Of a stretch of 64,000 nucleotides of DNA, positions 1 to 64,000 are shown one piece after another (position 1 is the first letter of the stretch; each line of letters begins with the position of its first letter). The notes below the pieces were generated by a model. It was not told the DNA's origin. It worked only from the letters and a program-made list of their open reading frames with translations, and did not search any database. Origin of the DNA: an uncultured Verrucomicrobiota bacterium (GTDB taxonomy: Bacteria; Verrucomicrobiota; Verrucomicrobiia; Limisphaerales; UBA9464); contig CAIVQH010000041.1 of assembly GCA_903907995.1 (NCBI GenBank), positions 1 through 64,000 on the forward strand, in the 5' to 3' direction. Both the position numbers and the translations under genes were made by a program.

Positions 1-2
1 GG

Positions 3-50
3 ATAGCACCGGCCGAGGCGGCCGTCACCATCGCCCAGCCCGCCGGATAA
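3..50 (+). CDS. Possible C-terminal tail of an upstream gene (partial)
   Basis: One frame is open from the window edge to a TAA at 48-50 and would encode IAPAEAAVTIAQPAG. A strong hairpin follows directly, which is what the end of a gene would look like. Only about 15 residues are visible, so neither the family nor the reality of the gene can be judged. Confidence 0.25.
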   Translation: MAPAEAAVTIAQPAG

Positions 51-54
51 ACGA

Positions 55-95
55 GCCCGGCGGCGGGCTGCGAGCCCCAGCTCGCGCCGCCGGGC
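55..95. terminator. GC-rich hairpin, possible terminator
   Basis: An 11-bp perfect inverted repeat (GCCCGGCGGCG at 55-65 against CGCCGCCGGGC at 85-95) encloses a second stem, GCGAGC/GCTCGC. There is no T-tract, so it is a weak candidate for a factor-independent terminator. It lies between the end of a possible upstream gene and the nitroreductase gene. Confidence 0.4.
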
Positions 96-154
96 GGTCG
101 AAGTCCCTCCAACTCACCCACACAAAGTCATCAGGAGCCAGAAAAACCAACATC

Positions 155-805
155 ATGAAAACCATTCCCGCCCAAGACCTCCTCGCCCAACTGAACTGGC
201 GCTATGCCACCAAGCAGTTCGATCCCCAGAAGAAAATCAGCGCCCAGGACTGGGCCGTGCTCGAAGACGCGTTGCTGCTCACGCCCTCCAGCGGCGGCTT
301 ACAGCCCTGGAAGTTCATCGTGGTCACGAATCCTGAAGTTCGGGCCCGACTCCGGCCGGCCGCGTATGGTCAGGCCCAGGTCACCGACGCCTCGCACCTC
401 GTTGTCTTCGCGGCGAAACCGAATATCACGGAGGCCGATGTGGATGCCCACCTCGCGCACGTCGCCGAGATTCAGGGCGTGCCCGTCTCCGCCCTGGCCG
501 GTCTGCGCGGCATGCTGGTCGGCGGCATCGTGCAAAGCATGGACGAAACGGCCCGCGCGGCCTGGGCGCGCAACCAGACCTTCATCGCGCTGGGCAACCT
601 GCTGACCAGTGCGGCGCTGCTCGGTGTGGATGCCTGTCCGATGGAGGGCTTCGACCGGGCGCAATTTGACGAGGTCCTCGGTCTCAAGGCGCAGGGACTG
701 GCCAGCGCAGTCATCGCCACGGTCGGCTATCGTTCAGCAGCGGACAAATACGCGAGCGCGCCGAAGGTCCGCTTCCCGAAGGAGCAGGTTTTCGTCCGGG
801 TCTGA
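155..805 (+). CDS. Nitroreductase family NAD(P)H-dependent oxidoreductase (NfsB-like)
   Basis: A 216-residue protein of the usual length for the FMN-dependent nitroreductase family, which reduces nitro compounds or quinones in the cytoplasm. The N-terminal RYATKQFD, the FMN-site segment TPSSGGLQPWKFIVV and the later ACPMEGFD all resemble the NfsB branch. The ATG at 155 is preceded by AGGAG about 18 bases upstream, a long spacing. It stands alone, facing the convergent LTD/CotH gene. The family call is firm; the physiological substrate is unknown. Confidence 0.88.
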   Translation: MKTIPAQDLLAQLNWRYATKQFDPQKKISAQDWAVLEDALLLTPSSGGLQPWKFIVVTNPEVRARLRPAAYGQAQVTDASHLVVFAAKPNITEADVDAHLAHVAEIQGVPVSALAGLRGMLVGGIVQSMDETARAAWARNQTFIALGNLLTSAALLGVDACPMEGFDRAQFDEVLGLKAQGLASAVIATVGYRSAADKYASAPKVRFPKEQVFVRV

Positions 806-902
806 ACCGGGCCCGGGCCGCGGCAACTGAAAAGCGCAGCAACCGCATGGCCACAAGGTGACAGCAACGTTCTGACGGGCCGGACACGGGGCTTGCCGCC
901 AA

Positions 903-3900
903 TCACCGCTCCAGAACCAGGCCGTAGAAGCGCTGGGCATTCCCCAGGGTGTCATCCACCACTTCACTGAGCACATCGGTTGCCGTAAAATCCGTGAGCG
1001 ATTGCCAGGGCATGGTAAGCGAGTCGCGAAACACCACGCGATAATGCAAACCAGGCTGCGTCGGCCAGGCCAGATGCAGCTGCCGGAGATCCGGGTCGAA
1101 GCTTGGCCGCAGCGTGAGCGGGACATTGGCGGTCCCCGGGGTGGGCAGGTAGAAATTCACGTAGGTGTTGTCAGTGCCATCCGGTGCCCGGCCCTCGCTG
1201 ATGTCGGCGTTCTGCGCGCCGAAACTGACGCTGTCCACCAGGGAGCCGTCGGTCGCGAACAAACCAATGTCCGTGCCGTTTTTGCTGAGGTGGAAGGGCA
1301 GATGAAGCGGAGTGCCAGGCGCGTTGGCAGTGGGCAGTTTGTCCGCCCAGACCAGGAGAAATCCATAGGGAGGAACGACCGTGCCACTCGGGATGACGAA
1401 CCGGGTCGGATTGGCAACCGGGATGCTCAATTGGAAGCCGGTCAGATTCACCGCATTGGGGCCGGCGTTGTAGAGTTCGAACCAATCGTCGGCCAGGCCG
1501 GTCGCCGCATTGGTGATCGTGTGGGAGTTGGCGGCCATCCACTCGTTGATGAACACGGGATTCGGCCCCAGGGCCGGATTGTTGCTGGTGCCGGGCGTGA
1601 CGTAATAGAAGCCGCTCCTTTGGGTGCCCTGCCCTTCCGGAAGCGAGCCGAAGCTGTGTCCCGGCCGGATCAGGGAGTAGTCCAGATAATCGAGGACCAC
1701 CGGTTGCGCGGGCGCCCCCAGCAGGCAGGTCATGCTCACCGTGCCGCTGCCCGGGGTGAGACGGAAGCTGGTGTGCAGGACACCGGGGGCCGACTGCGCG
1801 GGTTGCCCATCGGCCCACACGACCAGAAATCCACCAGGGGCAACCGTCGTTCCAGCCGGGAAATTCCACTGCGTCAGGTTGGTATAATTGTCGGCCAGGA
1901 AGCAGGTGCTCAAATCAAGGGTGTTGGTACCGCCATTGTAGAGTTCGATGAAAGGATCGTGCTCGCCAAAATTGTCCGTGTTGGTCGTCGTGTTTTCGGG
2001 CAGCATCTCATTGATCCAGAGCGCCGGGAACGCAGGCAGGCTGGCAAGGAAGGTGTTTGGCTGCCCCGGCGTGTAAGAGGGGCTGGCACCGGGTGCGCTG
2101 GCCGCCCAGTTGGCGACGCGAGAATTGTCCTGGGTCGGATCAATCAGCTGCAAGGAAGGCCCCTGGCCATCGGCCGCGACCGGCCACGGCGCGGTTCCGC
2201 GGAACAGGACCGCGTTCACCAGCTGGTCATCGGCCGCGGTGATGCCGGGCTTGATCAGCTGCAGGAGGCCACCCGCCCCCCTCAGAAAGCCGGCAAACAC
2301 GTCGGCCACCGGAATGCCGCGCCCGTAGGCGGTCGTGAAAGCGGACCGGTTTTTTGCCAGCACCAGATAGGCCCCGGCGCCGATGGTGGTTCCCTCGGGA
2401 AACGTGTAGCCGGCCCCGTCCAAACGCCAACCGGACAGGTCAAAGGGTGTCGTTGCCGACCGGTTGTAAAGTTCGATGAACTCGGCGTTGGGGATCGCCG
2501 GGTGATACATGATCTCGTTCAGCACGACCTGGTTGCCCAACGGCTCCAGGGCCCCGGTGTAAATCACGTTGAAACGGCTTTCATCGCCTGCGACGGGGTT
2601 GCCGAACCGGTCCAGTCCGCGAATGACCAGGGCGTTTGTCACCCCTGCCAGGGGCAGATTCAACTGCCAATGGCGGACATCGGTCCAGACTACGGGATAG
2701 GTGATCCCGTTCACCTCGATGTCCTGCACCCCGACGGGTGCCTGGCCGGTCAGGACGAGGGGATTTTGCGCGGTGACGACGTCTGCGCCCGCCGAGGTTG
2801 TCACCGAGAAAGTCGTCGCCACCGTCTTCAGCTGGGTGAGGAGATACGAGTGGCGCGTGTTGATCCATGACTTCAGGGCGGTGGGTGGGCTGGCGGCCAC
2901 GCCTTCGGTCTTGAAGGCCGCATACCGGGCGTCGATCAAAGGGTTGGCGTTGGTGCTGTTCATCGCCCCGTTAACAAGTTCCTCGAAGGCCCGCCACAGG
3001 GCCCGCCGGTAAATGGGGGCGCCTGCAAACTGGTTCATGGCCCCGTTGTCACCGATTGTGGTCTTGAACAGGTCGTCACCGCTCGGACCGTCCGAATAGT
3101 TGCCCAGGCCCAGCACGATGTTGTAGTCCCAGATGAAAAGGGTCCAACGGCCCGATTCGGGCTTGTAGGCGTACATGTTCTGCCCGTTGTTGTTCAGGAA
3201 GCTGTCCCAGTTCCCCACCGCGTGCTGGACCGCCATCGTGCGCAGCCATTCGTCGGTGTCCACGCTGCCGTTCATCGCCTGGACGTACGCGGCCTTCTGC
3301 CCTGGAGTGATGACCGGCAGAGCGGCTGTGTCGATCAGCTGGAAGACATTGGTGTAGTCGCTGGCCGTGGCGTGGGCGTGCCGGGTCAGATAGTTCACCC
3401 GGTAGCGGGCGAGCTTCTTCTTCCCACCCGAGAGGTAGTTGTTCAGCGTGCACCATCCCTGATTGTCGAAGTTCTGGCCATTGTCGGCGAATTCGAACCA
3501 GGGCTGGAGCTTATAGAGATTGCCGTTGCTGTCGTTGGGGAAATGTTCGCCGACCACGTCCGCGTCAGGCGTCTGGGTGTCCTCCATCAGGGCCGACGGC
3601 TGACGACGGTTGCCGTTGAAGAAGAAGTTCACATAGCGGCGGTAGTTCCAGGGCAGCCCGAGTGACCGGACCATCCCATAGGCCGTCTGCTCGCGCTGCA
3701 GGGTGTCATCCTCCCACGGGGCGTTCCCGGGCGCGTGAATCTTGTTGAAGCTGGTGGCGCCCAGGAACTGGTCGTCGCCCGGCATCTCGAACGAGTAATG
3801 GCAGTTGTTGTCAACGGGCGAGCCGAAGCCCTGATGATAGGGACTGCCGGCAAACTTTCCTTGCACGTTGTAGATCACCCGCGAATTCCCATAGACGAAG

Positions 3901-6900
3901 GTGCCATCATGCCGTTCGTTGCTGATCGAGGCGAGGCTTGTCCACAGGTCCACCCGGGCCTGGGTCAGCCAGAAATGGTAGGTGCCAAAACTGCTGCTCA
4001 ACCCTGGCTCCCCAAAGCGTACCAGGCATTCCCGTGCGGGCGCGTCGGCCGGAAAGCGGGCAGTCACAGGCGTGGCGGCGTTGTCGCTGGCCACGATCTG
4101 AAAGGCCACCAACGTCCCGGCCGGCTGGCCAGGAATTGTGCCGCTGTAAATCCCATCGCCGGCCACCGCATCGCCACCGGTACCGTCATCGGTCATGGGA
4201 ACATCGACGAGGGTCGTCGCGGGGTCCAACCGGTAGCTGAGTTTGATCTGGGAGAATCCGTCCGGATCATTGATGCGCGCAGAGACGACGACCGGCTGCT
4301 GATCGGCCGGCAGCACCGGGAAGTGGGTGACCTCGGAAATCGCCGGACCGACATTGTCCGTCCGCTGACTGTTGGGCGCTCCGGGCGTCCCCAGATTGGT
4401 CGGCAGCAGGAGCTCCCCAGGAGCCTCGGCATAATTGCCCTTCACCCGCAGGATAATTTCAGGAAACCCGCGCAACCAGCGCACTTTGGCGCGCAGGGTC
4501 ACGGTTTTCCCGATCGTCAGCGCCCGTTGCAGGGGCACCCGCAGGTGATTGACCATGGTGTCGCCCCGGTCGGTCGAGTGGATATGCAGACATTGGCCGC
4601 CGCCGAAACCGCCAGAAGTTTCCAAGTGTGACTGGATGTGATCGCCCGTCGCAAACCAGCCGCCGATTCCCGACTCGAAGGTGGAATCCGCCACCGACAG
4701 GCGGTTGGTGCCGCTGTCGGTTTGGATGACCTCGACATTGTCGAGCAGGCATTCGGCTTCACCGCTCATTAGCACGTCCAACCGGTCGATCGGGGTGGCA
4801 CCCTGGGTCGCCCCGAGGTCCAGAACACTGGTGGCTTCAACGGTGGTCCAAGGCGCTTTGCCGGTATCATCGCTGTCGCCCCAATTGGCCGCGAGGCGAT
4901 GATCAGCGTGGGGATCACGCAGTTCCAGGCTGCTCCCGCCGCCGTCGCTCCAGTGTCCCCAACGACCGCCGAGCCCGTAGCTCACCTCGTCCAGGATGAC
5001 CGCCACCTGATTGGTGGTCGCCGAGCCCTTCTTGCCGACGGTGACAAAGGGCTGGGGTTGGGCCAGGGCGACACGTTCCCCGCTCCCGGAAAGGGAGCCA
5101 CCAAAATCCCCCAGTGTGTTGCTGGCGCTCAGGTTCGGGTAGTTGGTGAGCAACCGGGCCGCATTCTTCGCCACGACCAGATATCCGTTGGGCTGCAAAA
5201 GGGTGCCCGCCGGAAAGGTGAATTTGATGCCATGGGCGAATTGCCATCCGCTCAGGTCCACCGCAGCGGACCCCTGATTGAACAATTCCACGTACTGGTC
5301 GTCCTTCAGGCCGCTGAGGGGTTTGACCATCAGTTCGTTGATGACCACATCCGCCACCCGCGCGGGCCCATTGGGGTTCCCGGGCGTCGGGTTTTGCAGA
5401 CGGTGAAATTCGGACCCGCCGTCGGGCACCCGGCCGGTGGCCACGCCCTGTTCCTGGGCCTCGAACGGCGCCACATCCAGGATGGTCTGGGCGTCGGGCG
5501 TTTCAAAATAGAGCGTCTCCCCCGTCGGCTCGGGCGCGAAGCCCAGCTGGGATACGGTGAAGCTGACAAAACCCTGGGCGGGCAGGCTGGTCCCGGTCGG
5601 GATGACGAACCGGTTGGTGCCCGGAAAGTCCGTGAGCTGGCAGCCGGAGATGTCCACCGGCTGATTGCCATGGTTGTAGAGCTCCACATACCCGGCCTGC
5701 CCGGTGCCTGGGTTGACGAACAATTCATTGATCACGACCTGTCGCCAGGGCCCAGACCGATAGGCATCCACCATTCCCGGCGAACCACCGAGGCTCTCGC
5801 TCAGCCCCCAGGCTTCCACAAACCCCTCACCATAGCTCGGCCGTTTCAACACCAGCGAATGACCGGTGCCATCGGCCGCCGCCGTCCAGGGGGGCAGGTT
5901 TTGGTAGGGCACTTCCAGATAGACGGCCGGAATGTTTCCATGGTCGAGCAGCTGGATGACGCCCGAGACCGGCAAAGGATTCGCATACGGGCCGAGCACA
6001 CCCGAAAGGCCATAGGTCTGTTCCAGGTCGGCCGGCGACTTGGCGACGACCAGAAAGCCGCCGCCGGCAATGAGGGTCCCGGCGGGAAAGGCATAGCTGA
6101 TATCGCCCGCCAGCTGGTAGCCGCTGATGTCCTCCGGCCACGGATTCGAATTGAACAGCTCAATAAACGCGAGATTCCGGCCATCCGGTCGCGGTGCCGC
6201 ATGATACATGATCTCGGTAATGGCGAGGCCGGTCTTGCGACTCGTCGGCCCCGGCGGCTCGAAGGGCAACGGCGAGGCGGCCGCCACCGTGCCTCCGGCC
6301 GCACTGCCCAGCTGGTGAAATCGGGCCGTGGTCGCCCCGCTGGCCGCGTGGCTCGCGGCACTCAGGCCCACGTAAACAGTGCCGGGCAGGACCAGCGTGA
6401 CCGAGCCGACCGGGGTCCACTGGCTGCCATCGAAGCCCGCATAACCGGTCACCGTGTTGCCCACCCGTTGCAAACGAAGCCAGGTCTGGGGGTGGTTCAC
6501 CGGGAAGCTGCCGCTTTTCGCCGCGGCGGCCCCGGCCGAAAGACGGCTTTCAAAAAAAACCCCGTTGAGGCTCGGCGTGGCCGTCATCGCCGCAAACCGG
6601 CTGCCGGCGTCGAGCGTCTCGCGCAACATCAGGCCGGCCTGCGCCCAGACGTCGCTAGGCAGCACGCTTTCCACGCGGACTCTCCGGTCAAAATCACCGG
6701 TCACGGCCTGCCATGCGAACTGCAGCTGGTCGGCGGCGCCCTCGGCCCCCAGCCCGGCCGAGCTGAGGGCATAGCCGCCATCCGTCAGGGGTAAAACCGC
6801 GTCGGCCGGAGTTGGTGCGCCGATGCTGGCCGGCACCAGTTCGGTGGCCACGAAGGTCGCGGCCGTGTCCGGCGCCAGGGGATTGGCGGCGTGCGACCGG

Positions 6901-8177
6901 TCTGTCACGCCATTGACGCTCACGGTGTAGCTGACACCCAGTTGCAGTGGCGAGGTGGTCAGGAGGATGGTGCGGGGGTCGGAGCCAAATGCGGCGGCGG
7001 AGACGGTAAGGCCGGCGTTCAGCACATAATTGCCCACCAACGTCGCGCCCGGTTCGGCCAGCGCCTCACTGAAGGTGAGCTGGATTGTAACGGCATCCAG
7101 GTTCACCGCGCTGATCAGGGTGGGAGGCGTCACATCGGGCACGACCGTGAGGACGGCCGGGGCGGCATTGGTTGAACCGAGCCGGTTGCTCAGCACCGCG
7201 CTGAAGACTGACTGATCATCGGCCAAGGTCACCGGTCCGTAATTCAGGACCGTGTTGGTGGCATTGGGAATCGCCTGCCCCGCAAGCTGCCACTGCGCCG
7301 TGACCAGAGCGGGATTGGCCAGCTGCACTGCAAAAACGGCGGTCTCGCCCTCCATCACCGTCACATTGGTCGGCTGTTGCACGATCGCCGGCGGCGCGTG
7401 GACCGCAACCTGCTCAAAGGTGGTGCCGACGAAGAGATCATCCATCCGGATGACGCCCGGAGCACCCGTGCTACTGTTGGAAAGTCCGGGCCGGAGATTG
7501 ATCGCGGCAATTGCCTGCTGGGCACCCGCCGGCGGGTCCGTCGCCGTCACACTGTCACTGGCCTCCGACGTGGGGTTGAGCCACAGCGTGGTGTTACCCG
7601 TTGTCAGATCGTATCTTACGACCACCGGGTAGGAAACATTCAGTTGCAAGTCCAAAGGGAACTCGACGCTGTTGGCCTGGCTCCAATTGGCATTGGCCAC
7701 GGCCAGCCGGAACCGGCCGGCAGCCGCACCGTCGGTGTCCGCTCCGACCCGGCCGTAATAAGTCGTCCCATTGGTAGCCACGCTCAGATTCAGGAAATAG
7801 GAGCCGGTGTCGGTCAGGGGGAGCGCCGTCCAGGTCGCGTCGAACGCGTAATAGGCAACGGAGTTACCCGAGGTGGTAAATGGAGTGTCAATTGCCCGGC
7901 TGACTTTCTCCAGACCCACCGTCAGGTCACCCTGATTGATGACAGCGGTGCCATTGGAGATGTTGAAGGCGGTGCCGGCGGTTTGAACTGTCCACAGGCC
8001 CCCGGAAACCTTGGTGATCTCCCCGTCGGGGTAATTGAACGGCTCGACAAGTGTCTGGGCTCGAACACCTACTGTGGCCAGCCAGAGCCCGCCGATCATC
8101 ACCAGCCAGGCCAGACCCAGGGCGGGTCCAAGCCGGACAGGACGGGACCGGGCCGCTCGGTGCAAAGAGGAAGGCAT
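903..8177 (-). CDS. Giant secreted lamin-tail-domain / CotH-kinase-like protein
   Basis: This 2424-residue protein has an N-terminal signal peptide (hydrophobic LGLAWLVMIGGLWL ending at VRAQ). In order there follow a LamG/lectin-like region, an Ig-like domain (IVQQPTNVTVMEGETAVF, about residue 260), an Ig/SbsA-like segment, a DUF1349-like sandwich, three lamin-tail domains (AITEIMYHAAP, VINELFVNP, VINELMVKP), a CotH-kinase-like domain in the middle (AVQHAVGNWDSFLNNNGQ and WTLFIWDYN), and three further lamin-tail domains (VLNEIMYHP, LWINEMLPE, VFINEWMAA). Lamin-tail and CotH domains commonly occur together in large exported proteins of Verrucomicrobia and Planctomycetes. A role in surface attachment or modification of surface proteins is inference. 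It is a single-gene unit with about 160 bp of free DNA upstream. Confidence 0.85.
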   Translation of the reverse strand: MPSSLHRAARSRPVRLGPALGLAWLVMIGGLWLATVGVRAQTLVEPFNYPDGEITKVSGGLWTVQTAGTAFNISNGTAVINQGDLTVGLEKVSRAIDTPFTTSGNSVAYYAFDATWTALPLTDTGSYFLNLSVATNGTTYYGRVGADTDGAAAGRFRLAVANANWSQANSVEFPLDLQLNVSYPVVVRYDLTTGNTTLWLNPTSEASDSVTATDPPAGAQQAIAAINLRPGLSNSSTGAPGVIRMDDLFVGTTFEQVAVHAPPAIVQQPTNVTVMEGETAVFAVQLANPALVTAQWQLAGQAIPNATNTVLNYGPVTLADDQSVFSAVLSNRLGSTNAAPAVLTVVPDVTPPTLISAVNLDAVTIQLTFSEALAEPGATLVGNYVLNAGLTVSAAAFGSDPRTILLTTSPLQLGVSYTVSVNGVTDRSHAANPLAPDTAATFVATELVPASIGAPTPADAVLPLTDGGYALSSAGLGAEGAADQLQFAWQAVTGDFDRRVRVESVLPSDVWAQAGLMLRETLDAGSRFAAMTATPSLNGVFFESRLSAGAAAAKSGSFPVNHPQTWLRLQRVGNTVTGYAGFDGSQWTPVGSVTLVLPGTVYVGLSAASHAASGATTARFHQLGSAAGGTVAAASPLPFEPPGPTSRKTGLAITEIMYHAAPRPDGRNLAFIELFNSNPWPEDISGYQLAGDISYAFPAGTLIAGGGFLVVAKSPADLEQTYGLSGVLGPYANPLPVSGVIQLLDHGNIPAVYLEVPYQNLPPWTAAADGTGHSLVLKRPSYGEGFVEAWGLSESLGGSPGMVDAYRSGPWRQVVINELFVNPGTGQAGYVELYNHGNQPVDISGCQLTDFPGTNRFVIPTGTSLPAQGFVSFTVSQLGFAPEPTGETLYFETPDAQTILDVAPFEAQEQGVATGRVPDGGSEFHRLQNPTPGNPNGPARVADVVINELMVKPLSGLKDDQYVELFNQGSAAVDLSGWQFAHGIKFTFPAGTLLQPNGYLVVAKNAARLLTNYPNLSASNTLGDFGGSLSGSGERVALAQPQPFVTVGKKGSATTNQVAVILDEVSYGLGGRWGHWSDGGGSSLELRDPHADHRLAANWGDSDDTGKAPWTTVEATSVLDLGATQGATPIDRLDVLMSGEAECLLDNVEVIQTDSGTNRLSVADSTFESGIGGWFATGDHIQSHLETSGGFGGGQCLHIHSTDRGDTMVNHLRVPLQRALTIGKTVTLRAKVRWLRGFPEIILRVKGNYAEAPGELLLPTNLGTPGAPNSQRTDNVGPAISEVTHFPVLPADQQPVVVSARINDPDGFSQIKLSYRLDPATTLVDVPMTDDGTGGDAVAGDGIYSGTIPGQPAGTLVAFQIVASDNAATPVTARFPADAPARECLVRFGEPGLSSSFGTYHFWLTQARVDLWTSLASISNERHDGTFVYGNSRVIYNVQGKFAGSPYHQGFGSPVDNNCHYSFEMPGDDQFLGATSFNKIHAPGNAPWEDDTLQREQTAYGMVRSLGLPWNYRRYVNFFFNGNRRQPSALMEDTQTPDADVVGEHFPNDSNGNLYKLQPWFEFADNGQNFDNQGWCTLNNYLSGGKKKLARYRVNYLTRHAHATASDYTNVFQLIDTAALPVITPGQKAAYVQAMNGSVDTDEWLRTMAVQHAVGNWDSFLNNNGQNMYAYKPESGRWTLFIWDYNIVLGLGNYSDGPSGDDLFKTTIGDNGAMNQFAGAPIYRRALWRAFEELVNGAMNSTNANPLIDARYAAFKTEGVAASPPTALKSWINTRHSYLLTQLKTVATTFSVTTSAGADVVTAQNPLVLTGQAPVGVQDIEVNGITYPVVWTDVRHWQLNLPLAGVTNALVIRGLDRFGNPVAGDESRFNVIYTGALEPLGNQVVLNEIMYHPAIPNAEFIELYNRSATTPFDLSGWRLDGAGYTFPEGTTIGAGAYLVLAKNRSAFTTAYGRGIPVADVFAGFLRGAGGLLQLIKPGITAADDQLVNAVLFRGTAPWPVAADGQGPSLQLIDPTQDNSRVANWAASAPGASPSYTPGQPNTFLASLPAFPALWINEMLPENTTTNTDNFGEHDPFIELYNGGTNTLDLSTCFLADNYTNLTQWNFPAGTTVAPGGFLVVWADGQPAQSAPGVLHTSFRLTPGSGTVSMTCLLGAPAQPVVLDYLDYSLIRPGHSFGSLPEGQGTQRSGFYYVTPGTSNNPALGPNPVFINEWMAANSHTITNAATGLADDWFELYNAGPNAVNLTGFQLSIPVANPTRFVIPSGTVVPPYGFLLVWADKLPTANAPGTPLHLPFHLSKNGTDIGLFATDGSLVDSVSFGAQNADISEGRAPDGTDNTYVNFYLPTPGTANVPLTLRPSFDPDLRQLHLAWPTQPGLHYRVVFRDSLTMPWQSLTDFTATDVLSEVVDDTLGNAQRFYGLVLER

Positions 8178-8339
8178 GGGGAAAACCTAGCCAATTTCAA
8201 GCCATCACACATGAAATAAGCGTCATAATGTGGATCAAAACCCATTCCGGGCAGCCCCGGTTGACTTTCGCCCGGGAACCCGGCAGTGCCGGGCTTCCCC
8301 GTCAGACCCAATTCGGCAGCGACCGCCCCAACCTGTCGG

Positions 8340-9314
8340 CTACATCACCCGGTCCAGCAACGGTTCGTGGCGGACAAAGCGCTCGAGATTCTTCAGGAAG
8401 TGACGGACGAGGGTCTTTGCCTCGCCGGTATGCCCACCGGCCACGTGCGGGGTGATGAAACAGTTCGGTTCCGCCCAGAGCGGATGGCCTTCAGGTAGCG
8501 GTTCCGGTTCGGTGACGTCCAACCAGGCGGCACCGAGCCGGCCCGACCGCAAGCTGGCCAGCAGCGCGTCCTGATGCACCGTCGCTCCGCGACCGATGTT
8601 GTAGAAGGTCGCTCCCGGCTTCATGCTGGCGAACCGCGCCCCGTCAAAAAACCCGCGCGTGTCCTCGCTCTCGGGCAGGATGTTCACCACATGGTCCGCC
8701 GCCGCCAACGCGGTTGCCAAACCCTCCGCCGTTACCACCGGCACGTTCTCATCGCCCCGCGCCTGGCGGCGATAGGCGATGATTTTCACGTCGAAGGCAT
8801 CCAGCAGTTCAGCCAGCCGCCGACCGATCGCTCCATAACCGACGAGCAGCACCGTTTCGTCGCGCAATGTCCCGGAACTGCTGCGCACCGCCAGCCACTC
8901 CGGCGTGCCGTTGGCAGCCCGCGTGCGCAGTCCGAGGGGCAGCTTGCGGGCCTGTGCCAGCATGAAACTCAGCGCATGAACGGCACAGGCCTCGTTATAT
9001 ACGTCCGAACTGTTGGAAACCGCGATCCCGCGCGTCTTGGCCAGCTCACGAAACTCGGCCGTATCGTAGCGGGTGATGCCCGCCGAGCTGATATGCACCC
9101 AGCGGAGCCGTTGGGACTCCCGGATGGCCTCCAGATCGGGCTGGCCAAACCCCACATCCACGGTGGTGAACTGCGGATCCGGTTCTCCCTTGGCCAGCAC
9201 CGAGCTGATCGGCTTGGTCGGAAAGACCAGCTCATGCCGGATCGTTCCCGCCCGCAACAGTTCCAACGCTTCTGGCGGCATGGCCAGATCGACATAGATA
9301 CGAAGGGCATCCAT
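8340..9314 (-). CDS. D-2-hydroxyacid dehydrogenase family protein
   Basis: A 324-residue NAD-dependent 2-hydroxyacid dehydrogenase of the phosphoglycerate/glyoxylate-reductase superfamily, cytoplasmic. The dinucleotide-binding loop VGYGAIGRR is followed by NIGRGATVHQDAL and the C-terminal catalytic region ITPHVAGGHTGE, where the histidine is the expected acid/base. The catalytic Glu lies in LDVTEPEPLPEGHPL. There is no ACT or other regulatory domain, so it is not a classical SerA. It is monocistronic on the minus strand. Substrate cannot be told from sequence. Confidence 0.88.
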   Translation of the reverse strand: MDALRIYVDLAMPPEALELLRAGTIRHELVFPTKPISSVLAKGEPDPQFTTVDVGFGQPDLEAIRESQRLRWVHISSAGITRYDTAEFRELAKTRGIAVSNSSDVYNEACAVHALSFMLAQARKLPLGLRTRAANGTPEWLAVRSSSGTLRDETVLLVGYGAIGRRLAELLDAFDVKIIAYRRQARGDENVPVVTAEGLATALAAADHVVNILPESEDTRGFFDGARFASMKPGATFYNIGRGATVHQDALLASLRSGRLGAAWLDVTEPEPLPEGHPLWAEPNCFITPHVAGGHTGEAKTLVRHFLKNLERFVRHEPLLDRVM

Positions 9315-9477
9315 CGTGTTGGTGACAATCGCGTTTCAGCCGTCAAAAACAACGTAAGAAATCGCCTGAAACCCATTAGGACTCGAGGCTTGAACCGGTA
9401 CCACTCAACGGCAACTCCCACCCACTCCCGTCGTCAGCCATCGCGCCCAGACTGGGCGCGGTGGCTCGGCTTACGCC

Positions 9478-12400
9478 TCAGGCGGGACGCCGCAGGTCCA
9501 GCGTGAACGGGAAGTCGGGGTTGACCGCTTCCGTGGGCGGAATGAACCGGCCCTGGCTGGCCCCTTGTGCGGTGAAGCGGGCGAGGCGACGGCTTTCGGC
9601 CTCGTAGCTGTTGACCGGGAAGCTGTCGTAACTGCGTCCGCCGGGATGTACCACATGGTAGGTGCAGCCTCCGAGGGAGCGCTGGTTCCAGGTATCGTAG
9701 AGGTCGAACACCAGCGGCGCATGCACCGGGATGGTCGGCTGGAGGCAGTTGGGCGGCTGCCATGCGCGGTAGCGCACACCGGCGACGGACTCGCTGTTGG
9801 TGCCGGTGGGATGCAGCGGCACGCGACGGCCGTTGCAGGTGAGCGCAAAGCGGTCGCCGGCAAGGCCCTGGGCCTTCACCTGGAGGCGTTCCAGCGAACT
9901 GTCCACGTAGCGGACGGTGCCGCCCCCGGCGTTTTCCTCGCCCAGGACATGCCACGGCTCGAGCGCGGTGCGCAGCTCGACGTGGACATCACGCTGGGCG
10001 AAATCGCCGATGCGCGGGAAGCGGAACTCAAAATGCGGCTTGAACCACTCCGCCTCGAACGGATAGCCGGACTCGCGCAGGTCCTGGATGACGTCCGCGA
10101 AGTCGGTCTCACAGAAGTGCGGGAGCATCCAGCGGTCGTGGATGTCGGAGCCCCAGCGGACGAGGCCGTTGTTATAAGGATGCTGCCAGAACTTCGCCAC
10201 GAGGCCACGCAGCAGCAGGTGCTGCGCAAGGCTCATGCGTGCATGGGGCGGCATCTCAAACGCCCGCATCTCGACCAGGCCAAGGCGGCCGCCGGGACCG
10301 TCGGGCGAGTAGAGCTTGTCGATGCTGAACTCGGCGCGGTGGGTGTTGCCGCTGGAGTCGATGAGCAAGTTGCGGAACAGGCGGTCCACCAGCCACGGCG
10401 GCGTCCACTGGCCGGGCCCGGGGAGCTGCTTGAAGGCGATATCCAGCTCGTAAAGCGAGTCGTTGCGCGCCTCGTCCACGCGCGGTGCCTGGGAAGTTGG
10501 CCCGAGGAAGAGGCCGCTGAAGATCCAGCTCAGGGACGGATGATTCTGCCAATAGGCCAGCAGCGAACGCAGCAGGTCGGGCCGGCGCAGGATCGGCGAA
10601 TCCGCCGGGGTCTCGCCGCCGATGAGGATGTGATTGCCGCCGCCCGTGCCGGTGTGACGGCCATCGACCATGAACTTCTCCGTGCCGAGCCGGGTCTGAC
10701 GGGCTTCCTCGTAGAGCACGGTGGTGCGCTCGACGATCTCACCCCAGGTCTTGCTCGGGTGCATGTTGACCTCGATGACGCCAGGATCAGGCGTGACCGC
10801 GAGCTTGTTCAGGCGCGGATCACGCGGCGGGGCTTCGCCCTCAAGGATGAGGGGCAGGCCGAGCTCCGTGGCGGTCGTCTCGATGCCGGCGACGAGGTCG
10901 AGGTAATCTTCGGTGGTCTCGACCGGCGGCAGGAAGACGTGCAGGCGGCCATGGCGCGGCTCGACGCAGAGGGCGGTGCGGATGATCCACGGCGCGCTCT
11001 CCTGCGCGGCCGGGCGGCGTGTCGGATCGAGGTCGCGGTCCAGTTCCTTCCGCCACTTTCCTTCCTCGGCGGACAGCTCCTGCGGACGCTGGCCTGGGCC
11101 GAAACCGGGCGCAGTCGGGGCGCCGGCACCGGCGACGAAGCGCTGGCCCGACAATTCGGGCCGGGCCTTGTAGGGGAACTCCACCGGCAGCGGCGGCAGC
11201 TTCTTCATCAGGTCGGGCTGGTGCAGCCACGGGTAATCCTTTTCCGCGACCCACGGGATGGAATCGATCGGCAGGCGCAGGCCCATCGGCGAGTCGCCAG
11301 GAATGAGCCAAAGCGTGTCGTCATCGCGCAGGAACCAAGAGCCGGAGATCCAGCCGCGCTCGCCGCCGAACACGCCGCGCTTCAGCGGCAACGAATAGCC
11401 GACCACTTCGCCGAGTCCTTGCTGGAAGAGGCGGGCAAGGCGTTCACGCTCCTGCTTGTCCTTCAGGTTCGCCTTGTCGGGCGTGACATTCGAAGGCAGC
11501 CGACGTTCCTTCCAGGTGTAGTAAAAGATGTCCTCGTAACCGGGCAGCAGGTTTTTGGGGTCCACCTCCAGCACCTGTGCCAGACGGGTGGCGAGGGCCT
11601 TCGCCTCCTTCGCGCCGTGGCCGTAGTCCTTCGACTCGTCCGCGATGAGTGAGTCGTCCTTCCAGATCGGCACGCCATCCTTCCGCCAGTAGGCGGCCAG
11701 CGCATAACGCGGCAGCGGCTCGCCCGGATACCATTTGCCCTGCCCGTAGTGCAGCATCGCGCCGGGGGCGAACTTGTTCCGCAGGCGCTTGATGAGCGTG
11801 CCGGAGAGGATGCGCTTCTTCAGGGAGACGGCGGTGAAGTTCCATTCGGGACCGTCCGGGTCGTCGATGGAGATGAAGGTCGGTTCGCCGCCCATCGTGA
11901 GCCGCACATCGTGCTTCTCCAGATCCTCGTCGATGGCGTGGCCGAGCAGCTCGATGTCTTCCCACTGCTCGTCGGTGTAGGGCTTGGTGACGCGCGGTGA
12001 CTCGTAAATGCGTGTGACCGTCATCTCATGGACGAGCGTGGATTCGCATTCGTCCACGGCACCGGTCACCGGGGCCGCACTGGCGGGCTCGGGCGTGCAA
12101 GAGAGCGGGATGTGCCCCTCGCCGGCGAGCAGACCGCTGGTCGGGTCAAAGCCGATCCAGCCCGCGCCGGGCAGGAAGACTTCGCACCACGCGTGCAGAT
12201 CGGTGAAATCCACCTCGGTACCGCTCGGACCATCCAGCGACTTCACATCGGATTTGAGCTGGATGAGGTAGCCGCTGACAAAGCGTGCCGCAAAGCCCAT
12301 CGAACGCAGCGTCTGTACCAGCAGCCAGCCCGTGTCGCGGCAGGAGCCGAGCGCCAGCGTGAGCGTCTCCTCGGGCGTCTGCACGCCAGGTTCCAAGCGG

Positions 12401-12891
12401 ATGGTGTACTTGATGTCATGCTGCAGCCGCTGGTTAACCTCCACGAGGAAATCGATCGTCCGCTTCCCCGCCGTGAGATACTTGTCCATCAGCTCACCCA
12501 CGAGGGCGAGCAGCTTGGGCGTGGGCTCGGGCAGCTCCATGAACGGCGCGAGCTCCTTCTTCAGCGCGGGCTCATAGGCGAACGGATAGATCTGCGCCGA
12601 ATCCTCGAGGAAGAAATCGAACGGATTGTGGACCGCCATCTCCGCCACCAGTTCGACCTCGATGCACAGCTCGGATGCCTTCTCAGGGAAGACCAGCCGG
12701 CCGTTCCAGTTGGCGAAAGCATCCTGCTGCCAGTTCAGGAAATGCTGCTCGGGCCGGACCTTCAACGAATAGCTGAGGATGTTCGTGCGGCAATGCGGGG
12801 CGGGCCGCAACCGCACGACGTGCGGGGAGTGGCCGACCGGCTTGTTGTAGGTGTAGTGCGTCTTATGGTGCAGCGCGACGTGGATGGCCAT
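9478..12891 (-). CDS. Transglutaminase-like protein with C-terminal DUF2126
   Basis: The preferred start is the ATG at 12891 (MAIHVALHHKTHYTYNKPV), because this is where the conserved N-terminal bacterial-transglutaminase beta region begins; the longer frame to 12972 would overlap the preceding gene. About 1137 residues. The transglutaminase core has the catalytic Cys in GSCRDTGWLLVQTLRSMGF and the His and Asp in LHAWCEVFLPGAGWIGFDPTS. From about residue 400 onwards it is DUF2126, with the MGGEPTFISID and HTGTGGGNHI segments. These large fused proteins are cytoplasmic cysteine-peptidase/amidase-like enzymes of unknown substrate, often encoded with ATP-grasp/DUF403 partners; none is adjacent here. 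The next gene upstream is pxpA, 77 bp away. Confidence 0.9.
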   Translation of the reverse strand: MAIHVALHHKTHYTYNKPVGHSPHVVRLRPAPHCRTNILSYSLKVRPEQHFLNWQQDAFANWNGRLVFPEKASELCIEVELVAEMAVHNPFDFFLEDSAQIYPFAYEPALKKELAPFMELPEPTPKLLALVGELMDKYLTAGKRTIDFLVEVNQRLQHDIKYTIRLEPGVQTPEETLTLALGSCRDTGWLLVQTLRSMGFAARFVSGYLIQLKSDVKSLDGPSGTEVDFTDLHAWCEVFLPGAGWIGFDPTSGLLAGEGHIPLSCTPEPASAAPVTGAVDECESTLVHEMTVTRIYESPRVTKPYTDEQWEDIELLGHAIDEDLEKHDVRLTMGGEPTFISIDDPDGPEWNFTAVSLKKRILSGTLIKRLRNKFAPGAMLHYGQGKWYPGEPLPRYALAAYWRKDGVPIWKDDSLIADESKDYGHGAKEAKALATRLAQVLEVDPKNLLPGYEDIFYYTWKERRLPSNVTPDKANLKDKQERERLARLFQQGLGEVVGYSLPLKRGVFGGERGWISGSWFLRDDDTLWLIPGDSPMGLRLPIDSIPWVAEKDYPWLHQPDLMKKLPPLPVEFPYKARPELSGQRFVAGAGAPTAPGFGPGQRPQELSAEEGKWRKELDRDLDPTRRPAAQESAPWIIRTALCVEPRHGRLHVFLPPVETTEDYLDLVAGIETTATELGLPLILEGEAPPRDPRLNKLAVTPDPGVIEVNMHPSKTWGEIVERTTVLYEEARQTRLGTEKFMVDGRHTGTGGGNHILIGGETPADSPILRRPDLLRSLLAYWQNHPSLSWIFSGLFLGPTSQAPRVDEARNDSLYELDIAFKQLPGPGQWTPPWLVDRLFRNLLIDSSGNTHRAEFSIDKLYSPDGPGGRLGLVEMRAFEMPPHARMSLAQHLLLRGLVAKFWQHPYNNGLVRWGSDIHDRWMLPHFCETDFADVIQDLRESGYPFEAEWFKPHFEFRFPRIGDFAQRDVHVELRTALEPWHVLGEENAGGGTVRYVDSSLERLQVKAQGLAGDRFALTCNGRRVPLHPTGTNSESVAGVRYRAWQPPNCLQPTIPVHAPLVFDLYDTWNQRSLGGCTYHVVHPGGRSYDSFPVNSYEAESRRLARFTAQGASQGRFIPPTEAVNPDFPFTLDLRRPA

Positions 12892-12968
12892 GACTGGTAT
12901 GGTGCGAAACGCGTTTGGGTTCCGCGCTGCCAGAGGTTGGCGGATGGCCAGAAGGGGGCAATGACAAA

Positions 12969-13697
12969 TCAACCGGCTTTCCGGGGACCGGCCAACGCCC
13001 GCGCAGCCGCCGCGAGCAGCCGGATTGCCCCCGGCGTATCGCCGTGAACGCAGACCGTCCGGGGGCGCAAGGGAAGCCTGGAACCGTCCACCGTAAGGAT
13101 TCCCTCCCCCGCTCTTAGCTCGCGAACGCGCCGGGCGATTTCTGCCGGGCGGGTCAGCAACGCGCCCGATTCATCCCGGGGCACGAGCGAGCCATCGCTT
13201 CGATAGGCCCGATCGGCAAACGCCTCTTCCCAAACTGCCACGCCAAGCCTCCGGCCGAGCGCGGCAACCCGGCCGCCAGCGAGCGCGTAGATCGGCAATC
13301 CGCCAAACCCCCGCCCCATCGACTCGATATAGCAGCGCCCCAACGCAGCGTCGCGCTCGACGGCGTGATAGAGCGAACCGTGGAGCTTCACGTGGTGCAG
13401 CCGGACCCGTTGAACCTCGGTCAACCGGTGCAACGCGCCCACCTGTTGGAGCAGCAAGGTCTGAAACTCGTTCACCGTAAGTTTCACTTCGCCACGGCCG
13501 AAAGCGCCGGCAACCCCGGGATGCGCACCGACCCGCACGCCGAGTTCCCGGGCCAGCCGGACACACCGCTCCATCGTCGTGGCATCGCCCGCATGACCTC
13601 CGCACGCCACGTTCACGCTGGTCGCATGACGCATCAGCGCCCGCGTCCGGGCAAAAGGTTCGCCTTCGCCGAGGTCGCAGTTGAAGTCGAGCTGCAT
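12969..13697 (-). CDS. pxpA: 5-oxoprolinase subunit A (LamB/YcsF family)
   Basis: The protein begins MQLDFNCDLGEGEPFARTR, the diagnostic N-terminus of the LamB/YcsF family, which fixes the start at 13697 rather than six codons upstream. At about 242 residues it has normal length. NVACGGHAGD and RVGAHPG are further family motifs. With PxpB and PxpC it makes the ATP-dependent 5-oxoprolinase that returns pyroglutamate to glutamate in the cytoplasm. It lies 57 bp downstream of the fused pxpBC gene on the same strand, so all subunits are encoded here. Confidence 0.92.
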   Translation of the reverse strand: MQLDFNCDLGEGEPFARTRALMRHATSVNVACGGHAGDATTMERCVRLARELGVRVGAHPGVAGAFGRGEVKLTVNEFQTLLLQQVGALHRLTEVQRVRLHHVKLHGSLYHAVERDAALGRCYIESMGRGFGGLPIYALAGGRVAALGRRLGVAVWEEAFADRAYRSDGSLVPRDESGALLTRPAEIARRVRELRAGEGILTVDGSRLPLRPRTVCVHGDTPGAIRLLAAAARALAGPRKAG

Positions 13698-13754
13698 GGC
13701 GCGATTGAAATACAAAACGAGGCGAAGACAAAGCCGGTCCTCTCCCCTGCTCGC

Positions 13755-15341
13755 CTACCCCACCGGCACGAACCGCACTCGCTGCCCCGCACGACACTGG
13801 GCCAACCGAGACAGGTCCGCCAGCTCCACCAGCCCGAGCTTCGGATAGCCCCCAAGGGTTGGGCCATCCGGCATCGTCACGATGGGTTGGCCGTTCGCAG
13901 GGACCTGAATCGAACCGGGCAGCACTGGCTCGGAAATAATCTGGGCCGATTCCGGACTTAGCACTGGGCCACTGAGCCGGTAGCCCACCCGGTCGCATTG
14001 ACTCGTGACTGTCCATTCCGTCCCGAAGAAACCGTCGCGATCCGCCTCGCCAAACATTGCCCATTGGGGTCCGGGCCAGACACGCAAGGCAGCGGGCTTG
14101 GCCAACCCACCCGCTTCACCCCACGGGATCGAACGTCCGGCGATGGCGGCGGGCAGACCGAAACCCGATACGCCCGCCAAAGCGACCACGTCCCCGGGCG
14201 CCAGACCGCGACCAATTCCAGCGCGGGCATTCACACTCACGCTGCCGAGCATCGGTTCCCCGGCAAATCCGCCAGGAGTGGCCAGATAGGTCCAGACACC
14301 CGCCGGACCGGGCGCGAATTCCAGCACGTCACCGACCCGCACGCGAAAGGCATGATTGGCCGACTGACCGCGCGGAGCGGCGCTGCCGGTCACGGCCAGC
14401 CAGCCATCCTGCAGAACTTCGAGGCGCTGGCCTTGGAGACACAATTCCAGCACGGCCGCCGACGGAGCATTCTCGAGCAACCGGTTTGCCCAAAGTGCCG
14501 CAGGCGGGTCCATCGCTCCGCCCGGTGGTACTCCAAAACGTGCAAAGCCAGGTCGGCCAAGATCCTGAAGGGCGATGCCCAGACCGGAGGCAAGCACCCG
14601 GAGAAGCCCCGCTTTGGCGGGCTGCTTGGCGCTGCTTGGCTCCGCTGCGGGATCTGATGCCGTTTCTCGTGTCCCACCCTCGTTTTGGCGGACGAAGCGT
14701 ACGCGGTCGCCAGCCCGTAGAAGGAACATCTCATCCAGCGACGCGGCGCGTGGCTTGAAGAGATTTGCCTCGGTCGTGCCGAGCAGATTCCAGCCGCCGG
14801 GGCTGGGGATGCTGTAGATGCCGGCATGTTCGCCCCCAATGGCCACGCTGCCCGCCGGAACCCGGGGACGCGGGCTGGCCAGTCGCGGTGTCGTCAGCCG
14901 GGGATCGAGCCCGCCGAGATACGGAAACCCGGGAGCAAACCCAAGACAATGGACGTGGTAGACCGGTGCCAAATGGCGCACAATCACCTCTTCGTGGGAA
15001 AGGCCGGCGTGCTCCGCGACCCGGGCAAGGTCCACGCCATCGTAACGAACTGGTATCTCGCTCAGCCGCCCCTCGCCCGCCTCGATTGCCGAGGCTTCGC
15101 GCACTCCCAGGCTTTGGAGCAGGCCAGCTACGCTCTCCCGTTGGGTCTCACTGACACCGGTCCCGAAATCGAGGCGCAGCGTGGTGAAGGCAGGCACAAT
15201 CTCCCGGAGACCAGCGGGCGGCTGTCGCTGGATCGCCGCCACCAACGCACACCCACGCTGGAAGGCCGCCTCGTCGGCATGTGCGGCATAGCGGCACAGC
15301 AACGAATCGGGTCCATAGGAAATGGCGGTTAGGTCAGACAC
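13755..15341 (-). CDS. 5-oxoprolinase subunits B and C fused (KipI-KipA)
   Basis: A 528-residue fusion. Residues 1 to about 215 are KipI/PxpB-like (IPVRYDGVDLARVAEHAGLS and the GFAPGFPYLGGLDPRL motif). A short acidic/alanine linker follows, and from about residue 245 the chain is KipA/PxpC-like (GIALQDLGRPGFARFGVPPGGAMDP, AALWANRLLENAP). In most bacteria pxpB and pxpC are separate genes, often overlapping; fusions are known and parallel the eukaryotic allophanate/urea amidolyase arrangement. With pxpA directly downstream it forms a complete 5-oxoprolinase. The + strand msrP start lies 205 bp away, leaving room for divergent promoters. Confidence 0.9.
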   Translation of the reverse strand: MSDLTAISYGPDSLLCRYAAHADEAAFQRGCALVAAIQRQPPAGLREIVPAFTTLRLDFGTGVSETQRESVAGLLQSLGVREASAIEAGEGRLSEIPVRYDGVDLARVAEHAGLSHEEVIVRHLAPVYHVHCLGFAPGFPYLGGLDPRLTTPRLASPRPRVPAGSVAIGGEHAGIYSIPSPGGWNLLGTTEANLFKPRAASLDEMFLLRAGDRVRFVRQNEGGTRETASDPAAEPSSAKQPAKAGLLRVLASGLGIALQDLGRPGFARFGVPPGGAMDPPAALWANRLLENAPSAAVLELCLQGQRLEVLQDGWLAVTGSAAPRGQSANHAFRVRVGDVLEFAPGPAGVWTYLATPGGFAGEPMLGSVSVNARAGIGRGLAPGDVVALAGVSGFGLPAAIAGRSIPWGEAGGLAKPAALRVWPGPQWAMFGEADRDGFFGTEWTVTSQCDRVGYRLSGPVLSPESAQIISEPVLPGSIQVPANGQPIVTMPDGPTLGGYPKLGLVELADLSRLAQCRAGQRVRFVPVG

Positions 15342-15546
15342 CGGGATTCAGGTCGGTTGCGCACCTGAGAATCCTGCGTCGCGCCGCATGAGGCGGCGAA
15401 GGTCGGCGGAAATGATCACGCCCCGAAACTCAGCGCGCCCCGGACGCAGTGCCAAGCCCAATCCGCAGATGACGCCGGCAGGCGGCCCGACGAATCCTGG
15501 CATTTTTTCTGTGGCGTCGCGATGCCACCCGACCATCTTAATCGGC

Positions 15547-16527
15547 ATGGCAAACCTCATCATTCCTCCCCGCTGGCGCATTCCGGAACATGACGTGACG
15601 CCCGAAGCGGTGTTCCGCAACCGCCGCCAGTTCCTGCGCGACCTCGGATTTGCCGGCACCGGGTTGCTCGCCGCCGCATCATTTGGCCTTGCCCATGCAG
15701 CCGATGCTCCCGCTGCCACGGGCACCAACTCGCCGGCGGCCGGCGTCAAATATCCCGCGCCGCGCAACCCGAAGTTCAACGACCCGGCGCTGAAACTCAC
15801 GCCCGAGGAATATCCCGCCCACTACAACAACTTCTACGAGTTCAGCACCACCAAGGACCGCGTGTACCGCCTCGTGGACAAGTTCACTACCGATCCCTGG
15901 ACCGTTGAGATCACCGGTCTTTGCGAAAAGCCGATGACCGTGGACGCTCGGGAACTGCTGGCCCAGTTCCCACTGGAAGAACGCGTCTATCGTTTTCGCT
16001 GTGTCGAGGCCTGGGCCATGATCGTGCCTTGGACCGGCTTCCCGCTCGCCCGGCTGATCGAGAAGGCGCAGCCGAAGAGCAGCGCGAAGTTCGTGAAATT
16101 CGTCACCGCAAAGCGGCCGGACCAGATGCCCGGCATCGAACGGCTGCGGGGTTATCCCTGGCCCTATGCCGAAGGGCTGCGACTGGACGAGGCGATGAAC
16201 GACCTGGTGCTGGTGGCCAGCGGCATTTATGGCAAGCCGCTGCCCAAACAGCACGGCGCCCCGCTGCGCATTGTTGTGCCGTGGAAATACGGCTACAAGA
16301 GCATCAAGAGCATCGTCCGCATCGAGTTCGTGGCGACGCAGCCGGAAACCCTCTGGGAAACGCTCTCCCCCGAGGAATACCCCTTCGAGTCGAACGTAAA
16401 CCCGGCGGTCCCCCATCCCCGCTGGTCGCAGGCCACGGAACGCCTGATCGACACCGGTGACCGCGTCCCGACCCTGCCCTATAACGGCTACGGCGAATTT
16501 GTCTCCAAGCTGTATGGCAAGGGGTGA
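15547..16527 (+). CDS. msrP: Protein-methionine-sulfoxide reductase catalytic subunit MsrP
   Basis: The ATG at 15547 gives MANLIIPPRWRIPEHDVTP, the typical MsrP (YedY) N-terminus, followed by a Tat signal NRRQFLRDLGFAGTGLLAA. The open frame extends upstream to 15322, but that part is not MsrP-like. About 326 residues, normal size. The molybdopterin-ligating cysteine sits in YRFRCVEAWAMIVPW. The family is a periplasmic molybdoenzyme of the sulfite-oxidase fold that repairs oxidised methionines. Its usual membrane haem partner MsrQ is not next to it. Confidence 0.93.
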   Translation: MANLIIPPRWRIPEHDVTPEAVFRNRRQFLRDLGFAGTGLLAAASFGLAHAADAPAATGTNSPAAGVKYPAPRNPKFNDPALKLTPEEYPAHYNNFYEFSTTKDRVYRLVDKFTTDPWTVEITGLCEKPMTVDARELLAQFPLEERVYRFRCVEAWAMIVPWTGFPLARLIEKAQPKSSAKFVKFVTAKRPDQMPGIERLRGYPWPYAEGLRLDEAMNDLVLVASGIYGKPLPKQHGAPLRIVVPWKYGYKSIKSIVRIEFVATQPETLWETLSPEEYPFESNVNPAVPHPRWSQATERLIDTGDRVPTLPYNGYGEFVSKLYGKG

Positions 16528-16602
16528 CCGCGGCCGGATTTACAAACTTGGACGCGAAAACCGCTTAAGTACCGATGAGAATCGGCCGCTTGTAGTCTCG
16601 AA

Positions 16603-17262
16603 ATGAGATTCCGCCCTGTCTTCGTCGCGATTCCGGTCGTACTGCTCACCTCGCTTTCGGCCCGTGCGGCCGTCTTCGTGCAGAGTTTCCCCTTCAACCT
16701 CACCGCCAGTGGCACAACCGCCACCAGCCCGCTGGTGAATTCCGGTGATCTTACGGCCACCGTGTCCCCCTTCAATCCCGGTTTCGGCACGCTGACCTCT
16801 TTCAGTGTGATCTGGCACATGGCCTACACCCTAAACTGGACGAATGACTCTTCGGGCGAAAACACCGCATCCTCCATTTCCGGTGGCGGCAATTATTCCC
16901 TCAACGGAACAAGCTACAACGGCGATGGCGGCGGTAACGGCAACGACGGTCTGGCGAATGAATACCTGACCACGTCGTATACCATCGATGACACCGACTC
17001 GTTCACGGTGGCCAACGCTGGTGTCAATTATTCTCCAGCTCTGCTGGCAGCAGTGACCGGTGGTTCCTCCTTTCCCATTGTCTTTGACATGTCGGTGACC
17101 CCCAGCCTGGGCAATGTCTCCAGCTGGTCCGCCAGCGCGGTCGGCAGCGTCAAGGTGTCCTACACGTATACCCCCGCGCCGGAACCGCTCTCCACCGGGA
17201 TGGTGACCGCCGGCCTCTTGGCGGTGGCAGCCGGCATTCGGCGCCGGCAGCAGGCGCGCTGA
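16603..17262 (+). CDS. PEP-CTERM sorting domain protein
   Basis: A 219-residue exported protein. It has a signal peptide (MRFRPVFVAIPVVLLTSLSARA), a Ser/Thr/Asn/Gly-rich body without recognisable domains, and a C-terminal sorting signal of PEP-CTERM type: PAPEPLSTGMV, a hydrophobic segment, then the basic tail GIRRRQQAR. Such proteins are handled by an exosortase and go to the outer surface or extracellular polymer; no exosortase is in the window. It is monocistronic, with a hairpin right at its stop codon. Confidence 0.82.
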   Translation: MRFRPVFVAIPVVLLTSLSARAAVFVQSFPFNLTASGTTATSPLVNSGDLTATVSPFNPGFGTLTSFSVIWHMAYTLNWTNDSSGENTASSISGGGNYSLNGTSYNGDGGGNGNDGLANEYLTTSYTIDDTDSFTVANAGVNYSPALLAAVTGGSSFPIVFDMSVTPSLGNVSSWSASAVGSVKVSYTYTPAPEPLSTGMVTAGLLAVAAGIRRRQQAR

Positions 17263-17278
17263 ACGGAGATTTCTCCGT
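17263..17278 (+). terminator. Short perfect hairpin after the PEP-CTERM gene
   Basis: ACGGAGA at 17263-17269 pairs with TCTCCGT at 17272-17278 around a two-base TT gap; it begins at the base after the stop codon. No long T-tract follows, so termination is likely but not certain. Confidence 0.4.
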
Positions 17279-17328
17279 CGGAGCTCAAGGTTGAGTCCCG
17301 GGATGGGACCGGCCTACCCTCCCGGTTC

Positions 17329-17664
17329 ATGAGCAAGCCTGCCTGCCCGATGTGCGAAATGACCGAGGTGCTGGACCATCCTGACAAATGGGAATGCGTC
17401 ACCTGCGGTCACGAATGGCCCCGCGAGGCCGCGCCGGAGGCCGCCCCCGCCGCCCGCATCGTCAAGGACGCCCATGGCAATGTGCTCGCCGATGGCGACT
17501 GCGTGATCCTGATCAAGGACCTGAAACTGGGTGGCGGCTCGCAGGTGCTCAAAGGCGGCTCGAAGTCCAAACCGATCAAGCTCGGGGACGGCGACCACGA
17601 GATCTCCTGCAAGATGGACGGCATGGCCATCGGCCTGAAAGCGTGCTTCGTGAAGAAGGCCTGA
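17329..17664 (+). CDS. PhnA/YjdM-family zinc-ribbon protein
   Basis: A 111-residue protein of normal family length. It has an N-terminal zinc ribbon (CPMC and CVTC pairs within the first 27 residues) and the conserved C-terminal SH3-like core (DGDCVILIKDLKLGG, VLKGGSKSKPIKL). The family is named PhnA for an old link with alkylphosphonate operons, but the phosphonoacetate hydrolase with the same name is a different protein, so a phosphonate role should not be assumed. It converges on the sigma-54 activator gene. Confidence 0.88.
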   Translation: MSKPACPMCEMTEVLDHPDKWECVTCGHEWPREAAPEAAPAARIVKDAHGNVLADGDCVILIKDLKLGGGSQVLKGGSKSKPIKLGDGDHEISCKMDGMAIGLKACFVKKA

Positions 17665-17685
17665 GGAGCTTCGCCGCATCCGGTC

Positions 17686-19278
17686 TCAGCCCCCGCCTTT
17701 CCGTTTCAAGCCCAGCGCTTTGAGGCGCGAGGCCAAGGTGGTCGGTTTCATGCCCAGCAGTTCCGCCGCGCCGCCGGGACCGAAGATCTTCCCTCCGGTC
17801 TGTTGCAACGCCTCGGCGATGCTTTCCCGCTCCTGACGCTTCAGTGCGTCGCGGGTCATCAGCCCCCGAGACTCAGGTGGATTGACCAAACCCGCCGGCT
17901 CTGCCGTTGCGGCTGGCGTGAGCTCAAAGCGCAACGGACCGCCCGGGGACAGGATGACCGCGCGCTCCACCGCGTTTTGCAGTTCGCGGACATTCCCCGG
18001 CCAGTCATGGGCGATAAGCCGGGCCATCGTGCCCTGCGTCACCGCTGGCACGGGGCGGTTCATGCGCCGGGCCGCCTGCTGCACAAAATGCAGGGTGAGC
18101 TGCGGGATGTCCTCACCGCGTTCGCGGAGCGGCGGAATCTCGATCGGAAAAACGCTGAGCCGGTAGAACAAATCCTGCCGGAAGCGCCCGGCCGCCACCT
18201 CCTCCCGCAGATCACGATTGGTCGCGGCGATGATGCGCACGCTGACCTTGCGCGTGCGGGTGTCGCCCACGCGCTCGATCTCCTGCTCCTGGAGCACCCG
18301 GAGCAGCTTGGCCTGCATCGTCAGCGGCACCTCGCCGATCTCGTCGAGGAACAGCGTGCCACCATCGGCGAGTTCAAAACGCCCCGGCTTGTCGCGCAAG
18401 GCACCGGTGAAGGCGCCCTTCACATGGCCGAAGAATTCGCTCTCGAAAAGCGCCTCCGGCACGGCACTGCAGTTGACCTTGATCAGCGCGCGACCGTGCC
18501 GCGGGCTATGCTCGTGAATCGCTCGGGCGACGAGTTCCTTGCCCGTGCCGCTCTCGCCGGTGACCAGCACCGCCGCTTCCGTCGGGCCGACGAGCTGGAT
18601 TTGCTGCATCACCTTCCGCAGGCCGGGGCTGTTGCCGACGAAATCGCCCACCCCGAGGGCAGAGGTGACTTCCTGGCGAAGATATGCGTTTTCCTCCTCC
18701 AGCCGCGCCTTCAGGAACTCGATCTCCTCGAAGGCCCGAGCATTCGCAATGCTCACAGCAGCGTGGTCGGCAAAGACCCGTAGCCAGTCGAAATCAGTCT
18801 GGCCCAGTACCGTGGCGTCAAAGATGGCCAGCACCCCCAGCATCTCGTCCCGGAAGACGAGAGGCTGTCCGGCAAAGGTCCGCACCTTTTCGCGTCGCAG
18901 CCATTCCGGGTCGGCGATCCATTCCTCGTCACCGCTCAAATTGGGGAGCAGCAATGGTTCGCCGGACTTTCCCACGCGCCCGATTTTCCGCACGCCCAGC
19001 GGGAAACGGGCGAAGGCCCCATCCAGGCGCGAGTAGTTCTGCACTTTGTCGCCCGGATTGCCCGCGCTCGCCACCAGGTGCAGGCAGCGCTCCTGATCGG
19101 GGCATTCCGGCCGGAAACGACACTTTTCACAGATGTCGCCGGGCTCAATCAGCCAAAGGCGCGCCAGCACCACATTCTGGCATTGGGCGATACCACTCAC
19201 CACGGCGCTCAACACCTCCGAAAGCGAACGATTCCGGGCCATGGACACCATGACTTGGGGCAGGTTGGCACAGTTCAC
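17686..19278 (-). CDS. Sigma-54-dependent activator with Cys-rich GAF domain
   Basis: This 530-residue enhancer-binding protein has a GAF sensor (about residues 20-180), a linker coiled coil ([17 protein letters not shown]), an AAA+ domain with Walker A GESGTGKE, the sigma-54-contacting GAFTGA and Walker B LFLDEIGE, and a C-terminal Fis-type helix-turn-helix ([19 protein letters not shown]). The order resembles NorR and FhlA. The GAF carries four cysteines at C50, C53, C59 and C65, a pattern able to bind a metal or Fe-S cluster; this is inference. It is divergent from the AhpD-like/thioredoxin genes, with a sigma-54-like promoter between, so those genes are its likely targets. Confidence 0.9.
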
Positions 19279-19408
19279 ACCGAATAACTACGAAGTCTCG
19301 GAGAGAACCGCAACGACAGTTCGTAATTAACGAATAGTCGTAGCCGCCGTCAAGACGACGGAATCGCCGAAAAGCCAATGTTCCCTGCATTTTGTCCCAT
19401 TAAACCGC

Positions 19409-19424
19409 TGGCACGGCGAATGAT
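19409..19424 (+). promoter_or_regulatory. Candidate sigma-54 (-24/-12) promoter
   Basis: TGGCACG at 19409-19415 is an exact -24 element. After four bases comes ATGAT, which keeps T and G of the -12 consensus TTGCW but has GA instead of GC, so the -12 half is imperfect. It lies about 65 bases upstream of the AhpD-like start and faces away from a sigma-54 activator gene. Partly symmetric sites further upstream (TTCGT-N5-ACGAA near 19320-19334) could be activator sites. Confidence 0.45.
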
Positions 19425-19488
19425 TGAAGGAGGGCAGAACCGCAGAACGCGGACAAAGAAACGGAAAGCCAAAAATCGAAAGAACACT

Positions 19489-20058
19489 ATGAACCGTATC
19501 ACCCAGATCGATCCCGCCACCGCCACCGGCAAGTCCAAGCAGCTCCTCGATGCTGTGCAGTCCAAGCTCGGCGTGGTGCCCAACCTCTTTCGAGTGCTGG
19601 GCAATTCGCCCGCCGCCCTCGAGGGGTATCTCAGCTTCTCCAGTGCGCTCGCAGGTGGGACGCTTGGCGCCAAGGTCCGTGAGCAGATCTCCCTCGCGGT
19701 CGCGGAGGGCAACCTCTGCAGCTACTGCCTGAGCGCTCACACGTTCTTCGGCGGCAAGGTGGGTCTTTCGCCGAAAGACATCGCGGATGCACGCCACACC
19801 GACGCAGCCAGCGAGAAGACCACCGCCGTCCTCAAGCTCGCGCTGAGCATCCTCGTGCAGCGCGGGGAAATCAGCGATGGCGCACTCAAGTCCGCCCGCG
19901 CCGCCGGCCTGACCGACGGTGAGATCGTGGAGACCGTCGCCAATGTGGCGGTAAATATCTTCACCAACTACGTCAACCACGTCGCCCAGACAGTGGTCGA
20001 TTTCCCAGAAGTTAAGCCGGGTGACACCGCCCAGCCGGCAGCAGCACACGTGAGCTGA
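19489..20058 (+). CDS. Carboxymuconolactone decarboxylase / AhpD-like protein
   Basis: The start at 19489 (MNRITQIDPATATG) fits the family; the frame stays open to 19378 but without similarity. It has 189 residues. The catalytic motif of the peroxidase-related AhpD branch is present: E73, C77-x2-C80 (LCSYCLSAH) and H84. In AhpD the cysteine pair passes electrons to a peroxidase. It is immediately followed by a thioredoxin gene, so a thiol-redox role is favoured over aromatic-ring metabolism. A sigma-54-type promoter precedes it. Confidence 0.88.
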   Translation: MNRITQIDPATATGKSKQLLDAVQSKLGVVPNLFRVLGNSPAALEGYLSFSSALAGGTLGAKVREQISLAVAEGNLCSYCLSAHTFFGGKVGLSPKDIADARHTDAASEKTTAVLKLALSILVQRGEISDGALKSARAAGLTDGEIVETVANVAVNIFTNYVNHVAQTVVDFPEVKPGDTAQPAAAHVS

Positions 20059-20114
20059 CACCAAGAAACCTGCGGACGGCGCATCGGACCGCCCGCCCAA
20101 ATGAATTACCCTTT

Positions 20115-20435
20115 ATGAAAACACAGGCACTTACCACCGAGACCTTTGACAACACCGTGAACTCCGGCACCCAGCCCGTCCTCGTGGACTTCTGGGCCGA
20201 GTGGTGCGGCCCTTGCCGCATGATCGCCCCCGTCCTCGACGAGCTCGCCAAGGAACAGGCGGGCAAGGCCACGGTGGCCAAGGTCAACATTGACGAGGCC
20301 CCGGAGCTGGCCCAGCGCTTCAACATCACGGCGATCCCGACGCTGATGGTTTTCCGCAACGGTCAGCCCGTGCGCACGTTGCGAGGGGTCCAGTCCAAGT
20401 CGGCCCTCGCGGCCGCGCTGGCGACAACAGCGTAA
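20115..20435 (+). CDS. trxA: Thioredoxin
   Basis: A 106-residue classical thioredoxin with the active site WCGPC (C31, C34), the cis-Pro segment ITAIPTLMVF, and no signal peptide, hence cytoplasmic. It is 56 bp downstream of the AhpD-like gene and probably cotranscribed with it; reduced thioredoxin would be the natural partner of an AhpD-like CxxC protein. A hairpin follows the stop. The gene name rests on the family; whether this is the main cellular thioredoxin is not known. Confidence 0.93.
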   Translation: MKTQALTTETFDNTVNSGTQPVLVDFWAEWCGPCRMIAPVLDELAKEQAGKATVAKVNIDEAPELAQRFNITAIPTLMVFRNGQPVRTLRGVQSKSALAAALATTA

Positions 20436-20446
20436 GTCTTATTCTT

Positions 20447-20474
20447 GGCCGGCCGCCGGACTCCGGTGGCCGGC
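20447..20474 (+). terminator. Hairpin after trxA, probable terminator
   Basis: GCCGGCC-G-CCGGA pairs with TCCGG-T-GGCCGGC with one mismatch in a 13-bp stem, 12 bases after the trxA stop. It probably ends or attenuates the AhpD-like/trxA transcript before the PPOX gene. There is no clear T-tract. Confidence 0.5.
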
Positions 20475-20527
20475 GAAAAGCAGCGACTGTTCCATTTTCC
20501 GCACGTTCCAACGCGAAAGCCCACCCC

Positions 20528-21148
20528 ATGGCCACCCGATTCCTGCAAACCATGATGACACCCTCCGTGCTGGAGGCGCAGCGGCACTCCTATGGTCGCA
20601 GCGCGACCATGGGCCCGGCACCGGAACGCGACCCGCTCACGGAGGAAGAACGTCTCTTCATCGAGGCACGCGATTCCTTCTACATGGCGACGGTCACGGA
20701 GACGGGCTGGCCCTACCTCCAGCACCGGGGCGGGCGTCCGGGATTTCTTCAGGTCGTCAACCCGACGCAGCTCGCATTCGCTGACTATCGCGGCAATCGC
20801 CAGCTGCTCTCCACCGGCAACCTCGCCGCCAACGACCGCGTGGCGCTCTTCCTCATGGACTACCCGCGACGAGAGCGCCTGAAGATTCTCGGCCAGGCCC
20901 GCACCGAAGATGCCCGGGAGCATCCTGAACTCGTCACCCAACTCGCCGAACCGGAAGCCCGCGGCCTCGTGGAACGGCTGTTCTTCATTGAGGTGCTGTC
21001 CTTCGACTGGAACTGTCCCAAATACATCACCCCGCGCTTCACGGTCGCCGAAGTGGAGGCCGCCGTCGCTCCGCTCCGCCAGCGCATTGCGGAGTTGGAA
21101 GCGCAGTTGCAGACTCGTGGGGCAACCGCCCGGACGCCGAAGGGGTGA
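20528..21148 (+). CDS. Pyridoxamine 5'-phosphate oxidase family FMN-binding protein
   Basis: A 206-residue split-barrel flavoprotein of the PPOX superfamily. The segment SFYMATVTETGWPYLQHRGG begins the barrel, followed by LQVVNPTQLAFADYRGNRQ and the FLMDYPRRERLKILGQAR strand, which fit the group often annotated as PPOX-class probable FMN-dependent enzymes. The C-terminus has a coiled-coil segment (AVAPLRQRIAELEAQLQ). These proteins bind FMN or F420 and reduce small substrates. Its stop TGA overlaps a possible GTG of the next gene, suggesting translational coupling. Confidence 0.85.
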   Translation: MATRFLQTMMTPSVLEAQRHSYGRSATMGPAPERDPLTEEERLFIEARDSFYMATVTETGWPYLQHRGGRPGFLQVVNPTQLAFADYRGNRQLLSTGNLAANDRVALFLMDYPRRERLKILGQARTEDAREHPELVTQLAEPEARGLVERLFFIEVLSFDWNCPKYITPRFTVAEVEAAVAPLRQRIAELEAQLQTRGATARTPKG

Positions 21149-21156
21149 TCAGCATC

Positions 21157-21732
21157 ATGGAAAGCCTGCTCCGCGAAATCTCGAAATGCTCGGCCTGCGC
21201 CGTGCATCTGCCGCACGGCCCACGTCCCGTGGTAGCGGCTGGCGTGAGCTCGAAGATTATGATCATCGGGCAGGCGCCCGGCCGTCGCGTCCATGAATCT
21301 GGAGTGCCCTGGCAGGATCAAAGCGGCAAGAATTTGCGCCACTGGCTGGGCGTGGAAGCCGAGGCCTTTTACAATCCCGCACTGTTTGCCCTGGTGCCGA
21401 TGGGCTTTTGCTATCCCGGCGCGGGCAAATCAGGCGACCTGCCGCCGCGTCCGGAATGCGCCCCCCTCTGGCACCCTCGGCTGCTGAAGCAGATGAAATC
21501 GGTGCAGCTCACCCTGCTCATTGGCCAGTATTCGCAGGCATATTATCTGGGCGGAAAGGCGCGGGAGAATCTTACCGAGACCGTGCGGGCATTCCGCGAT
21601 TATCTGCCCCGGTATCTCCCGTTGCCCCATCCCTCACCCCGTAACCGCATCTGGTTGCGCCGCAATTCCTGGTTTAAGACCGAACTCCAACCGGTGCTCC
21701 AGCAAATGGTCGCCCAAATCCTGAGAGGCTAA
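21157..21732 (+). CDS. Uracil-DNA glycosylase superfamily protein
   Basis: A protein of about 191 residues with the UDG-fold motif A as IMIIGQAPGRRVHESG and the following SGKNLRHWLG. Cysteines in CSACAV, MGFCYPG and PECAPL suggest the four-Cys Fe-S cluster of family 4/5-like enzymes. A second loop, LPHPSPRNRIW, corresponds to the motif-B region. Such small proteins are DNA repair enzymes or relatives whose activity is often untested. Two starts are possible: ATG at 21157 (chosen, AGGGG about 11 bases upstream) or GTG at 21145 overlapping the previous stop. Confidence 0.85.
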   Translation: MESLLREISKCSACAVHLPHGPRPVVAAGVSSKIMIIGQAPGRRVHESGVPWQDQSGKNLRHWLGVEAEAFYNPALFALVPMGFCYPGAGKSGDLPPRPECAPLWHPRLLKQMKSVQLTLLIGQYSQAYYLGGKARENLTETVRAFRDYLPRYLPLPHPSPRNRIWLRRNSWFKTELQPVLQQMVAQILRG

Positions 21733-21738
21733 AATAAA

Positions 21739-22200
21739 ATGAATCTGGACACCCCCATCTTGTCCCTGCTCCGCCCTGACCAGATCCCGGCCGCGGCCGA
21801 GCTTTTGGGAGCCCAATTAAGGGAGCACGGGATCACGCCCTCGCTGGAGCGGACTCGGGCCGTGCTGACGCAGATGGCCGGCGACGAGCGGCTCGGCTTT
21901 GTACTGGTGGCCTTGGCCCCGGACGGAAAACTTCTGGGTGTCGCTTATGGAGGGGCCTTTCTGAGCGTGGAGCACGGCGGCCTGAGCGGATGGCTCGACG
22001 AGCTGTATGTGCGCCCCGAATACCGTGGGGCAGGAATCGGCACGAAGCTGCTGGCCGAGTTTATCCGCGTGGCCAGCGCTCGCGGCTGGCGGGCGATTGA
22101 CCTGGAAGTCGAGAGCGACCACCGACGCGTGGTTCCCCTGTATGAGCGGCATGGTTTCGAGCCCCAAACACGCTCGCGCTTTTACCGGAAGCTTTCCTGA
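21739..22200 (+). CDS. GNAT family N-acetyltransferase
   Basis: A 153-residue single-domain acetyltransferase. The acetyl-CoA pyrophosphate loop is [16 protein letters not shown], followed by [22 protein letters not shown], the usual motif B region. It lies 6 bp after the UDG-like gene and so is probably in the same transcript. The acceptor molecule is unknown. Confidence 0.88.
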
Positions 22201-22241
22201 AATTCGACCGTCGTAACCCGACCGAACCAATCCTGTCCGAC

Positions 22242-22670
22242 ATGAATCCACGACCACCCCTCCCGCCCTTCACCGAGGAAACCGCGCGCCAGAAAGTGCA
22301 GGCGGCCGAGGATGCCTGGAATTCCCGTGACCCCGAACGCGTGGCGCTCGCCTATACCGAGGACACCGAGTGGCGCAACCGCTCCGAATTTGTGAACGGC
22401 CGCGCCGCCGTCGCGGAATTCCTGCGGCGCAAATGGGCGAAGGAACACGACTACCGGCTGAAGAAGGAGCTGTGGGCTTTCACCGGCAACCGCATTGCTG
22501 TGCGCTTCGAATACGAATTCCATGATGACTCCGGCCAGTGGCATCGCGCCTACGGCAACGAGAACTGGGAGTTCGACGAGTTCGGCTACATGCGGCGCCG
22601 CTTCGCCAGCATCAACGATCTGCCGATCATGGAAGCGGAGCGGAAGTTTCGTTGGGAACGGCGTGAGTGA
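22242..22670 (+). CDS. NTF2-like protein, DUF1348 family
   Basis: A 142-residue NTF2-fold protein. The signature [19 protein letters not shown] near residue 37 and the C-terminal [17 protein letters not shown] and ASINDLPI are characteristic of DUF1348. Members are small cytoplasmic alpha+beta proteins of unknown function. It is last in a same-strand run starting at the AhpD-like gene. Its stop codon lies inside an inverted repeat shared with the end of the convergent VOC pseudogene. Confidence 0.88.
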
Positions 22671-22751
22671 GCCAGTGAGTCAGTAGGTCAGTAGTCAGTA
22701 AACAGTTCGTCAGTGAAGGTGCCTTCCGACATCACTGATTACTGGCTCACT
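22666..22751. repeat. Inverted-pair intergenic repeat between DUF1348 gene and VOC pseudogene
   Basis: AGTGAGCCAGT at 22666-22676 is matched in reverse complement by ACTGGCTCACT at 22741-22751. Between them are many short TCAGT/CAGTGA units (22680-22716). A related fragment (ACTGGCTCA, GGCTCACTGA) appears near 60800-60830, so the sequence is dispersed. It runs into the 3' end of the VOC frame and seems to supply that frame's last codons. Confidence 0.6.
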
Positions 22752-23230
22752 TGCCGCTGCACCGCTCGCCCGCTCCGCCAGCAGCGAATCGAGATCCAAG
22801 GCCCGGGAGAACATCGCGAGCTGGCCATCCGGGGTGCGGGGCCATTCGACTTCGGGGCGGTCCCAGTAAAGCTCGACGCCGTTTCCGTCCGGGTCGTGCA
22901 GATAAAGCGCCTCACTCACGCCGTGGTCGGCCGCGCCGTCCAATTCGATGCCGGCGGCGATCAGCCGGCGCAGCGCATCCGCCAGCGAGACGCGAGTCGG
23001 ATACAGGATCGCGACGTGATACAGGCCGGTCGTGCCCGGTGCCGGCGGCCGCCCGCCCGCGCTCTCCCACGTGTTCAGCCCGATATGGTGGTGATAACCG
23101 CCTGCCGCCCCATGCGTTGCGTGACTGCGAAACCCAGCACGTCCCGCCAGAAACCCAGCGCGCGCTCTAGGTCGGCCACCTTGAGATGCGTGTGCCCGAC
23201 ACGGACGGCGGGATGGATCGGTTCACTCAT
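22710..23230 (-). pseudogene. VOC/glyoxalase-family protein, broken by a frameshifting deletion
   Basis: The 5' part (MSEPIHPAVRVGHTHLKVAD, then GFWRDVLGFAVTQRMGRQA) is a normal N-terminal half of a catechol-2,3-dioxygenase-like VOC protein. It runs into a stop near 23077. The other frame carries the rest: GGYHHHIGLNTWES, then LYHVAILYPTR and ALYLHDPDGNGVELYWDRPE, with metal-ligand His and Glu in place. Family members usually have several residues between the RMGRQA and GGYHHH regions, so a short internal deletion rather than a one-base error is likely. The C-terminus reads into a repeat. As written it cannot make a whole enzyme. Confidence 0.8.
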
Positions 23231-23269
23231 GCACCGACAGTCTCGCCATTGCCAATGGCCGCGCAAAAA

Positions 23270-25648
23270 TCATTTGGCCGGCCACGTCAGTTGCAGGTGC
23301 TGACCGCTGCGGACAACCTCCAGCTTCAGCCTGATTCCAGACACTTCGGCGTCGGTGCCGACCGGGAGGTCTTTCAGCTCCCGGATGGCGCGGTCGTTCA
23401 CGCGCTCGATGAAATCGCCCGGGCGTAACCCGGCCTGAAAGGCCGTCGAATGCGGCGCCGCTTCGACGACGATCAGCCCACGCGCGTTCGCCGCCACACC
23501 GACCGCCGAGTATTCCACGCCGACCAGCGGCCGGACCGTCGCGCCCAACCAGACAGCCCGGGCCACATCGGCTCCCACGGACGCAACGGAGACCGCCAGC
23601 TTCACTGAAAGAATCTCCGGTTTTCGCGCGATTGCTCGCAGGCGGGGGGAGCGCACGCCGAAGTCATCCGTCGGGAAATTCACGAAGCCCAAAGCCAACG
23701 CCGGTGAACCGGGCCGGACACGAAAATCACCGGCGGCCGCCTTTACGAACCTTGGATCACCCACGAGCGAATGGGGGTCACAGCCATGGGCGGCAAATTT
23801 CGTCCGGTCCGCCTCCGAGGTGGTAAACAGATTGTAATCCACCTCCCGCCCCCATTTCGCGATCGCCATCACGGCAGGCTGATACGGCCCCATCACGATA
23901 TTGCGCGCGAAAATGTCTCCGCTGCGCTCAAACCACACGTGCGGATGCAGGCTGTTGCCCACGATGACGTTATTGGTGGCGATGCGGTCGAAGCCCTCGC
24001 GCATCTTCAAGCCGCCATTCAATAGCACATTTTTGTAGATGCGGTAGCGGCTGGAACCGTCATCCAGATCGATGTCCCAGCCGTGATCGCAGCGCCAGCG
24101 GTTATGGCGCAGGGTGTTCGGCTCCTCGGCATCGAGGAACGGCAGTTTGGGGTCCGCCGCAACTTCCCGGTTCACCGTGCGCACGTCCGGATGCCAGTAG
24201 CGGTCGCGACCCCAGGAATTGAAGCTCCCGTGGTCGCCGGTCTCCAGAACGGTATCGAAGACATCGCAGTCCTCGATGACATGTCCGCCCCAGCAGCCGT
24301 CCCCGATGTTGATGCCGGCGCGCGGCACGTCGTAGATGGAGCAGTGGCGCACGGTGAGGCGCTGCGCCATGTCGATCGCCACGGGAGCCGTCTGCTTTTC
24401 GAAGCGCCCGCTGCGGGTGATCAGGCAATCCTCCACGAGGCAGTCCGCAGGGAAATTGTCCGTGAGCGGGCCAGGGGTGCGGTCGAGCGCGGCGTAATCA
24501 AACTTGTCGGAGTAGTTGAACAGCGGACTGCGGACCGCCTTGGGATCGCCAAAGAAGGCCACCCCATTGGCGCCGGCCTCGCGAATCAGGCAGCCGCGCA
24601 CCGAAATCCGCCGGTTCCAGTTGTTCACGAACACCGCATTCCCGCCGAGCTGGTCGAAATCACAATCCTGGATCGCGGCATCCGCCGCGCCGTTGAATAC
24701 CACCGCGCCGCCGCGATAGACGGTCCAATCCGACCGCTGAATGGGTTCGCGGTTTTCCATGAAGGTCCGGGCGGTGTGGCGAAAGGTCAGTCCGCGCAAC
24801 GTGAGGAACTGTACCGGTCGGTCCTTCGTGCCATTGAACTCGATCAGGTGCGGCAGCCGCACCACCTCGATCACGGCCGTTTTCAGATCCAAGTCCGCCG
24901 GTGGCAGAAACAGAAGTGTGCCGGCCTTCGCGTCGTGAAACCATTCACCCGGCGCGTCCAGTTCCTCGCGGATGTTCTCCACGAACCGGAATTGCGCGTG
25001 CATAGGGCTGGAGCGGTTGTTCTGCCAGCCGCCCTCGTAGTCAAGCGATCCATCCGCCCGCTTGCCCCGGATGCGCCAGTGCATGTCGCCCCATAGCGCC
25101 GCATGCATCGCGTGAATGAACCCGCCCGCCGGATCAGCCCAGCGCGCGACCCGCTCGGGTGAGATGGCATCCGCCGCCGTGCCGTTGAATTGGGCGGCCT
25201 TCGGGTCGTAATCCGGGTAGCGCGCCATGGGCCGCCGGGCTCCATTCACAAATAACTGGTCCATGACCAGCCCCGGCGGCGTGGCGGCCTGAAAAATCCC
25301 GTTGCTCAGGGGCGTCCATTGCAGGGCGAGCCGCGCACCGCCGCTGAGGACCACGCTTTCGCCAGGTAACGCCGCGTACACGACCGGATGCTTTTCCGTG
25401 CCCGAGTCCGCCGCCGTAAAAACAAGGGTCTCCCGCAGGTAATAGATTCCCCCGTGCAGCCGTACCGTGACCGTTTCACGCCCGGCCCGCTCCCGGGCCA
25501 ATCTCTGCGCGGCGGCCAGTGAGGCCAGCGGTTTACGGGCTGTGCCGGAATCCGCGTCATTTCCCAAGGGCGAAACATGGATCTCCCGCGCCAGCCCGAC
25601 GGGAGCGATCACCAAAGCCAACAGCAGGAGAAAGAGGCCGGTTTTCAT
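23270..25648 (-). CDS. Secreted right-handed beta-helix protein with C-terminal PDZ domain
   Basis: A 792-residue exported protein with signal peptide MKTGLFLLLLALVIAPVGLA. The first 40 residues after it (HVSPLGNDADSGTARKPLAS) are typical of parallel beta-helix carbohydrate-active or binding proteins, and the centre shows helix-repeat sequence such as AIQDCDFDQLGGNAVFVNN and VEDCLITRSGRFEKQ. The last 90 residues form a PDZ-like domain (GLIVVEAAPHSTAFQAGLRPGDFIERVN). It overlaps galK by four bases, so it is probably translated from the same mRNA as the sugar genes and may act on an external polysaccharide. The enzymatic class cannot be assigned. Confidence 0.83.
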   Translation of the reverse strand: MKTGLFLLLLALVIAPVGLAREIHVSPLGNDADSGTARKPLASLAAAQRLARERAGRETVTVRLHGGIYYLRETLVFTAADSGTEKHPVVYAALPGESVVLSGGARLALQWTPLSNGIFQAATPPGLVMDQLFVNGARRPMARYPDYDPKAAQFNGTAADAISPERVARWADPAGGFIHAMHAALWGDMHWRIRGKRADGSLDYEGGWQNNRSSPMHAQFRFVENIREELDAPGEWFHDAKAGTLLFLPPADLDLKTAVIEVVRLPHLIEFNGTKDRPVQFLTLRGLTFRHTARTFMENREPIQRSDWTVYRGGAVVFNGAADAAIQDCDFDQLGGNAVFVNNWNRRISVRGCLIREAGANGVAFFGDPKAVRSPLFNYSDKFDYAALDRTPGPLTDNFPADCLVEDCLITRSGRFEKQTAPVAIDMAQRLTVRHCSIYDVPRAGINIGDGCWGGHVIEDCDVFDTVLETGDHGSFNSWGRDRYWHPDVRTVNREVAADPKLPFLDAEEPNTLRHNRWRCDHGWDIDLDDGSSRYRIYKNVLLNGGLKMREGFDRIATNNVIVGNSLHPHVWFERSGDIFARNIVMGPYQPAVMAIAKWGREVDYNLFTTSEADRTKFAAHGCDPHSLVGDPRFVKAAAGDFRVRPGSPALALGFVNFPTDDFGVRSPRLRAIARKPEILSVKLAVSVASVGADVARAVWLGATVRPLVGVEYSAVGVAANARGLIVVEAAPHSTAFQAGLRPGDFIERVNDRAIRELKDLPVGTDAEVSGIRLKLEVVRSGQHLQLTWPAK

Positions 25649-26838
25649 TCAGGGGATCGCAATATCGAGGCTCCGTCGGCCGCACGGGTGACGATGAATT
25701 TCAGACCACGGGGAAAACGCCGAATATACGCAGACTGCACCTGCGCTTGCACTGACGCCAGTTGCTCGCGACGCACCAAGGCGATGGCGGAACCGCCAAA
25801 GCCCCCGCCTGTCATCCGGCAGCCGATGACGCCCCCGGCTTCGCCCAGCCCGGTCGCTTGGCGGACGACTTCGTCCAGTTCGGCGCAGCTCACTTCGTAG
25901 TCGTCGCGGAGCGAGGCGTGGCTGGCGGCCATCAGGCGGCCCAGCGCCGGCCAGTCAGCCGCTTGAATAGCCGAACCTGCGGCGAAAGTGCGGGCGATCT
26001 CAGTTACGACGTGTCGGACGCGCCGGAAGCCGACTGCGTCGAGTCTCGACTGCGCTTCCGGCAGGCGAGAGACGGGATAGTCGCGGAGCGAGGCGACGCC
26101 CAGCCGGCGGGCGGAGTCCTCGCAGGTGCGACGGCGCTCCGCGTAGGCGCTGGTGGCCAGCTCGTGCTTCACCTGCGTGTCGATCACAAGGAAGACCAGC
26201 TCATCGGCGGTCCATGGAATCAGGGTTGTCTCCCGCGAGCGGCAGTCGAGCAGCAGCAGGTGATCCTCACGGCCGAAGACACAGGCGAACTGGTCCATGA
26301 AGCCGCACGGCAGCCCGGCGAAGTCATGTTCGGCGCGCTGGCAGAGCAGCGCCTTTTCTTCGGGGATCAGCGGCGCACCGGTCAGGGCCTCAAGTAATGT
26401 GGCCATGCCAACCTCCAGCGCGGCGCTGCTGCTCAGGCCGCCACCAGCCGGCAGATCGCTGACGATGACGGCATCGAACCCCGGTAGGGTTCGTCCGGTC
26501 CGCTGCCAGCCAGCGAGGACTCCGCGGATGTAGTTGCTCCAGCCGGGCTCGCCTCGCTCGAGCGGCTCCGTCAGGGAAATTTCGCAGCCTTCACCGAACA
26601 CGGCGCTCCACAGACGCATGCACTCCAATCCGTTTGGAGCCGCCGCGAAGAGGATCTGTGGCTCGATCGCCAGGGGCAGCACGGGGCCGTCGTTGTAGTC
26701 GAGATGCTCGCCGATGAGATTCACCCGTCCGGGCGCTCGTACCAGATGCATGGCCGCGCGGCCAAAACGCGCCGCTAAAACACTCCGAGCTTCCGCGACC
26801 AAGGCCGGCCCCGACGGGTTCAAGGACACGGCGGGCAT
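25645..26838 (-). CDS. galK: Galactokinase
   Basis: A 397-residue GHMP kinase. The galactokinase signature is at residues 36-52 (PGRVNLIGEHLDYNDG), the ATP loop is LPAGGGLSSSAAL, and the third motif is MTGGGFGGSAIAL. These three together separate galactokinases from other GHMP kinases. It phosphorylates galactose at C1 in the cytoplasm for the Leloir pathway; galT and galE are not in the window. It starts 38 bp after the MFS transporter and overlaps the beta-helix gene by four bases. Confidence 0.92.
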   Translation of the reverse strand: MPAVSLNPSGPALVAEARSVLAARFGRAAMHLVRAPGRVNLIGEHLDYNDGPVLPLAIEPQILFAAAPNGLECMRLWSAVFGEGCEISLTEPLERGEPGWSNYIRGVLAGWQRTGRTLPGFDAVIVSDLPAGGGLSSSAALEVGMATLLEALTGAPLIPEEKALLCQRAEHDFAGLPCGFMDQFACVFGREDHLLLLDCRSRETTLIPWTADELVFLVIDTQVKHELATSAYAERRRTCEDSARRLGVASLRDYPVSRLPEAQSRLDAVGFRRVRHVVTEIARTFAAGSAIQAADWPALGRLMAASHASLRDDYEVSCAELDEVVRQATGLGEAGGVIGCRMTGGGFGGSAIALVRREQLASVQAQVQSAYIRRFPRGLKFIVTRAADGASILRSPE

Positions 26839-26876
26839 GGCTCCGATTCTGGATGGACCCGGTGCGGAAACGCCAC

Positions 26877-28589
26877 TCAGTCCTGCTCGATTGCCGTCGG
26901 CTTGGGCAGCAGGAAGCTGCAGACGATGGCAATGGCGAAGACTGCCGTGCCGACAATCGCGGCCCCGGTGGCCACCTGCTGGAAGGTGGAACCGGACAGT
27001 CTCGGTGCGATCAGATTGGTGGTCAGAAACGCCGCCGAAGTGCCGATCATGCGGCCGCCGACATTCGTCGCGAAGCTGCCGCCCGTGCCGCGCAGGTGCA
27101 ATGGGAACACTTTCGGCAGATATTCACCCATGTAGCTGAACTGGGCGACGGTCATGAACCCGCAGAGGGCGATGCCCCACTGGAACATTTCCTGGCCGGA
27201 GTGGAACAGGGTGCCATAGGTCAGGGCGTAGAGGACCAGGCCGGGGATCAGGAACAGGCGCAACAGCAGGCCCCGGCTCACGGTGGTTACCACCAGCAGT
27301 GCCAGGGCGATCCGGCCGAGCAGGCCACCGGTTTCCTGCCAGAACTGCACCTCGTTGCCGACCTTCTTGACGCTCGAATCGCTCGGATCCTGTTTGACGC
27401 GGTTGGCGGCGATCAGGGCGAGGGTTTTCTCGCGGTCGAGCACCGCTTTCTTCGCCTCCGGCTTGTCCGTGGTCAGTTCCGTGAGCTTCTGGTCGAGACT
27501 TGCCAGCGTATTGGTCAGGCCGCCCAGCTGGGCACGGGACTTCTCCTTTTGCGCGTCCGTGGCGATGGCGTTGTCCAAGGTGCGGCGGGCGGCGCTGATG
27601 CCCTGCCGGGTCTTGATGCGTTGACCGGCGAGCTGCCTGAGCCCCGGTACTGCGGCGGCCGCCTGGTTAAACGCCGGCAGATTGGTCTTGAGGAGCTGAA
27701 GGTTCAGCGCTTTCGCCTCCTCCTGCAGCGGCTGGAGCGTGGTCCGCTGCTCCGCGAGATCAGGCAGGCCGGGAGCGATACGTGTGGGCGTCAGTTGCAG
27801 GGCGCCGAAAGCCGCGCCATAGGCACAGGCCGAAAGGGCTGCCGTCACCAGTGTGGTCCGGCGGAGGGCGGGCGAGAAGAGTTCGCCAAAGCTGGGGCGA
27901 CGCAGCGTGCCGGCCTTGCGCCGCTCCTGCCAGGCCTGCGATTCGGGCACGAAGAGCAGCAGCACCGCGATGGGCAACGCCGGAATCAGGCCGCTGAGCA
28001 GCAGGAACCGCCAAGAGGAGTGGCCGTTAAACGGCTCGGCGACCGGCAGCGTCGGCAGACTGTCGAGGTGGGCGAGAATCCAGGCACTCACTCCGGTGAC
28101 CATCAGTCCTCCAATCGAGGCAAAGGCCTGGGTCCAGCCCAGCGCCTTTTCCTTGTGCTTTCGGTCCGGGAACAGTTCCGCCAGCCACGTGACAGCGGCC
28201 ACGAATTCCACGCAGACGCCGACAAACGTGGCCGAGCGGAAGAAGACGAACTCGCCGATGCTGGTGCTCATGGCGGCCAGCGCGGGCGAGCAGGAATAGA
28301 GTGCGATGCTGACGGCAAGGATGGTGCGGCGCCCGAAGCGATCAGTCAGCCAGCCCCCCAACAGACCGAAAACGCCACCGCACAGGGCGGTGATCCAGAG
28401 CATCTTGCCCAGCCATTCGGTGACGAGCGGGTTGTTCGGTGGAAGCTGGAGCAGTTCCGCCACGGCCGGGGCGCCGATCAGCGGAAACATCAGCAGCTCG
28501 TAAGTATCGAACGCGAAACCGATGGCCGCGATCAGGATGACGAGCCACTGGGTCAGGGTAAGACCTCGGTGGGCCGGGGCAGCATTCAT
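26877..28589 (-). CDS. MFS transporter with a large coiled-coil loop insertion
   Basis: The start at 28589 gives MNAAPAHRGLTLTQWLVILI, a normal MFS first helix; the frame extends 13 codons further without support. About 570 residues, longer than the 400-450 usual for the family. The loop 2-3 signature GGWLTDRFGRR is at about residues 77-88. A non-membrane, Lys/Glu/Gln/Ala-rich insertion of roughly 150 residues (about 268-420) sits where the loop after the seventh helix is expected, on the periplasmic side. Placement between galK and a KDPG aldolase gene suggests a sugar or uronate importer. Confidence 0.85.
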   Translation of the reverse strand: MNAAPAHRGLTLTQWLVILIAAIGFAFDTYELLMFPLIGAPAVAELLQLPPNNPLVTEWLGKMLWITALCGGVFGLLGGWLTDRFGRRTILAVSIALYSCSPALAAMSTSIGEFVFFRSATFVGVCVEFVAAVTWLAELFPDRKHKEKALGWTQAFASIGGLMVTGVSAWILAHLDSLPTLPVAEPFNGHSSWRFLLLSGLIPALPIAVLLLFVPESQAWQERRKAGTLRRPSFGELFSPALRRTTLVTAALSACAYGAAFGALQLTPTRIAPGLPDLAEQRTTLQPLQEEAKALNLQLLKTNLPAFNQAAAAVPGLRQLAGQRIKTRQGISAARRTLDNAIATDAQKEKSRAQLGGLTNTLASLDQKLTELTTDKPEAKKAVLDREKTLALIAANRVKQDPSDSSVKKVGNEVQFWQETGGLLGRIALALLVVTTVSRGLLLRLFLIPGLVLYALTYGTLFHSGQEMFQWGIALCGFMTVAQFSYMGEYLPKVFPLHLRGTGGSFATNVGGRMIGTSAAFLTTNLIAPRLSGSTFQQVATGAAIVGTAVFAIAIVCSFLLPKPTAIEQD

Positions 28590-28649
28590 ACGTAGGCGTA
28601 GGAAATCATTCTCCCACGCAGGTGGCAACCGCCAACTCGGTTGGGAAAC

Positions 28650-29297
28650 TCAGGCCCGCCACGCCGCCAGGAATTCGCCCGCGAGCCGGGTCAGCGCCGG
28701 CCAGTCCTGCGCCAGAATCAGTTCCCGCTTCAGCAAATTGCCGCCGATGCCAACGGCCGCACAGCCCGCCTTCCGGAATTCGGCGGCATTCGCCACCGTG
28801 ACGCCGCCGGTCGGCACCAGACGCAGATGGGGCAGCGGCGCCAGCAGCGCACGGATGAAACCCGGACCGAGCGTGTCCGCCGGGAACAGCTTCACGAAGT
28901 CCGCGCCTGCCTCGTACGCCATTTGCGCCTCGGTCGGGGTGTAGGCTCCCAACATGATCGGACACCCTGCGCCGCGAGCCAGAGGCACAAGCGCAGGCCG
29001 AAGCACCGGGCTGACGATAAATTCGGCCCCCGCATCCAACGCCGCCGCACAGTCATCGCCATTCAGAATCGTCCCCGCCCCCACGAGCGCCCGTTCGCCT
29101 AACACGAACTTGGTCGCCCGGATGGCCGCCGCAAAATTCGGGGTCGAAGTGGTGATTTCGAGCGCGGTGATGCCGCCGGCCACCAGCGCCTTGCCCAAGG
29201 CTGGAACCAGTTCAGCCGAGGGCGCACGAATCACGGCAATGATGCCGGGATCAGTCAGCCGGGCGGAGCGGAGTTCACGGAGCAAGTCAGTGTTCAT
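28650..29297 (-). CDS. eda: 2-dehydro-3-deoxy-phosphogluconate / 4-hydroxy-2-oxoglutarate aldolase
   Basis: The start at 29297 (MNTDLLRELRSARLTDPGI) is preferred over one eleven codons upstream. About 215 residues, a normal class I aldolase barrel. The catalytic Glu is in ALEITTSTP and the Schiff-base Lys in ADFVKLFPAD; the phosphate-binding GGVTVANA and GIGGNL follow. It cleaves KDPG to pyruvate and glyceraldehyde-3-phosphate, the last step of Entner-Doudoroff or uronate degradation. A KDPGal specificity cannot be excluded given the galK neighbour. It overlaps the upstream GNAT gene by 11 bases. Confidence 0.9.
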   Translation of the reverse strand: MNTDLLRELRSARLTDPGIIAVIRAPSAELVPALGKALVAGGITALEITTSTPNFAAAIRATKFVLGERALVGAGTILNGDDCAAALDAGAEFIVSPVLRPALVPLARGAGCPIMLGAYTPTEAQMAYEAGADFVKLFPADTLGPGFIRALLAPLPHLRLVPTGGVTVANAAEFRKAGCAAVGIGGNLLKRELILAQDWPALTRLAGEFLAAWRA

Positions 29298-30000
29298 TGG
29301 CAAGGCGAAGCCCGAGATACAGGGTTTCACCGCGCCGGGCGAGTTCGCGAAAGCCCAGGCGCGTGTAGAAGCGCAGGGCCCGCGCGTTGGTTACGTGCAT
29401 TCCCAGGTGTACCCCGGGCGAGCCGCGCTGACGCAACGCCGCCAACAGGGTGTCCATCAGGACACGGCCATTCCCCTGCCCTTGCGCGCGCGGGATCAGG
29501 TCAATATGCAGGTGTGAAGGAAACTCACCGTACGGCTCGGGCCAGAAAATGGCCGGCGCATGGAACTGCGCCCGAACGGCTTCGGAAGCGGACCACTTCG
29601 ACGGATCACCGTTCCGGGTCGGATAACGCACGCGCAGCGGCGGAAGCCATTCCCGCTGGAAACGCTCGTAGAAGCGCCGCGAATCCAAGGCCGCGAGCGC
29701 ATATCCGCAGATACCCGAACCATCCTCCAACATGAGGGCTAGTTCCGGTTCGAGCGCGAGATAAGGGCCGACGTAAAGGTGGCCCGGCAGCGCCGGATCG
29801 TCAATGAGCGAGGTCGCATCACGCCCGGCGTCCGCCGTCTGCAGGCACACCTCACAGGCCAACGCTTCATCGCCCGGGCGGAAAGGCCGGACGAGGAAAT
29901 TGGGTGGCAAATCGCTCACCCCGGCAGCTTGAGTGACACCCGCAGGCGGGGCAATGGGCGCATTTGAGTTTGCCGCTGGCACACTTTTCGCGTATCTCAA
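29287..30000 (-). CDS. GNAT family N-acetyltransferase
   Basis: The protein has the domain start FLVRPFRPGDEALACEVCLQ, a mid-region like that of GNATs with large substrates (GHLYVGPYLALEPELALML), and the acetyl-CoA loop LIPRAQGQGNGRVLMDTL followed by GMHVTNARALRFYTRLGF. From 30000 it would have 237 residues; a GTG at 29919 (VSDLPPNF) is an alternative start leaving more promoter room for the divergent lipoprotein gene. It overlaps eda by 11 bases, so it probably leads the aldolase-MFS-galK-beta-helix operon. Substrate unknown. Confidence 0.83.
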   Translation of the reverse strand: MRYAKSVPAANSNAPIAPPAGVTQAAGVSDLPPNFLVRPFRPGDEALACEVCLQTADAGRDATSLIDDPALPGHLYVGPYLALEPELALMLEDGSGICGYALAALDSRRFYERFQREWLPPLRVRYPTRNGDPSKWSASEAVRAQFHAPAIFWPEPYGEFPSHLHIDLIPRAQGQGNGRVLMDTLLAALRQRGSPGVHLGMHVTNARALRFYTRLGFRELARRGETLYLGLRLANEH

Positions 30001-30008
30001 ATCTGAAA

Positions 30009-30755
30009 ATGAAAGCTTTTCCCCTCTCCTTCCTCCCGCTGGTCGCCCTGGTGCTGGCCGGCTGCCAATCCTCCGACACCACGCGGGGGTACAACCTCGA
30101 AACCGGCAAGACCAAGACCATCGACACCGCCGCCGGTCCGATGACGGTCACCGCAATGGATGGCCCGCACCAGATGGGCTCCAAGGACCGCCAAGGTTAC
30201 ACCTACATCTTCGACGGCACGATGACCGACTGGAAGGTGAACGAAAACCCGGGTGCGTGGAGCATCGTGGACGGCGCCCTCCGCGCCAACGGCACCCGCA
30301 GCCACTGCTTTTACACGGGCTCACTCGCGCCCTTCAAAAACTTCGACCTCAAGGTGGACGTGAAGACCGAGCCGGGCTCCAACGGCGGCATCTACATCCA
30401 CACCAAGTATCAGGAGAGCGGCTGGCCCTGGGGCGGCTACGAGACGCAGGTCAACCAGACGCACAGCGACTGGCGCAAATCCGCCAGCGTGTATTCCGTT
30501 CAGGACGTGAAGGAGGACGCGCTCAAGGGCATCGTGCAGGATGGCGAGTGGTATGAGCACCGGGTCGTGGTGAAGGGCACCAACATCAAGGTGTACCTCA
30601 ACGGCAAGCTCGTTAACGACTACACCGAGGAACCGGGCCGCGTCGCCGGCAAGGATTTCGAGCGCAAGCTCAACGAGGGCACCTTCGCCCTGCAGGCCCA
30701 CGACCCCAAGAGTGTCGTGCTCTACAAGAACATCCGGGTCAAGAAGCTGGACTGA
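30009..30755 (+). CDS. DUF1080 (3-keto-disaccharide hydrolase-like) lipoprotein
   Basis: The start at 30009 gives a lipoprotein signal, MKAFPLSFLPLVALVLAGC, with the lipobox LAGC at residues 16-19. The body is the concanavalin-like DUF1080 fold: YIFDGTMTDWKVNENPGAWS at the start, EPGSNGGIYIHTKYQ in the middle and GTFALQAHDPKSVVLYKNIRVKKL at the end. 248 residues. This domain is very abundant in Planctomycetes and Verrucomicrobia and includes enzymes that cleave 3-keto-glycosides. It is monocistronic with a clear terminator. Confidence 0.9.
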   Translation: MKAFPLSFLPLVALVLAGCQSSDTTRGYNLETGKTKTIDTAAGPMTVTAMDGPHQMGSKDRQGYTYIFDGTMTDWKVNENPGAWSIVDGALRANGTRSHCFYTGSLAPFKNFDLKVDVKTEPGSNGGIYIHTKYQESGWPWGGYETQVNQTHSDWRKSASVYSVQDVKEDALKGIVQDGEWYEHRVVVKGTNIKVYLNGKLVNDYTEEPGRVAGKDFERKLNEGTFALQAHDPKSVVLYKNIRVKKLD

Positions 30756-30776
30756 GCCTTCACCCCGAACCTTTTC

Positions 30777-30805
30777 AAAGGGCCTGGGTAACCGGGCCCT
30801 TTTTG
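30777..30805 (+). terminator. Rho-independent terminator after the DUF1080 gene
   Basis: AAAGGGCC at 30777-30784 pairs with GGGCCCTTT at 30794-30802 and runs into a T-tract (TTTTT). It is 22 bases after the stop codon. This is the best factor-independent terminator in the window. Confidence 0.8.
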
Positions 30806-30925
30806 CTTTTCTGGAAGGATGAATTATGAAGCGGAGGTCTTCGCACGCGCCTATTGGTCCATCCCCTCAAGGGAGCGTTTGCGCCGCAGTTCCACGCTCC
30901 CTTTCCGTCCGCCCCAATCTTCCAA

Positions 30926-30996
30926 CTCCTGTCTCCTGACTCCGCGGAAGCCTCCGGTCTCCTGTCTCCCGACCGCAAGGGCGCTCCTGTCTCCTG
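30926..30996. repeat. Short CTCCTGTCTCCTG direct repeats
   Basis: CTCCTGTCTCCTG occurs at 30926-30938 and 30984-30996, with TCTCCTGTCTCC at 30958-30969 between them. A complementary style motif (GGAGACTGGAGACAG) appears near 60756. The 200 bp from 30811 to 31005 otherwise hold no gene I can support; the repeats lie just after the stop of the WYL regulator gene. Confidence 0.5.
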
Positions 30997-31005
30997 CCCC
31001 GCCGC

Positions 31006-32025
31006 TCACCCCGCCGCCAGGATGCGCTCGGCGGCGGCGCGAACGCTGGCCACCAGTTCCGGGGGCGCAATGACCGTCGCCGCGCCGCCCCAGCCGAGCA
31101 CCCAGCGTTCGACTTCCTGCAGGCTGCCCAGACGCAGCCGCAGTTCCACCATACCGTCCGGCAGCTCGACCAACTCCTGTGATGGATGCCAGCGTTTCTC
31201 CCGGATGTAGTCGGCCACGAGCTCAGTGAAGCGCAACACCACCGCATAGTCTCCGTCACGGGAATGGATGCCAAAGCTGTCGCGCAGCTGCTTCTCGAGC
31301 GCGAACTTGGCCGGCGGGGTGAAGGTCTTGCCGGTCGGCTCCGCCGATTGGATTCGGGCGGGCACGAAGGTACGCACATCTTTCCGCAGATGGTCGTACG
31401 CGAAGAGATACCAATCGCCGTTCACGTTCGCGAGGTGGCATGGGTCGATGACCCGCTCTTCCGGTTTCCGTGAGGCCGGCTTGCGGTAGCTGATACGCAA
31501 CTGGCGCCGTTTTTGCACCGCCTTGGCCAACGTGTCCATGATGGGCAGGTTCAGCAGCGGCTCGGCGGTGGTGCGGAAGGAGATCGACTGCTCCCACTCC
31601 GCCAGGTTCAGCGAGACGGTGTCGGGCAGCGAGCGGGCGAGCTTGCGGAACGCGCCCACAAGCCGCTTTTCAAACGGTGTGCCCCGGTATTGCTGCAACG
31701 CCTTTTCAGCCACCAGCAGCGCGAACAGCTCGCCCTCGCTGATCTGGAGCGTGGGAAAGGAATCGACCTCCTCGGTGTAAACGTAGCCGTTGTGGGCCGC
31801 TACGTATTCCAGGGGCAGGTTCATCCGGTCGCGCATGAACTCCAGGTCGCGCTGGATCGTCTTCGTCGTGACCTCCAGCTCGCGCGCCAGTGTGGTGGCG
31901 TTGGGATGCTTGCCGGCGGCGATGACCGCGTGGATGCGCATCATGCGCTCCAGGGGCGGGCGGGTGTTGGGCATTTCCTTGGACGCCGACGTCGTGCGTT
32001 TCACGCCGGGGAAGATGCGTCGCAT
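31006..32025 (-). CDS. WYL-domain transcriptional regulator (YafY-like)
   Basis: Chosen start 32025 (MRRIFPGVKRTTSASKE); ATG at 31974 (MPNTRPPLERMMRIHAVI) is nearly as good and begins directly at the helix-turn-helix. The open frame reaches 32730 but that part is the antisense of the adenylyltransferase gene. About 339 residues: an HTH_11/DeoR-like DNA-binding domain (NATTLARELEVTTKTIQRDLEFM), then a WYL ligand domain (RKPEERVIDPCHLANVNGDWYLFAYDHLR) and the WCX C-terminal part. WYL regulators sense ligands, often nucleic-acid or nucleotide signals. It is divergent from the gene at 32107; no defence genes adjoin it. Confidence 0.88.
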   Translation of the reverse strand: MRRIFPGVKRTTSASKEMPNTRPPLERMMRIHAVIAAGKHPNATTLARELEVTTKTIQRDLEFMRDRMNLPLEYVAAHNGYVYTEEVDSFPTLQISEGELFALLVAEKALQQYRGTPFEKRLVGAFRKLARSLPDTVSLNLAEWEQSISFRTTAEPLLNLPIMDTLAKAVQKRRQLRISYRKPASRKPEERVIDPCHLANVNGDWYLFAYDHLRKDVRTFVPARIQSAEPTGKTFTPPAKFALEKQLRDSFGIHSRDGDYAVVLRFTELVADYIREKRWHPSQELVELPDGMVELRLRLGSLQEVERWVLGWGGAATVIAPPELVASVRAAAERILAAG

Positions 32026-32106
32026 ACCACGCCTGCAAAGCGGAAAACGCGCGGTGGTGAAGATTGCTTTGAAAATTTGCCCGCCCCTCCGCAGCGTCCG
32101 CGCGAC

Positions 32107-32592
32107 ATGGATTCCGCCGCCAAAGTGCTCACCACCGAAACGTTGCCAGCCTGGCGCCAGGCCCTGCGCGACGCCGGCAAAACGCTGGTCGTGACCAACG
32201 GCGTCTTTGACCTGCTGCACGTCGGCCACGTCACCTACCTCGAAGGCGCCCGGGCGCTCGGCGACGCCCTGCTGATCGGCGTGAACGGGGACGACAGCGT
32301 GCGCCAGCTCAAGGGCCCCACCCGACCTCTGAATCCCGAGTTCGACCGCGCCCGGGTACTCGCGGCGCTGGGCTGCGTGGATGGCACCTGCATCTTTCCC
32401 GAAATGCGCGCCGTCAACTTTCTGATGCGTGCCCAACCGGATATCTATGTGAAAGGCGGCGACTACACCCTCGACACCATCGACCAGAACGAGCGTCGCG
32501 CGGTGGAATCCAACGGTGGGCGGATTGTGTTCATCCCCTTTGTCGCCGGCAAATCGACGACCAAGGTCATCGAGAAAATGGTGCGGGGCTAA
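32107..32592 (+). CDS. Heptose-1-phosphate adenylyltransferase-like protein (RfaE domain 2)
   Basis: The start at 32107 (MDSAAKVLTTETLPAWRQAL) gives 161 residues, the size of a stand-alone HldE/RfaE C-terminal domain. The nucleotidyltransferase motif is NGVFDLLHVGH (H38, H41), followed by VNGDDSVRQLKGPTRPLN and FIPFVAGKSTTKVI, as in D-glycero-beta-D-manno-heptose-1-phosphate adenylyltransferases. It would make ADP-heptose for lipopolysaccharide. A different cytidylyltransferase-like substrate is possible. The adjoining glycosyltransferases support an envelope-sugar role. Its stop overlaps that of the convergent glycosyltransferase gene. Confidence 0.85.
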   Translation: MDSAAKVLTTETLPAWRQALRDAGKTLVVTNGVFDLLHVGHVTYLEGARALGDALLIGVNGDDSVRQLKGPTRPLNPEFDRARVLAALGCVDGTCIFPEMRAVNFLMRAQPDIYVKGGDYTLDTIDQNERRAVESNGGRIVFIPFVAGKSTTKVIEKMVRG

Positions 32593-34250
32593 TTGTTCGT
32601 CCGGCCGATCAGCACGAATTGCCCGGCGCGGCCCAGCTCCCGCCATTCGTTGGTGGAAAAACTGGTTCCCAGCTCTTGACTCAGGATCAGACCGCAGACC
32701 GGTTTGCCGGAGGGCGCCAGCCGGGCACAATCGGCCGGCGTATCCAGCAACCGCAGCTCCTGTTCCGCCGTGGGCTTCAGCACGATGTCGGCCTCGCTAC
32801 GGCTGATGCCGATGAGGCGTTGCAGGTAGAAGCCAAACCCGCAGGTCCTCGCCTCGTACACGAAGCAGCCGCCATCCGGCCCGGCAAAGGCGCGCGCGCT
32901 CTGCGCCAATTCCCGCACCGAGGCCTGCCGGCTGAGCAACGGATTGAGCGCATCCACCTGCGTGGACATCGCCACCCAAAGCAGCGCCGCCCCGATCGCG
33001 ATCAAGTTGAAGGCCTGTGCAGGCTGTCCGGTCGGAGCCCGCCGAATCGCAACAGCGAGGGCAAACAGCAGCCCGGCCAGCAGGAGCGGAACCCAGAAAC
33101 TCAGTTCCAACTCAGGCCGAACCATATGCAACACCCCCAGCGCGACGGGTGGAAGGAAGAGGCACCCGAAGGCCAGCCGCCGTCCAAACAAGGCCGGCTT
33201 CGAGCCCGCGTGCGCATGCAGCCAATAGGCCAACCCCAGCGCCAGGGCGGGAAACAGCGGCAGGATATAGGTCAGCAGCTTCGACCCGCTGAGGGACAGG
33301 ATGACGAACGGGATGGCCGTCCAGCCCAGCAGCAGCGCCTGCCAGGGTTGGAGGCGTTCCGGCTGACGCCAGCGACGCCAGGCGGTCACGAGCACGGCGG
33401 GTAGGAAGCAGGTCCACGGCAGCCAGCCGCCGAGCAGCACGGGCAGGAAGAACCAGGGGGGCTTCGAGCGGCCATGCGCTTTCGAGGCGAAGCGCTTCAC
33501 CAGTTCGTCGCCCACGAAGTATGAGCGCAGCTCCGGGTTTTGCAGGCTCAGCACGACAAACCAGCTTAGGCCAATCGCCAGGGCCACGAGCAATCCCGGA
33601 ACCCACGGGAGCCGCGCGCGTTGGGCAGTACCCCGCGCCGTCCACTGCCAGGACAGCGCCGCCGCGAGGGGCACCACGAAACCCATGGGGCCCTTGGTGA
33701 AAAAACCGCCCCCCATCGCGACGAAGAACAGCCAGTTCCAGGGCCGGCCGCCTTCCGTGTGGGCCGCGCGGACGAAGCACAGGATCGCCGCCGTGATCCA
33801 GAAGGCCATGGTCATGTCCGGTGTCAGCGTCCGGGCGAGCATGAAAAACTCGAAGCCCGACACCAGCACCAGTGCCGCCGTGACCGCGACCGCGCGGGAA
33901 AAGAGCGTCCTGCCGATCAGGAAGGTGAACCAGATCGTGCCGGCCGCCGCCAGCGCCGAGGGCAGCCTTACGCCCCATTCGTTTTGCCCGCAGACCTTTA
34001 GTGCGAGCGCCGTCAGCCAGTAGATGAGCGGCGGCTTCTGAAAGTGCCCAATGCCATTGAGGTGCGGGACCAGCCAGCTGTCGCCGGCGGCCATCTCGCG
34101 GCCGATTTCGGAATAACGCCCCTCGTCGGGCTCGTTCATTCCGCGCGTGCCCAGGAAGGCCAGCAGGATGAACGCGACGAAGGCCGGCAGCAGCCAGCGG
34201 GAAGGCGGGCGCGAACTGGGTCCATCCGGAGCGTCCACCATCTCAGACAT
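32589..34250 (-). CDS. ArnT-like GT39/GT83-family membrane glycosyltransferase
   Basis: A 553-residue multi-spanning protein. The first periplasmic loop motif is TRGMNEPDEGRYSEIGREM with the acidic pair expected for lipid-sugar-dependent transferases, followed by LVPHLNGIGHFQKPPLIYW, typical of the ArnT/PMT group. About a dozen hydrophobic segments follow, and a soluble C-terminal domain (SRSEADIVLKPTAEQELRL). Such enzymes move a sugar from polyprenyl phosphate to lipid A or protein on the periplasmic face. Its start overlaps the GT2 gene stop (ATGTCTGA), matching a donor-maker plus transferase pair. Confidence 0.87.
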   Translation of the reverse strand: MSEMVDAPDGPSSRPPSRWLLPAFVAFILLAFLGTRGMNEPDEGRYSEIGREMAAGDSWLVPHLNGIGHFQKPPLIYWLTALALKVCGQNEWGVRLPSALAAAGTIWFTFLIGRTLFSRAVAVTAALVLVSGFEFFMLARTLTPDMTMAFWITAAILCFVRAAHTEGGRPWNWLFFVAMGGGFFTKGPMGFVVPLAAALSWQWTARGTAQRARLPWVPGLLVALAIGLSWFVVLSLQNPELRSYFVGDELVKRFASKAHGRSKPPWFFLPVLLGGWLPWTCFLPAVLVTAWRRWRQPERLQPWQALLLGWTAIPFVILSLSGSKLLTYILPLFPALALGLAYWLHAHAGSKPALFGRRLAFGCLFLPPVALGVLHMVRPELELSFWVPLLLAGLLFALAVAIRRAPTGQPAQAFNLIAIGAALLWVAMSTQVDALNPLLSRQASVRELAQSARAFAGPDGGCFVYEARTCGFGFYLQRLIGISRSEADIVLKPTAEQELRLLDTPADCARLAPSGKPVCGLILSQELGTSFSTNEWRELGRAGQFVLIGRTNN

Positions 34251-35013
34251 TCCCGCCTTCCCCGCGTTTCGCGGCGCGGACCTGGGGAAAGCGTCGCTGG
34301 GTAAACCACCACATCCCCATCATGTCGAGGAACGGCCGCCAGAGGAAAACCCCCAGGCCGTAGCTGGACGTGCCGCCGGCACGGGCGCGGTGGTTCACCG
34401 GCATTTCAACCACGCGAAAACCGGCCGCCACCGCCAGCGCCGGCATGAAGGAATACAGCGTGCGGATGGGAATCATCGCCTCACGAACCTCGCGGTGAAA
34501 CACCTTGAGTGCGCACCCGCTGTCCGACACGCCATCACCGAGCACGCGCGAGCGCACGCCATTGGCGAGCCGGGAAATCTTCCGCCGCAGCCAGGAATCC
34601 TTCCGCTGCGCCCGGATGCCCACGACCATGTCGGGGTGATCGGCCGCCGCCAACCGGGCGAGCAGCGCGGGAATGTCAGCCGGATCATTCTGGCCGTCGC
34701 CATCCAGCGTGATGAGGATCTCGCCGCGAGCCTGGTTCAGGCCGTACAGCAGGGCGGCCGCCTGACCACGATTCGGCTCGAGCCGGAGGTGGCGGCAGGC
34801 CGGGGTGGCGGCCGAAATTCCGGCAAGAATCTGCGGGGTGGCATCCTTGCTGCCGTCGTCCACCATCAGGATTTCGTAGGGCCGGCCCAGCGCGCCCAGC
34901 ACGTGGTTCAGTTCGGCCAGAAGCGCGGCGGCACAGGCGGCCTCGTTGTAAAACGGCACCACGACCGACCAGGCACAAGGATCTGAAACAGGCATTTCTG
35001 AAATCACCGGCAT
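34243..35013 (-). CDS. Glycosyltransferase family 2, polyprenyl-phosphate sugar synthase-like
   Basis: About 256 residues from the ATG at 35013; an ATG at 34995 with GGTGA upstream is an alternative, and the frame extends to 35100. The GT2 fold shows SVVVPFYNEAACAAALL, EILMVDDGSKDAT with the first Asp pair, and ITLDGDGQNDPADIP, the DxD-like metal site. The closing region resembles DPM1/ArnC-type transferases without long C-terminal membrane helices. It probably charges polyprenyl phosphate with a sugar for the ArnT-like enzyme encoded directly downstream. Confidence 0.87.
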   Translation of the reverse strand: MPVISEMPVSDPCAWSVVVPFYNEAACAAALLAELNHVLGALGRPYEILMVDDGSKDATPQILAGISAATPACRHLRLEPNRGQAAALLYGLNQARGEILITLDGDGQNDPADIPALLARLAAADHPDMVVGIRAQRKDSWLRRKISRLANGVRSRVLGDGVSDSGCALKVFHREVREAMIPIRTLYSFMPALAVAAGFRVVEMPVNHRARAGGTSSYGLGVFLWRPFLDMMGMWWFTQRRFPQVRAAKRGEGGNV

Positions 35014-35116
35014 TGCTTCGCCCAACGCGGGGAACTTCTGGCAAATTTCCGCCGGAGCCAAACCAATTTGCCACGCCGCACTCGCCCTTCCCATCGCCAA
35101 CCATTACGCTCCCGTC

Positions 35117-35416
35117 ATGTCTGACACCGCGCCCGAAGCGCCTGCCCCTTTGTCCAACCGCGAAATCCGCGAGCTCAAGGCCCGTGCCCAGCACCTGGAA
35201 GCCGTCCTAAAACTCGGCAAGGCGGGAGTCAGCGAAGGCTTCGTCAAGTCGTTGCACCAGGCTCTGTTGGACCATGAGCTGGTGAAGGTTAAGCTGGCCG
35301 ACTTCAAGGATCAGCGGAAGGAGATCGCCCCGCAGCTCGCGGAGAAAACTGGCAGCCACCTCGTCGCCCTGGTTGGCCACGTCATCGTGCTGTACCGGCC
35401 GAAGCCGAAGGCGTGA
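35117..35416 (+). CDS. YhbY/CRM-domain RNA-binding protein
   Basis: A 99-residue protein with the CRM fold: NREIRELKARAQHLEAVLKLGKAGVS at the start, then FVKSLHQALLDHELVKVKL and the end strand HLVALVGHVIVLYRP. YhbY binds pre-50S ribosomes. The GxxG loop is represented by the GKAG segment. It starts with a short acidic/proline leader. It is transcribed alone, divergently from the glycosyltransferase pair. Confidence 0.88.
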   Translation: MSDTAPEAPAPLSNREIRELKARAQHLEAVLKLGKAGVSEGFVKSLHQALLDHELVKVKLADFKDQRKEIAPQLAEKTGSHLVALVGHVIVLYRPKPKA

Positions 35417-35553
35417 GCGCGCCGGAGCGGAACGCGAGTCTGTGACCCGCAGTAACGCTCGAACTGCAAGACGTCCCGCTTTCATTTGTCAGCATTCCAA
35501 TTCACGGAGTTGCTGCGGCTCACAGAGCCGCGCTCCGCTTCAGAATGCCACCC

Positions 35554-36807
<1,254 letters not shown>

Positions 36808-36823
36808 TGGTTAGAAGTGGGTG

Positions 36824-38050
36824 TTAATCGGCCCGCAGGGCGTCCACCGGATCCATGCGCGCGGCCCGCCAGGCCGGCAGGAAACCGCTCACGACACCGG
36901 TCATCACGGACACGAGCAGGGCCACCGCCACCAGCCACCAGGGCATGGAGGCGGCGAGGAATTTGTCCACGACCAGCGTGAGCGGCCACGCGATGAGCAG
37001 CCCGAGCATGCCCGCTCCCAGCGTGATCGTCGCGGCCTCGACGAGGAACTGCACGAGGATGGTGCGGCGCTTCGCCCCGATGGCCTTGCGGATGCCGATC
37101 TCCTTCGTGCGCTCGGCCACGCTCACGAACATGATGTTCATGATGCCGATGCCGCCCACAAACAGCGACAGGCCGCTGATGAAGAGGCCCACCATGGCGA
37201 TGGTGCCGCCGACCGCGTTGAAGAAATTGACCAGGGCGTCCTGCTGGTTGATCGCGAAATCGTCCTGCATGTCGGGCGGCACCCGGCGCAGTTTGCGCAT
37301 GATGCCACGGATCTCCTCCTTGGCATCCTCGATCTGGGCAAGGTCCCGCACCTTCACCTGGATCGTGAGGTCGGGCCAGCGGGTGAAGTCGCGGGTGAAG
37401 CGCGTGATCGGGATGACGATCTGGTTGTCCAGGTTGAAGCCGGTGAAGAACGTGCCCTGCTTCTCCATGACGCCGACCACCTCCAGGTTCATGTCATTCA
37501 GCTTCACCTTGCTCCCGATCGCGTCGCCGTAGGGAAAGAAGCGTTCCGCCAGGTAGCTCCCCAGCACACAGACCGGGCGGCCCGACTGAACGTCGCCGGC
37601 CAGGAGCCACCGGCCCTGGGTCACCGCCAGGCCGCGGACCATGAGGCTGTTCTCGTCATTGCCCTCGACCCAGACGCCCCGGGCCTGCTTGCGGCCGAAG
37701 GAGACGTTGCCGTTGCCCTGGGATTCCACGCTGACCGCCGCCGAGAGCGTGGCCAGGCGCTCCACGTCGCGCGCATTTTGCAGAGTGATCTCCTTGCGGT
37801 TGCGCGACAGTCGCCACTCGGTCTCGCCAGTCATCCACGAAAACCGTTGCACGAACAGGGTGTCGGCACTGATGCCCGCGAGGCTCTTCTTGAACGCGGC
37901 ATTCAGGCCGGTGATGGCCGTGCCCATGAGCGTCACCGAGACGATGCCGATCACGATGCCGAGCGTCGTGAGACCGGCCCTCAGCTTGTTCGCCCGGAGC
38001 GCCGCCCAGGCGATGATGACCGACTCTTTAAATTCGGTGACGAGAGTCAT
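36824..38050 (-). CDS. MacB-like ABC transporter permease
   Basis: A 408-residue permease of the same family as its downstream neighbour. It has first helix LRAGLTTLGIVIGIVSVTLMGTAI, a periplasmic domain that includes VESQGNGNVSFGRKQARG, and the coupling segment MFVSVAERTKEIGIRKAIGAK before the last helices and the end FLPAWRAARMDPVDALRAD. Its start overlaps by four bases (ATGA) the stop of the small membrane protein. Similar length but differing sequence suggests an old duplication and now a paired permease. Confidence 0.9.
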   Translation of the reverse strand: MTLVTEFKESVIIAWAALRANKLRAGLTTLGIVIGIVSVTLMGTAITGLNAAFKKSLAGISADTLFVQRFSWMTGETEWRLSRNRKEITLQNARDVERLATLSAAVSVESQGNGNVSFGRKQARGVWVEGNDENSLMVRGLAVTQGRWLLAGDVQSGRPVCVLGSYLAERFFPYGDAIGSKVKLNDMNLEVVGVMEKQGTFFTGFNLDNQIVIPITRFTRDFTRWPDLTIQVKVRDLAQIEDAKEEIRGIMRKLRRVPPDMQDDFAINQQDALVNFFNAVGGTIAMVGLFISGLSLFVGGIGIMNIMFVSVAERTKEIGIRKAIGAKRRTILVQFLVEAATITLGAGMLGLLIAWPLTLVVDKFLAASMPWWLVAVALLVSVMTGVVSGFLPAWRAARMDPVDALRAD

Positions 38051-38418
38051 CGGAACACCCCGTCATTCTTATCCTTGTCGATCCAACGCCAGAGCCATCT
38101 GGCGTAGGGGAGCAGGATTAATGGGAACCCCACGATCGTCAGGAACTCCAAAAAATCGCCTGCACTCATGCCTTTGAACCCCGTAGTCGCCTCATCTCGG
38201 ACATTCATGAAAATCCACCAGGCCAAAACCAGCACCAATGACACCGAAGTAAACAGCTGGGTGGGTCTCCGCCACTTCCTGCCACAAGCCTTCCCGAAGA
38301 TTGCGAACATGAATGCGAGGAATCCGGGCAGGCCAACCCACAACACCGCGATCAAAACAAAAAACGAGCCCATTCCCAAGTCGGCCAGAATCGGTGTGAT
38401 GGCGCTCGCCGAGATCAT
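38047..38418 (-). CDS. Small membrane protein inside the ABC export operon
   Basis: A 123-residue protein of no family I recognise. It has three hydrophobic segments: about residues 14-42 ([20 protein letters not shown] onward), 56-72 ([18 protein letters not shown]) and 88-107 ([20 protein letters not shown]), with basic loops between. Both ends overlap neighbours by four bases (ATPase stop/its start, its stop/permease start), so it is translationally coupled into the transporter operon. An accessory subunit role is inference. Confidence 0.72.
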
Positions 38419-39140
38419 ACGCCGGCAAGCGCCTCCATTCTCTTGGCCGCTCGGGGATTCGGGTTCACCTCATCCGCAGCGATCAGCCCGTCGCGGATGC
38501 GGATGATCCGGCGGGCGTGCTGCGCCACATCCTCCTCGTGCGTCACAACGATGATCGTGTTGCCCCGGCGCGAAAGCGTCTCGAACAGCCCCAGGATTTC
38601 CTCGCCGGTACGGGAGTCGAGGTTGCCGGTCGGCTCGTCGGCCAGGACGATGCTGGGGTTGTTCACCAGCGCCCGGGCCACCGCGACGCGCTGGCGCTGA
38701 CCACCGGAAAGCTCGTTCGGCTTGTGGTGCATGCGCTCCCCGAGGCCGACGTTGGTCAGCGCCTGGATCGCCTGTTCGCGGCGTTCGTCGGCCGGAATGC
38801 CGGCGTAGATGAGCGGCAGTTCCACATTATGCAGCGAGTCGGAACGCGGCAGGAGGTTGAAGCTCTGGAAGACGAAGCCGATCTCCCGGTTACGGACCTC
38901 GGCCAGCGCGTTGTCATCCATATGGGCGACGTTGGTGCCGTTCAGCTCGTAGTAGCCGCTTGAAGGGGAATCGAGGCAGCCCAGCAGGTTCATCAGCGTG
39001 GACTTGCCCGAGCCGGACGGCCCCATGATCGCGATATATTCGCCGCGCTCGATGGTCAGGCTGACCCCGCGCAGCGCATGGACGGTCTCGGTGCCCATCA
39101 CGTAGCGCCGCGTCAGGTCGTAGATCTGGATGAGAGGCAT
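38415..39140 (-). CDS. ABC transporter ATP-binding protein (MacB/LolD type)
   Basis: A 241-residue ATPase: Walker [11 protein letters not shown]-loop [11 protein letters not shown], signature [15 protein letters not shown], Walker [12 protein letters not shown] and the switch His in [14 protein letters not shown]. This is the MacB/LolD subgroup that drives FtsX-like permeases. It has a four-base overlap with the next gene and lies 132 bp after the adaptor gene, the gap holding a repeat. Confidence 0.93.
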
Positions 39141-39156
39141 GGGAAAGTGGCGAATG

Positions 39157-39270
39157 ACGAGTTTCGAATTTCGAATTCAGAATTCTTGATTCGAAATCTC
39201 AAGTACCCACGTGGCCACCGAAGTCCGGCGCTTCGGCATTCGAAACTCGAAATTTGAAACTCGAAATTTC
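39157..39270. repeat. TTTCGAATTTCGA inverted-pair repeat between adaptor and ATPase genes
   Basis: Units of GAGTTTCGAATTTCGAATTC (39158-39177) face reverse-complementary units near 39236-39270 (ATTCGAAACTCGAAATTTG and so on). Between them is a small hairpin, CCGAAG-CTTCGG. The AT-rich block contrasts with the genes around and splits the otherwise tight operon after the adaptor. Confidence 0.6.
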
Positions 39271-39272
39271 CT

Positions 39273-40661
39273 TCACTTTTTCTCCTCCGGCTTCGCATCT
39301 TTCTTGGTGTTGTCCACCTTCGCGGGCTTCTCGTCCTCGAGTTCGCGGGCGATGGCCTTGTAGCTGCCGGTGACGATTTCCTGCCCCTCGCTGACACCCT
39401 CCAGAATCTCGTAATAGGACTCATCGCTGATGCCGCGTTTGACCGGGATCATCTTGGCCTTGCCGTCCACCACGCTGAACACGACATCGATCGGCTTCGG
39501 CCCGGACTTGTCCTTCTTCTTGGTCAGGTCGGCCAATTCCTGGGCCAGATCCTTGTCCTCCCCCTTGGCCATCGGCATCGCCTTGTCCTCTTTCTTGGCT
39601 CCCTTGGGCAGCCGGGTGGTGACCGCCTGGATCGGCACGGTCAGCACGTTGGTTCGGTAGCGGGTCTCAATCTCGGCCGTGACGCTCATGCCGGGCAAAA
39701 AGTGGTCCTTGTCCGTGACCCGGATGCGCACCTCAAACTTGGTGGCCTCCGACTGGGTGTTGGCGGCAGTGGTCTTGGCGGAATTGGCGATCTGCGTGAC
39801 CACCCCGGCAAACTTGCGGTCGCGGAACGAATCCACCTCCAGCCGGGCTTTCTGATCCATCTGGACCAGTACCACGTCCACTTCGCCCACCTCGACCCGT
39901 GCCTCCATCTCATTGAGATCGGCCACGGTCATGATCTCAGTGCCGGCCATCATGCCGGTGCCCACGACACGTTCACCCTTCTCGGAACTCAGTTTGCTCA
40001 CCGTGCCATCGATCGGGCTGTAGATGGTGCACTTCAGGAGGTCCTCCTGGGTCTTCTTGCGGCTCTGTTTGGCCATCTCGGACTGATGCAAGGCATTGTC
40101 CACCTGCGCCTTGGCCACATCGAAGGCGGTGCGGAACTCATCATAGACGGACTCGCTCACCAGCTTCCGTTCAAAAAGTTCCTTGTTACGCTTGAATTCG
40201 GCCTCGGCCTTCGCCGCCTGCGCGATGGCGGTGGCGCGGCCGGATTCGGCCGACTGGTAGTTCGCCTCGGCGGAATCGCGGCTCGCGATGTAGGCGTCCT
40301 CCTTGATCTTCACCAGCAGGTCGCCCTTTTTGACCATCTGCCCCTCCTTGACCGGCAGCTCAATGATCTCGCCCGCGACTTCAGGGCTGATCTTCACCTG
40401 CAAGAAGGGCTGTATCTTCCCGGTCGCCGTGACGATCTCGGTGAGATTGCGCCGCATGACCTTCTCAGTCTGTACCGTGAGGGGCCTGGGTTTGTATTTC
40501 TGCCAGGCCATCACGCCACCGCCGGCTGCCAGCAGCAGGACGACGGGGATCAGCCAGAACAGCCACTTCGTTTGCTTTTTCTTGGAGAGGGTCATTTTGC
40601 CGCCCGAAGAACCCGGCGTGGCGGCTTTTGTTTCAGACGAAATGACGGGCGGTGAATCCAT
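39273..40661 (-). CDS. MacA/RND-type periplasmic adaptor protein
   Basis: A 462-residue membrane-fusion protein. A short cytoplasmic lead is followed by the membrane anchor WLFWLIPVVLLLAAGGGVMAW (about 34-54). Then come the barrel-sandwich entry VMRRNLTEIVTATGKIQPF, lipoyl half VKEGQMVKKGDLLVKI, an alpha-hairpin (about residues 125-215), and the beta-barrel and C-terminal parts. A charged KEDKAMPMAKGEDKDLAQELADL insertion near 375-400 and a Lys/Glu-rich tail are extra to MacA. An internal ATG at 40595 is a second possible start. It leads the minus-strand export operon; no TolC gene follows, so it may use the one at 41330. Confidence 0.9.
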   Translation of the reverse strand: MDSPPVISSETKAATPGSSGGKMTLSKKKQTKWLFWLIPVVLLLAAGGGVMAWQKYKPRPLTVQTEKVMRRNLTEIVTATGKIQPFLQVKISPEVAGEIIELPVKEGQMVKKGDLLVKIKEDAYIASRDSAEANYQSAESGRATAIAQAAKAEAEFKRNKELFERKLVSESVYDEFRTAFDVAKAQVDNALHQSEMAKQSRKKTQEDLLKCTIYSPIDGTVSKLSSEKGERVVGTGMMAGTEIMTVADLNEMEARVEVGEVDVVLVQMDQKARLEVDSFRDRKFAGVVTQIANSAKTTAANTQSEATKFEVRIRVTDKDHFLPGMSVTAEIETRYRTNVLTVPIQAVTTRLPKGAKKEDKAMPMAKGEDKDLAQELADLTKKKDKSGPKPIDVVFSVVDGKAKMIPVKRGISDESYYEILEGVSEGQEIVTGSYKAIARELEDEKPAKVDNTKKDAKPEEKK

Positions 40662-40785
40662 GGGATGAAATGACTTTGCTCACCGTGGTTGGCTCGATAA
40701 TTCAAGTCAAGCAGGACAGGCTGCTAATAGCGCTTGGACCAGCAAGACTTGTCGTCGTCACGACTCCCGTTACCTTGCCGGCACG

Positions 40786-41271
40786 ATGACCTTCCGCTTT
40801 GTTGCCCGGCTTTTCGCGGCCCTCTGCCTGATCGGCCTGCTGGCCGGCTGCGCCACCACTCGGGACGACGGTGACTTTGATGTGACAATGGTCAGCGTCC
40901 GTTCGGCCACCGGTGCCGAAGGCGAGGTGTCGCTGGCCTTCACGCTGCGTTTGCAAAACGCCTCCCCCGCCCCGGTCTCGGTCGATGGCGCCGCACATAA
41001 AATCTATCTCAACGGTGTCTATATCGGCCAAGGCCTGACCAACGAGCGCGTGGACATTCCGCGCCTGGCCACCGCGACCCAGCAGGTCACCGTCAATCTC
41101 AGCACCTTCCGCCTCGCCTGGGCCCTGTCCAAGGTGTATCGGACGCAAAAGGCGGACTACCGCGTGGAGAGCACGATCTACGCGGCCGAAGGTGGCCGTA
41201 CCCGTCGAATCCGCGCGCACAAGGAAGGTGGGGTGGACCTGAACGAACTCGCCGTACCCGCGGGAAAGTGA
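40786..41271 (+). CDS. LEA type 2 / WHy-domain lipoprotein
   Basis: A 161-residue protein with a lipoprotein signal (MTFRFVARLFAALCLIGLLAGC, lipobox LAGC). The rest fits the Water-stress/hypersensitive-response (LEA_2) fold: EVSLAFTLRLQNASPAPVSVD followed by HKIYLNGVYIGQGLTNE and a closing strand rich in Thr and Val. Such domains are found in periplasmic envelope proteins. It is 58 bp before a TolC-like gene and probably shares its promoter, placing it with the plus-strand export system. Confidence 0.82.
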   Translation: MTFRFVARLFAALCLIGLLAGCATTRDDGDFDVTMVSVRSATGAEGEVSLAFTLRLQNASPAPVSVDGAAHKIYLNGVYIGQGLTNERVDIPRLATATQQVTVNLSTFRLAWALSKVYRTQKADYRVESTIYAAEGGRTRRIRAHKEGGVDLNELAVPAGK

Positions 41272-41329
41272 CCGCCGAAACCATTCGGGCGGTCCGGAAT
41301 TTTACCCGCGCCTTTTCCCGATAACATGT

Positions 41330-43114
41330 TTGAACGCGGGAGGGGCTGTGGTAGTCCATCAGGCCCGTCCCCCAGTGAAGTATCAGCCCTCAACCCGGAC
41401 CGCGACCATTCTGGCCGGGCTGGCCCTTGCCCTGTTGGTATCTGGCTGCTCGGCAAAATACTGGAAGCATTCGGCCGACGCGGAGTCCGCCCAGCTCATC
41501 CGGGAGAAGATGCCATCGGTGCCCAACATGGACACCAATTTCACGATCGAGCCCCAACCGCCAATCGTGCTGGATGCCCTGCCGATCGCCACCGAGCCGG
41601 AGGAGTTTTTGGGCATCGAGGGCGCGACCGAGCGGGGAGCCAAAGTCCTTCCGTTGCTTACGGCCCTGGAAATCGCCATCACGCAAAGCCGCGATTACCA
41701 GCTCCAGAAGGAGCAGCTTTACCTGCAGTCCCTGCAACTGGCCCTGGAACGGCACCAGTACCGCCCCCTGTTCAGCGGCCGGGTCAGCGGCACCTACCAG
41801 ACCCAGTCGATCCCCACCGACAAGATCGAGGTCGTGGTGGACGCCATCACCGGGCAGCCCAAGACCGTCATTGAAAGCGACGCCCTGCTGGTAGACCAGA
41901 GCCTCGTGTCGGCCAACGGCGCCATAAGCGGCAGCCTGCTCCTGGCGACCGGGGCCCGGCTGACCACCGCCTTCACCACGGATTTTCTGCGTTTCCTCAC
42001 CGGCGACCCGATGCCGGCCGCCACTGCCAGCGCTGTGGGCCAGATCACGCAGCCGCTGTTTCGTGGCGCAGGCTACAAGGCCACGATGGAAAACCTGACC
42101 CAATCCGAACGGGACCTCCTCTATGCACTGCGGCGCTTTGCGGCCTACCGCAAGGACTTCGCGGTGCGCATTGCCAGCGACTATTACGCGGTGCTGCAGG
42201 CCCGCGACACCGTGCGGAATGCCTGGGCCGATCTCCGCCGCTCCCGGGACAACGTCCGGCGCGAACAGGCGTTTGCCGACGAGGGGCAGCGCCCACTCGC
42301 TTCCCTCGACCAGTTCAAACAGGCCGAACTGAAGTCCGAGACCGGCTGGGTGGATGCCCTGCGGAACTACCGCGAGGCGCTCGACCGCTTCAAGATCACC
42401 CTTGGCCTGCCCATTGAGACCCGGCTGGTCCTGGATGACCGCGAGCTGACCCAGCTCCGTATTCTTGACCCGGGCCTGAAACAGGACGAAGCGGTCCGGG
42501 CGGCGCTGGTCATGCGGCTGGATCTCCGCAACACGCGCGACCAGGCCGAGGACGCCACCCGGCGCATCGACGTCGCCAAAAACGGCCTGCTCCCCCAGGT
42601 GGACCTCGTGGCCCGCGCGAGCATGGACAACAGCCAGAACGGGAATGTCACGCTGCCCGATCCGAAGCGTTACCGCTGGAGCGCCGGGCTGGACATTGAC
42701 CTTCCCCTTGACCGCAAGGCCGAACGCAACAGCTACCGGGCGTCCCTGATCGCCGCCGAGCAGGCCAAACGGCAGCTCGCGCTGGCCGAAGACCAGCTGA
42801 AGCTCCAGGTGGCGAGCGATCTCCGGGCCCTGGAGCAGGCCCGCCGGAATTTCGAAAACGCGGAACTGAGTGTGACGCTCGGCGAACGGCGTGTGGAGGA
42901 ACAGACCATGCGGATGCAGCTGGGCCGCGGTGTCACGCGCGACATGCTCGACGCCCAGGCCGACCTGAACTCCGCCCGCAATGCCCGTACCTCCACGCTC
43001 GTCGGCCATACCATCGCCCGGCTCAACTTCTGGCGCGACCTGGGCCTGCTGTACATCAAGGATAACGGTTCCTGGGAAAACCTGCCCACCATGGCTCCCA
43101 CCCCAAAATCATGA
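41330..43114 (+). CDS. TolC-family outer-membrane efflux protein
   Basis: Up to 594 residues with the TTG start at 41330; GTG codons at 41348 and 41375 are alternatives. The lipoprotein-like signal ILAGLALALLVSGC follows shortly after. The TolC tandem is visible: LTALEIAITQSRDYQLQKEQ and later EDATRRIDVAKNGLLPQVDLVA, long helical stretches (QARDTVRNAWADLRRSRDNV; RALEQARRNFENAELSVTLG) and a beta-barrel segment (PDPKRYRWSAGLDIDLPLDR). It is the outer-membrane duct of a tripartite exporter. It overlaps the adaptor gene by four bases. Confidence 0.9.
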   Translation: MNAGGAVVVHQARPPVKYQPSTRTATILAGLALALLVSGCSAKYWKHSADAESAQLIREKMPSVPNMDTNFTIEPQPPIVLDALPIATEPEEFLGIEGATERGAKVLPLLTALEIAITQSRDYQLQKEQLYLQSLQLALERHQYRPLFSGRVSGTYQTQSIPTDKIEVVVDAITGQPKTVIESDALLVDQSLVSANGAISGSLLLATGARLTTAFTTDFLRFLTGDPMPAATASAVGQITQPLFRGAGYKATMENLTQSERDLLYALRRFAAYRKDFAVRIASDYYAVLQARDTVRNAWADLRRSRDNVRREQAFADEGQRPLASLDQFKQAELKSETGWVDALRNYREALDRFKITLGLPIETRLVLDDRELTQLRILDPGLKQDEAVRAALVMRLDLRNTRDQAEDATRRIDVAKNGLLPQVDLVARASMDNSQNGNVTLPDPKRYRWSAGLDIDLPLDRKAERNSYRASLIAAEQAKRQLALAEDQLKLQVASDLRALEQARRNFENAELSVTLGERRVEEQTMRMQLGRGVTRDMLDAQADLNSARNARTSTLVGHTIARLNFWRDLGLLYIKDNGSWENLPTMAPTPKS

Positions 43115-44796
43115 AACTCCCCGCCCTGCTCCGTTCGCGACCGCGCTGGCAGCTTGCCGTCGGCGGCGTGGTGCTGCTCTGGCTGCTCTGGCTGGTCTTC
43201 CAGCCCGCCAAGACCACCAGCGACAACATCGTCATCACCGCCCGGCGCGGACCGCTGGACATCAAGGTGCTCGTGGGCGGCAGCATCGAGGCGCTGGAGT
43301 CGCAGGAGCTGCATTCCGAGGTGCGCGGCGAGCCGGTGAAGATTCTGAAGATCGTGGACGAGGGCTATCAGGTCACCGAGGACGACGTGAAAACCAACAA
43401 GGTGCTGGTGGAGCTGGACGCCTCGAAACTGAAACAGCAGTTCGTCAACCAGGACATCACGTTCCAAAGCACCGTTTCCGGCCTCACCGAGGCGCAGCAG
43501 GGCTACGAGATCCAGCTCAACCTGAACCATACGGACATCAAGGCCGCGGAACAGAAGGCGCGTTTCGCCCTGATGGACCTTGAGAAATATGTCGGCGCGA
43601 GGATCAGCGGTGAAATCATCACCCGGCTCGGCCTCCGCGAGGACCTGCTGACGAGCACCAACGCGCCCACCAACAGCCTCGTCGGGGCCGTGGATTTTTC
43701 CGCCTATGCCAAGGAGGGGTCGCTCGACGACGGCGCGGCCAAACAGGAGCTGCGGAAGCGCGGTGACGAGCTGCTCGTCGCCAAGACGACGCTGGGTCAG
43801 GCCCAGACCAAGCTGACCGGCACAACCCGGCTCTTTGAAAAGGGCTTCGTCACCAAGAGTGAGCTGGAAAGCGACCAGATTGCCGCCGAACAGGCCCGCC
43901 TCAAAGTCGATGCCGCCGCCACCGCAGTAGACCTCTTCGTGCGTTACGAGTTTCCGAAGACGGCGGAGGAGACCCTGGGAAAATACGACGAAGCCTTGCA
44001 GGGGCTGATCCGCGCCCGCAAGGAGGCAGTCTCCAAGCTCGCCCAGGCCGAGGCGAAGCTGAAGGGCGCGCAGGGCCGCTATGAGATTGAGAAGCAAAAC
44101 CGCGATGAGCTGGCCGACCAGATCAAGAAGTGCCTGCTCTACGCGAAGACCCCGGGCCTGGCGGTTTACGGCGGCGGCAACCAGCGCTTCTACTGGGGCA
44201 ACCAGGAACGCATCGCGGTCGGTTCCCAGGTTTTCGAGCGACAGGCAATCATCACGATCCCCGACCCGAAAAAGATGGGCGTGAATGTCGGCATCCACGA
44301 GTCGCACATCAAGAAGGTGAAGAAAGGGCAGACGGTGAAGATCACTGCGGATGCCTTCCCGGACGATCCGCTCACCGGCGAGATCACCAAGGTGGGCGTG
44401 CTGCCCGATTCGGAAAACCGCTGGATGAATCCCGACATGAAGCTCTACACGACGACCATCGCCATCGCCGGCACCCGCGAATGGCTGAAGCCAGGCATGA
44501 GCGCCAAGATCGAGATCATGGTGCAGCGCCTCGACGACGTCGTGTACGTGCCGATCCAGGCGGTCACCCAGCGCGATGGCAAAACGGTCGTGTTCAAGCC
44601 GGGACGCAAGCCGAAACCCGTGGCGGTGGAGGCAGGCCAGTTCACCGACGAATTCATTGAGATCAAGCAGGGGCTGAAGGAAGGCGAAGCCGTCCTGCTC
44701 CGCGTCCCGGACAGTGAAAAATCCGACGGCGAAAACCGGAAGGCCGAGGAGCCCAAGCCCGCCGCCGCGCCCGCCAAGCAGACGGCCAGCCGATGA
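43111..44796 (+). CDS. HlyD/RND-type periplasmic adaptor, long form
   Basis: A 561-residue membrane-fusion protein, clearly longer than the 350-450 typical of MacA. It has a single N-terminal anchor (VVLLWLLWLVFQ, about 21-32), a barrel-sandwich entry ITARRGPLDIKVLVGGSIEA, a long two-part helical hairpin (about 120-345) interrupted near residue 180-210, then the lipoyl half around YAKTPGLAVYGGG and the barrel (MGVNVGIHESHIKKVKKGQT). The tail is Pro/Ala/Lys-rich. It overlaps the TolC-like gene (ATGA), so both are coupled. Confidence 0.88.
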   Translation: MKLPALLRSRPRWQLAVGGVVLLWLLWLVFQPAKTTSDNIVITARRGPLDIKVLVGGSIEALESQELHSEVRGEPVKILKIVDEGYQVTEDDVKTNKVLVELDASKLKQQFVNQDITFQSTVSGLTEAQQGYEIQLNLNHTDIKAAEQKARFALMDLEKYVGARISGEIITRLGLREDLLTSTNAPTNSLVGAVDFSAYAKEGSLDDGAAKQELRKRGDELLVAKTTLGQAQTKLTGTTRLFEKGFVTKSELESDQIAAEQARLKVDAAATAVDLFVRYEFPKTAEETLGKYDEALQGLIRARKEAVSKLAQAEAKLKGAQGRYEIEKQNRDELADQIKKCLLYAKTPGLAVYGGGNQRFYWGNQERIAVGSQVFERQAIITIPDPKKMGVNVGIHESHIKKVKKGQTVKITADAFPDDPLTGEITKVGVLPDSENRWMNPDMKLYTTTIAIAGTREWLKPGMSAKIEIMVQRLDDVVYVPIQAVTQRDGKTVVFKPGRKPKPVAVEAGQFTDEFIEIKQGLKEGEAVLLRVPDSEKSDGENRKAEEPKPAAAPAKQTASR

Positions 44797-44821
44797 AACC
44801 GGACCGACGGTGATCACCGCC

Positions 44822-45510
<689 letters not shown>

Positions 45511-45514
<4 letters not shown>

Positions 45515-46815
45515 CCGCTCGCCTCCAATCCCTCTTCTCCTCGCGGCTGAAGCGCTCCATCCGACTCGGCCTGCGTTCGCTCTGGCTGCACCGGCTGCGT
45601 TCGCTGCTCACGATGCTCGGCATCGTCTTCGGCGTCTGCTCCGTGATCGCGATGCTGGCCATCGGCGAGGGGGCGAGCTTCGAGGCGCAGGAGCAGATCA
45701 AGAACCTCGGCTCGCAAAACATCATCCTGCGCAGCGTGAAGCCGCCCGAGGACCAGAAGGTCTCGAACAACCAGAACAACTTCACCCTCGATTACGGCCT
45801 TAAGTACGAGGACATCTCCCGCATCCAGGCAACCATTCCGGGCGTCACGACCATCGTGCCGGCGCGCGTGATGCGCGAATACGTCTGGAACATCACCCTG
45901 CGCGTGGATGCCGAAGTGGTCGGTACCGTGTCGTGGTATCCCGCCATGCGGAACCATCGCGTCGCCTCCGGCCGCTTTTTCACCGAGACCGACCAGCTGG
46001 CGGCCGAGAACGTCTGTGCCCTCGGGGCCGAGATGGCCCAGCGGCTTTTCCCGATGGAAGAACCGCTCGGCAAGACCGTGCGCATCGGCGAGCAGTATTA
46101 CCGCGTCATCGGCGTGATGGAAGCGCTCACCAAGGCCAAAACGGACGACACCGGTCAGTCTTCCACCCAGCAGGCCGTCGATCGCATGTTCATCCCCTTG
46201 GAAACCGCCAAACGCCGTTACGGGGAAGTGCTCTTCAAGCGGCGCAGCGGCAGCTTCGAGCGGGAACGCGTGGCGCTCCACGAGGTCACCGTGAAGGTCG
46301 AGGACCCCGAGCAGGTCGTGGCCGTATCGCTCGCCGTTAAGGATCTCATGGAGCGGAACCACAAGAAGAAGGATTACGACGTGGTCGTGCCGCTGGAACT
46401 CCTGCGCCAGAAGGAGAAGACCAAGCGCATCTTCAACATCGTGCTCGGCTCCATTGCCGCCATTTCGCTGCTCGTCGGGGGCATCGGCATCATGAACATC
46501 ATGCTGGCGAACGTGACCGAACGGACCCGCGAAATCGGCATCCGGCGCGCGCTCGGCGCGAAGCGCAAGGACATCGTCACCCAGTTCCTCATCGAGGCGG
46601 TGCTGCTCAGCGGTGCGGGAGGCGCCCTCGGAGTCCTGCTCGGCGTCGCGATCCCTTTCGTCGTCTCCTCCTTCGCCGGCATGAAGACGATCATCACACC
46701 CCTTTCGCCCATCGCCGCCTTCACCATTTCGGCCTTGGTCGGCGTGATCTTCGGGCTCTACCCCGCACTGCGCGCCGCCAAGATGGATCCGGTCGAGGCG
46801 CTGCGGCATGAGTAG
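45511..46815 (+). CDS. MacB-like ABC transporter permease
   Basis: A 434-residue permease starting with GTG that overlaps the ATPase stop. First helix LRSLLTMLGIVFGVCSVIAMLAIGEGA, a periplasmic domain (about 60-290), and three C-terminal helices with the coupling segment MLANVTERTREIGIRRALGAK and the end LYPALRAAKMDPVEALRHE. With the adaptor, ATPase and TolC-like genes directly upstream it completes a tripartite export system. A perfect 23-bp hairpin begins five bases after the stop. Confidence 0.92.
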
Positions 46816-46820
46816 CCGCA

Positions 46821-46890
46821 GAGCGCCGGTCTCCGACCCGGCGCGGTTCGTCCCCCACAAACCTCCACGCCGGGTCGGAGACCGGCGCTC
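46821..46890. repeat. Perfect 23-bp inverted repeat after the export operon
   Basis: Bases 46821-46843 are the exact reverse complement of 46868-46890, with a 24-base loop. The arm contains CCGGTCTCCGACCCGG. The position directly after the last operon gene would allow it to stop transcription, but the long exact arms and lack of a T-tract look more like a mobile or dispersed repeat. Confidence 0.75.
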
Positions 46891-46961
46891 CATCTCCCAG
46901 CCAAGTCCCTAGTCGGCGTACGGCTTGTCAGCTCTTCCCTCGTTGATATTCTCTGCCTCCC

Positions 46962-47642
46962 TTGAAATTGAAATCACTCAGTCAGTTCGCCCTCATCACA
47001 GCCGCCTGTACCCTGCTGGCCCATGGCCTCTTCACCGCCCAGGCGGCTGACAGCCCGTTCGGCGGGCTCGGTGCCGCCGTCACGGAAGCGGGCAAGGCCT
47101 CGCTGGCCAGTCTCGGCACGCAGTTCACCCAGGCGGCGTCCGCGTCGTCGGACAAGGTGCTCGGTCCCCTGGGCAGCGATCTCGTGAGCAAATACACCGC
47201 GCTCGACCAGTCGCTGAGCGCGGGCAGCGCGCTGAAGGGCCAGCTTACCGGTACGTTGCAGTCGCTCCTGGGTGGCAAAGATTCCGCCGCGCTCAGCACC
47301 GTCTTCGCGCTCTCGCAGGCCGCCAACCTCACCGATTCACAGAAAGGCCTCGTGAAGGAGGCCGGCAATCTGACCACCGCGTACGTGGTGCAGCGTAACT
47401 TCGCCTCTCTCGATGGCGCGTCAGGCGACGTCGCCACGATCGTGAACTCCCTCCGCAAGGGTGAGGTCGCCCCCGCCGTCCCCGCGATCCAGAAAGTCGC
47501 CCAGAACGCCAACCTGACCGTTCCCCAAAAGGCCCTCATCGGCTCGGTCGCCGACAAGTACGCCCCCGGCCTGCGCAAGGCAAAGGACAGCCTGCAGCAG
47601 GGCATCCAGGGCATCAAAAGCCTGCCGGGATTCGGGAAATGA
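46962..47642 (+). CDS. Secreted helical protein of unknown function
   Basis: A 226-residue protein starting with TTG. It has a signal peptide (FALITAACTLLAHGLFTAQA) and then an alanine/serine/leucine-rich, mainly helical body without domains I know (for example SALKGQLTGTLQSLLGGKDS and VPAIQKVAQNANLTVPQKAL). There are no Cys after the signal. No metal or catalytic pattern is visible. It is transcribed alone between two repeat-bearing gaps. Exported location is the only call supported. Confidence 0.7.
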   Translation: MKLKSLSQFALITAACTLLAHGLFTAQAADSPFGGLGAAVTEAGKASLASLGTQFTQAASASSDKVLGPLGSDLVSKYTALDQSLSAGSALKGQLTGTLQSLLGGKDSAALSTVFALSQAANLTDSQKGLVKEAGNLTTAYVVQRNFASLDGASGDVATIVNSLRKGEVAPAVPAIQKVAQNANLTVPQKALIGSVADKYAPGLRKAKDSLQQGIQGIKSLPGFGK

Positions 47643-47662
47643 CGGGGCGAGGAAAATTCTTC

Positions 47663-47740
47663 AACCGCTAATCTGCGCTAATTGACACTGATAAATTTTC
47701 GGCTCAGGACTCCATTTTAATCAGTGTCGATCAGCGGTTC
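47663..47740. repeat. Inverted-pair intergenic repeat with AACCGCT/GACACTGAT arms
   Basis: AACCGCT (47663-47669) with GACACTGAT a few bases later is answered on the other strand by ATCAGTGTC and AGCGGTT ending near 47739. The arms align with a small gap. It lies between the secreted protein gene and the convergent repair gene. Confidence 0.6.
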
Positions 47741-47789
47741 TCTTTCCTTTGTTCCTTGGTTTCTTCGTTGTTCATCTCATCCAACTCCC

Positions 47790-48584
47790 TCACAGGTTCC
47801 GCTGCCCGCGCTTGGTGATGTAAGCCGTTTCCCGGGTCGGGCTCTCCTTCGACCAGCGACGGCATAGCCGCATGACCCACCAGGGCGCGCTCTTGCCTAC
47901 GTCATTTAGCCAGTTGGCGACGGAGTTCTGCACGTAGCGCGACGCGTCGGACCGCAGCGGCTCCAAGATTGGCTCACCCAGCTCCGGATGTTTCCGAAGT
48001 TCGGGAATGGGCGGACACCAGACGCCTTTGGGACGCGTGATTTCCGAGGCAAAGCGCCGGAGATTTGGCGAGGCTTCGTGACTCCAGGCGGCCAGGAGGA
48101 CGAGCGCTTTATCCAGTTCGGCGATCACACAGGTCCGCAAGCCCATCCACGCCATCTCACGCACGCCGGGGTGCGCGTCATCGGCAAAGGGCCGGATCAG
48201 TTCCAGCCGCCGAGTCAGCGGCAGCTCCGGCACCAGGCCGACCGCCAGTGCCGCCCATTGACGTACCGTGTCGGACCCGTGCCCGCCAAAACGGCCAATG
48301 GCCTTCTCCCCATGGGTTTCCAACAACAGGCGGGCACCGGTGTTCATCCGCTCTTTCACCCCGCCCGTCCGCAGTTCATTGGCCCGGTGGGAATGTTCCG
48401 GCACGACATGTTGCCAGAGCTCGCCGAAATCCATCGCCAGCCATTCCGCCAACGTACGGGCCTCGATTTCTCCTCGGTTCATCTGCCGCAGGATCTCGGG
48501 CGGGATATCCTCGCGCCGTCGCGCTCCTTTGCGGGGAGCGGTTGCCCCCACTTTAACTTCCACAGGTTTGTTGGCAGCGGGCAT
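47790..48584 (-). CDS. DNA alkylation repair protein (AlkC/AlkD-like HEAT fold)
   Basis: A 264-residue HEAT-like helical protein. The core shows repeats around GGHGSDTVRQWAALAVGLV, FADDAHPGVREMAWMGLRT and SHEASPNLRRFASEITRPKG, then the typical LRSDASRYVQNSVANWLNDV and the end WSKESPTRETAYITKRGQRNL seen in DNA-alkylation-repair (AlkD/AlkC superfamily) proteins. A basic N-terminal leader (APRKGARRRED) precedes it. Family members remove bulky or 3-methyl purine adducts. The call is good at the superfamily level. Confidence 0.85.
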   Translation of the reverse strand: MPAANKPVEVKVGATAPRKGARRREDIPPEILRQMNRGEIEARTLAEWLAMDFGELWQHVVPEHSHRANELRTGGVKERMNTGARLLLETHGEKAIGRFGGHGSDTVRQWAALAVGLVPELPLTRRLELIRPFADDAHPGVREMAWMGLRTCVIAELDKALVLLAAWSHEASPNLRRFASEITRPKGVWCPPIPELRKHPELGEPILEPLRSDASRYVQNSVANWLNDVGKSAPWWVMRLCRRWSKESPTRETAYITKRGQRNL

Positions 48585-48601
48585 GGGTTACCGGGCCGGC
48601 C

Positions 48602-50050
48602 CTATGCCAGAATGTCCTGGATGACTTTTCCGGCGATCCCGGTCAGGCGCACATCGAGCCCCTGGAACTTCACCGACAGCCGGGTGTGCTCGATGCCGAG
48701 GGTGCGGAGCATCGTCGCGTGCAGGTCGTGCACATCGATGGGTTTCTCGACGGCCGCGTACCCCAACTCGTCCGTCGCGCCATAGACCATGCCGGGTTTG
48801 ATGCCGCCACCGCACATCCACACCGTGAAGCCGGCGTTGTGATGGTCGCGACCGTCGCCGCCCTGGCTCATGGGCGTGCGCCCGAACTCGCCGGCCCACA
48901 CGATCAGCGTGTCCTTCAGCATATCGCGCTGCTTCAGGTCAGTGATGAGCGCCATGCACGCGCGGTCCACCTCGGTGGCCTTGAACTCGATCCCCTGCTT
49001 CACACCGCCGTGGTGGTCCCAGTCCTTGTGATAGAGTTGCATGAAGCGCACCCCACGCTCGGCCAGCCGCCGGGCCAGCAGGCAGTTCGAGGCAAACGAT
49101 CCGTCACCGGGTTTGCAGCCGTAAAGGTCGAGCACGCTCGCCGGCTCCTTCGACAGGTCCACCAGCTCCGGCACACTCGCCTGCATCTGGAAGGCGAGTT
49201 CGTACTGGGCGATGCGGGTCGCGATCTCCGGGTCATCCACGATGGCGTCGTGCTGCCGGTTGAGGGCATTGATCGTCTGCACCACGTCGCCCTGCTGCTC
49301 GCGCGAAACGCCCTTGGGCGTGCCCAAGTAAAGGACGGGATCGCCCTTGCTCCGGAGCTGGACGCCTTGGAAGCGGCTCGGCAGAAAGCCCGGCGCCCAC
49401 TGCCGCGCCGCGATGGGCTGGTTCTGCCCGCCACGTCCCAGCGAGGTCAGCACCACAAAGCCCGGCAGATCCGCCGCTTCCGAACCGAGGCCGTAGGTGA
49501 TCCAGGCGCCCATGCTCGGACGGCCCGCAATCTGGGAGCCGGTGTTCATGAACATGTGGGCCGGATCGTGGTTGATCGCCTCGCTGGTCATCGAGCGCAC
49601 CCAGCAGATGTCGTCCGCCACCGAACCGATCTGCGGGAACAGCTCGCACAGCTCGATGCCCATCTTGCCGAACGGCCGAAACTTATGCTGCGGGCCGTAG
49701 CACAGGAGCTTCTGCCCCTGGAGCTGCGCGATCTGTTTGCCCTGGGTAAAGGACTCCGGCATCGGCTGCCCGTGCATCGCCGCAAGCTTCGGCTTGGGAT
49801 CGAAGGTTTCCAGATGCGACGGCCCGCCGGCCATGGTGAGCCAGATAACCCGCTTGGCCTTGGCGGGAAAATGGAGCGGATTGACCACCCCGGCCCACTT
49901 GTCGGGCTTGCCAGTCGCCGCCGCCACCATCCCGGGTTTCAGCAGCGAGGCGAGCGCCAGTGCGCCGACGCCCTGGGAGGCCCGCCCGAGAAACACGCGC
50001 CGCGTCTGCTGCTGACGGAAGAACTGACGGAGTTCGGAAGAAAGGTTCAT
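48602..50050 (-). CDS. DUF1501 family protein with Tat signal
   Basis: A 482-residue protein with Tat-type export signal QQTRRVFLGRASQGVGALAL. The DUF1501 (sulfatase/alkaline-phosphatase-like fold) shows RVIWLTMAGGPSHLETFDPK, RGVRFMQLYHKDWDHHGG and DTLIVWAGEFGRTPMSQGGD, with HNAGFTVWMCGGGIKPGMVYG. This family is a hallmark of Planctomycetes and Verrucomicrobia and nearly always sits beside a PSD1 cytochrome gene, as here (three bases apart). The joint function, possibly breakdown of complex polysaccharides, is not established. Confidence 0.92.
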   Translation of the reverse strand: MNLSSELRQFFRQQQTRRVFLGRASQGVGALALASLLKPGMVAAATGKPDKWAGVVNPLHFPAKAKRVIWLTMAGGPSHLETFDPKPKLAAMHGQPMPESFTQGKQIAQLQGQKLLCYGPQHKFRPFGKMGIELCELFPQIGSVADDICWVRSMTSEAINHDPAHMFMNTGSQIAGRPSMGAWITYGLGSEAADLPGFVVLTSLGRGGQNQPIAARQWAPGFLPSRFQGVQLRSKGDPVLYLGTPKGVSREQQGDVVQTINALNRQHDAIVDDPEIATRIAQYELAFQMQASVPELVDLSKEPASVLDLYGCKPGDGSFASNCLLARRLAERGVRFMQLYHKDWDHHGGVKQGIEFKATEVDRACMALITDLKQRDMLKDTLIVWAGEFGRTPMSQGGDGRDHHNAGFTVWMCGGGIKPGMVYGATDELGYAAVEKPIDVHDLHATMLRTLGIEHTRLSVKFQGLDVRLTGIAGKVIQDILA

Positions 50051-50053
50051 GGC

Positions 50054-53000
50054 TCAGGAGCGGGTGATGGTCTCGTGCAGGTTCAGCAACGCGCGGGCAA
50101 CGTCGGTCCACGCCGCCAGCTCGGCGGCGTCGAGTTCCGGCGGGACGGGCGCGAAACCGGTCTTCAGGTAATCCCTCGCCGCGTCACGGTTCTGACGGAA
50201 TTCTGTCAGGTGCTTTTGCAGCAGCGACCGCAAGGCGGCCAGCTCTTCCGGGCGGGGCTTGCGGGCCAGCGCCTGTTGCCACGCCCACGTAATCCTCTTG
50301 GCCTCGTCGCCGGGGCATTCGCGGAGAATACGCGCTGCCAGGACCCGGGCGGCCTCGACGTAAGTGGGATCATTCAGCAGCACGAGCGCCTGCTGCGGGA
50401 TGTTCGACCGGTTGCGCTCCGCCGCGCACTCCTCGCGGGTCGGCGCATCAAAGGCGAGCATGCTGGGATGCACAAAAGACCGTTGCCACCAGGTGTAGAG
50501 CCCCCGACGGTACTGGTCCGCCTCCTTGCTCGCGTCGTAGGTGCGCTGCGGGAAGTTCAGGTTCTCCCAGTAGCCTTCCGGCTGGTAGGGTCGGACGCTC
50601 GGGCCGCCCACGGTCGGCGCGAGCAACCCGGCCAGTGACAGCGCATTGTCGCGAACCAGCTCCGCCTCCAAACGCCAGCGTCCCTGGCGGGCCAGCAGGC
50701 GGTTGTACGGATCGCGGACCAGCAGTTCGTGCGGGGCCGTGGAAGCCTGGCGGTAGGTGTCGCTCAGCACGATGAGCCGGACCATGTGCTTCAGGTCCCA
50801 GCCGCTGTCCCGAAACTCGCACGCCAGCCAGTCGAGCAGCGCCTGGTTCGGCGGCGGCTCCCCCTGTGCCCCGAGATCATCGAGCACCTTGGACAGGCCC
50901 ATCCCGAAGAACTGCCGCCACAGCCGGTTCATCACCACCCGTGCGGTCAGCGGGTTGTTCGGGTCCACCAGCCAGTTGGCAAGGTCGAGCCGGTTCAACC
51001 GGTGCCCTTCCGTGCGACCGCCATTTTTCACGAGGAAGGCCGGCAACGCGGGCTCCACCTTGTCGCCCGTCTCGATCAGGAAATTTCCACGGGGCAGGAT
51101 GCGCACGGTGCGGGGCTCGTCGTTCCGTTCCGTGATCAGGCAACGAGGCAGACTCGCCACGAAGTCTTCATGGGACTTTTTCGCCTCGGCGAGCCGCTGC
51201 CGCAGGTCGGCCAGTTCGGGCGCCTGCCCCTTGAAGCGGGCGAACAGCTTTTGCTGCTGCTCCGCGTTGCGCGAGGCCGCCGGCAGTTTGAGCAGTTCGG
51301 CGAACTCGCTTCCCGGTGGGGCCACAAAGGGCGCCGTGACCGCCTTCGCCTCGGTGGTGGTGGCCAGCCGGAAGCGACCTAGGTTGTGTCCTCCATCCCC
51401 ATGGTTTTGCTGTAGTTCGATGACCAGCGTTTCGCCGGCCACCAGTGTGAGCGGTTCCTTCAGCTCCAACCGCAGCTGCTGCGGTCGGCCGATTTCGGGC
51501 AGTACCGCCCAGCCGGGTGATTTGCCCTTCGCATCGCCATCAATCGTCGCCGCGGCCGACCAGGCCTTGTAGGGATTTCCTTCGGCCAGCATGGTCTGCT
51601 CGTGCGAGGCGCGAGCCGATTGGAACGAAACCGTTCGCGGGGTGGCGCCCTCGCGCTCGACGCGGCCGACCACTTCGGTCAGCACGAAATTGCCGTTGGC
51701 GGCGCGTCCGGGTCCCTTGGCCGGCAACGAATCATCCGGCAACACTTCCAGCCGCAGGCCGACCACACCCGCGATGACGTTCGTGAAGCGCAACGTGTAG
51801 GTGTCCGTGTCGGGATTCTTGCCGCCGGCCAGCACCGAGCGGTCATCCTTCACCGTCAGGGGTGTGCCGGCCGCCGACTCGGCCTTGGCCGGAGCGAGGG
51901 GCAACCAGAGCGCCTCATTCGCCAGCGCGTCCAGTTGCGCCTGCTGCCATTGGGTGAAAGCCCCGGCCAGTTCCGGATGCGGCCCGGCAAAATCCTGCTG
52001 CAGCCCGTTCGCCGTCTGCTCGCGCTTCGCCAGTTCACGCGCTTGTTCCTCGTTGGGCACCAGCATGCCCGGCTCGCGCCCACCGATGATGGCCTCCTTG
52101 ACATCCGCGAAGACCGCGCCCATCGCATAGAAGTCGCGCTGGAGGATCGGATCGAACTTGTGATCATGGCATTGCGCGCACCCGATGGTCTGCCCGAGCC
52201 ACACCGCGCCGACCGCGCGGACGCGATCGGTCAGATACCGGGCCTCGTAGTCCTTCGGCTGTGCTCCGCCCTCCTCGGTCGTCAGCAGCAGCCGGTTGAA
52301 AGCGGAGGCGACCTTCTGCTCCTGAGTCGGATTGGGCAGCAGATCGCCGGCAAGCTGTTCGCGGGTGAACTGGTCGAAGGGCTTGTTGTCGTTGAAGGCG
52401 CGGATGACGTAATCGCGATACGGCCAGATGTTGCGCGGATTGTCGGAGTGGTACCCGATCGTGTCGGCGAAGCGCACGACATCCAGCCAGCCGATGGCCA
52501 TGCGCTCGCCGTAGTGCGGCGAACTCAGCAACCGCTCCACCAGCCGACGATAGGCTTCAGGCGACCTGTCCTTTTCGAACGCGGCAATTTCCTTGGGTTT
52601 CGGTGGCAGGCCGACGAGGTCAAAATAAAGTCGCCGCGCCAGCGTCCGGCGATCGGCTTCCGGTGCCGGACGCAGCCCGGCCTCACGCACGCGGGCGCGC
52701 ACCAGAAAATCAATCGCCTGCGCACCGGCCGGAATGACCGGGTTCACCGGCGGGGTGTAGGCCCAGTGCCCCTTGTATTCCGCGCCCTCAGCAATCCAGC
52801 GCCGCAGCATCTCCCGCTGCGCCACCGTCAGGGTCTTGTGCGACTCGTTCGGTGGCATCCGGTCGTCCTCATCGGTCGTGAACAGCCGGCGGACCAGTTC
52901 GCTCTCCTCCGGCTTGCCCGGAACGATGGCGACTTTGCCCGATTTCGCGGGCTTCGTGGCGGCGTCCCGGAGATCCAGCCGCAGCTTGCCCTTGATCTTG

Positions 53001-53167
53001 TTGGTGTCCGGTCCGTGACAGGCAAAGCAGTTGTCCGAGAGCAGCGGCTGCACGTCGTGGTTGAAATCCACTTTGCGCACTGTGACCGCGCCAACGGGTG
53101 CGAGCGCAGCCCAAAGTCCGAGCAGCACCCCGAACAGCAGCCGACCGAGTTGAGTTCCGAAAACCAT
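50054..53167 (-). CDS. PSD1 / planctomycete cytochrome c protein (DUF1549-DUF1553)
   Basis: The start at 53167 gives a signal peptide (MVFGTQLGRLLFGVLLGLWA); the frame reaches 53281 without support. About 1037 residues. An N-terminal cytochrome c-like domain binds haem through LLSDNCFACHGPD and later GKLRLDLRD; DUF1549 follows (YFDLVGLPPKPKEIAAFEKD, RVRAVGAVWLGQTIGCAQCH with a second CxxCH), then a carbohydrate-binding-like middle region and DUF1553 (NRLDLANWLVDPNNPLTARV onward). The pair with DUF1501 points to a shared extracytoplasmic role, with the haem protein perhaps passing electrons. Confidence 0.93.
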   Translation of the reverse strand: MVFGTQLGRLLFGVLLGLWAALAPVGAVTVRKVDFNHDVQPLLSDNCFACHGPDTNKIKGKLRLDLRDAATKPAKSGKVAIVPGKPEESELVRRLFTTDEDDRMPPNESHKTLTVAQREMLRRWIAEGAEYKGHWAYTPPVNPVIPAGAQAIDFLVRARVREAGLRPAPEADRRTLARRLYFDLVGLPPKPKEIAAFEKDRSPEAYRRLVERLLSSPHYGERMAIGWLDVVRFADTIGYHSDNPRNIWPYRDYVIRAFNDNKPFDQFTREQLAGDLLPNPTQEQKVASAFNRLLLTTEEGGAQPKDYEARYLTDRVRAVGAVWLGQTIGCAQCHDHKFDPILQRDFYAMGAVFADVKEAIIGGREPGMLVPNEEQARELAKREQTANGLQQDFAGPHPELAGAFTQWQQAQLDALANEALWLPLAPAKAESAAGTPLTVKDDRSVLAGGKNPDTDTYTLRFTNVIAGVVGLRLEVLPDDSLPAKGPGRAANGNFVLTEVVGRVEREGATPRTVSFQSARASHEQTMLAEGNPYKAWSAAATIDGDAKGKSPGWAVLPEIGRPQQLRLELKEPLTLVAGETLVIELQQNHGDGGHNLGRFRLATTTEAKAVTAPFVAPPGSEFAELLKLPAASRNAEQQQKLFARFKGQAPELADLRQRLAEAKKSHEDFVASLPRCLITERNDEPRTVRILPRGNFLIETGDKVEPALPAFLVKNGGRTEGHRLNRLDLANWLVDPNNPLTARVVMNRLWRQFFGMGLSKVLDDLGAQGEPPPNQALLDWLACEFRDSGWDLKHMVRLIVLSDTYRQASTAPHELLVRDPYNRLLARQGRWRLEAELVRDNALSLAGLLAPTVGGPSVRPYQPEGYWENLNFPQRTYDASKEADQYRRGLYTWWQRSFVHPSMLAFDAPTREECAAERNRSNIPQQALVLLNDPTYVEAARVLAARILRECPGDEAKRITWAWQQALARKPRPEELAALRSLLQKHLTEFRQNRDAARDYLKTGFAPVPPELDAAELAAWTDVARALLNLHETITRS

Positions 53168-53370
53168 GATGAAGAGTGGACGCTGCAACCGTGGCGCAAG
53201 TTCACCCAGAATGCCAAGGGAGGTTTGGGGAAATGGAAGAAGAAACCAATGGGTGGGCGGCTTCCCTGCGAACAATGGCACGATTAGCCTGCGACGCCGT
53301 ACTTTAAACGTCTAACGGCCAGCGTTAGGCATTCAAAACCGAGCGGTCCCCTCTTATGTTCACTTTCGAG

Positions 53371-53587
53371 AATTCTGAAGGAATTCCATCATTTAGCCCA
53401 GGGTTGGCGCAGAGCGCCTACCCTGGGTCATTGTCCAAAAATGCTTTCTACCGCAACGCGGTTGCAGCATGTGTCGTCGGGATTTGATGCGACCCCTTCA
53501 GGGTAGATTCCAATTCCTCAACCTTACCCAGCGTAGCCTGACTTCGTCACGCAACGCTGGGCTGAATGATGAAATCCCTTCGGGATA
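53371..53587. repeat. Inverted pair of hairpin-bearing repeat units (53282-53616 gap)
   Basis: This gene-free gap of about 450 bp between the PSD1 start and thrS holds two diverged copies of one unit facing each other. Unit 1 (53371-53427) reads AATTCTGAAGGAATTC, ATCATTTAGCCCAG and a hairpin CCCAGGGTTGGCGC-AGA-GCGCCTACCCTGGG. Unit 2 (53527-53587, opposite strand) has the matching ATCCCGAAGGGATTTCATC and ATTCAGCCCAGCG with its own stem CCCAGCGT/ACGCTGGG. Between them is another small stem, GCAAC-GCG-GTTGC. I see no gene here. Confidence 0.7.
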
Positions 53588-53616
53588 ATCGCCGCTTCCG
53601 TCCACCTACGTCCAGC

Positions 53617-54723
53617 TTACGCCCTCCGCTCACGGATCGAGGCCAGGATCTCGGCAATAGCTTCCCCCTTCGGCTTCGCGCCGATGTTGCCTTTGCCGTG
53701 GAGGCGGACGCTTACGGCGCCGGCTTCCATGTCGCGGCCGCCGATGACGAGCATCGTGTGGACACGGGCGTGCTCGGCGTCGGAGATCTTGGCCTTCACG
53801 GGGTTTGCGCCGTAATCGCCCTCGACGCGGACGAAGTTGGCGCGCAGTTCGGCGGTGATGGCCCTGGCGTAGTCCACCAGGGCGGCATCGTCGTTGAGCG
53901 TGACCACGCGGACCTGCTCGGGCGCGAGCCAGAGGGGGAAGTTGCCGGCGTAGTGCTCGATCAGGAAGCCGATGAAGCGCTCGTGCGTGCCCAGCGGGGC
54001 GCGGTGGATGCACAGCGGCGTCTTGTCCGTGTTGTCGCGGTCGCGGTACGTGAGGCCGAAGCGCGCGGGCACGGCGAAGTCCACCTGGTTGGTCGCGATC
54101 GTGAACTCGCGGCCGATGGCGCTCCACACCTGCACGTCGATCTTCGGGCCGTAGAAGGCGGCCTCATTGGCCACCTCCACGTAGTTGATGCCCGAGTCGA
54201 TGAGGACCTGGCGGACCATGTCCTCGGTCTTCTTCCAGAGTTCGGGCTCGTTGACGAACTTCTGGCCGAGGCGCGCGGGGTCGTGCGTGCTGAAGCGCAT
54301 CTGGTACTTCTCGATGCCAAAGATCTTGAAGTACTTCAGGTACATGTCGTTCACCGCGCGGAACTCCTCCGCGAACTGCTCGGCGGTGCAGTAGAGGTGC
54401 GCGTCATTCATGTTCATGGCGCGCACGCGCATGAGGCCGAAGAGTTCGCCCGACTGCTCGTAGCGGTAGTTCGTGCCATACTCCGCCAACCGCAGCGGCA
54501 GGTCACGGTAACTGCGCGGCTCCGCCGCAAAAATGCGGTGGTGATGCGGGCAGTTCATGGCTTTGAGGTAATAAACCTCTGGTTCGCCGCACCGCTTTAA
54601 TTGCTCGTATAATGAGGAGCGTTCCTTAAACGCTGCCACAATTTCAACCGGCGCGAATTGGGCATTTATGTGGTCGGCAATCAAATCCAATTGGGCGTCC
54701 GAAAGCATGCTTCCTATGTTCAT
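53617..54723 (-). CDS. thrS: Threonyl-tRNA synthetase, C-terminal piece (motifs 2-3, anticodon domain)
   Basis: From YYLKAMNCPHHHRIFAAEP onward this is ordinary ThrRS: zinc ligands Cys in MNCPHH, His in AMNMNDAH and His in CIHRAPLG; motif 2 YRYEQSGELFGLMRVR; motif 3 GTHERFIGFLIEHYAG; then the anticodon-binding domain (QVRVVTLNDDAALVDYAR). The first 45 or so residues (MNIGSMLSDAQLDLIADHI, then FAPVEIVAAFKERSSLYEQL) are not ThrRS-like and are AT-rich. Starts: ATG at 54723, or ATG at 54708 with AGGAAG close before it. About 368 residues. It lacks motif 1 and the editing domain, which are in the piece at 55783-56820. Confidence 0.85.
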   Translation of the reverse strand: MNIGSMLSDAQLDLIADHINAQFAPVEIVAAFKERSSLYEQLKRCGEPEVYYLKAMNCPHHHRIFAAEPRSYRDLPLRLAEYGTNYRYEQSGELFGLMRVRAMNMNDAHLYCTAEQFAEEFRAVNDMYLKYFKIFGIEKYQMRFSTHDPARLGQKFVNEPELWKKTEDMVRQVLIDSGINYVEVANEAAFYGPKIDVQVWSAIGREFTIATNQVDFAVPARFGLTYRDRDNTDKTPLCIHRAPLGTHERFIGFLIEHYAGNFPLWLAPEQVRVVTLNDDAALVDYARAITAELRANFVRVEGDYGANPVKAKISDAEHARVHTMLVIGGRDMEAGAVSVRLHGKGNIGAKPKGEAIAEILASIRERRA

Positions 54724-55905
54724 GTTAATAAGAGTTTGGCAAACTATTCCATCGCCTTGAGGACTTGAAGGTAGAGGGTCTCGACAATTTTTGCCTGCTG
54801 CGCACCAATTGCCGAATAGTTGTCGAGTCCAGGCGCGGAATTGATCTCGATGATCCAGAATTTTCCCGGAGAATCGCCAATGTCCCATAGATCATAAGAT
54901 CAACACCGCAAAGCCTTAATCCCATGTCTCTCGTAAGCTCAATTGCGATCTTTTTGAATTCGGGGTGTATCCTTTCTGTTACATCAAGCGAATCACCTCC
55001 TGATGAAAGGTTAGCATTGTCTAGCAACGCCAACCTCTCTCCTTTAGGCAGCACTGATTTGAAGTTCAGCTTTGAAAGGCGAAGTTTCAGTGCTATGCGA
55101 TAATCATCCAGCTTAAGTTGCGTGTCCCGTCCAGTCTTCTCGAAGATTCGCTGCTTGTCCTCGAGTAGCTTTAGTATTGTGGATCTGCCATTCCCTGTTA
55201 CAGCAAGCGGTATTCTTTCGTAAGCTGAGATCACCTTGTCATCGAGAACGACAACTCGATAATCTTTTCCTGAGACAAGCTCCTGAACAAGCGCCACGCG
55301 GTCTTTTTTGAAGATTTCCCGCATGCAACGATAGAAATCCTTTTTGTTGTTCGCTTTAGCAACACACTGGCCCTGACTTTTGCTGTTTGGCTTAACGATT
55401 ACAGGAAAGCCAAGGGATTGAGCGTATCGGTAGGCTGCATGAATGTCACGCTTCGAACCGATTCCAACCGCAAACTCTTCGGAGAAGAATGTTTTTCCCC
55501 TGATTCCAGGATAACCCATCTTGCTCATGAAATAATTTGCATAGTCCTTGTCCCTAGCAATTTCAGATGAGCCTAGAGGATTGAGGTCTAGGCTTGAGGC
55601 CCGGAAGTATCGCCTCACCCTGCTTTTGTATGTGACCTGGCCGGCAAAACCAAATTCAGGATCAAGGATTACTTTTGCGCCGATTTTTGGGGCTACCTTT
55701 TTCAGCAGAACGCTAACAAGATTTGTTTTCAACCGGATTGCCTTTCCAAAATGAGGTTATACTTTTAAAAATTATAATTGCTTCAAATATTTCCAGCATC
55801 AGGTTTGGGACCTGAATTTCGTCCTGCAAGGCTCTTTGCGTATTCAAGCAGCGAACTTTCCGTTTCGGCGATGCGCGCCTCGATTTTGGCCCGCTGCTCA
55901 CGGCA
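54591..55905. mobile_element. AT-richer insertion that splits thrS (boundaries approximate)
   Basis: Between the last ThrRS-like residues of the N-terminal piece (SMFPPMEMDE, ending near 55906) and the first of the C-terminal piece (VYYLKAMNCP, near 54575) lie about 1.3 kb of DNA with much lower GC and different codon use. It carries one ATP-grasp gene, a tail on the first piece and a leader on the second. I found no transposase, integrase, clear terminal inverted repeat or target duplication. Transfer is inferred from composition and position; the true ends could differ by tens of bases. Confidence 0.6.
54744..55732 (-). pseudogene. ATP-grasp ligase gene with a one-base frameshift
   Basis: The first about 280 residues (from TTG at 55732) form an ATP-grasp enzyme like the ligase part of cyanophycin synthetase or GshAB: YAQSLGFPVIVKPNSKSQG, VALVQELVSGKDYRVVVLDD, LLDNANLSSGGDSLDVT and MGLRLCGVDLMIYG. 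After that, at CCC 54884-54886, the frame is lost. In the next frame the expected end is present: DIGDSPGKFWIIEINSAPGL, then DNYSAIGAQQAKIVETLYL and a TAG at 54744-54746, with the Mg-binding E and N. Restoring one G would give a whole protein of about 329 residues. The substrate is unknown; it may be a recent mutation or a sequencing error. Confidence 0.8.
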
Positions 55906-56820
55906 TTCATCCATCTCCATCGGCGGAAACATCGAGTCCGCATAGTATGGCAGGTGTCCTGACGTCTTATACATCTTCTCCTTGGCCAGGTGCGGCGTCT
56001 TGACGCGCACGTAGCCGGCCTGGAATTCCGTCTCCTTCGCCAGCTTCTCCAGTTCTTCGACCAGCACCGTGCCCTTGGGCAGCCACAGCGCGAGGCCCGG
56101 CCCGACGTATTCGGCGTCGAAGGCGAACAGGCCCATCTCCGCGCCGATCTTGCGGTGGTCGCGCTTCTTGGCCTCCTCCTGCATCGTCACCCATTTGTCC
56201 AGCTCCTCCTTGTTCTTGAAGGCCGTGCCGTAGAGGCGTTGGAGCTGCGGGTTCTTCTCGTTCCCACGGAAGTAGGCGCTGGCGACCTTCAGCATCTTGA
56301 TGCCGCCGGGCTTCACGTTGCCCGTGCGCATGACGTGCGGTCCGGCGCAGAGGTCCACGAACTCGCCGTTCTGGTAGAAGCTGATCGCCTCGCCCTCGGG
56401 GATGTCGCCGAGCCGCTCGACCTTGAACTTCTGGCCCTTGGCCGCGAAGTAGGCCAGGGCCTCTTCACGCGTCTTGATGGACTTCTCGAAGACCTGGTTC
56501 TCCTTGGTGACCTTGCGCATCTCCTCCTCGATCTTCGGGAAATCGTCGGGCGAGAAGCGGTGCTTCAGGTCGAAGTCGTAGTAGAAGCCCTCCTCCGTCG
56601 GCGGACCGATATCGAGCAGGGCATCGGGCCAGAGGCGCAGCACGGCCGTGGCGAGGATGTGCGCGCAGGAGTGCCGCAGGCGCATCAGCTCGTCCATCTG
56701 GCCGCGCTGGTCGAGGGTCTTGCGCTGCACGTCGGTCTTGGCGGCCTCGAAGTCGGGCTTCGGGGCCGGGGGCTGCGCTTGCGGCTGGGACTCGTCAGGC
56801 TTGGATTCGTCGTTTTGCAT
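55783..56820 (-). CDS. thrS: Threonyl-tRNA synthetase, N-terminal piece (editing domain, motif 1)
   Basis: The ATG at 56820 (MQNDESKPDESQPQAQPPAP) is chosen; a TTG at 56847 is possible. After a Pro/Gln-rich leader comes the editing domain with its RHSCAHILA (HxxxH, residues 50-54) and DLCAGPHV motifs, then the catalytic domain up to motif 1 (YVRVKTPHLAKEKMYKTSGH) and SMFPPMEMDE. A tail, CREQRAKIEARIAETESSLL and about 20 more residues, is not ThrRS-like and ends at a TGA. There is no N-terminal TGS domain. The rest of the enzyme is encoded at 53617-54723, in the same frame, beyond the ATP-grasp gene. Confidence 0.85.
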   Translation of the reverse strand: MQNDESKPDESQPQAQPPAPKPDFEAAKTDVQRKTLDQRGQMDELMRLRHSCAHILATAVLRLWPDALLDIGPPTEEGFYYDFDLKHRFSPDDFPKIEEEMRKVTKENQVFEKSIKTREEALAYFAAKGQKFKVERLGDIPEGEAISFYQNGEFVDLCAGPHVMRTGNVKPGGIKMLKVASAYFRGNEKNPQLQRLYGTAFKNKEELDKWVTMQEEAKKRDHRKIGAEMGLFAFDAEYVGPGLALWLPKGTVLVEELEKLAKETEFQAGYVRVKTPHLAKEKMYKTSGHLPYYADSMFPPMEMDECREQRAKIEARIAETESSLLEYAKSLAGRNSGPKPDAGNI

Positions 56821-56847
56821 CGGAAAAGGGGGGCGAAAATTTAACAA

Positions 56848-57001
56848 CTAAGGCGCGAAGGCGCGAAGACCGGACAGAAAATGAATTTGGAAAACAGGAA
56901 AAGAAACGCCTTCGTCCTGCTTTCCTGTTTTCCAAATTAAATTTTCTTCTCTGCTCATTCCGGCTTTTCGTTTCTTCGCGTCTTAGCGTCTTCGTTGTTC
57001 A
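56848..57001. repeat. Nested inverted repeats upstream of thrS (56848-57194 gap)
   Basis: The core is a perfect 18-bp palindrome: AATTTGGAAAACAGGAAA (56884-56901) and its reverse complement at 56921-56938. Outside it a second, looser pair occurs: AACAACTAAGGCGCGAAG near 56843-56869 and, in opposite orientation, CTTCGCGTCTTAGCGTCTTC near 56975-57001. The rest of the gap to 57194 holds a stem at 57057-57084 but no gene. Since thrS reads away from here, its promoter should lie in or next to this block. Confidence 0.7.
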
Positions 57002-57056
57002 TTCAGTGTCTCGGGAAACAAAAACGCCCCGGACCGGTGCAGGTGCGAGGCGTGAG

Positions 57057-57084
57057 GCGTCCGGCAGCAACGGGCTGCGGACGC
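57057..57084 (-). terminator. GCGTCCG/CGGACGC hairpin, possible terminator
   Basis: GCGTCCG-G-CAGC pairs with GCTG-CGGACGC around a short loop, about 110 bases after the stop of the PEP-CTERM gene on the minus strand. No T-tract; weak support. Confidence 0.3.
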
Positions 57085-57194
57085 TAGGCGGTAGTCGTCG
57101 TGCTCTGGGCAACGGAGATCACAGCCCGAATGAAGCCGGAAGCGGGCCTTTCAGGCAACGGGATTTTGCAGGCCGCCTGCCTGCCCCATGCGCC

Positions 57195-57866
57195 TCAGCG
57201 GCCGGACCGCCGCTTCAAAAAACACAGGGCACCGGCACCGGTCGCCAGGAGTGCCCATGGGGAAGGCTCGGGAACCGTCGTCGGGCTGATGTAGGTTTGA
57301 AAACCAAGATCATAGCCCGTCGGAGACCAGCCGAATTGCTGTTTAACGTACCCTTTTCCATCAGCATAGCCACCTGGCGCCCGGCCCAGCCAGGCGTATG
57401 GATCGACCATTCCATGACCGGTAAGCCCGCATTGCAGCACGAGGGCCAGTTTTTCTCCCGCGACGACATCCACTTCGGAGCCATCGAGATCGATCTGGAC
57501 GAAATTCCCCATTGGAGAGCCCAATGGAGATACTGAATCCGCCGCAATGGAGAAGGTGGCCAGGCTCGTGGTGGCGGGAGATCCGTCCGCGAGGGTGCGG
57601 AAGATCCCCAGCGTAAGGCCCTGTGTCGGCAGCACCGGATTCCGGGCCAGATCGAGCGCCACCCGATCAAGCTGGCCAGTTTGAGACACCTTGAACGTCT
57701 CGGCCAGGCTCTGCGCCTGTTCCACGATCAGTCCACCGGCACTGGCGGGCAAATACTGCTGGTCGAGCTGGCCGGCGGTGGCGGCATATGCCATCGCGAA
57801 AAGGACCGGAACCGAGCCAAGGCAGCAGTTCCGGACTGTCCTGTTCCAAGGCCTGAACAATGGCAT
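57195..57866 (-). CDS. PEP-CTERM sorting domain protein
   Basis: The ATG at 57866 (MPLFRPWNRTVRNCCLGSVP) starts a plausible signal peptide ending AYAATAGQ; the frame runs upstream to 57947. About 223 residues. The middle is a beta-rich domain (RVALDLARNPVLPTQGLTLG and VVAGEKLALVLQCGLTG) with no name I can give. The C-terminus is a textbook sorting signal: TVPEPSPWALLATGAGALC followed by FLKRRSGR. No exosortase gene lies nearby. The upstream neighbour on the same strand ends about 100 bp before. Confidence 0.83.
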   Translation of the reverse strand: MPLFRPWNRTVRNCCLGSVPVLFAMAYAATAGQLDQQYLPASAGGLIVEQAQSLAETFKVSQTGQLDRVALDLARNPVLPTQGLTLGIFRTLADGSPATTSLATFSIAADSVSPLGSPMGNFVQIDLDGSEVDVVAGEKLALVLQCGLTGHGMVDPYAWLGRAPGGYADGKGYVKQQFGWSPTGYDLGFQTYISPTTVPEPSPWALLATGAGALCFLKRRSGR

Positions 57867-57967
57867 TGAGCCGCTTGGGTTGCAGTTGTGCATCATAGAA
57901 GGAATTGATGATCTCCGCTGGCTTGCGGAGACGATGCACAGCGACATCGGGGGCGTAAAGGACTTGG

Positions 57968-59068
57968 TTATCTTAGGTCCACCCTCCTGCCTGTTTTCGC
58001 CGACTTGCGCGCGGCCTCCAGGATTTCAGTCACCGTCACATTTACGTCCAAGGAGGACAGGCCGGCGGGCTTCAGCTCCCCGCGCACCACGGCGGCCAGA
58101 TACGAGAGCGGATCGGCCTGGGCAGCCATGAGCGGTGGAGGCGTCTGTTCGGTCTCGGGCGCGGGGCGCGTGTGGACTTTCAGGAGGTCCTTGCGCGGAA
58201 TGAGGATCTGGCCGGTCTGGCCGTAAATCTCCATGTCCTTGCGGTCAATTGGCCAGTTCCACGAAGCCTGGATGATGCCCTGCGCGTGCGGGTACGTGAG
58301 CACGATCGTGGCCTCGTCATCCACCTTGGGATAGACGTCGGGCTTGAGCTGCTGCGTCACCGCGAAGACCGAGGTGGGGCGTTCACCGTGCATCAGCCAG
58401 GTGATGAGGTCCGCGCCGTAGCAGCCGAAGTCCATGAGGGCACCGCCGCCATTGAGCACCGGGTCCGTGAGCCAGTTCAGGAAGTCGGTTGAGCAGTTGA
58501 TCTCCTTCGGCCCGCGATGGCCGTCGTGCACCACCACCTTGCGCAGGTCGCCAATGGTGTGCTGGTCATTCACGAGGGCGTAGGCGGCGTGATTGGCCGG
58601 GTACCAGGTGGTCTCGTAGTTCACCAGCACTTGGATGCCGCCCTTCTTCGCCGCAGCCTGCATGGCGCGGGCGTGCTCCATGCTCACGGCGAGGGGCTTC
58701 TCCATCATCACGGTAAGCCCGCGCGCGGCACATTCCTCCACGACCCGCTTGTGCTCAAACGTGCTGGTAAAGGTCGCGACCGCCTGCACGTTGGTCTTGC
58801 GCAGCAGGTCCGCGAGGCTGTCGTAAAAGAGGCCCGGATCGAGCTGATACGTCTTGGCGTAGCGCGCCACTAGCGCATGGTCAGGTTCCACGATGCCCAC
58901 CAGTTGAATATCGGTCCGACCTCGTGCGGCGGGAATGAACCCGCGCGCATGGTCATGCGTGAGCCCGACAATGGCGAAGCGCACGGGGGGCTTGGTGTCG
59001 GCGGCCCAACCGTCGGGGGCCAGACAGCATAGGGCAAAGATGAAGGGAAGGAGGCGGCATCGGTTCAT
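57968..59068 (-). CDS. Exported Gfo/Idh/MocA-family oxidoreductase
   Basis: The start at 59068 gives signal peptide MNRCRLLPFIFALCCLAPDG WAAD-type ending, then VRFAIVGLTHDHARGFIPAA, where the usual Rossmann GxGxxG is altered to GLTHDHA. The EKP motif (TVMMEKPLAVSMEHA) with the catalytic Lys is present, and NYETTWYPANHAAYALVND and the C-terminal sheet region GGGALMDFGCYGADLITWLM fit the family. About 366 residues. Exported Gfo/Idh proteins are frequent in Planctomycetes and Verrucomicrobia and act on sugars. The signal implies the protein gets its cofactor before or after export; substrate unknown. Confidence 0.87.
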   Translation of the reverse strand: MNRCRLLPFIFALCCLAPDGWAADTKPPVRFAIVGLTHDHARGFIPAARGRTDIQLVGIVEPDHALVARYAKTYQLDPGLFYDSLADLLRKTNVQAVATFTSTFEHKRVVEECAARGLTVMMEKPLAVSMEHARAMQAAAKKGGIQVLVNYETTWYPANHAAYALVNDQHTIGDLRKVVVHDGHRGPKEINCSTDFLNWLTDPVLNGGGALMDFGCYGADLITWLMHGERPTSVFAVTQQLKPDVYPKVDDEATIVLTYPHAQGIIQASWNWPIDRKDMEIYGQTGQILIPRKDLLKVHTRPAPETEQTPPPLMAAQADPLSYLAAVVRGELKPAGLSSLDVNVTVTEILEAARKSAKTGRRVDLR

Positions 59069-59154
59069 GGTCAGCGGCGTGATGGAAATTGAGCGCTGCC
59101 GATAAGAGAAGACGTCCGCTTGCCGAGTCAACATGCGAGGTCGCGATAGCGTCG

Positions 59155-59276
59155 TGGACTGCGCCAGTCCTCTGGCGCTTTTCGACAGACGGATGAACTA
59201 CCAAAGAGCTGAATCAACCTCTTTTTGCTGCCGGTTGCCTCACAAAGCGGCAGAGGGCTGCCGCAGTCCAAAACCT
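59155..59276. repeat. Inverted pair of hairpin repeats with compensatory stem changes
   Basis: TGGACTGC followed by the hairpin GCGCCAG-TCCT-CTGGCGC (59161-59178) is matched on the other strand by TTGGACTGC and the hairpin GCGGCAG-CCCT-CTGCCGC (59247-59264 on +). The two copies differ at paired stem positions in a way that keeps both stems perfect. This suggests a selected structure in RNA or single-stranded DNA. The gap 59069-59336 has no gene. Confidence 0.7.
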
Positions 59277-59336
59277 CGCGGACTTCGTGAGAAGCCTAGG
59301 AATGCGGTTCCATCCCAATCACCGAAGCCTTTCCTT

Positions 59337-59831
59337 TCAGCGGTGCTTGCCGTCATCCCCGTGACAGACAAGGTCGATAACCACGGCACTGGCCAGAATC
59401 AGCACGGGATCCTCGCCCTCGGCGACCTCCACGCCGTAGGTGTCGGCCCAGGTGAACCAGCGCTTGCTCACGGTCGCGACGGTGCGGCCATGACGCTCGA
59501 AGGTGTATTCGTGATCGAGAAAACTCCCCTGCGCCTCCAAGTCATCGGGACCGGGCACATCCACCGTGAACTTGCAGCGCAACAAGGTGAACAGGTGCTT
59601 GCGGACCTCGGCAATGACCCGGCCCTCGCGCTCGATGTAATAGGTCGGGCCCCACGCAAGGAGCTTCTGCCGGATGAAGGCGAGCTCGTGTCCCTCCATG
59701 TCCTGAAATGACAGCTTGTCGCCCCAGCTGAAGACGCGCCCATCCACGAAATACACGTCGTTGCCGTCGGCATCGCGGATCTTGTAGTCGTCGCCGAAGC
59801 TCCAGAATTTCTGCCGCATCACGTAGCGCAT
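59337..59831 (-). CDS. LURP-one-related (DUF567) family protein
   Basis: A 164-residue protein of the Tubby-like LURP-one fold. The repeating strands are clear: [60 protein letters not shown] and KFTVDVPGP. There is no signal peptide. Bacterial YxjI-like members have unknown roles; the fold can bind phospholipid in eukaryotic relatives. A second ATG at 59819 is an alternative start. It faces away from the prepilin-like gene. Confidence 0.87.
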
Positions 59832-59966
59832 GGGTGGGAATTAGCACGAATGGCCCGACCTTGCGAAAGGAGACACGGTGGTCATTTTCCAATGACGGCC
59901 CACGCACCGAATCGTGGCATTGACCGGATTCGCCAGCGGTGCCACGAACAAGTCCACATTCTGCCC

Positions 59967-60755
<789 letters not shown>

Positions 60756-60877
60756 GGAGACTGGAGACAGAATTCAGGAGTCAGGAGCCGGGAGCGCCAG
60801 TCCACCCACTGGCTCAATGGCTCACTGATTTTTCCCACGCCAGCCGCCCCATTCCCCGCTAGGGTCCCCTTCACACT

Positions 60878-63800
60878 ATGGCTCAACCCTCCTCGCGGCG
60901 CGGGGCAAACCCGCTGCTGCTCCTTCTGGCCGCGTTTGTCCTCATTACCGCCATCGCGGGCGGTGCGTGGTGGGTGGCACGGCCGGGAGTAGGCGAGGCG
61001 GGCGGCGATGCCAATGCGCCCTACGCGCAGGCGATGGCCTCCGGCAAAACCTTTTACTACAAGGGCGACCCGGCCAAGGCCATTACCGCCTTTCAGAGCG
61101 CACTGGCCATGAATCCGGCCAATCCGGATGTCCACCTGAACCTGGCCAATGCCTTTTTGCTCCTCGGCCAGCCAGCCCAAGCTGTGCTCCATGCGGATGA
61201 GGTGCTGCGCTACCAGCCGGGCAACGCCGCCGCTCATTTCCTGCTCGGCTGCGCGGCGATCCGGCAGAACCAGTATTCCAACGCGGTGCAGGAACTCCAG
61301 CAGGCCAAGGACGCCGACCCTTCGGTGAACCCGGTGAGCTTCCAGCTAGGTCGCGCGTTTCTCGGCTGGGGCAAGCTGGAGGATGCTGCCGTGCAATTCC
61401 GCGAGGTCACGCAGTTTGAGACGAATCATCCTTCGGCCTATTACCAGCTCAGCCAGGTGCTGCTGCGCCTCGGCCAGCGCGACGAAGCCCAGCTGGCACT
61501 CGCCGAACACCAGAAAATCGCCGCCGGCAAGACGCAGGCGGCCGACAATCCCGCGCTCTACGAGCGCTGCAAATATACGGAGATCATCGCGCCATTTCCG
61601 CTGGAGCAGCCGGACCGGGGCGGCATCGCGGTGAAATTCGTGGACGACTCGGCCCGCGCTTTCGGCGGGGACACCGCGAAACTGCACGGTCCTTTTGCGG
61701 TGATGGAGGTCAACCGTCGCGGCTGGAACGACCTGCTGTTGGCCGATGATACCGGCATCCGTCTGCTCTGGAATTCCAATGGCGTCTTCACCGCCCGGGC
61801 ACAGCCGGTGGTTCTGCCCTCCGCCAAAGACGCAACCCAGGTGCTCGTGGGTGATCTGCAAAATGACCGCTACGAGGACGCCCTGGTTGTGAGCCCCGCC
61901 GGGGTGACGGTGCTGCGCTTCGCGACCAATGGGAACTTCACCGACGCGACGATCTTCAGCGGGTTGCGCGCGGCCCAGGCCAGTGGCGTGTCGGGCGCAC
62001 TGGGCGATCTCGACTTTACCGGCAAGCTCGGCCTGCTGCTCGCCTCAGCCGACGGCAAGCTGCGGAGCTTTACGAATCTCGGGTCCGGGACCTTCCGCGA
62101 GCGTAAGGCCCCGGGCTTTGCCGCCGAAGGTGTCACCGAGATCACGGTGGACGATTGGAACAATGACGACCTCCCCGACGTGCTCCTCACGCGCACGAAC
62201 CAGCCGCCGCTGATCCTGGCCAATGCCCGGGGCTCCGGTCTCGCCGCCACCAACGCGCCCGCTGAATGGCCCATCGCCCGCGCCCTCGCCGTCGGCGACT
62301 TCAATAACGATCTGCGCAACGACGTCGCGCTCGTCACCGACCGGGCCATCGAGATTTTCTTCGGTGGCCTCCGGGAACCGCTGCGCCTCCCGGCCAAAGG
62401 CAATCAGATCCGCCATGTGCGCGCCATCGATTACGACAATGACGGCTGGCTCGACCTGGTCGCCTGGGGGGCGGACGGCGTGCGTATCTGGCGCAATCGG
62501 GGCAGCGCGGGCTTTCACGAGGTCACTCGCGATCTCGGGCTGTCGGCGCTCGCAACCGCCAACGTGAAGCACTTCGCGGTGGCCGACTTCGACAACGACT
62601 GCGACCTCGATTTCATCGTGGACATCGAAGGCGTCGGCCTGAAATTCCTCCGCAACGACGGCGGCAATGCCAACGGCCTGCTGAAGCTGCGCCTGCTCGG
62701 CAACCGCTCCAACGCCAGCGCGCTCGGCGTGAAGGCCGAGCTGTCCAGCGGCGGCTGGCACGGCCTCCGCTCGGTCCAGACGCTGCCCATCGAGATCGGC
62801 GTGGGCAAACGCAAGCAGCTCGATTCGGTGAGCATCCGCTGGTTTGACACGCGGCAAGATACCACCGAGGTCGACGTCACCTGCGACGCGTTTACAATCT
62901 TCGAGCTGATTCTCCCGACTGGCTCCTGCCCCTACCTCTACGCGTGGGACGGCCATAGTAACCGCTTCGTCACCGACATCCTCGGGGCCGCACCGCTGGG
63001 CTTGCCGGTCGCGCCGGGCCGCTTCATCGCGGCCGATCCCGATGAACTCGTCTGGATCGGCAACGGGCAGAATTTTGTCCCACGCAACGGTAGCTACGAG
63101 GTGCGCCTGACCGAGGAACTGCGCGAGGTGCTCTACCTCGATTACGCACGCCTAGTCGCCGTCGATCATCCCGCCGGCACCGAGGTGCATTCCACCAGCA
63201 AGCTGATGCCTGGCCCGCCCTTCCCCAAACACGAGCTCGTCACACTGGGGCAACGGATCCCACTACTCCACGCCACCGCCTTCAACGCCATCCTCACGTC
63301 GAATGCCCTCCTTTCATTAGGCGGCTCTCCGTCCCCCTCTCCCCTCAACGGGGAGAGGGCCGGGGTGAGGGGTGAAGCCGCCCACGACGCACCTTCTCCC
63401 ACGACGGAGGAACCCATCGACGTCACCGCCGCCCTACAATTGATCGATCACCAGATGGTTTCCCCCGCCCATCTCCGCGGCCCGCAATATCGCGGCCTCG
63501 CCGAACCGCACGGGGTCATTTTGGATTTTAGCTCGCTCGATCAGGTGCGCCATCCGGTGCTCGCGCTGACCGGCTGGCTGCGCTTTGGCGGCGGCATGGC
63601 CAACATCGCCGCCTCGCACGATCCAGATTTTCCTTTCCCCTTCCCCGTGCTCGAAGCGGAGACCGACCAAGGCTGGCAACCGGTCCCCGTGACCGTCGGT
63701 GCCCCCGCCGGCAAGACCAAAACCATCGTCGTGGACCTCGCCGGCCAATTGCCTGCCAGGACCAGGCGCCTGCGCCTCACCCAGGCCTTCGAAATCCACT

Positions 63801-64000
63801 GGGACCGCATCGCCCTCTTCGATGGCGCTTCCCCCAGCTACGTGGCTTTTCCGTCCGCCTCGCCCCTCAACGGGGAGAGGGGCGGGGTGAGCGGTGAGAA
63901 CGCCAATGGCGCGTATGTGATAGCCCCGGCGGCCACCGATCTCCGCTGGCGCGGCTACAGCGAATTCGTCGACCTGCCCTGGAACGAACCCCTCACGCCC
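60878..64000 (+). CDS. TPR-VCBS-ASPIC/UnbV protein (partial, runs off the window)
   Basis: An open frame of 1041 codons without a stop. An N-terminal anchor or signal (PLLLLLAAFVLITAIAGGAW) is followed by four or five TPRs (about residues 45-220: AITAFQSALAMNPANPDVHL; AHFLLGCAAIRQNQYSNAVQ). VCBS/FG-GAP propeller strands come next (VDDWNNDDLPDVLLTRTN, IDYDNDGWLDLVAWGADG, VADFDNDCDLDFIVDIEG), then an ASPIC/UnbV module (LKLRLLGNRSNASALGVKAE). From about 690 on the sequence is another large region with two repeat-derived inserts. Family members are secreted or surface proteins; ASPIC/UnbV often follow VCBS repeats in PVC bacteria. Downstream end unseen. Confidence 0.85.
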   Translation, partial: MAQPSSRRGANPLLLLLAAFVLITAIAGGAWWVARPGVGEAGGDANAPYAQAMASGKTFYYKGDPAKAITAFQSALAMNPANPDVHLNLANAFLLLGQPAQAVLHADEVLRYQPGNAAAHFLLGCAAIRQNQYSNAVQELQQAKDADPSVNPVSFQLGRAFLGWGKLEDAAVQFREVTQFETNHPSAYYQLSQVLLRLGQRDEAQLALAEHQKIAAGKTQAADNPALYERCKYTEIIAPFPLEQPDRGGIAVKFVDDSARAFGGDTAKLHGPFAVMEVNRRGWNDLLLADDTGIRLLWNSNGVFTARAQPVVLPSAKDATQVLVGDLQNDRYEDALVVSPAGVTVLRFATNGNFTDATIFSGLRAAQASGVSGALGDLDFTGKLGLLLASADGKLRSFTNLGSGTFRERKAPGFAAEGVTEITVDDWNNDDLPDVLLTRTNQPPLILANARGSGLAATNAPAEWPIARALAVGDFNNDLRNDVALVTDRAIEIFFGGLREPLRLPAKGNQIRHVRAIDYDNDGWLDLVAWGADGVRIWRNRGSAGFHEVTRDLGLSALATANVKHFAVADFDNDCDLDFIVDIEGVGLKFLRNDGGNANGLLKLRLLGNRSNASALGVKAELSSGGWHGLRSVQTLPIEIGVGKRKQLDSVSIRWFDTRQDTTEVDVTCDAFTIFELILPTGSCPYLYAWDGHSNRFVTDILGAAPLGLPVAPGRFIAADPDELVWIGNGQNFVPRNGSYEVRLTEELREVLYLDYARLVAVDHPAGTEVHSTSKLMPGPPFPKHELVTLGQRIPLLHATAFNAILTSNALLSLGGSPSPSPLNGERAGVRGEAAHDAPSPTTEEPIDVTAALQLIDHQMVSPAHLRGPQYRGLAEPHGVILDFSSLDQVRHPVLALTGWLRFGGGMANIAASHDPDFPFPFPVLEAETDQGWQPVPVTVGAPAGKTKTIVVDLAGQLPARTRRLRLTQAFEIHWDRIALFDGASPSYVAFPSASPLNGERGGVSGENANGAYVIAPAATDLRWRGYSEFVDLPWNEPLTP
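63332..63380 (+). repeat. In-frame palindromic repeat copy 1 (SPLNGERAGVRGE)
   Basis: The DNA reads CTCTCCCC, TCAAC, GGGGAGAG, then GGCCGGGGTGAGGGGTGA; the first and third parts form a stem. It lies in the frame of the ASPIC/UnbV gene (codon 823 is the Leu of PLNGE) and gives PSPSPLNGERAGVRGEA, without stops. It has the look of a dispersed genomic repeat inserted without breaking the frame. A second copy is at 63850. Confidence 0.75.
63850..63900 (+). repeat. In-frame palindromic repeat copy 2 (SPLNGERGGVSGE)
   Basis: CGCCCC, TCAAC, GGGGAGAG, then GGGCGGGGTGAGCGGTGAG repeats the 63332 copy with a few substitutions and encodes PSASPLNGERGGVSGEN in the same reading frame (codon 997 is the Leu). 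Copies are 522 bases apart, both a multiple of three from the gene start. Confidence 0.75.

Follow-up and report, generated by a model that had tools for sequence, protein, structure and literature searches.

Threonyl-tRNA synthetase (ThrRS) is normally encoded by a single, essential gene, thrS, which commonly serves as a marker gene. Aminoacyl-tRNA synthetases are essential, and as a rule a single chain spans their class II catalytic domain. In the archaeal ThrRS pairs, catalytic and editing proteins are separate, i.e. the work of the enzyme is shared by two proteins, as it would be at the locus described here; there, however, the cut lies between whole domains, whereas here it falls inside the class II catalytic domain. 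Searches of open-licence PubMed Central papers turned up no description of a ThrRS with such a break.

Other parallels come from phages and mitochondria. For the nrdA-a/mobE/nrdA-b arrangement of phage Aeh1, a review reports a fully active split NrdA (PMC2988022). As in this gene and others that free-standing homing endonucleases have split in phages, an essential enzyme gene is interrupted by coding DNA and its chains must reassemble; unlike the Aeh1 case, thrS encodes a cellular tRNA synthetase, the split occurs in at least 11 families, the intervening genes (the cargo) vary, and no homing endonuclease family was found in Pfam scans of 40 of the 45 selected cargo ORFs. In Campsomeris, insertional fission has likewise divided an essential gene, mitochondrial cox2, into the complementary genes cox2a and cox2b, which are separated by ORFs, but this concerns a single animal lineage and a mitochondrial gene with a proposed homing nuclease, and the abstract describes neither moving docking ends nor varied cargo (PMC5374615). 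Finally, variable cargo is typical of defence islands and addictive toxin-antitoxin modules, such as the PIN-DUF433 (COG2442) VapBC systems (PMC3834315). Known islands lie between genes or at gene ends, whereas the thrS cargo lies inside an essential gene that is apparently used as two chains.

In the stretch of 64,000 nucleotides analysed here (hereafter the window), thrS consists of two reading frames with the break between class II motifs 1 and 2, as the initial annotation had claimed. The N-half gene (55783..56820, minus strand; 345 aa) carries the editing domain and class II motif 1, followed by a tail and a stop codon, and matches TIGR00418 positions 1-255 as well as tRNA_SAD. The C-half gene (53617..54708, minus strand) carries motif 2, motif 3 and the anticodon-binding domain and matches TIGR00418 positions 255-551, tRNA-synt_2b and HGTP_anticodon; besides the ATG at 54708, an alternative start ATG is present at 54723. 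Taken singly, the halves score 238 bits and 338 bits, each below the TIGR00418 cut-off of 383.65 bits, while their sum of 570 bits exceeds it, and the catalytic, editing and anticodon-binding regions of a bacterial ThrRS (TIGR00418) are all there. The claim that almost nothing of the enzyme is missing also held, as the halves tile the S. aureus ThrRS (1nyq) without loss, i.e. the N-half to residue 327 and the C-half from residue 323.

The last 40 or so residues of the N-half and the first 45-50 of the C-half lie outside the ThrRS core. The N-half tail (55783..55905, minus strand; 40 aa plus stop) is homologous to other split N-half tails in an alignment of seven tails, and the C-half head (54574..54708, minus strand; 45 aa from the ATG at 54708), with two predicted helices, aligns with other split C-half heads. 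These homologues occupy the equivalent position in other genomes, so neither tail nor head is the product of random read-through. Together with the cargo they make up a segment of 1332 bp (54574..55905, minus strand), in agreement with the approximately 1.3 kb of AT-richer DNA described initially; its GC content is 46 %, compared with 64 % for the N core. The ATP-grasp ligase gene noted in the break (54744..55732, minus strand; cyanophycin synthetase/GshF-like, with a RimK-like ATP-grasp match) is indeed there, but its frame has a single break near 54879-54889, and the gene end, to 54744, continues in another frame. All matches to the NCBIfam cyanophycin synthetase and GshF-like models are far below the cut-offs. 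A functional tie between this gene and ThrRS was considered and dropped, given the broken frame, the different cargo at each split locus, a single weak match and no strong homologue among the other 95 related genomes searched, and the lack of a PADLOC match for the window cargo. The ATP-grasp gene, to which the initial annotation gave weight, is one of many cargoes and looks incidental to the split.

Comparison with the nearest relatives, which the initial annotation had proposed, places the event precisely. The window is colinear with the closest genome of the same genus, G003, over 48002-54573 (91.6 %) and 55905-57181 (87.4 %), and colinearity ends exactly at the split site (55905 on the N-half side), where G003 has an unsplit thrS with an in-frame insert of 186 bp. 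Relative to this genome, dN/dS is around 0.12 for the N-half (21 non-synonymous and 44 synonymous changes) and around 0.04 for the C-half (6 and 42, respectively). A TIGR00418 search of the whole assembly (5.1 Mb, a draft of 60 contigs, 95.67 % complete) found no second thrS, the remaining matches being weak. Hence, one ancestral gene appears as two complete frames with foreign DNA between them and no intact copy found, i.e. the pattern of insertional fission. Given the completeness of 95.67 %, a functional thrS might lie in the unassembled few percent and the split copy be a pseudogene; we regard this as very unlikely, considering that dN/dS shows no relaxation, that both halves are open frames bearing recognised motifs, and that no match above the thrS cut-off was present in any of the 17 further split genomes searched (nine of them at least 90 % complete).

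On sequence evidence, the split is not unique to the window genome; neither its recurrence in many families nor the variable inserts of unsplit relatives at this site could be seen from the window alone. Of 320 genomes from the order, 24, belonging to 11 families, have the full head of the split type on the C-half, with scores of at least 139 bits in the 24 carriers and 104 bits in the next best genome, and this recurrence is more than chance. Four genomes outside the 320-genome set, from records titled Spartobacteria, Terrimicrobiaceae and Chthoniobacter and found apart from a phylum-wide sample of 387 genomes, have homologous tails and heads with the halves on different contigs; in a fifth genome, G324, the head of the C-half is uncertain and no N-half was found. 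As only G000 and G090 of the phylum-wide sample carried the full head, the split is rare outside the order. Three loci were matched in viral contigs, all by the ThrRS core only and none (0/3) with the head. In one carrier, G149, there is in addition an N-half that continues without a frame change into the first part of the C region, where the contig ends; this genome may therefore contain an unsplit copy or be mixed. The genomes with the split are fragmented drafts, and no complete genome carrying it was found.

This recurrence bears on the suspicion that assembly or binning joined part of a split thrS from a different organism to an ordinary thrS. The window is a draft known from its assembly alone, and it is the only head carrier among the 50 genomes of its family (46 of which gave a match). 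Against this, the same anatomy is present in 23 other assemblies, a real split thrS would still be needed as a donor, and the DNA adjacent to the junctions differs from that of the split relatives compared, so that shared k-mers do not obviously account for a jump. We regard such a fault as equally unlikely as the pseudogene. Of the three options offered initially, it is the natural two-chain ThrRS that recurrence, unrelaxed selection and the lack of a second thrS in the assembly favour, over a dead copy or an assembly fault.

A single chain could in principle still be made through ribosome bypassing, RNA splicing or protein splicing by a split intein, and the window halves happen to share the same reading frame. 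Nevertheless, the insert contains stops, among the 19 loci with both halves on one contig, the gaps (823-8392 bp) fall into all three frames (6, 11 and 2 loci), several genomes have the halves on different contigs, and in the two halves and the 40 cargo ORFs scanned (of 45 selected) Pfam matched no intein or intron family. We consider a single chain the least probable of the explanations discussed.

Both halves are under comparable constraint in split and unsplit genes, with median dN/dS values of 0.144 (N) and 0.149 (C) for the split and 0.147 and 0.152 for the unsplit state, while tail and head are less constrained (median around 0.45). In the tree of the thrS core, the window groups with the unsplit G003 (SH-aLRT 99, 97 % identity) and the split state is scattered; a single clade of all split rows is rejected (p-AU 7.8e-40, or 6.3e-6 without the window). 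Tail and head identities correlate across the split loci (rho 0.595, 1 of 2000 permutations), which partly reflects shared ancestry; the corresponding values are 0.441 for N core against C core and 0.446 for tail against N core.

Where the split lies, the thrS of unsplit relatives contains hypervariable in-frame inserts, whose sequences are unrelated even between genus-mates. The heads match the C-terminal part of these fused inserts (hhalign 93 %, E 2.6e-7), and the tails match them weakly (hhalign 10 %, E 0.0032). The AlphaFold2 model of the fused relative L138, usable for the insert and poor for the core (pTM 0.47, residues 351-406 below 50), places helices at 271-295, 305-316 and 324-342 within the insert (270-348); the poorer model of the window C-half (mean pLDDT 57) predicts head helices at 9-20 and 26-45.

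It could be argued that the split is ancestral and was followed by many re-fusions, with no horizontal movement at all. The homology of tail and head across distant lineages and the correlation of tail with N core identities would agree with this, and counts of changes on the tree do not separate gain from loss of the split. However, apart from the window, its genus and family are unsplit in the genomes that could be scored (a match in 46 of 50), the window segment is AT-rich and its ATP-grasp gene is without strong homologues in the other 95 relatives, and one tail and head repeatedly re-fused would not give unsplit inserts that are unrelated even among genus-mates. We therefore judge this explanation improbable, if less so than those above.

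The best explanation, to which we assign a probability of roughly three in four, is a natural two-chain ThrRS with a helical docking domain that corresponds to the in-frame insert of unsplit relatives, together with a tail-cargo-head segment moving between lineages. In unsplit relatives, the turn connecting motifs 1 and 2 bears this fast-changing, mostly helical insert. The split form would have it cut in its loop with other genes between the pieces, the first helix becoming the N-half tail and the last two the C-half head. Packing of the tail helix on the head helices would reassemble the two chains and bring the strands of motifs 1 and 2 together, probably yielding an active enzyme. The segment would have moved between lineages most simply via recombination in the conserved flanking thrS; in the window it has replaced the in-frame insert of a gene otherwise 97 % identical to that of its nearest relative. 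The sequences themselves show the split and its recurrence, the homology of tails and heads, the selection, the exact replacement and the scattered distribution, while docking, activity and the transfer route are inferred from them. If a cut in the catalytic domain is recurrent and apparently functional, an enzyme at the core of translation can exist as two docked chains, and nature would supply many examples of a split otherwise engineered by synthetic biologists. It would also be a warning to annotation pipelines, in which split genes can readily be taken for pseudogenes or assembly errors.

The cargo differs at each split locus and includes restriction-modification, OLD/Gabija-like, DarTG and DUF433-containing pairs, and it is often made up of interchangeable defence or toxin-antitoxin genes. 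At E<=0.001, PADLOC matched 16 of 30 cargo ORFs (30 of a selection of 46, in which the first nine taken from other genomes were picked as defence-like) and 0 of 18 flank ORFs. Distant relatives are broken at the same point but have other, often defence-like genes there, which suggests that moving DNA can enter an essential gene and leave it working. Should the segment truly travel with its cargo, this would be a way for foreign DNA, defence and toxin-antitoxin genes among it, to settle in an essential gene and resist loss. It is tempting to speculate, although we lean slightly against it, that the segment is a mobile cassette bringing its own docking ends, with the tail closing the first half, the head opening the second and both together rebuilding the enzyme as two chains. 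As both cassette ends would be enzyme parts, the cassette would not be lost by simple deletion, and thrS could therefore shelter defence and toxin-antitoxin genes that bacteria exchange by recombination in the conserved enzyme halves.

Several minor observations complete the picture. No TGS domain was matched in the window halves or in three unsplit relatives, and an NCBIfam scan of the window proteins gave a weak match to NF011500 (Ser-tRNA(Thr) hydrolase). A promoter scan of the window region gave no consensus promoter on the gene strand and one site on the opposite strand, as expected by chance. Foldseek returned ThrRS structures as the first matches, as expected.

In the window, the threonyl-tRNA synthetase (ThrRS) gene thrS is divided over two reading frames on the minus strand, i.e. 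an N-half at 55783-56820 covering thrS model positions 1-255, and a C-half at 53617-54708 (or starting at 54723) covering positions 255-551. The cores, i.e. the parts matching ordinary ThrRS, are separated by 1332 bp with a GC content of 46%, vs 64% in the N core, and this stretch contains an ATP-grasp gene, also on the minus strand. The initial annotation had described a two-piece thrS around about 1.3 kb of AT-richer DNA with an ATP-grasp gene, and had held that almost nothing of the enzyme is missing at the break; both descriptions hold. When aligned to the S. aureus ThrRS (1nyq), the N-half extends up to residue 327 and the C-half starts at residue 323, and therefore no ThrRS residues have been lost. 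The frame of the ATP-grasp gene is broken near its 3' end (54879-54889), which could stem from genuine decay of the gene or from an error in base calling. A TGS domain was matched neither in the window ThrRS (55783-56820) nor in the unsplit, one-frame loci L138, L160 and L190 of the scanned relatives.

A dead second copy had also been considered, for which a genome search for an intact thrS had been proposed. No second thrS was found in the whole window assembly (5,109,158 bases in 60 contigs, 95.67% complete), the three other matches each scoring <53 bits, and a thrS match above the cut-off was found in 0/17 further split genomes. The substitution rates of split thrS do not easily fit a dead gene: the median dN/dS of split loci was 0.144 for the N-half (136 pairs) and 0.149 for the C-half (91 pairs), and that of 18 chosen unsplit loci, with pairs kept at dS <2, was 0.147 (122/153 pairs) and 0.152 (137/153 pairs), respectively. 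Between the window and its closest same-genus relative, G003, dN and dS were 0.030 and 0.260 for the N-half, and 0.008 and 0.223 for the C-half. The tail, i.e. the non-core end of the N-half, and the head, i.e. the non-core start of the C-half, are looser, with median dN/dS values of 0.45 and 0.46.

The split is recurrent. Using an alignment of seven heads and the adjoining core (A1) as query, the full head was found in 24/320 genomes of the order, belonging to 11 families (270 genomes with any match); all 24 scored at least 139 bits, the next genome reaching 104. The window genome is the only full-head member among 50 of its family (46 with a match). Both halves lie on one contig in 19 of the 24 genomes, 823 to 8392 bp apart, and on separate contigs in G052, G135 and G296. 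The G262 locus is interrupted by contig ends, while G149 is ambiguous, having a head-type C-half as well as an N-half that, at a contig end, continues in frame into the first part of the C region. A C-half with a homologous head was also present at L134 and L135 (Spartobacteria title), L136 (Terrimicrobiaceae title) and L137 (Chthoniobacter title); no N-half lies within the fetched flanks of these four loci, and in their genomes it is found on a different contig, terminating in a homologous tail. The sequence evidence gives good support to a two-chain ThrRS that is both natural and recurrent. Of the three origins proposed earlier, the natural split is the best supported, and it is not unique to the window, given the 24 head-bearing genomes; no published report of a ThrRS cut within the catalytic domain was found among the open-licence papers searched. 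The nearest parallel is nrdA of phage Aeh1, reported to be split into two active chains with a homing endonuclease in the break (PMC2988022), whereas no such endonuclease was found in the thrS cargo, i.e. the DNA between tail and head (Pfam, 40/45 selected ORFs). The insertional fission of mitochondrial cox2 is a further analogue (PMC5374615).

Comparison with the unsplit locus of G003 (L160) defines the borders of the segment. This locus is colinear with window positions 48002-54573 (91.6%) and 55905-57181 (87.4%), with more colinear blocks up to 60756. The codons of YYLKAMNCP begin at 54573, and 55905 comes after the final N-core codon. Since colinearity ends at the core edges and G003 has a 186-bp in-frame insert at this site, the segment of tail, cargo and head replaces the in-frame insert of the relative.

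When thrS was searched in the window genome and 95 relatives, many genomes showed extra sequence at exactly the break point. Among the 77 fetched loci with both halves, 19 are split and 58 are open through the site, with 2 to 239 residues inserted in frame in the latter. These inserts are hypervariable in length and sequence across the 58 loci, e.g. in L051-L054 of the window's genus, and wholly unlike between genus-mates despite about 90% identical cores, as if the unsplit insert were under diversifying pressure or frequently exchanged. Unsplit loci of four families (L041, L042, L109 and L116, in genomes G076, G058, G273 and G137) contain, in frame inside the insert, a domain of about 210-240 aa that resembles REP-associated tyrosine transposases; NF047646 was reached at its cut-off in L041, and a Y1_Tnp domain was found in L190, from the same genome as L042.

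The heads have counterparts in the C-terminal part of the fused in-frame inserts (hhalign 93%, E 2.6e-7), while the tails match the insert start only weakly (10%, E 0.0032). In the predicted fold of the fused L138, insert residues 270-348 form helices 271-295, 305-316 and 324-342, the outer insert helices being confident and the whole model poor (pTM 0.47); two helices, 9-20 and 26-45, are predicted in the window head. The cut would thus fall in the loop following the first insert helix, and tail and head may keep packing together, through which the halves could dock.

Cargo contents, surveyed in the ORF tables of 19 loci with Pfam searches of 40/45 hand-selected ORFs, vary between loci. They include AccI-type restriction-modification (G090, with the same methylase type in G263), an OLD/Gabija-like ATPase with DUF2130 (G093), DarT-DarG (G115), a type II methylase and restriction enzyme (G130), methylases (G290), a weaker methylase match with HATPase (G144), an NTase-substrate-binding/Polbeta pair (G123), a PIN protein (G095) and, weakly, an AbiGi-like protein (G285). 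Not defence-like are the histone-deacetylase-like protein of G285, secreted-looking proteins lacking Pfam matches (G069), PRiA4_ORF3 (G077, G281) and DUF7309/DUF6930 (G154). A DUF5615-like gene ends directly ahead of the head in G152, G198, G261, G262 and G296, the family match being below cut-off in G152 and absent in G198. In G152 and G198 it is preceded by a DUF433 gene, from the family of the antitoxins of PIN-DUF433 VapBC pairs (PMC3834315), and the 823 bp of G198 hold nothing besides this pair. PADLOC, run on 30/46 cargo ORFs with the window included, gave matches at 0.001 for 16/30 cargo vs 0/18 flank ORFs (Fisher 8e-5; 18 of 20 control ORFs drawn from 29), and at 1e-10 for 9/30 (Fisher 0.018). 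Because the first nine other-genome cargo ORFs were picked as defence-looking and size limits differ, this enrichment is suggestive only; the window cargo was not defence-like by PADLOC. It is tempting to speculate that the segment is retained as a protected site where defence genes can reside.

Despite differing cargo, L036, L044, L088, L092, L095, L098 and L105 have similar 5' leaders ahead of the C-half, suggesting that the C-half has its own start signals in those loci. The three genes of the window share a strand and are set apart by short spacers, the first of 50 bp and the second of about 20 to 35 bp; a promoter scan of the region found no promoter-like site on the gene strand; therefore, an operon is likelier here.

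The history of the segment is scattered. In a tree of 69 thrS cores, insert excluded (12 split, 57 unsplit; 8/77 loci omitted as too short or interrupted), the window pairs with the unsplit G003 (SH-aLRT 99; 97% identity). The split label requires 10 changes, at least five forced by starred branches; shuffled labels gave 11.3 changes, near the observed 10, and were as low in 81 to 83/500. With five long-branch rows removed, 8 changes are needed, and a single clade was rejected both for all 12 split rows (p-AU 7.8e-40) and for the 11 without the window (p-AU 6.3e-6). Across loci, some rows being partial, identities of tail and head correlate most strongly, with rho 0.595 (1/2000 permutations as high), those of N and C cores with 0.441 (17/2000), N and tail with 0.446 (11/2000), and C and head with 0.294 (88/2000). 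The simplest interpretation is joint travel or joint evolution of tail and head, in part independently of the core. Both the exact replacement and this scattered history support a mobile middle segment.

Three additional N-end and/or tail copies, 82-96% identical among themselves, are found in G261 (L087:1147-4828), one of them adjoined by a head remnant, and G130 (L090:3764-3982) has a second head with C start (88%). Stacked between the halves, these remnants look like traces left by successive insertions. Downstream of thrS, C-half fragments are present in the split G154 (L089; 97% identical), as well as in the split G144 (L092) and the unsplit G073 (L055) at 73-85%.
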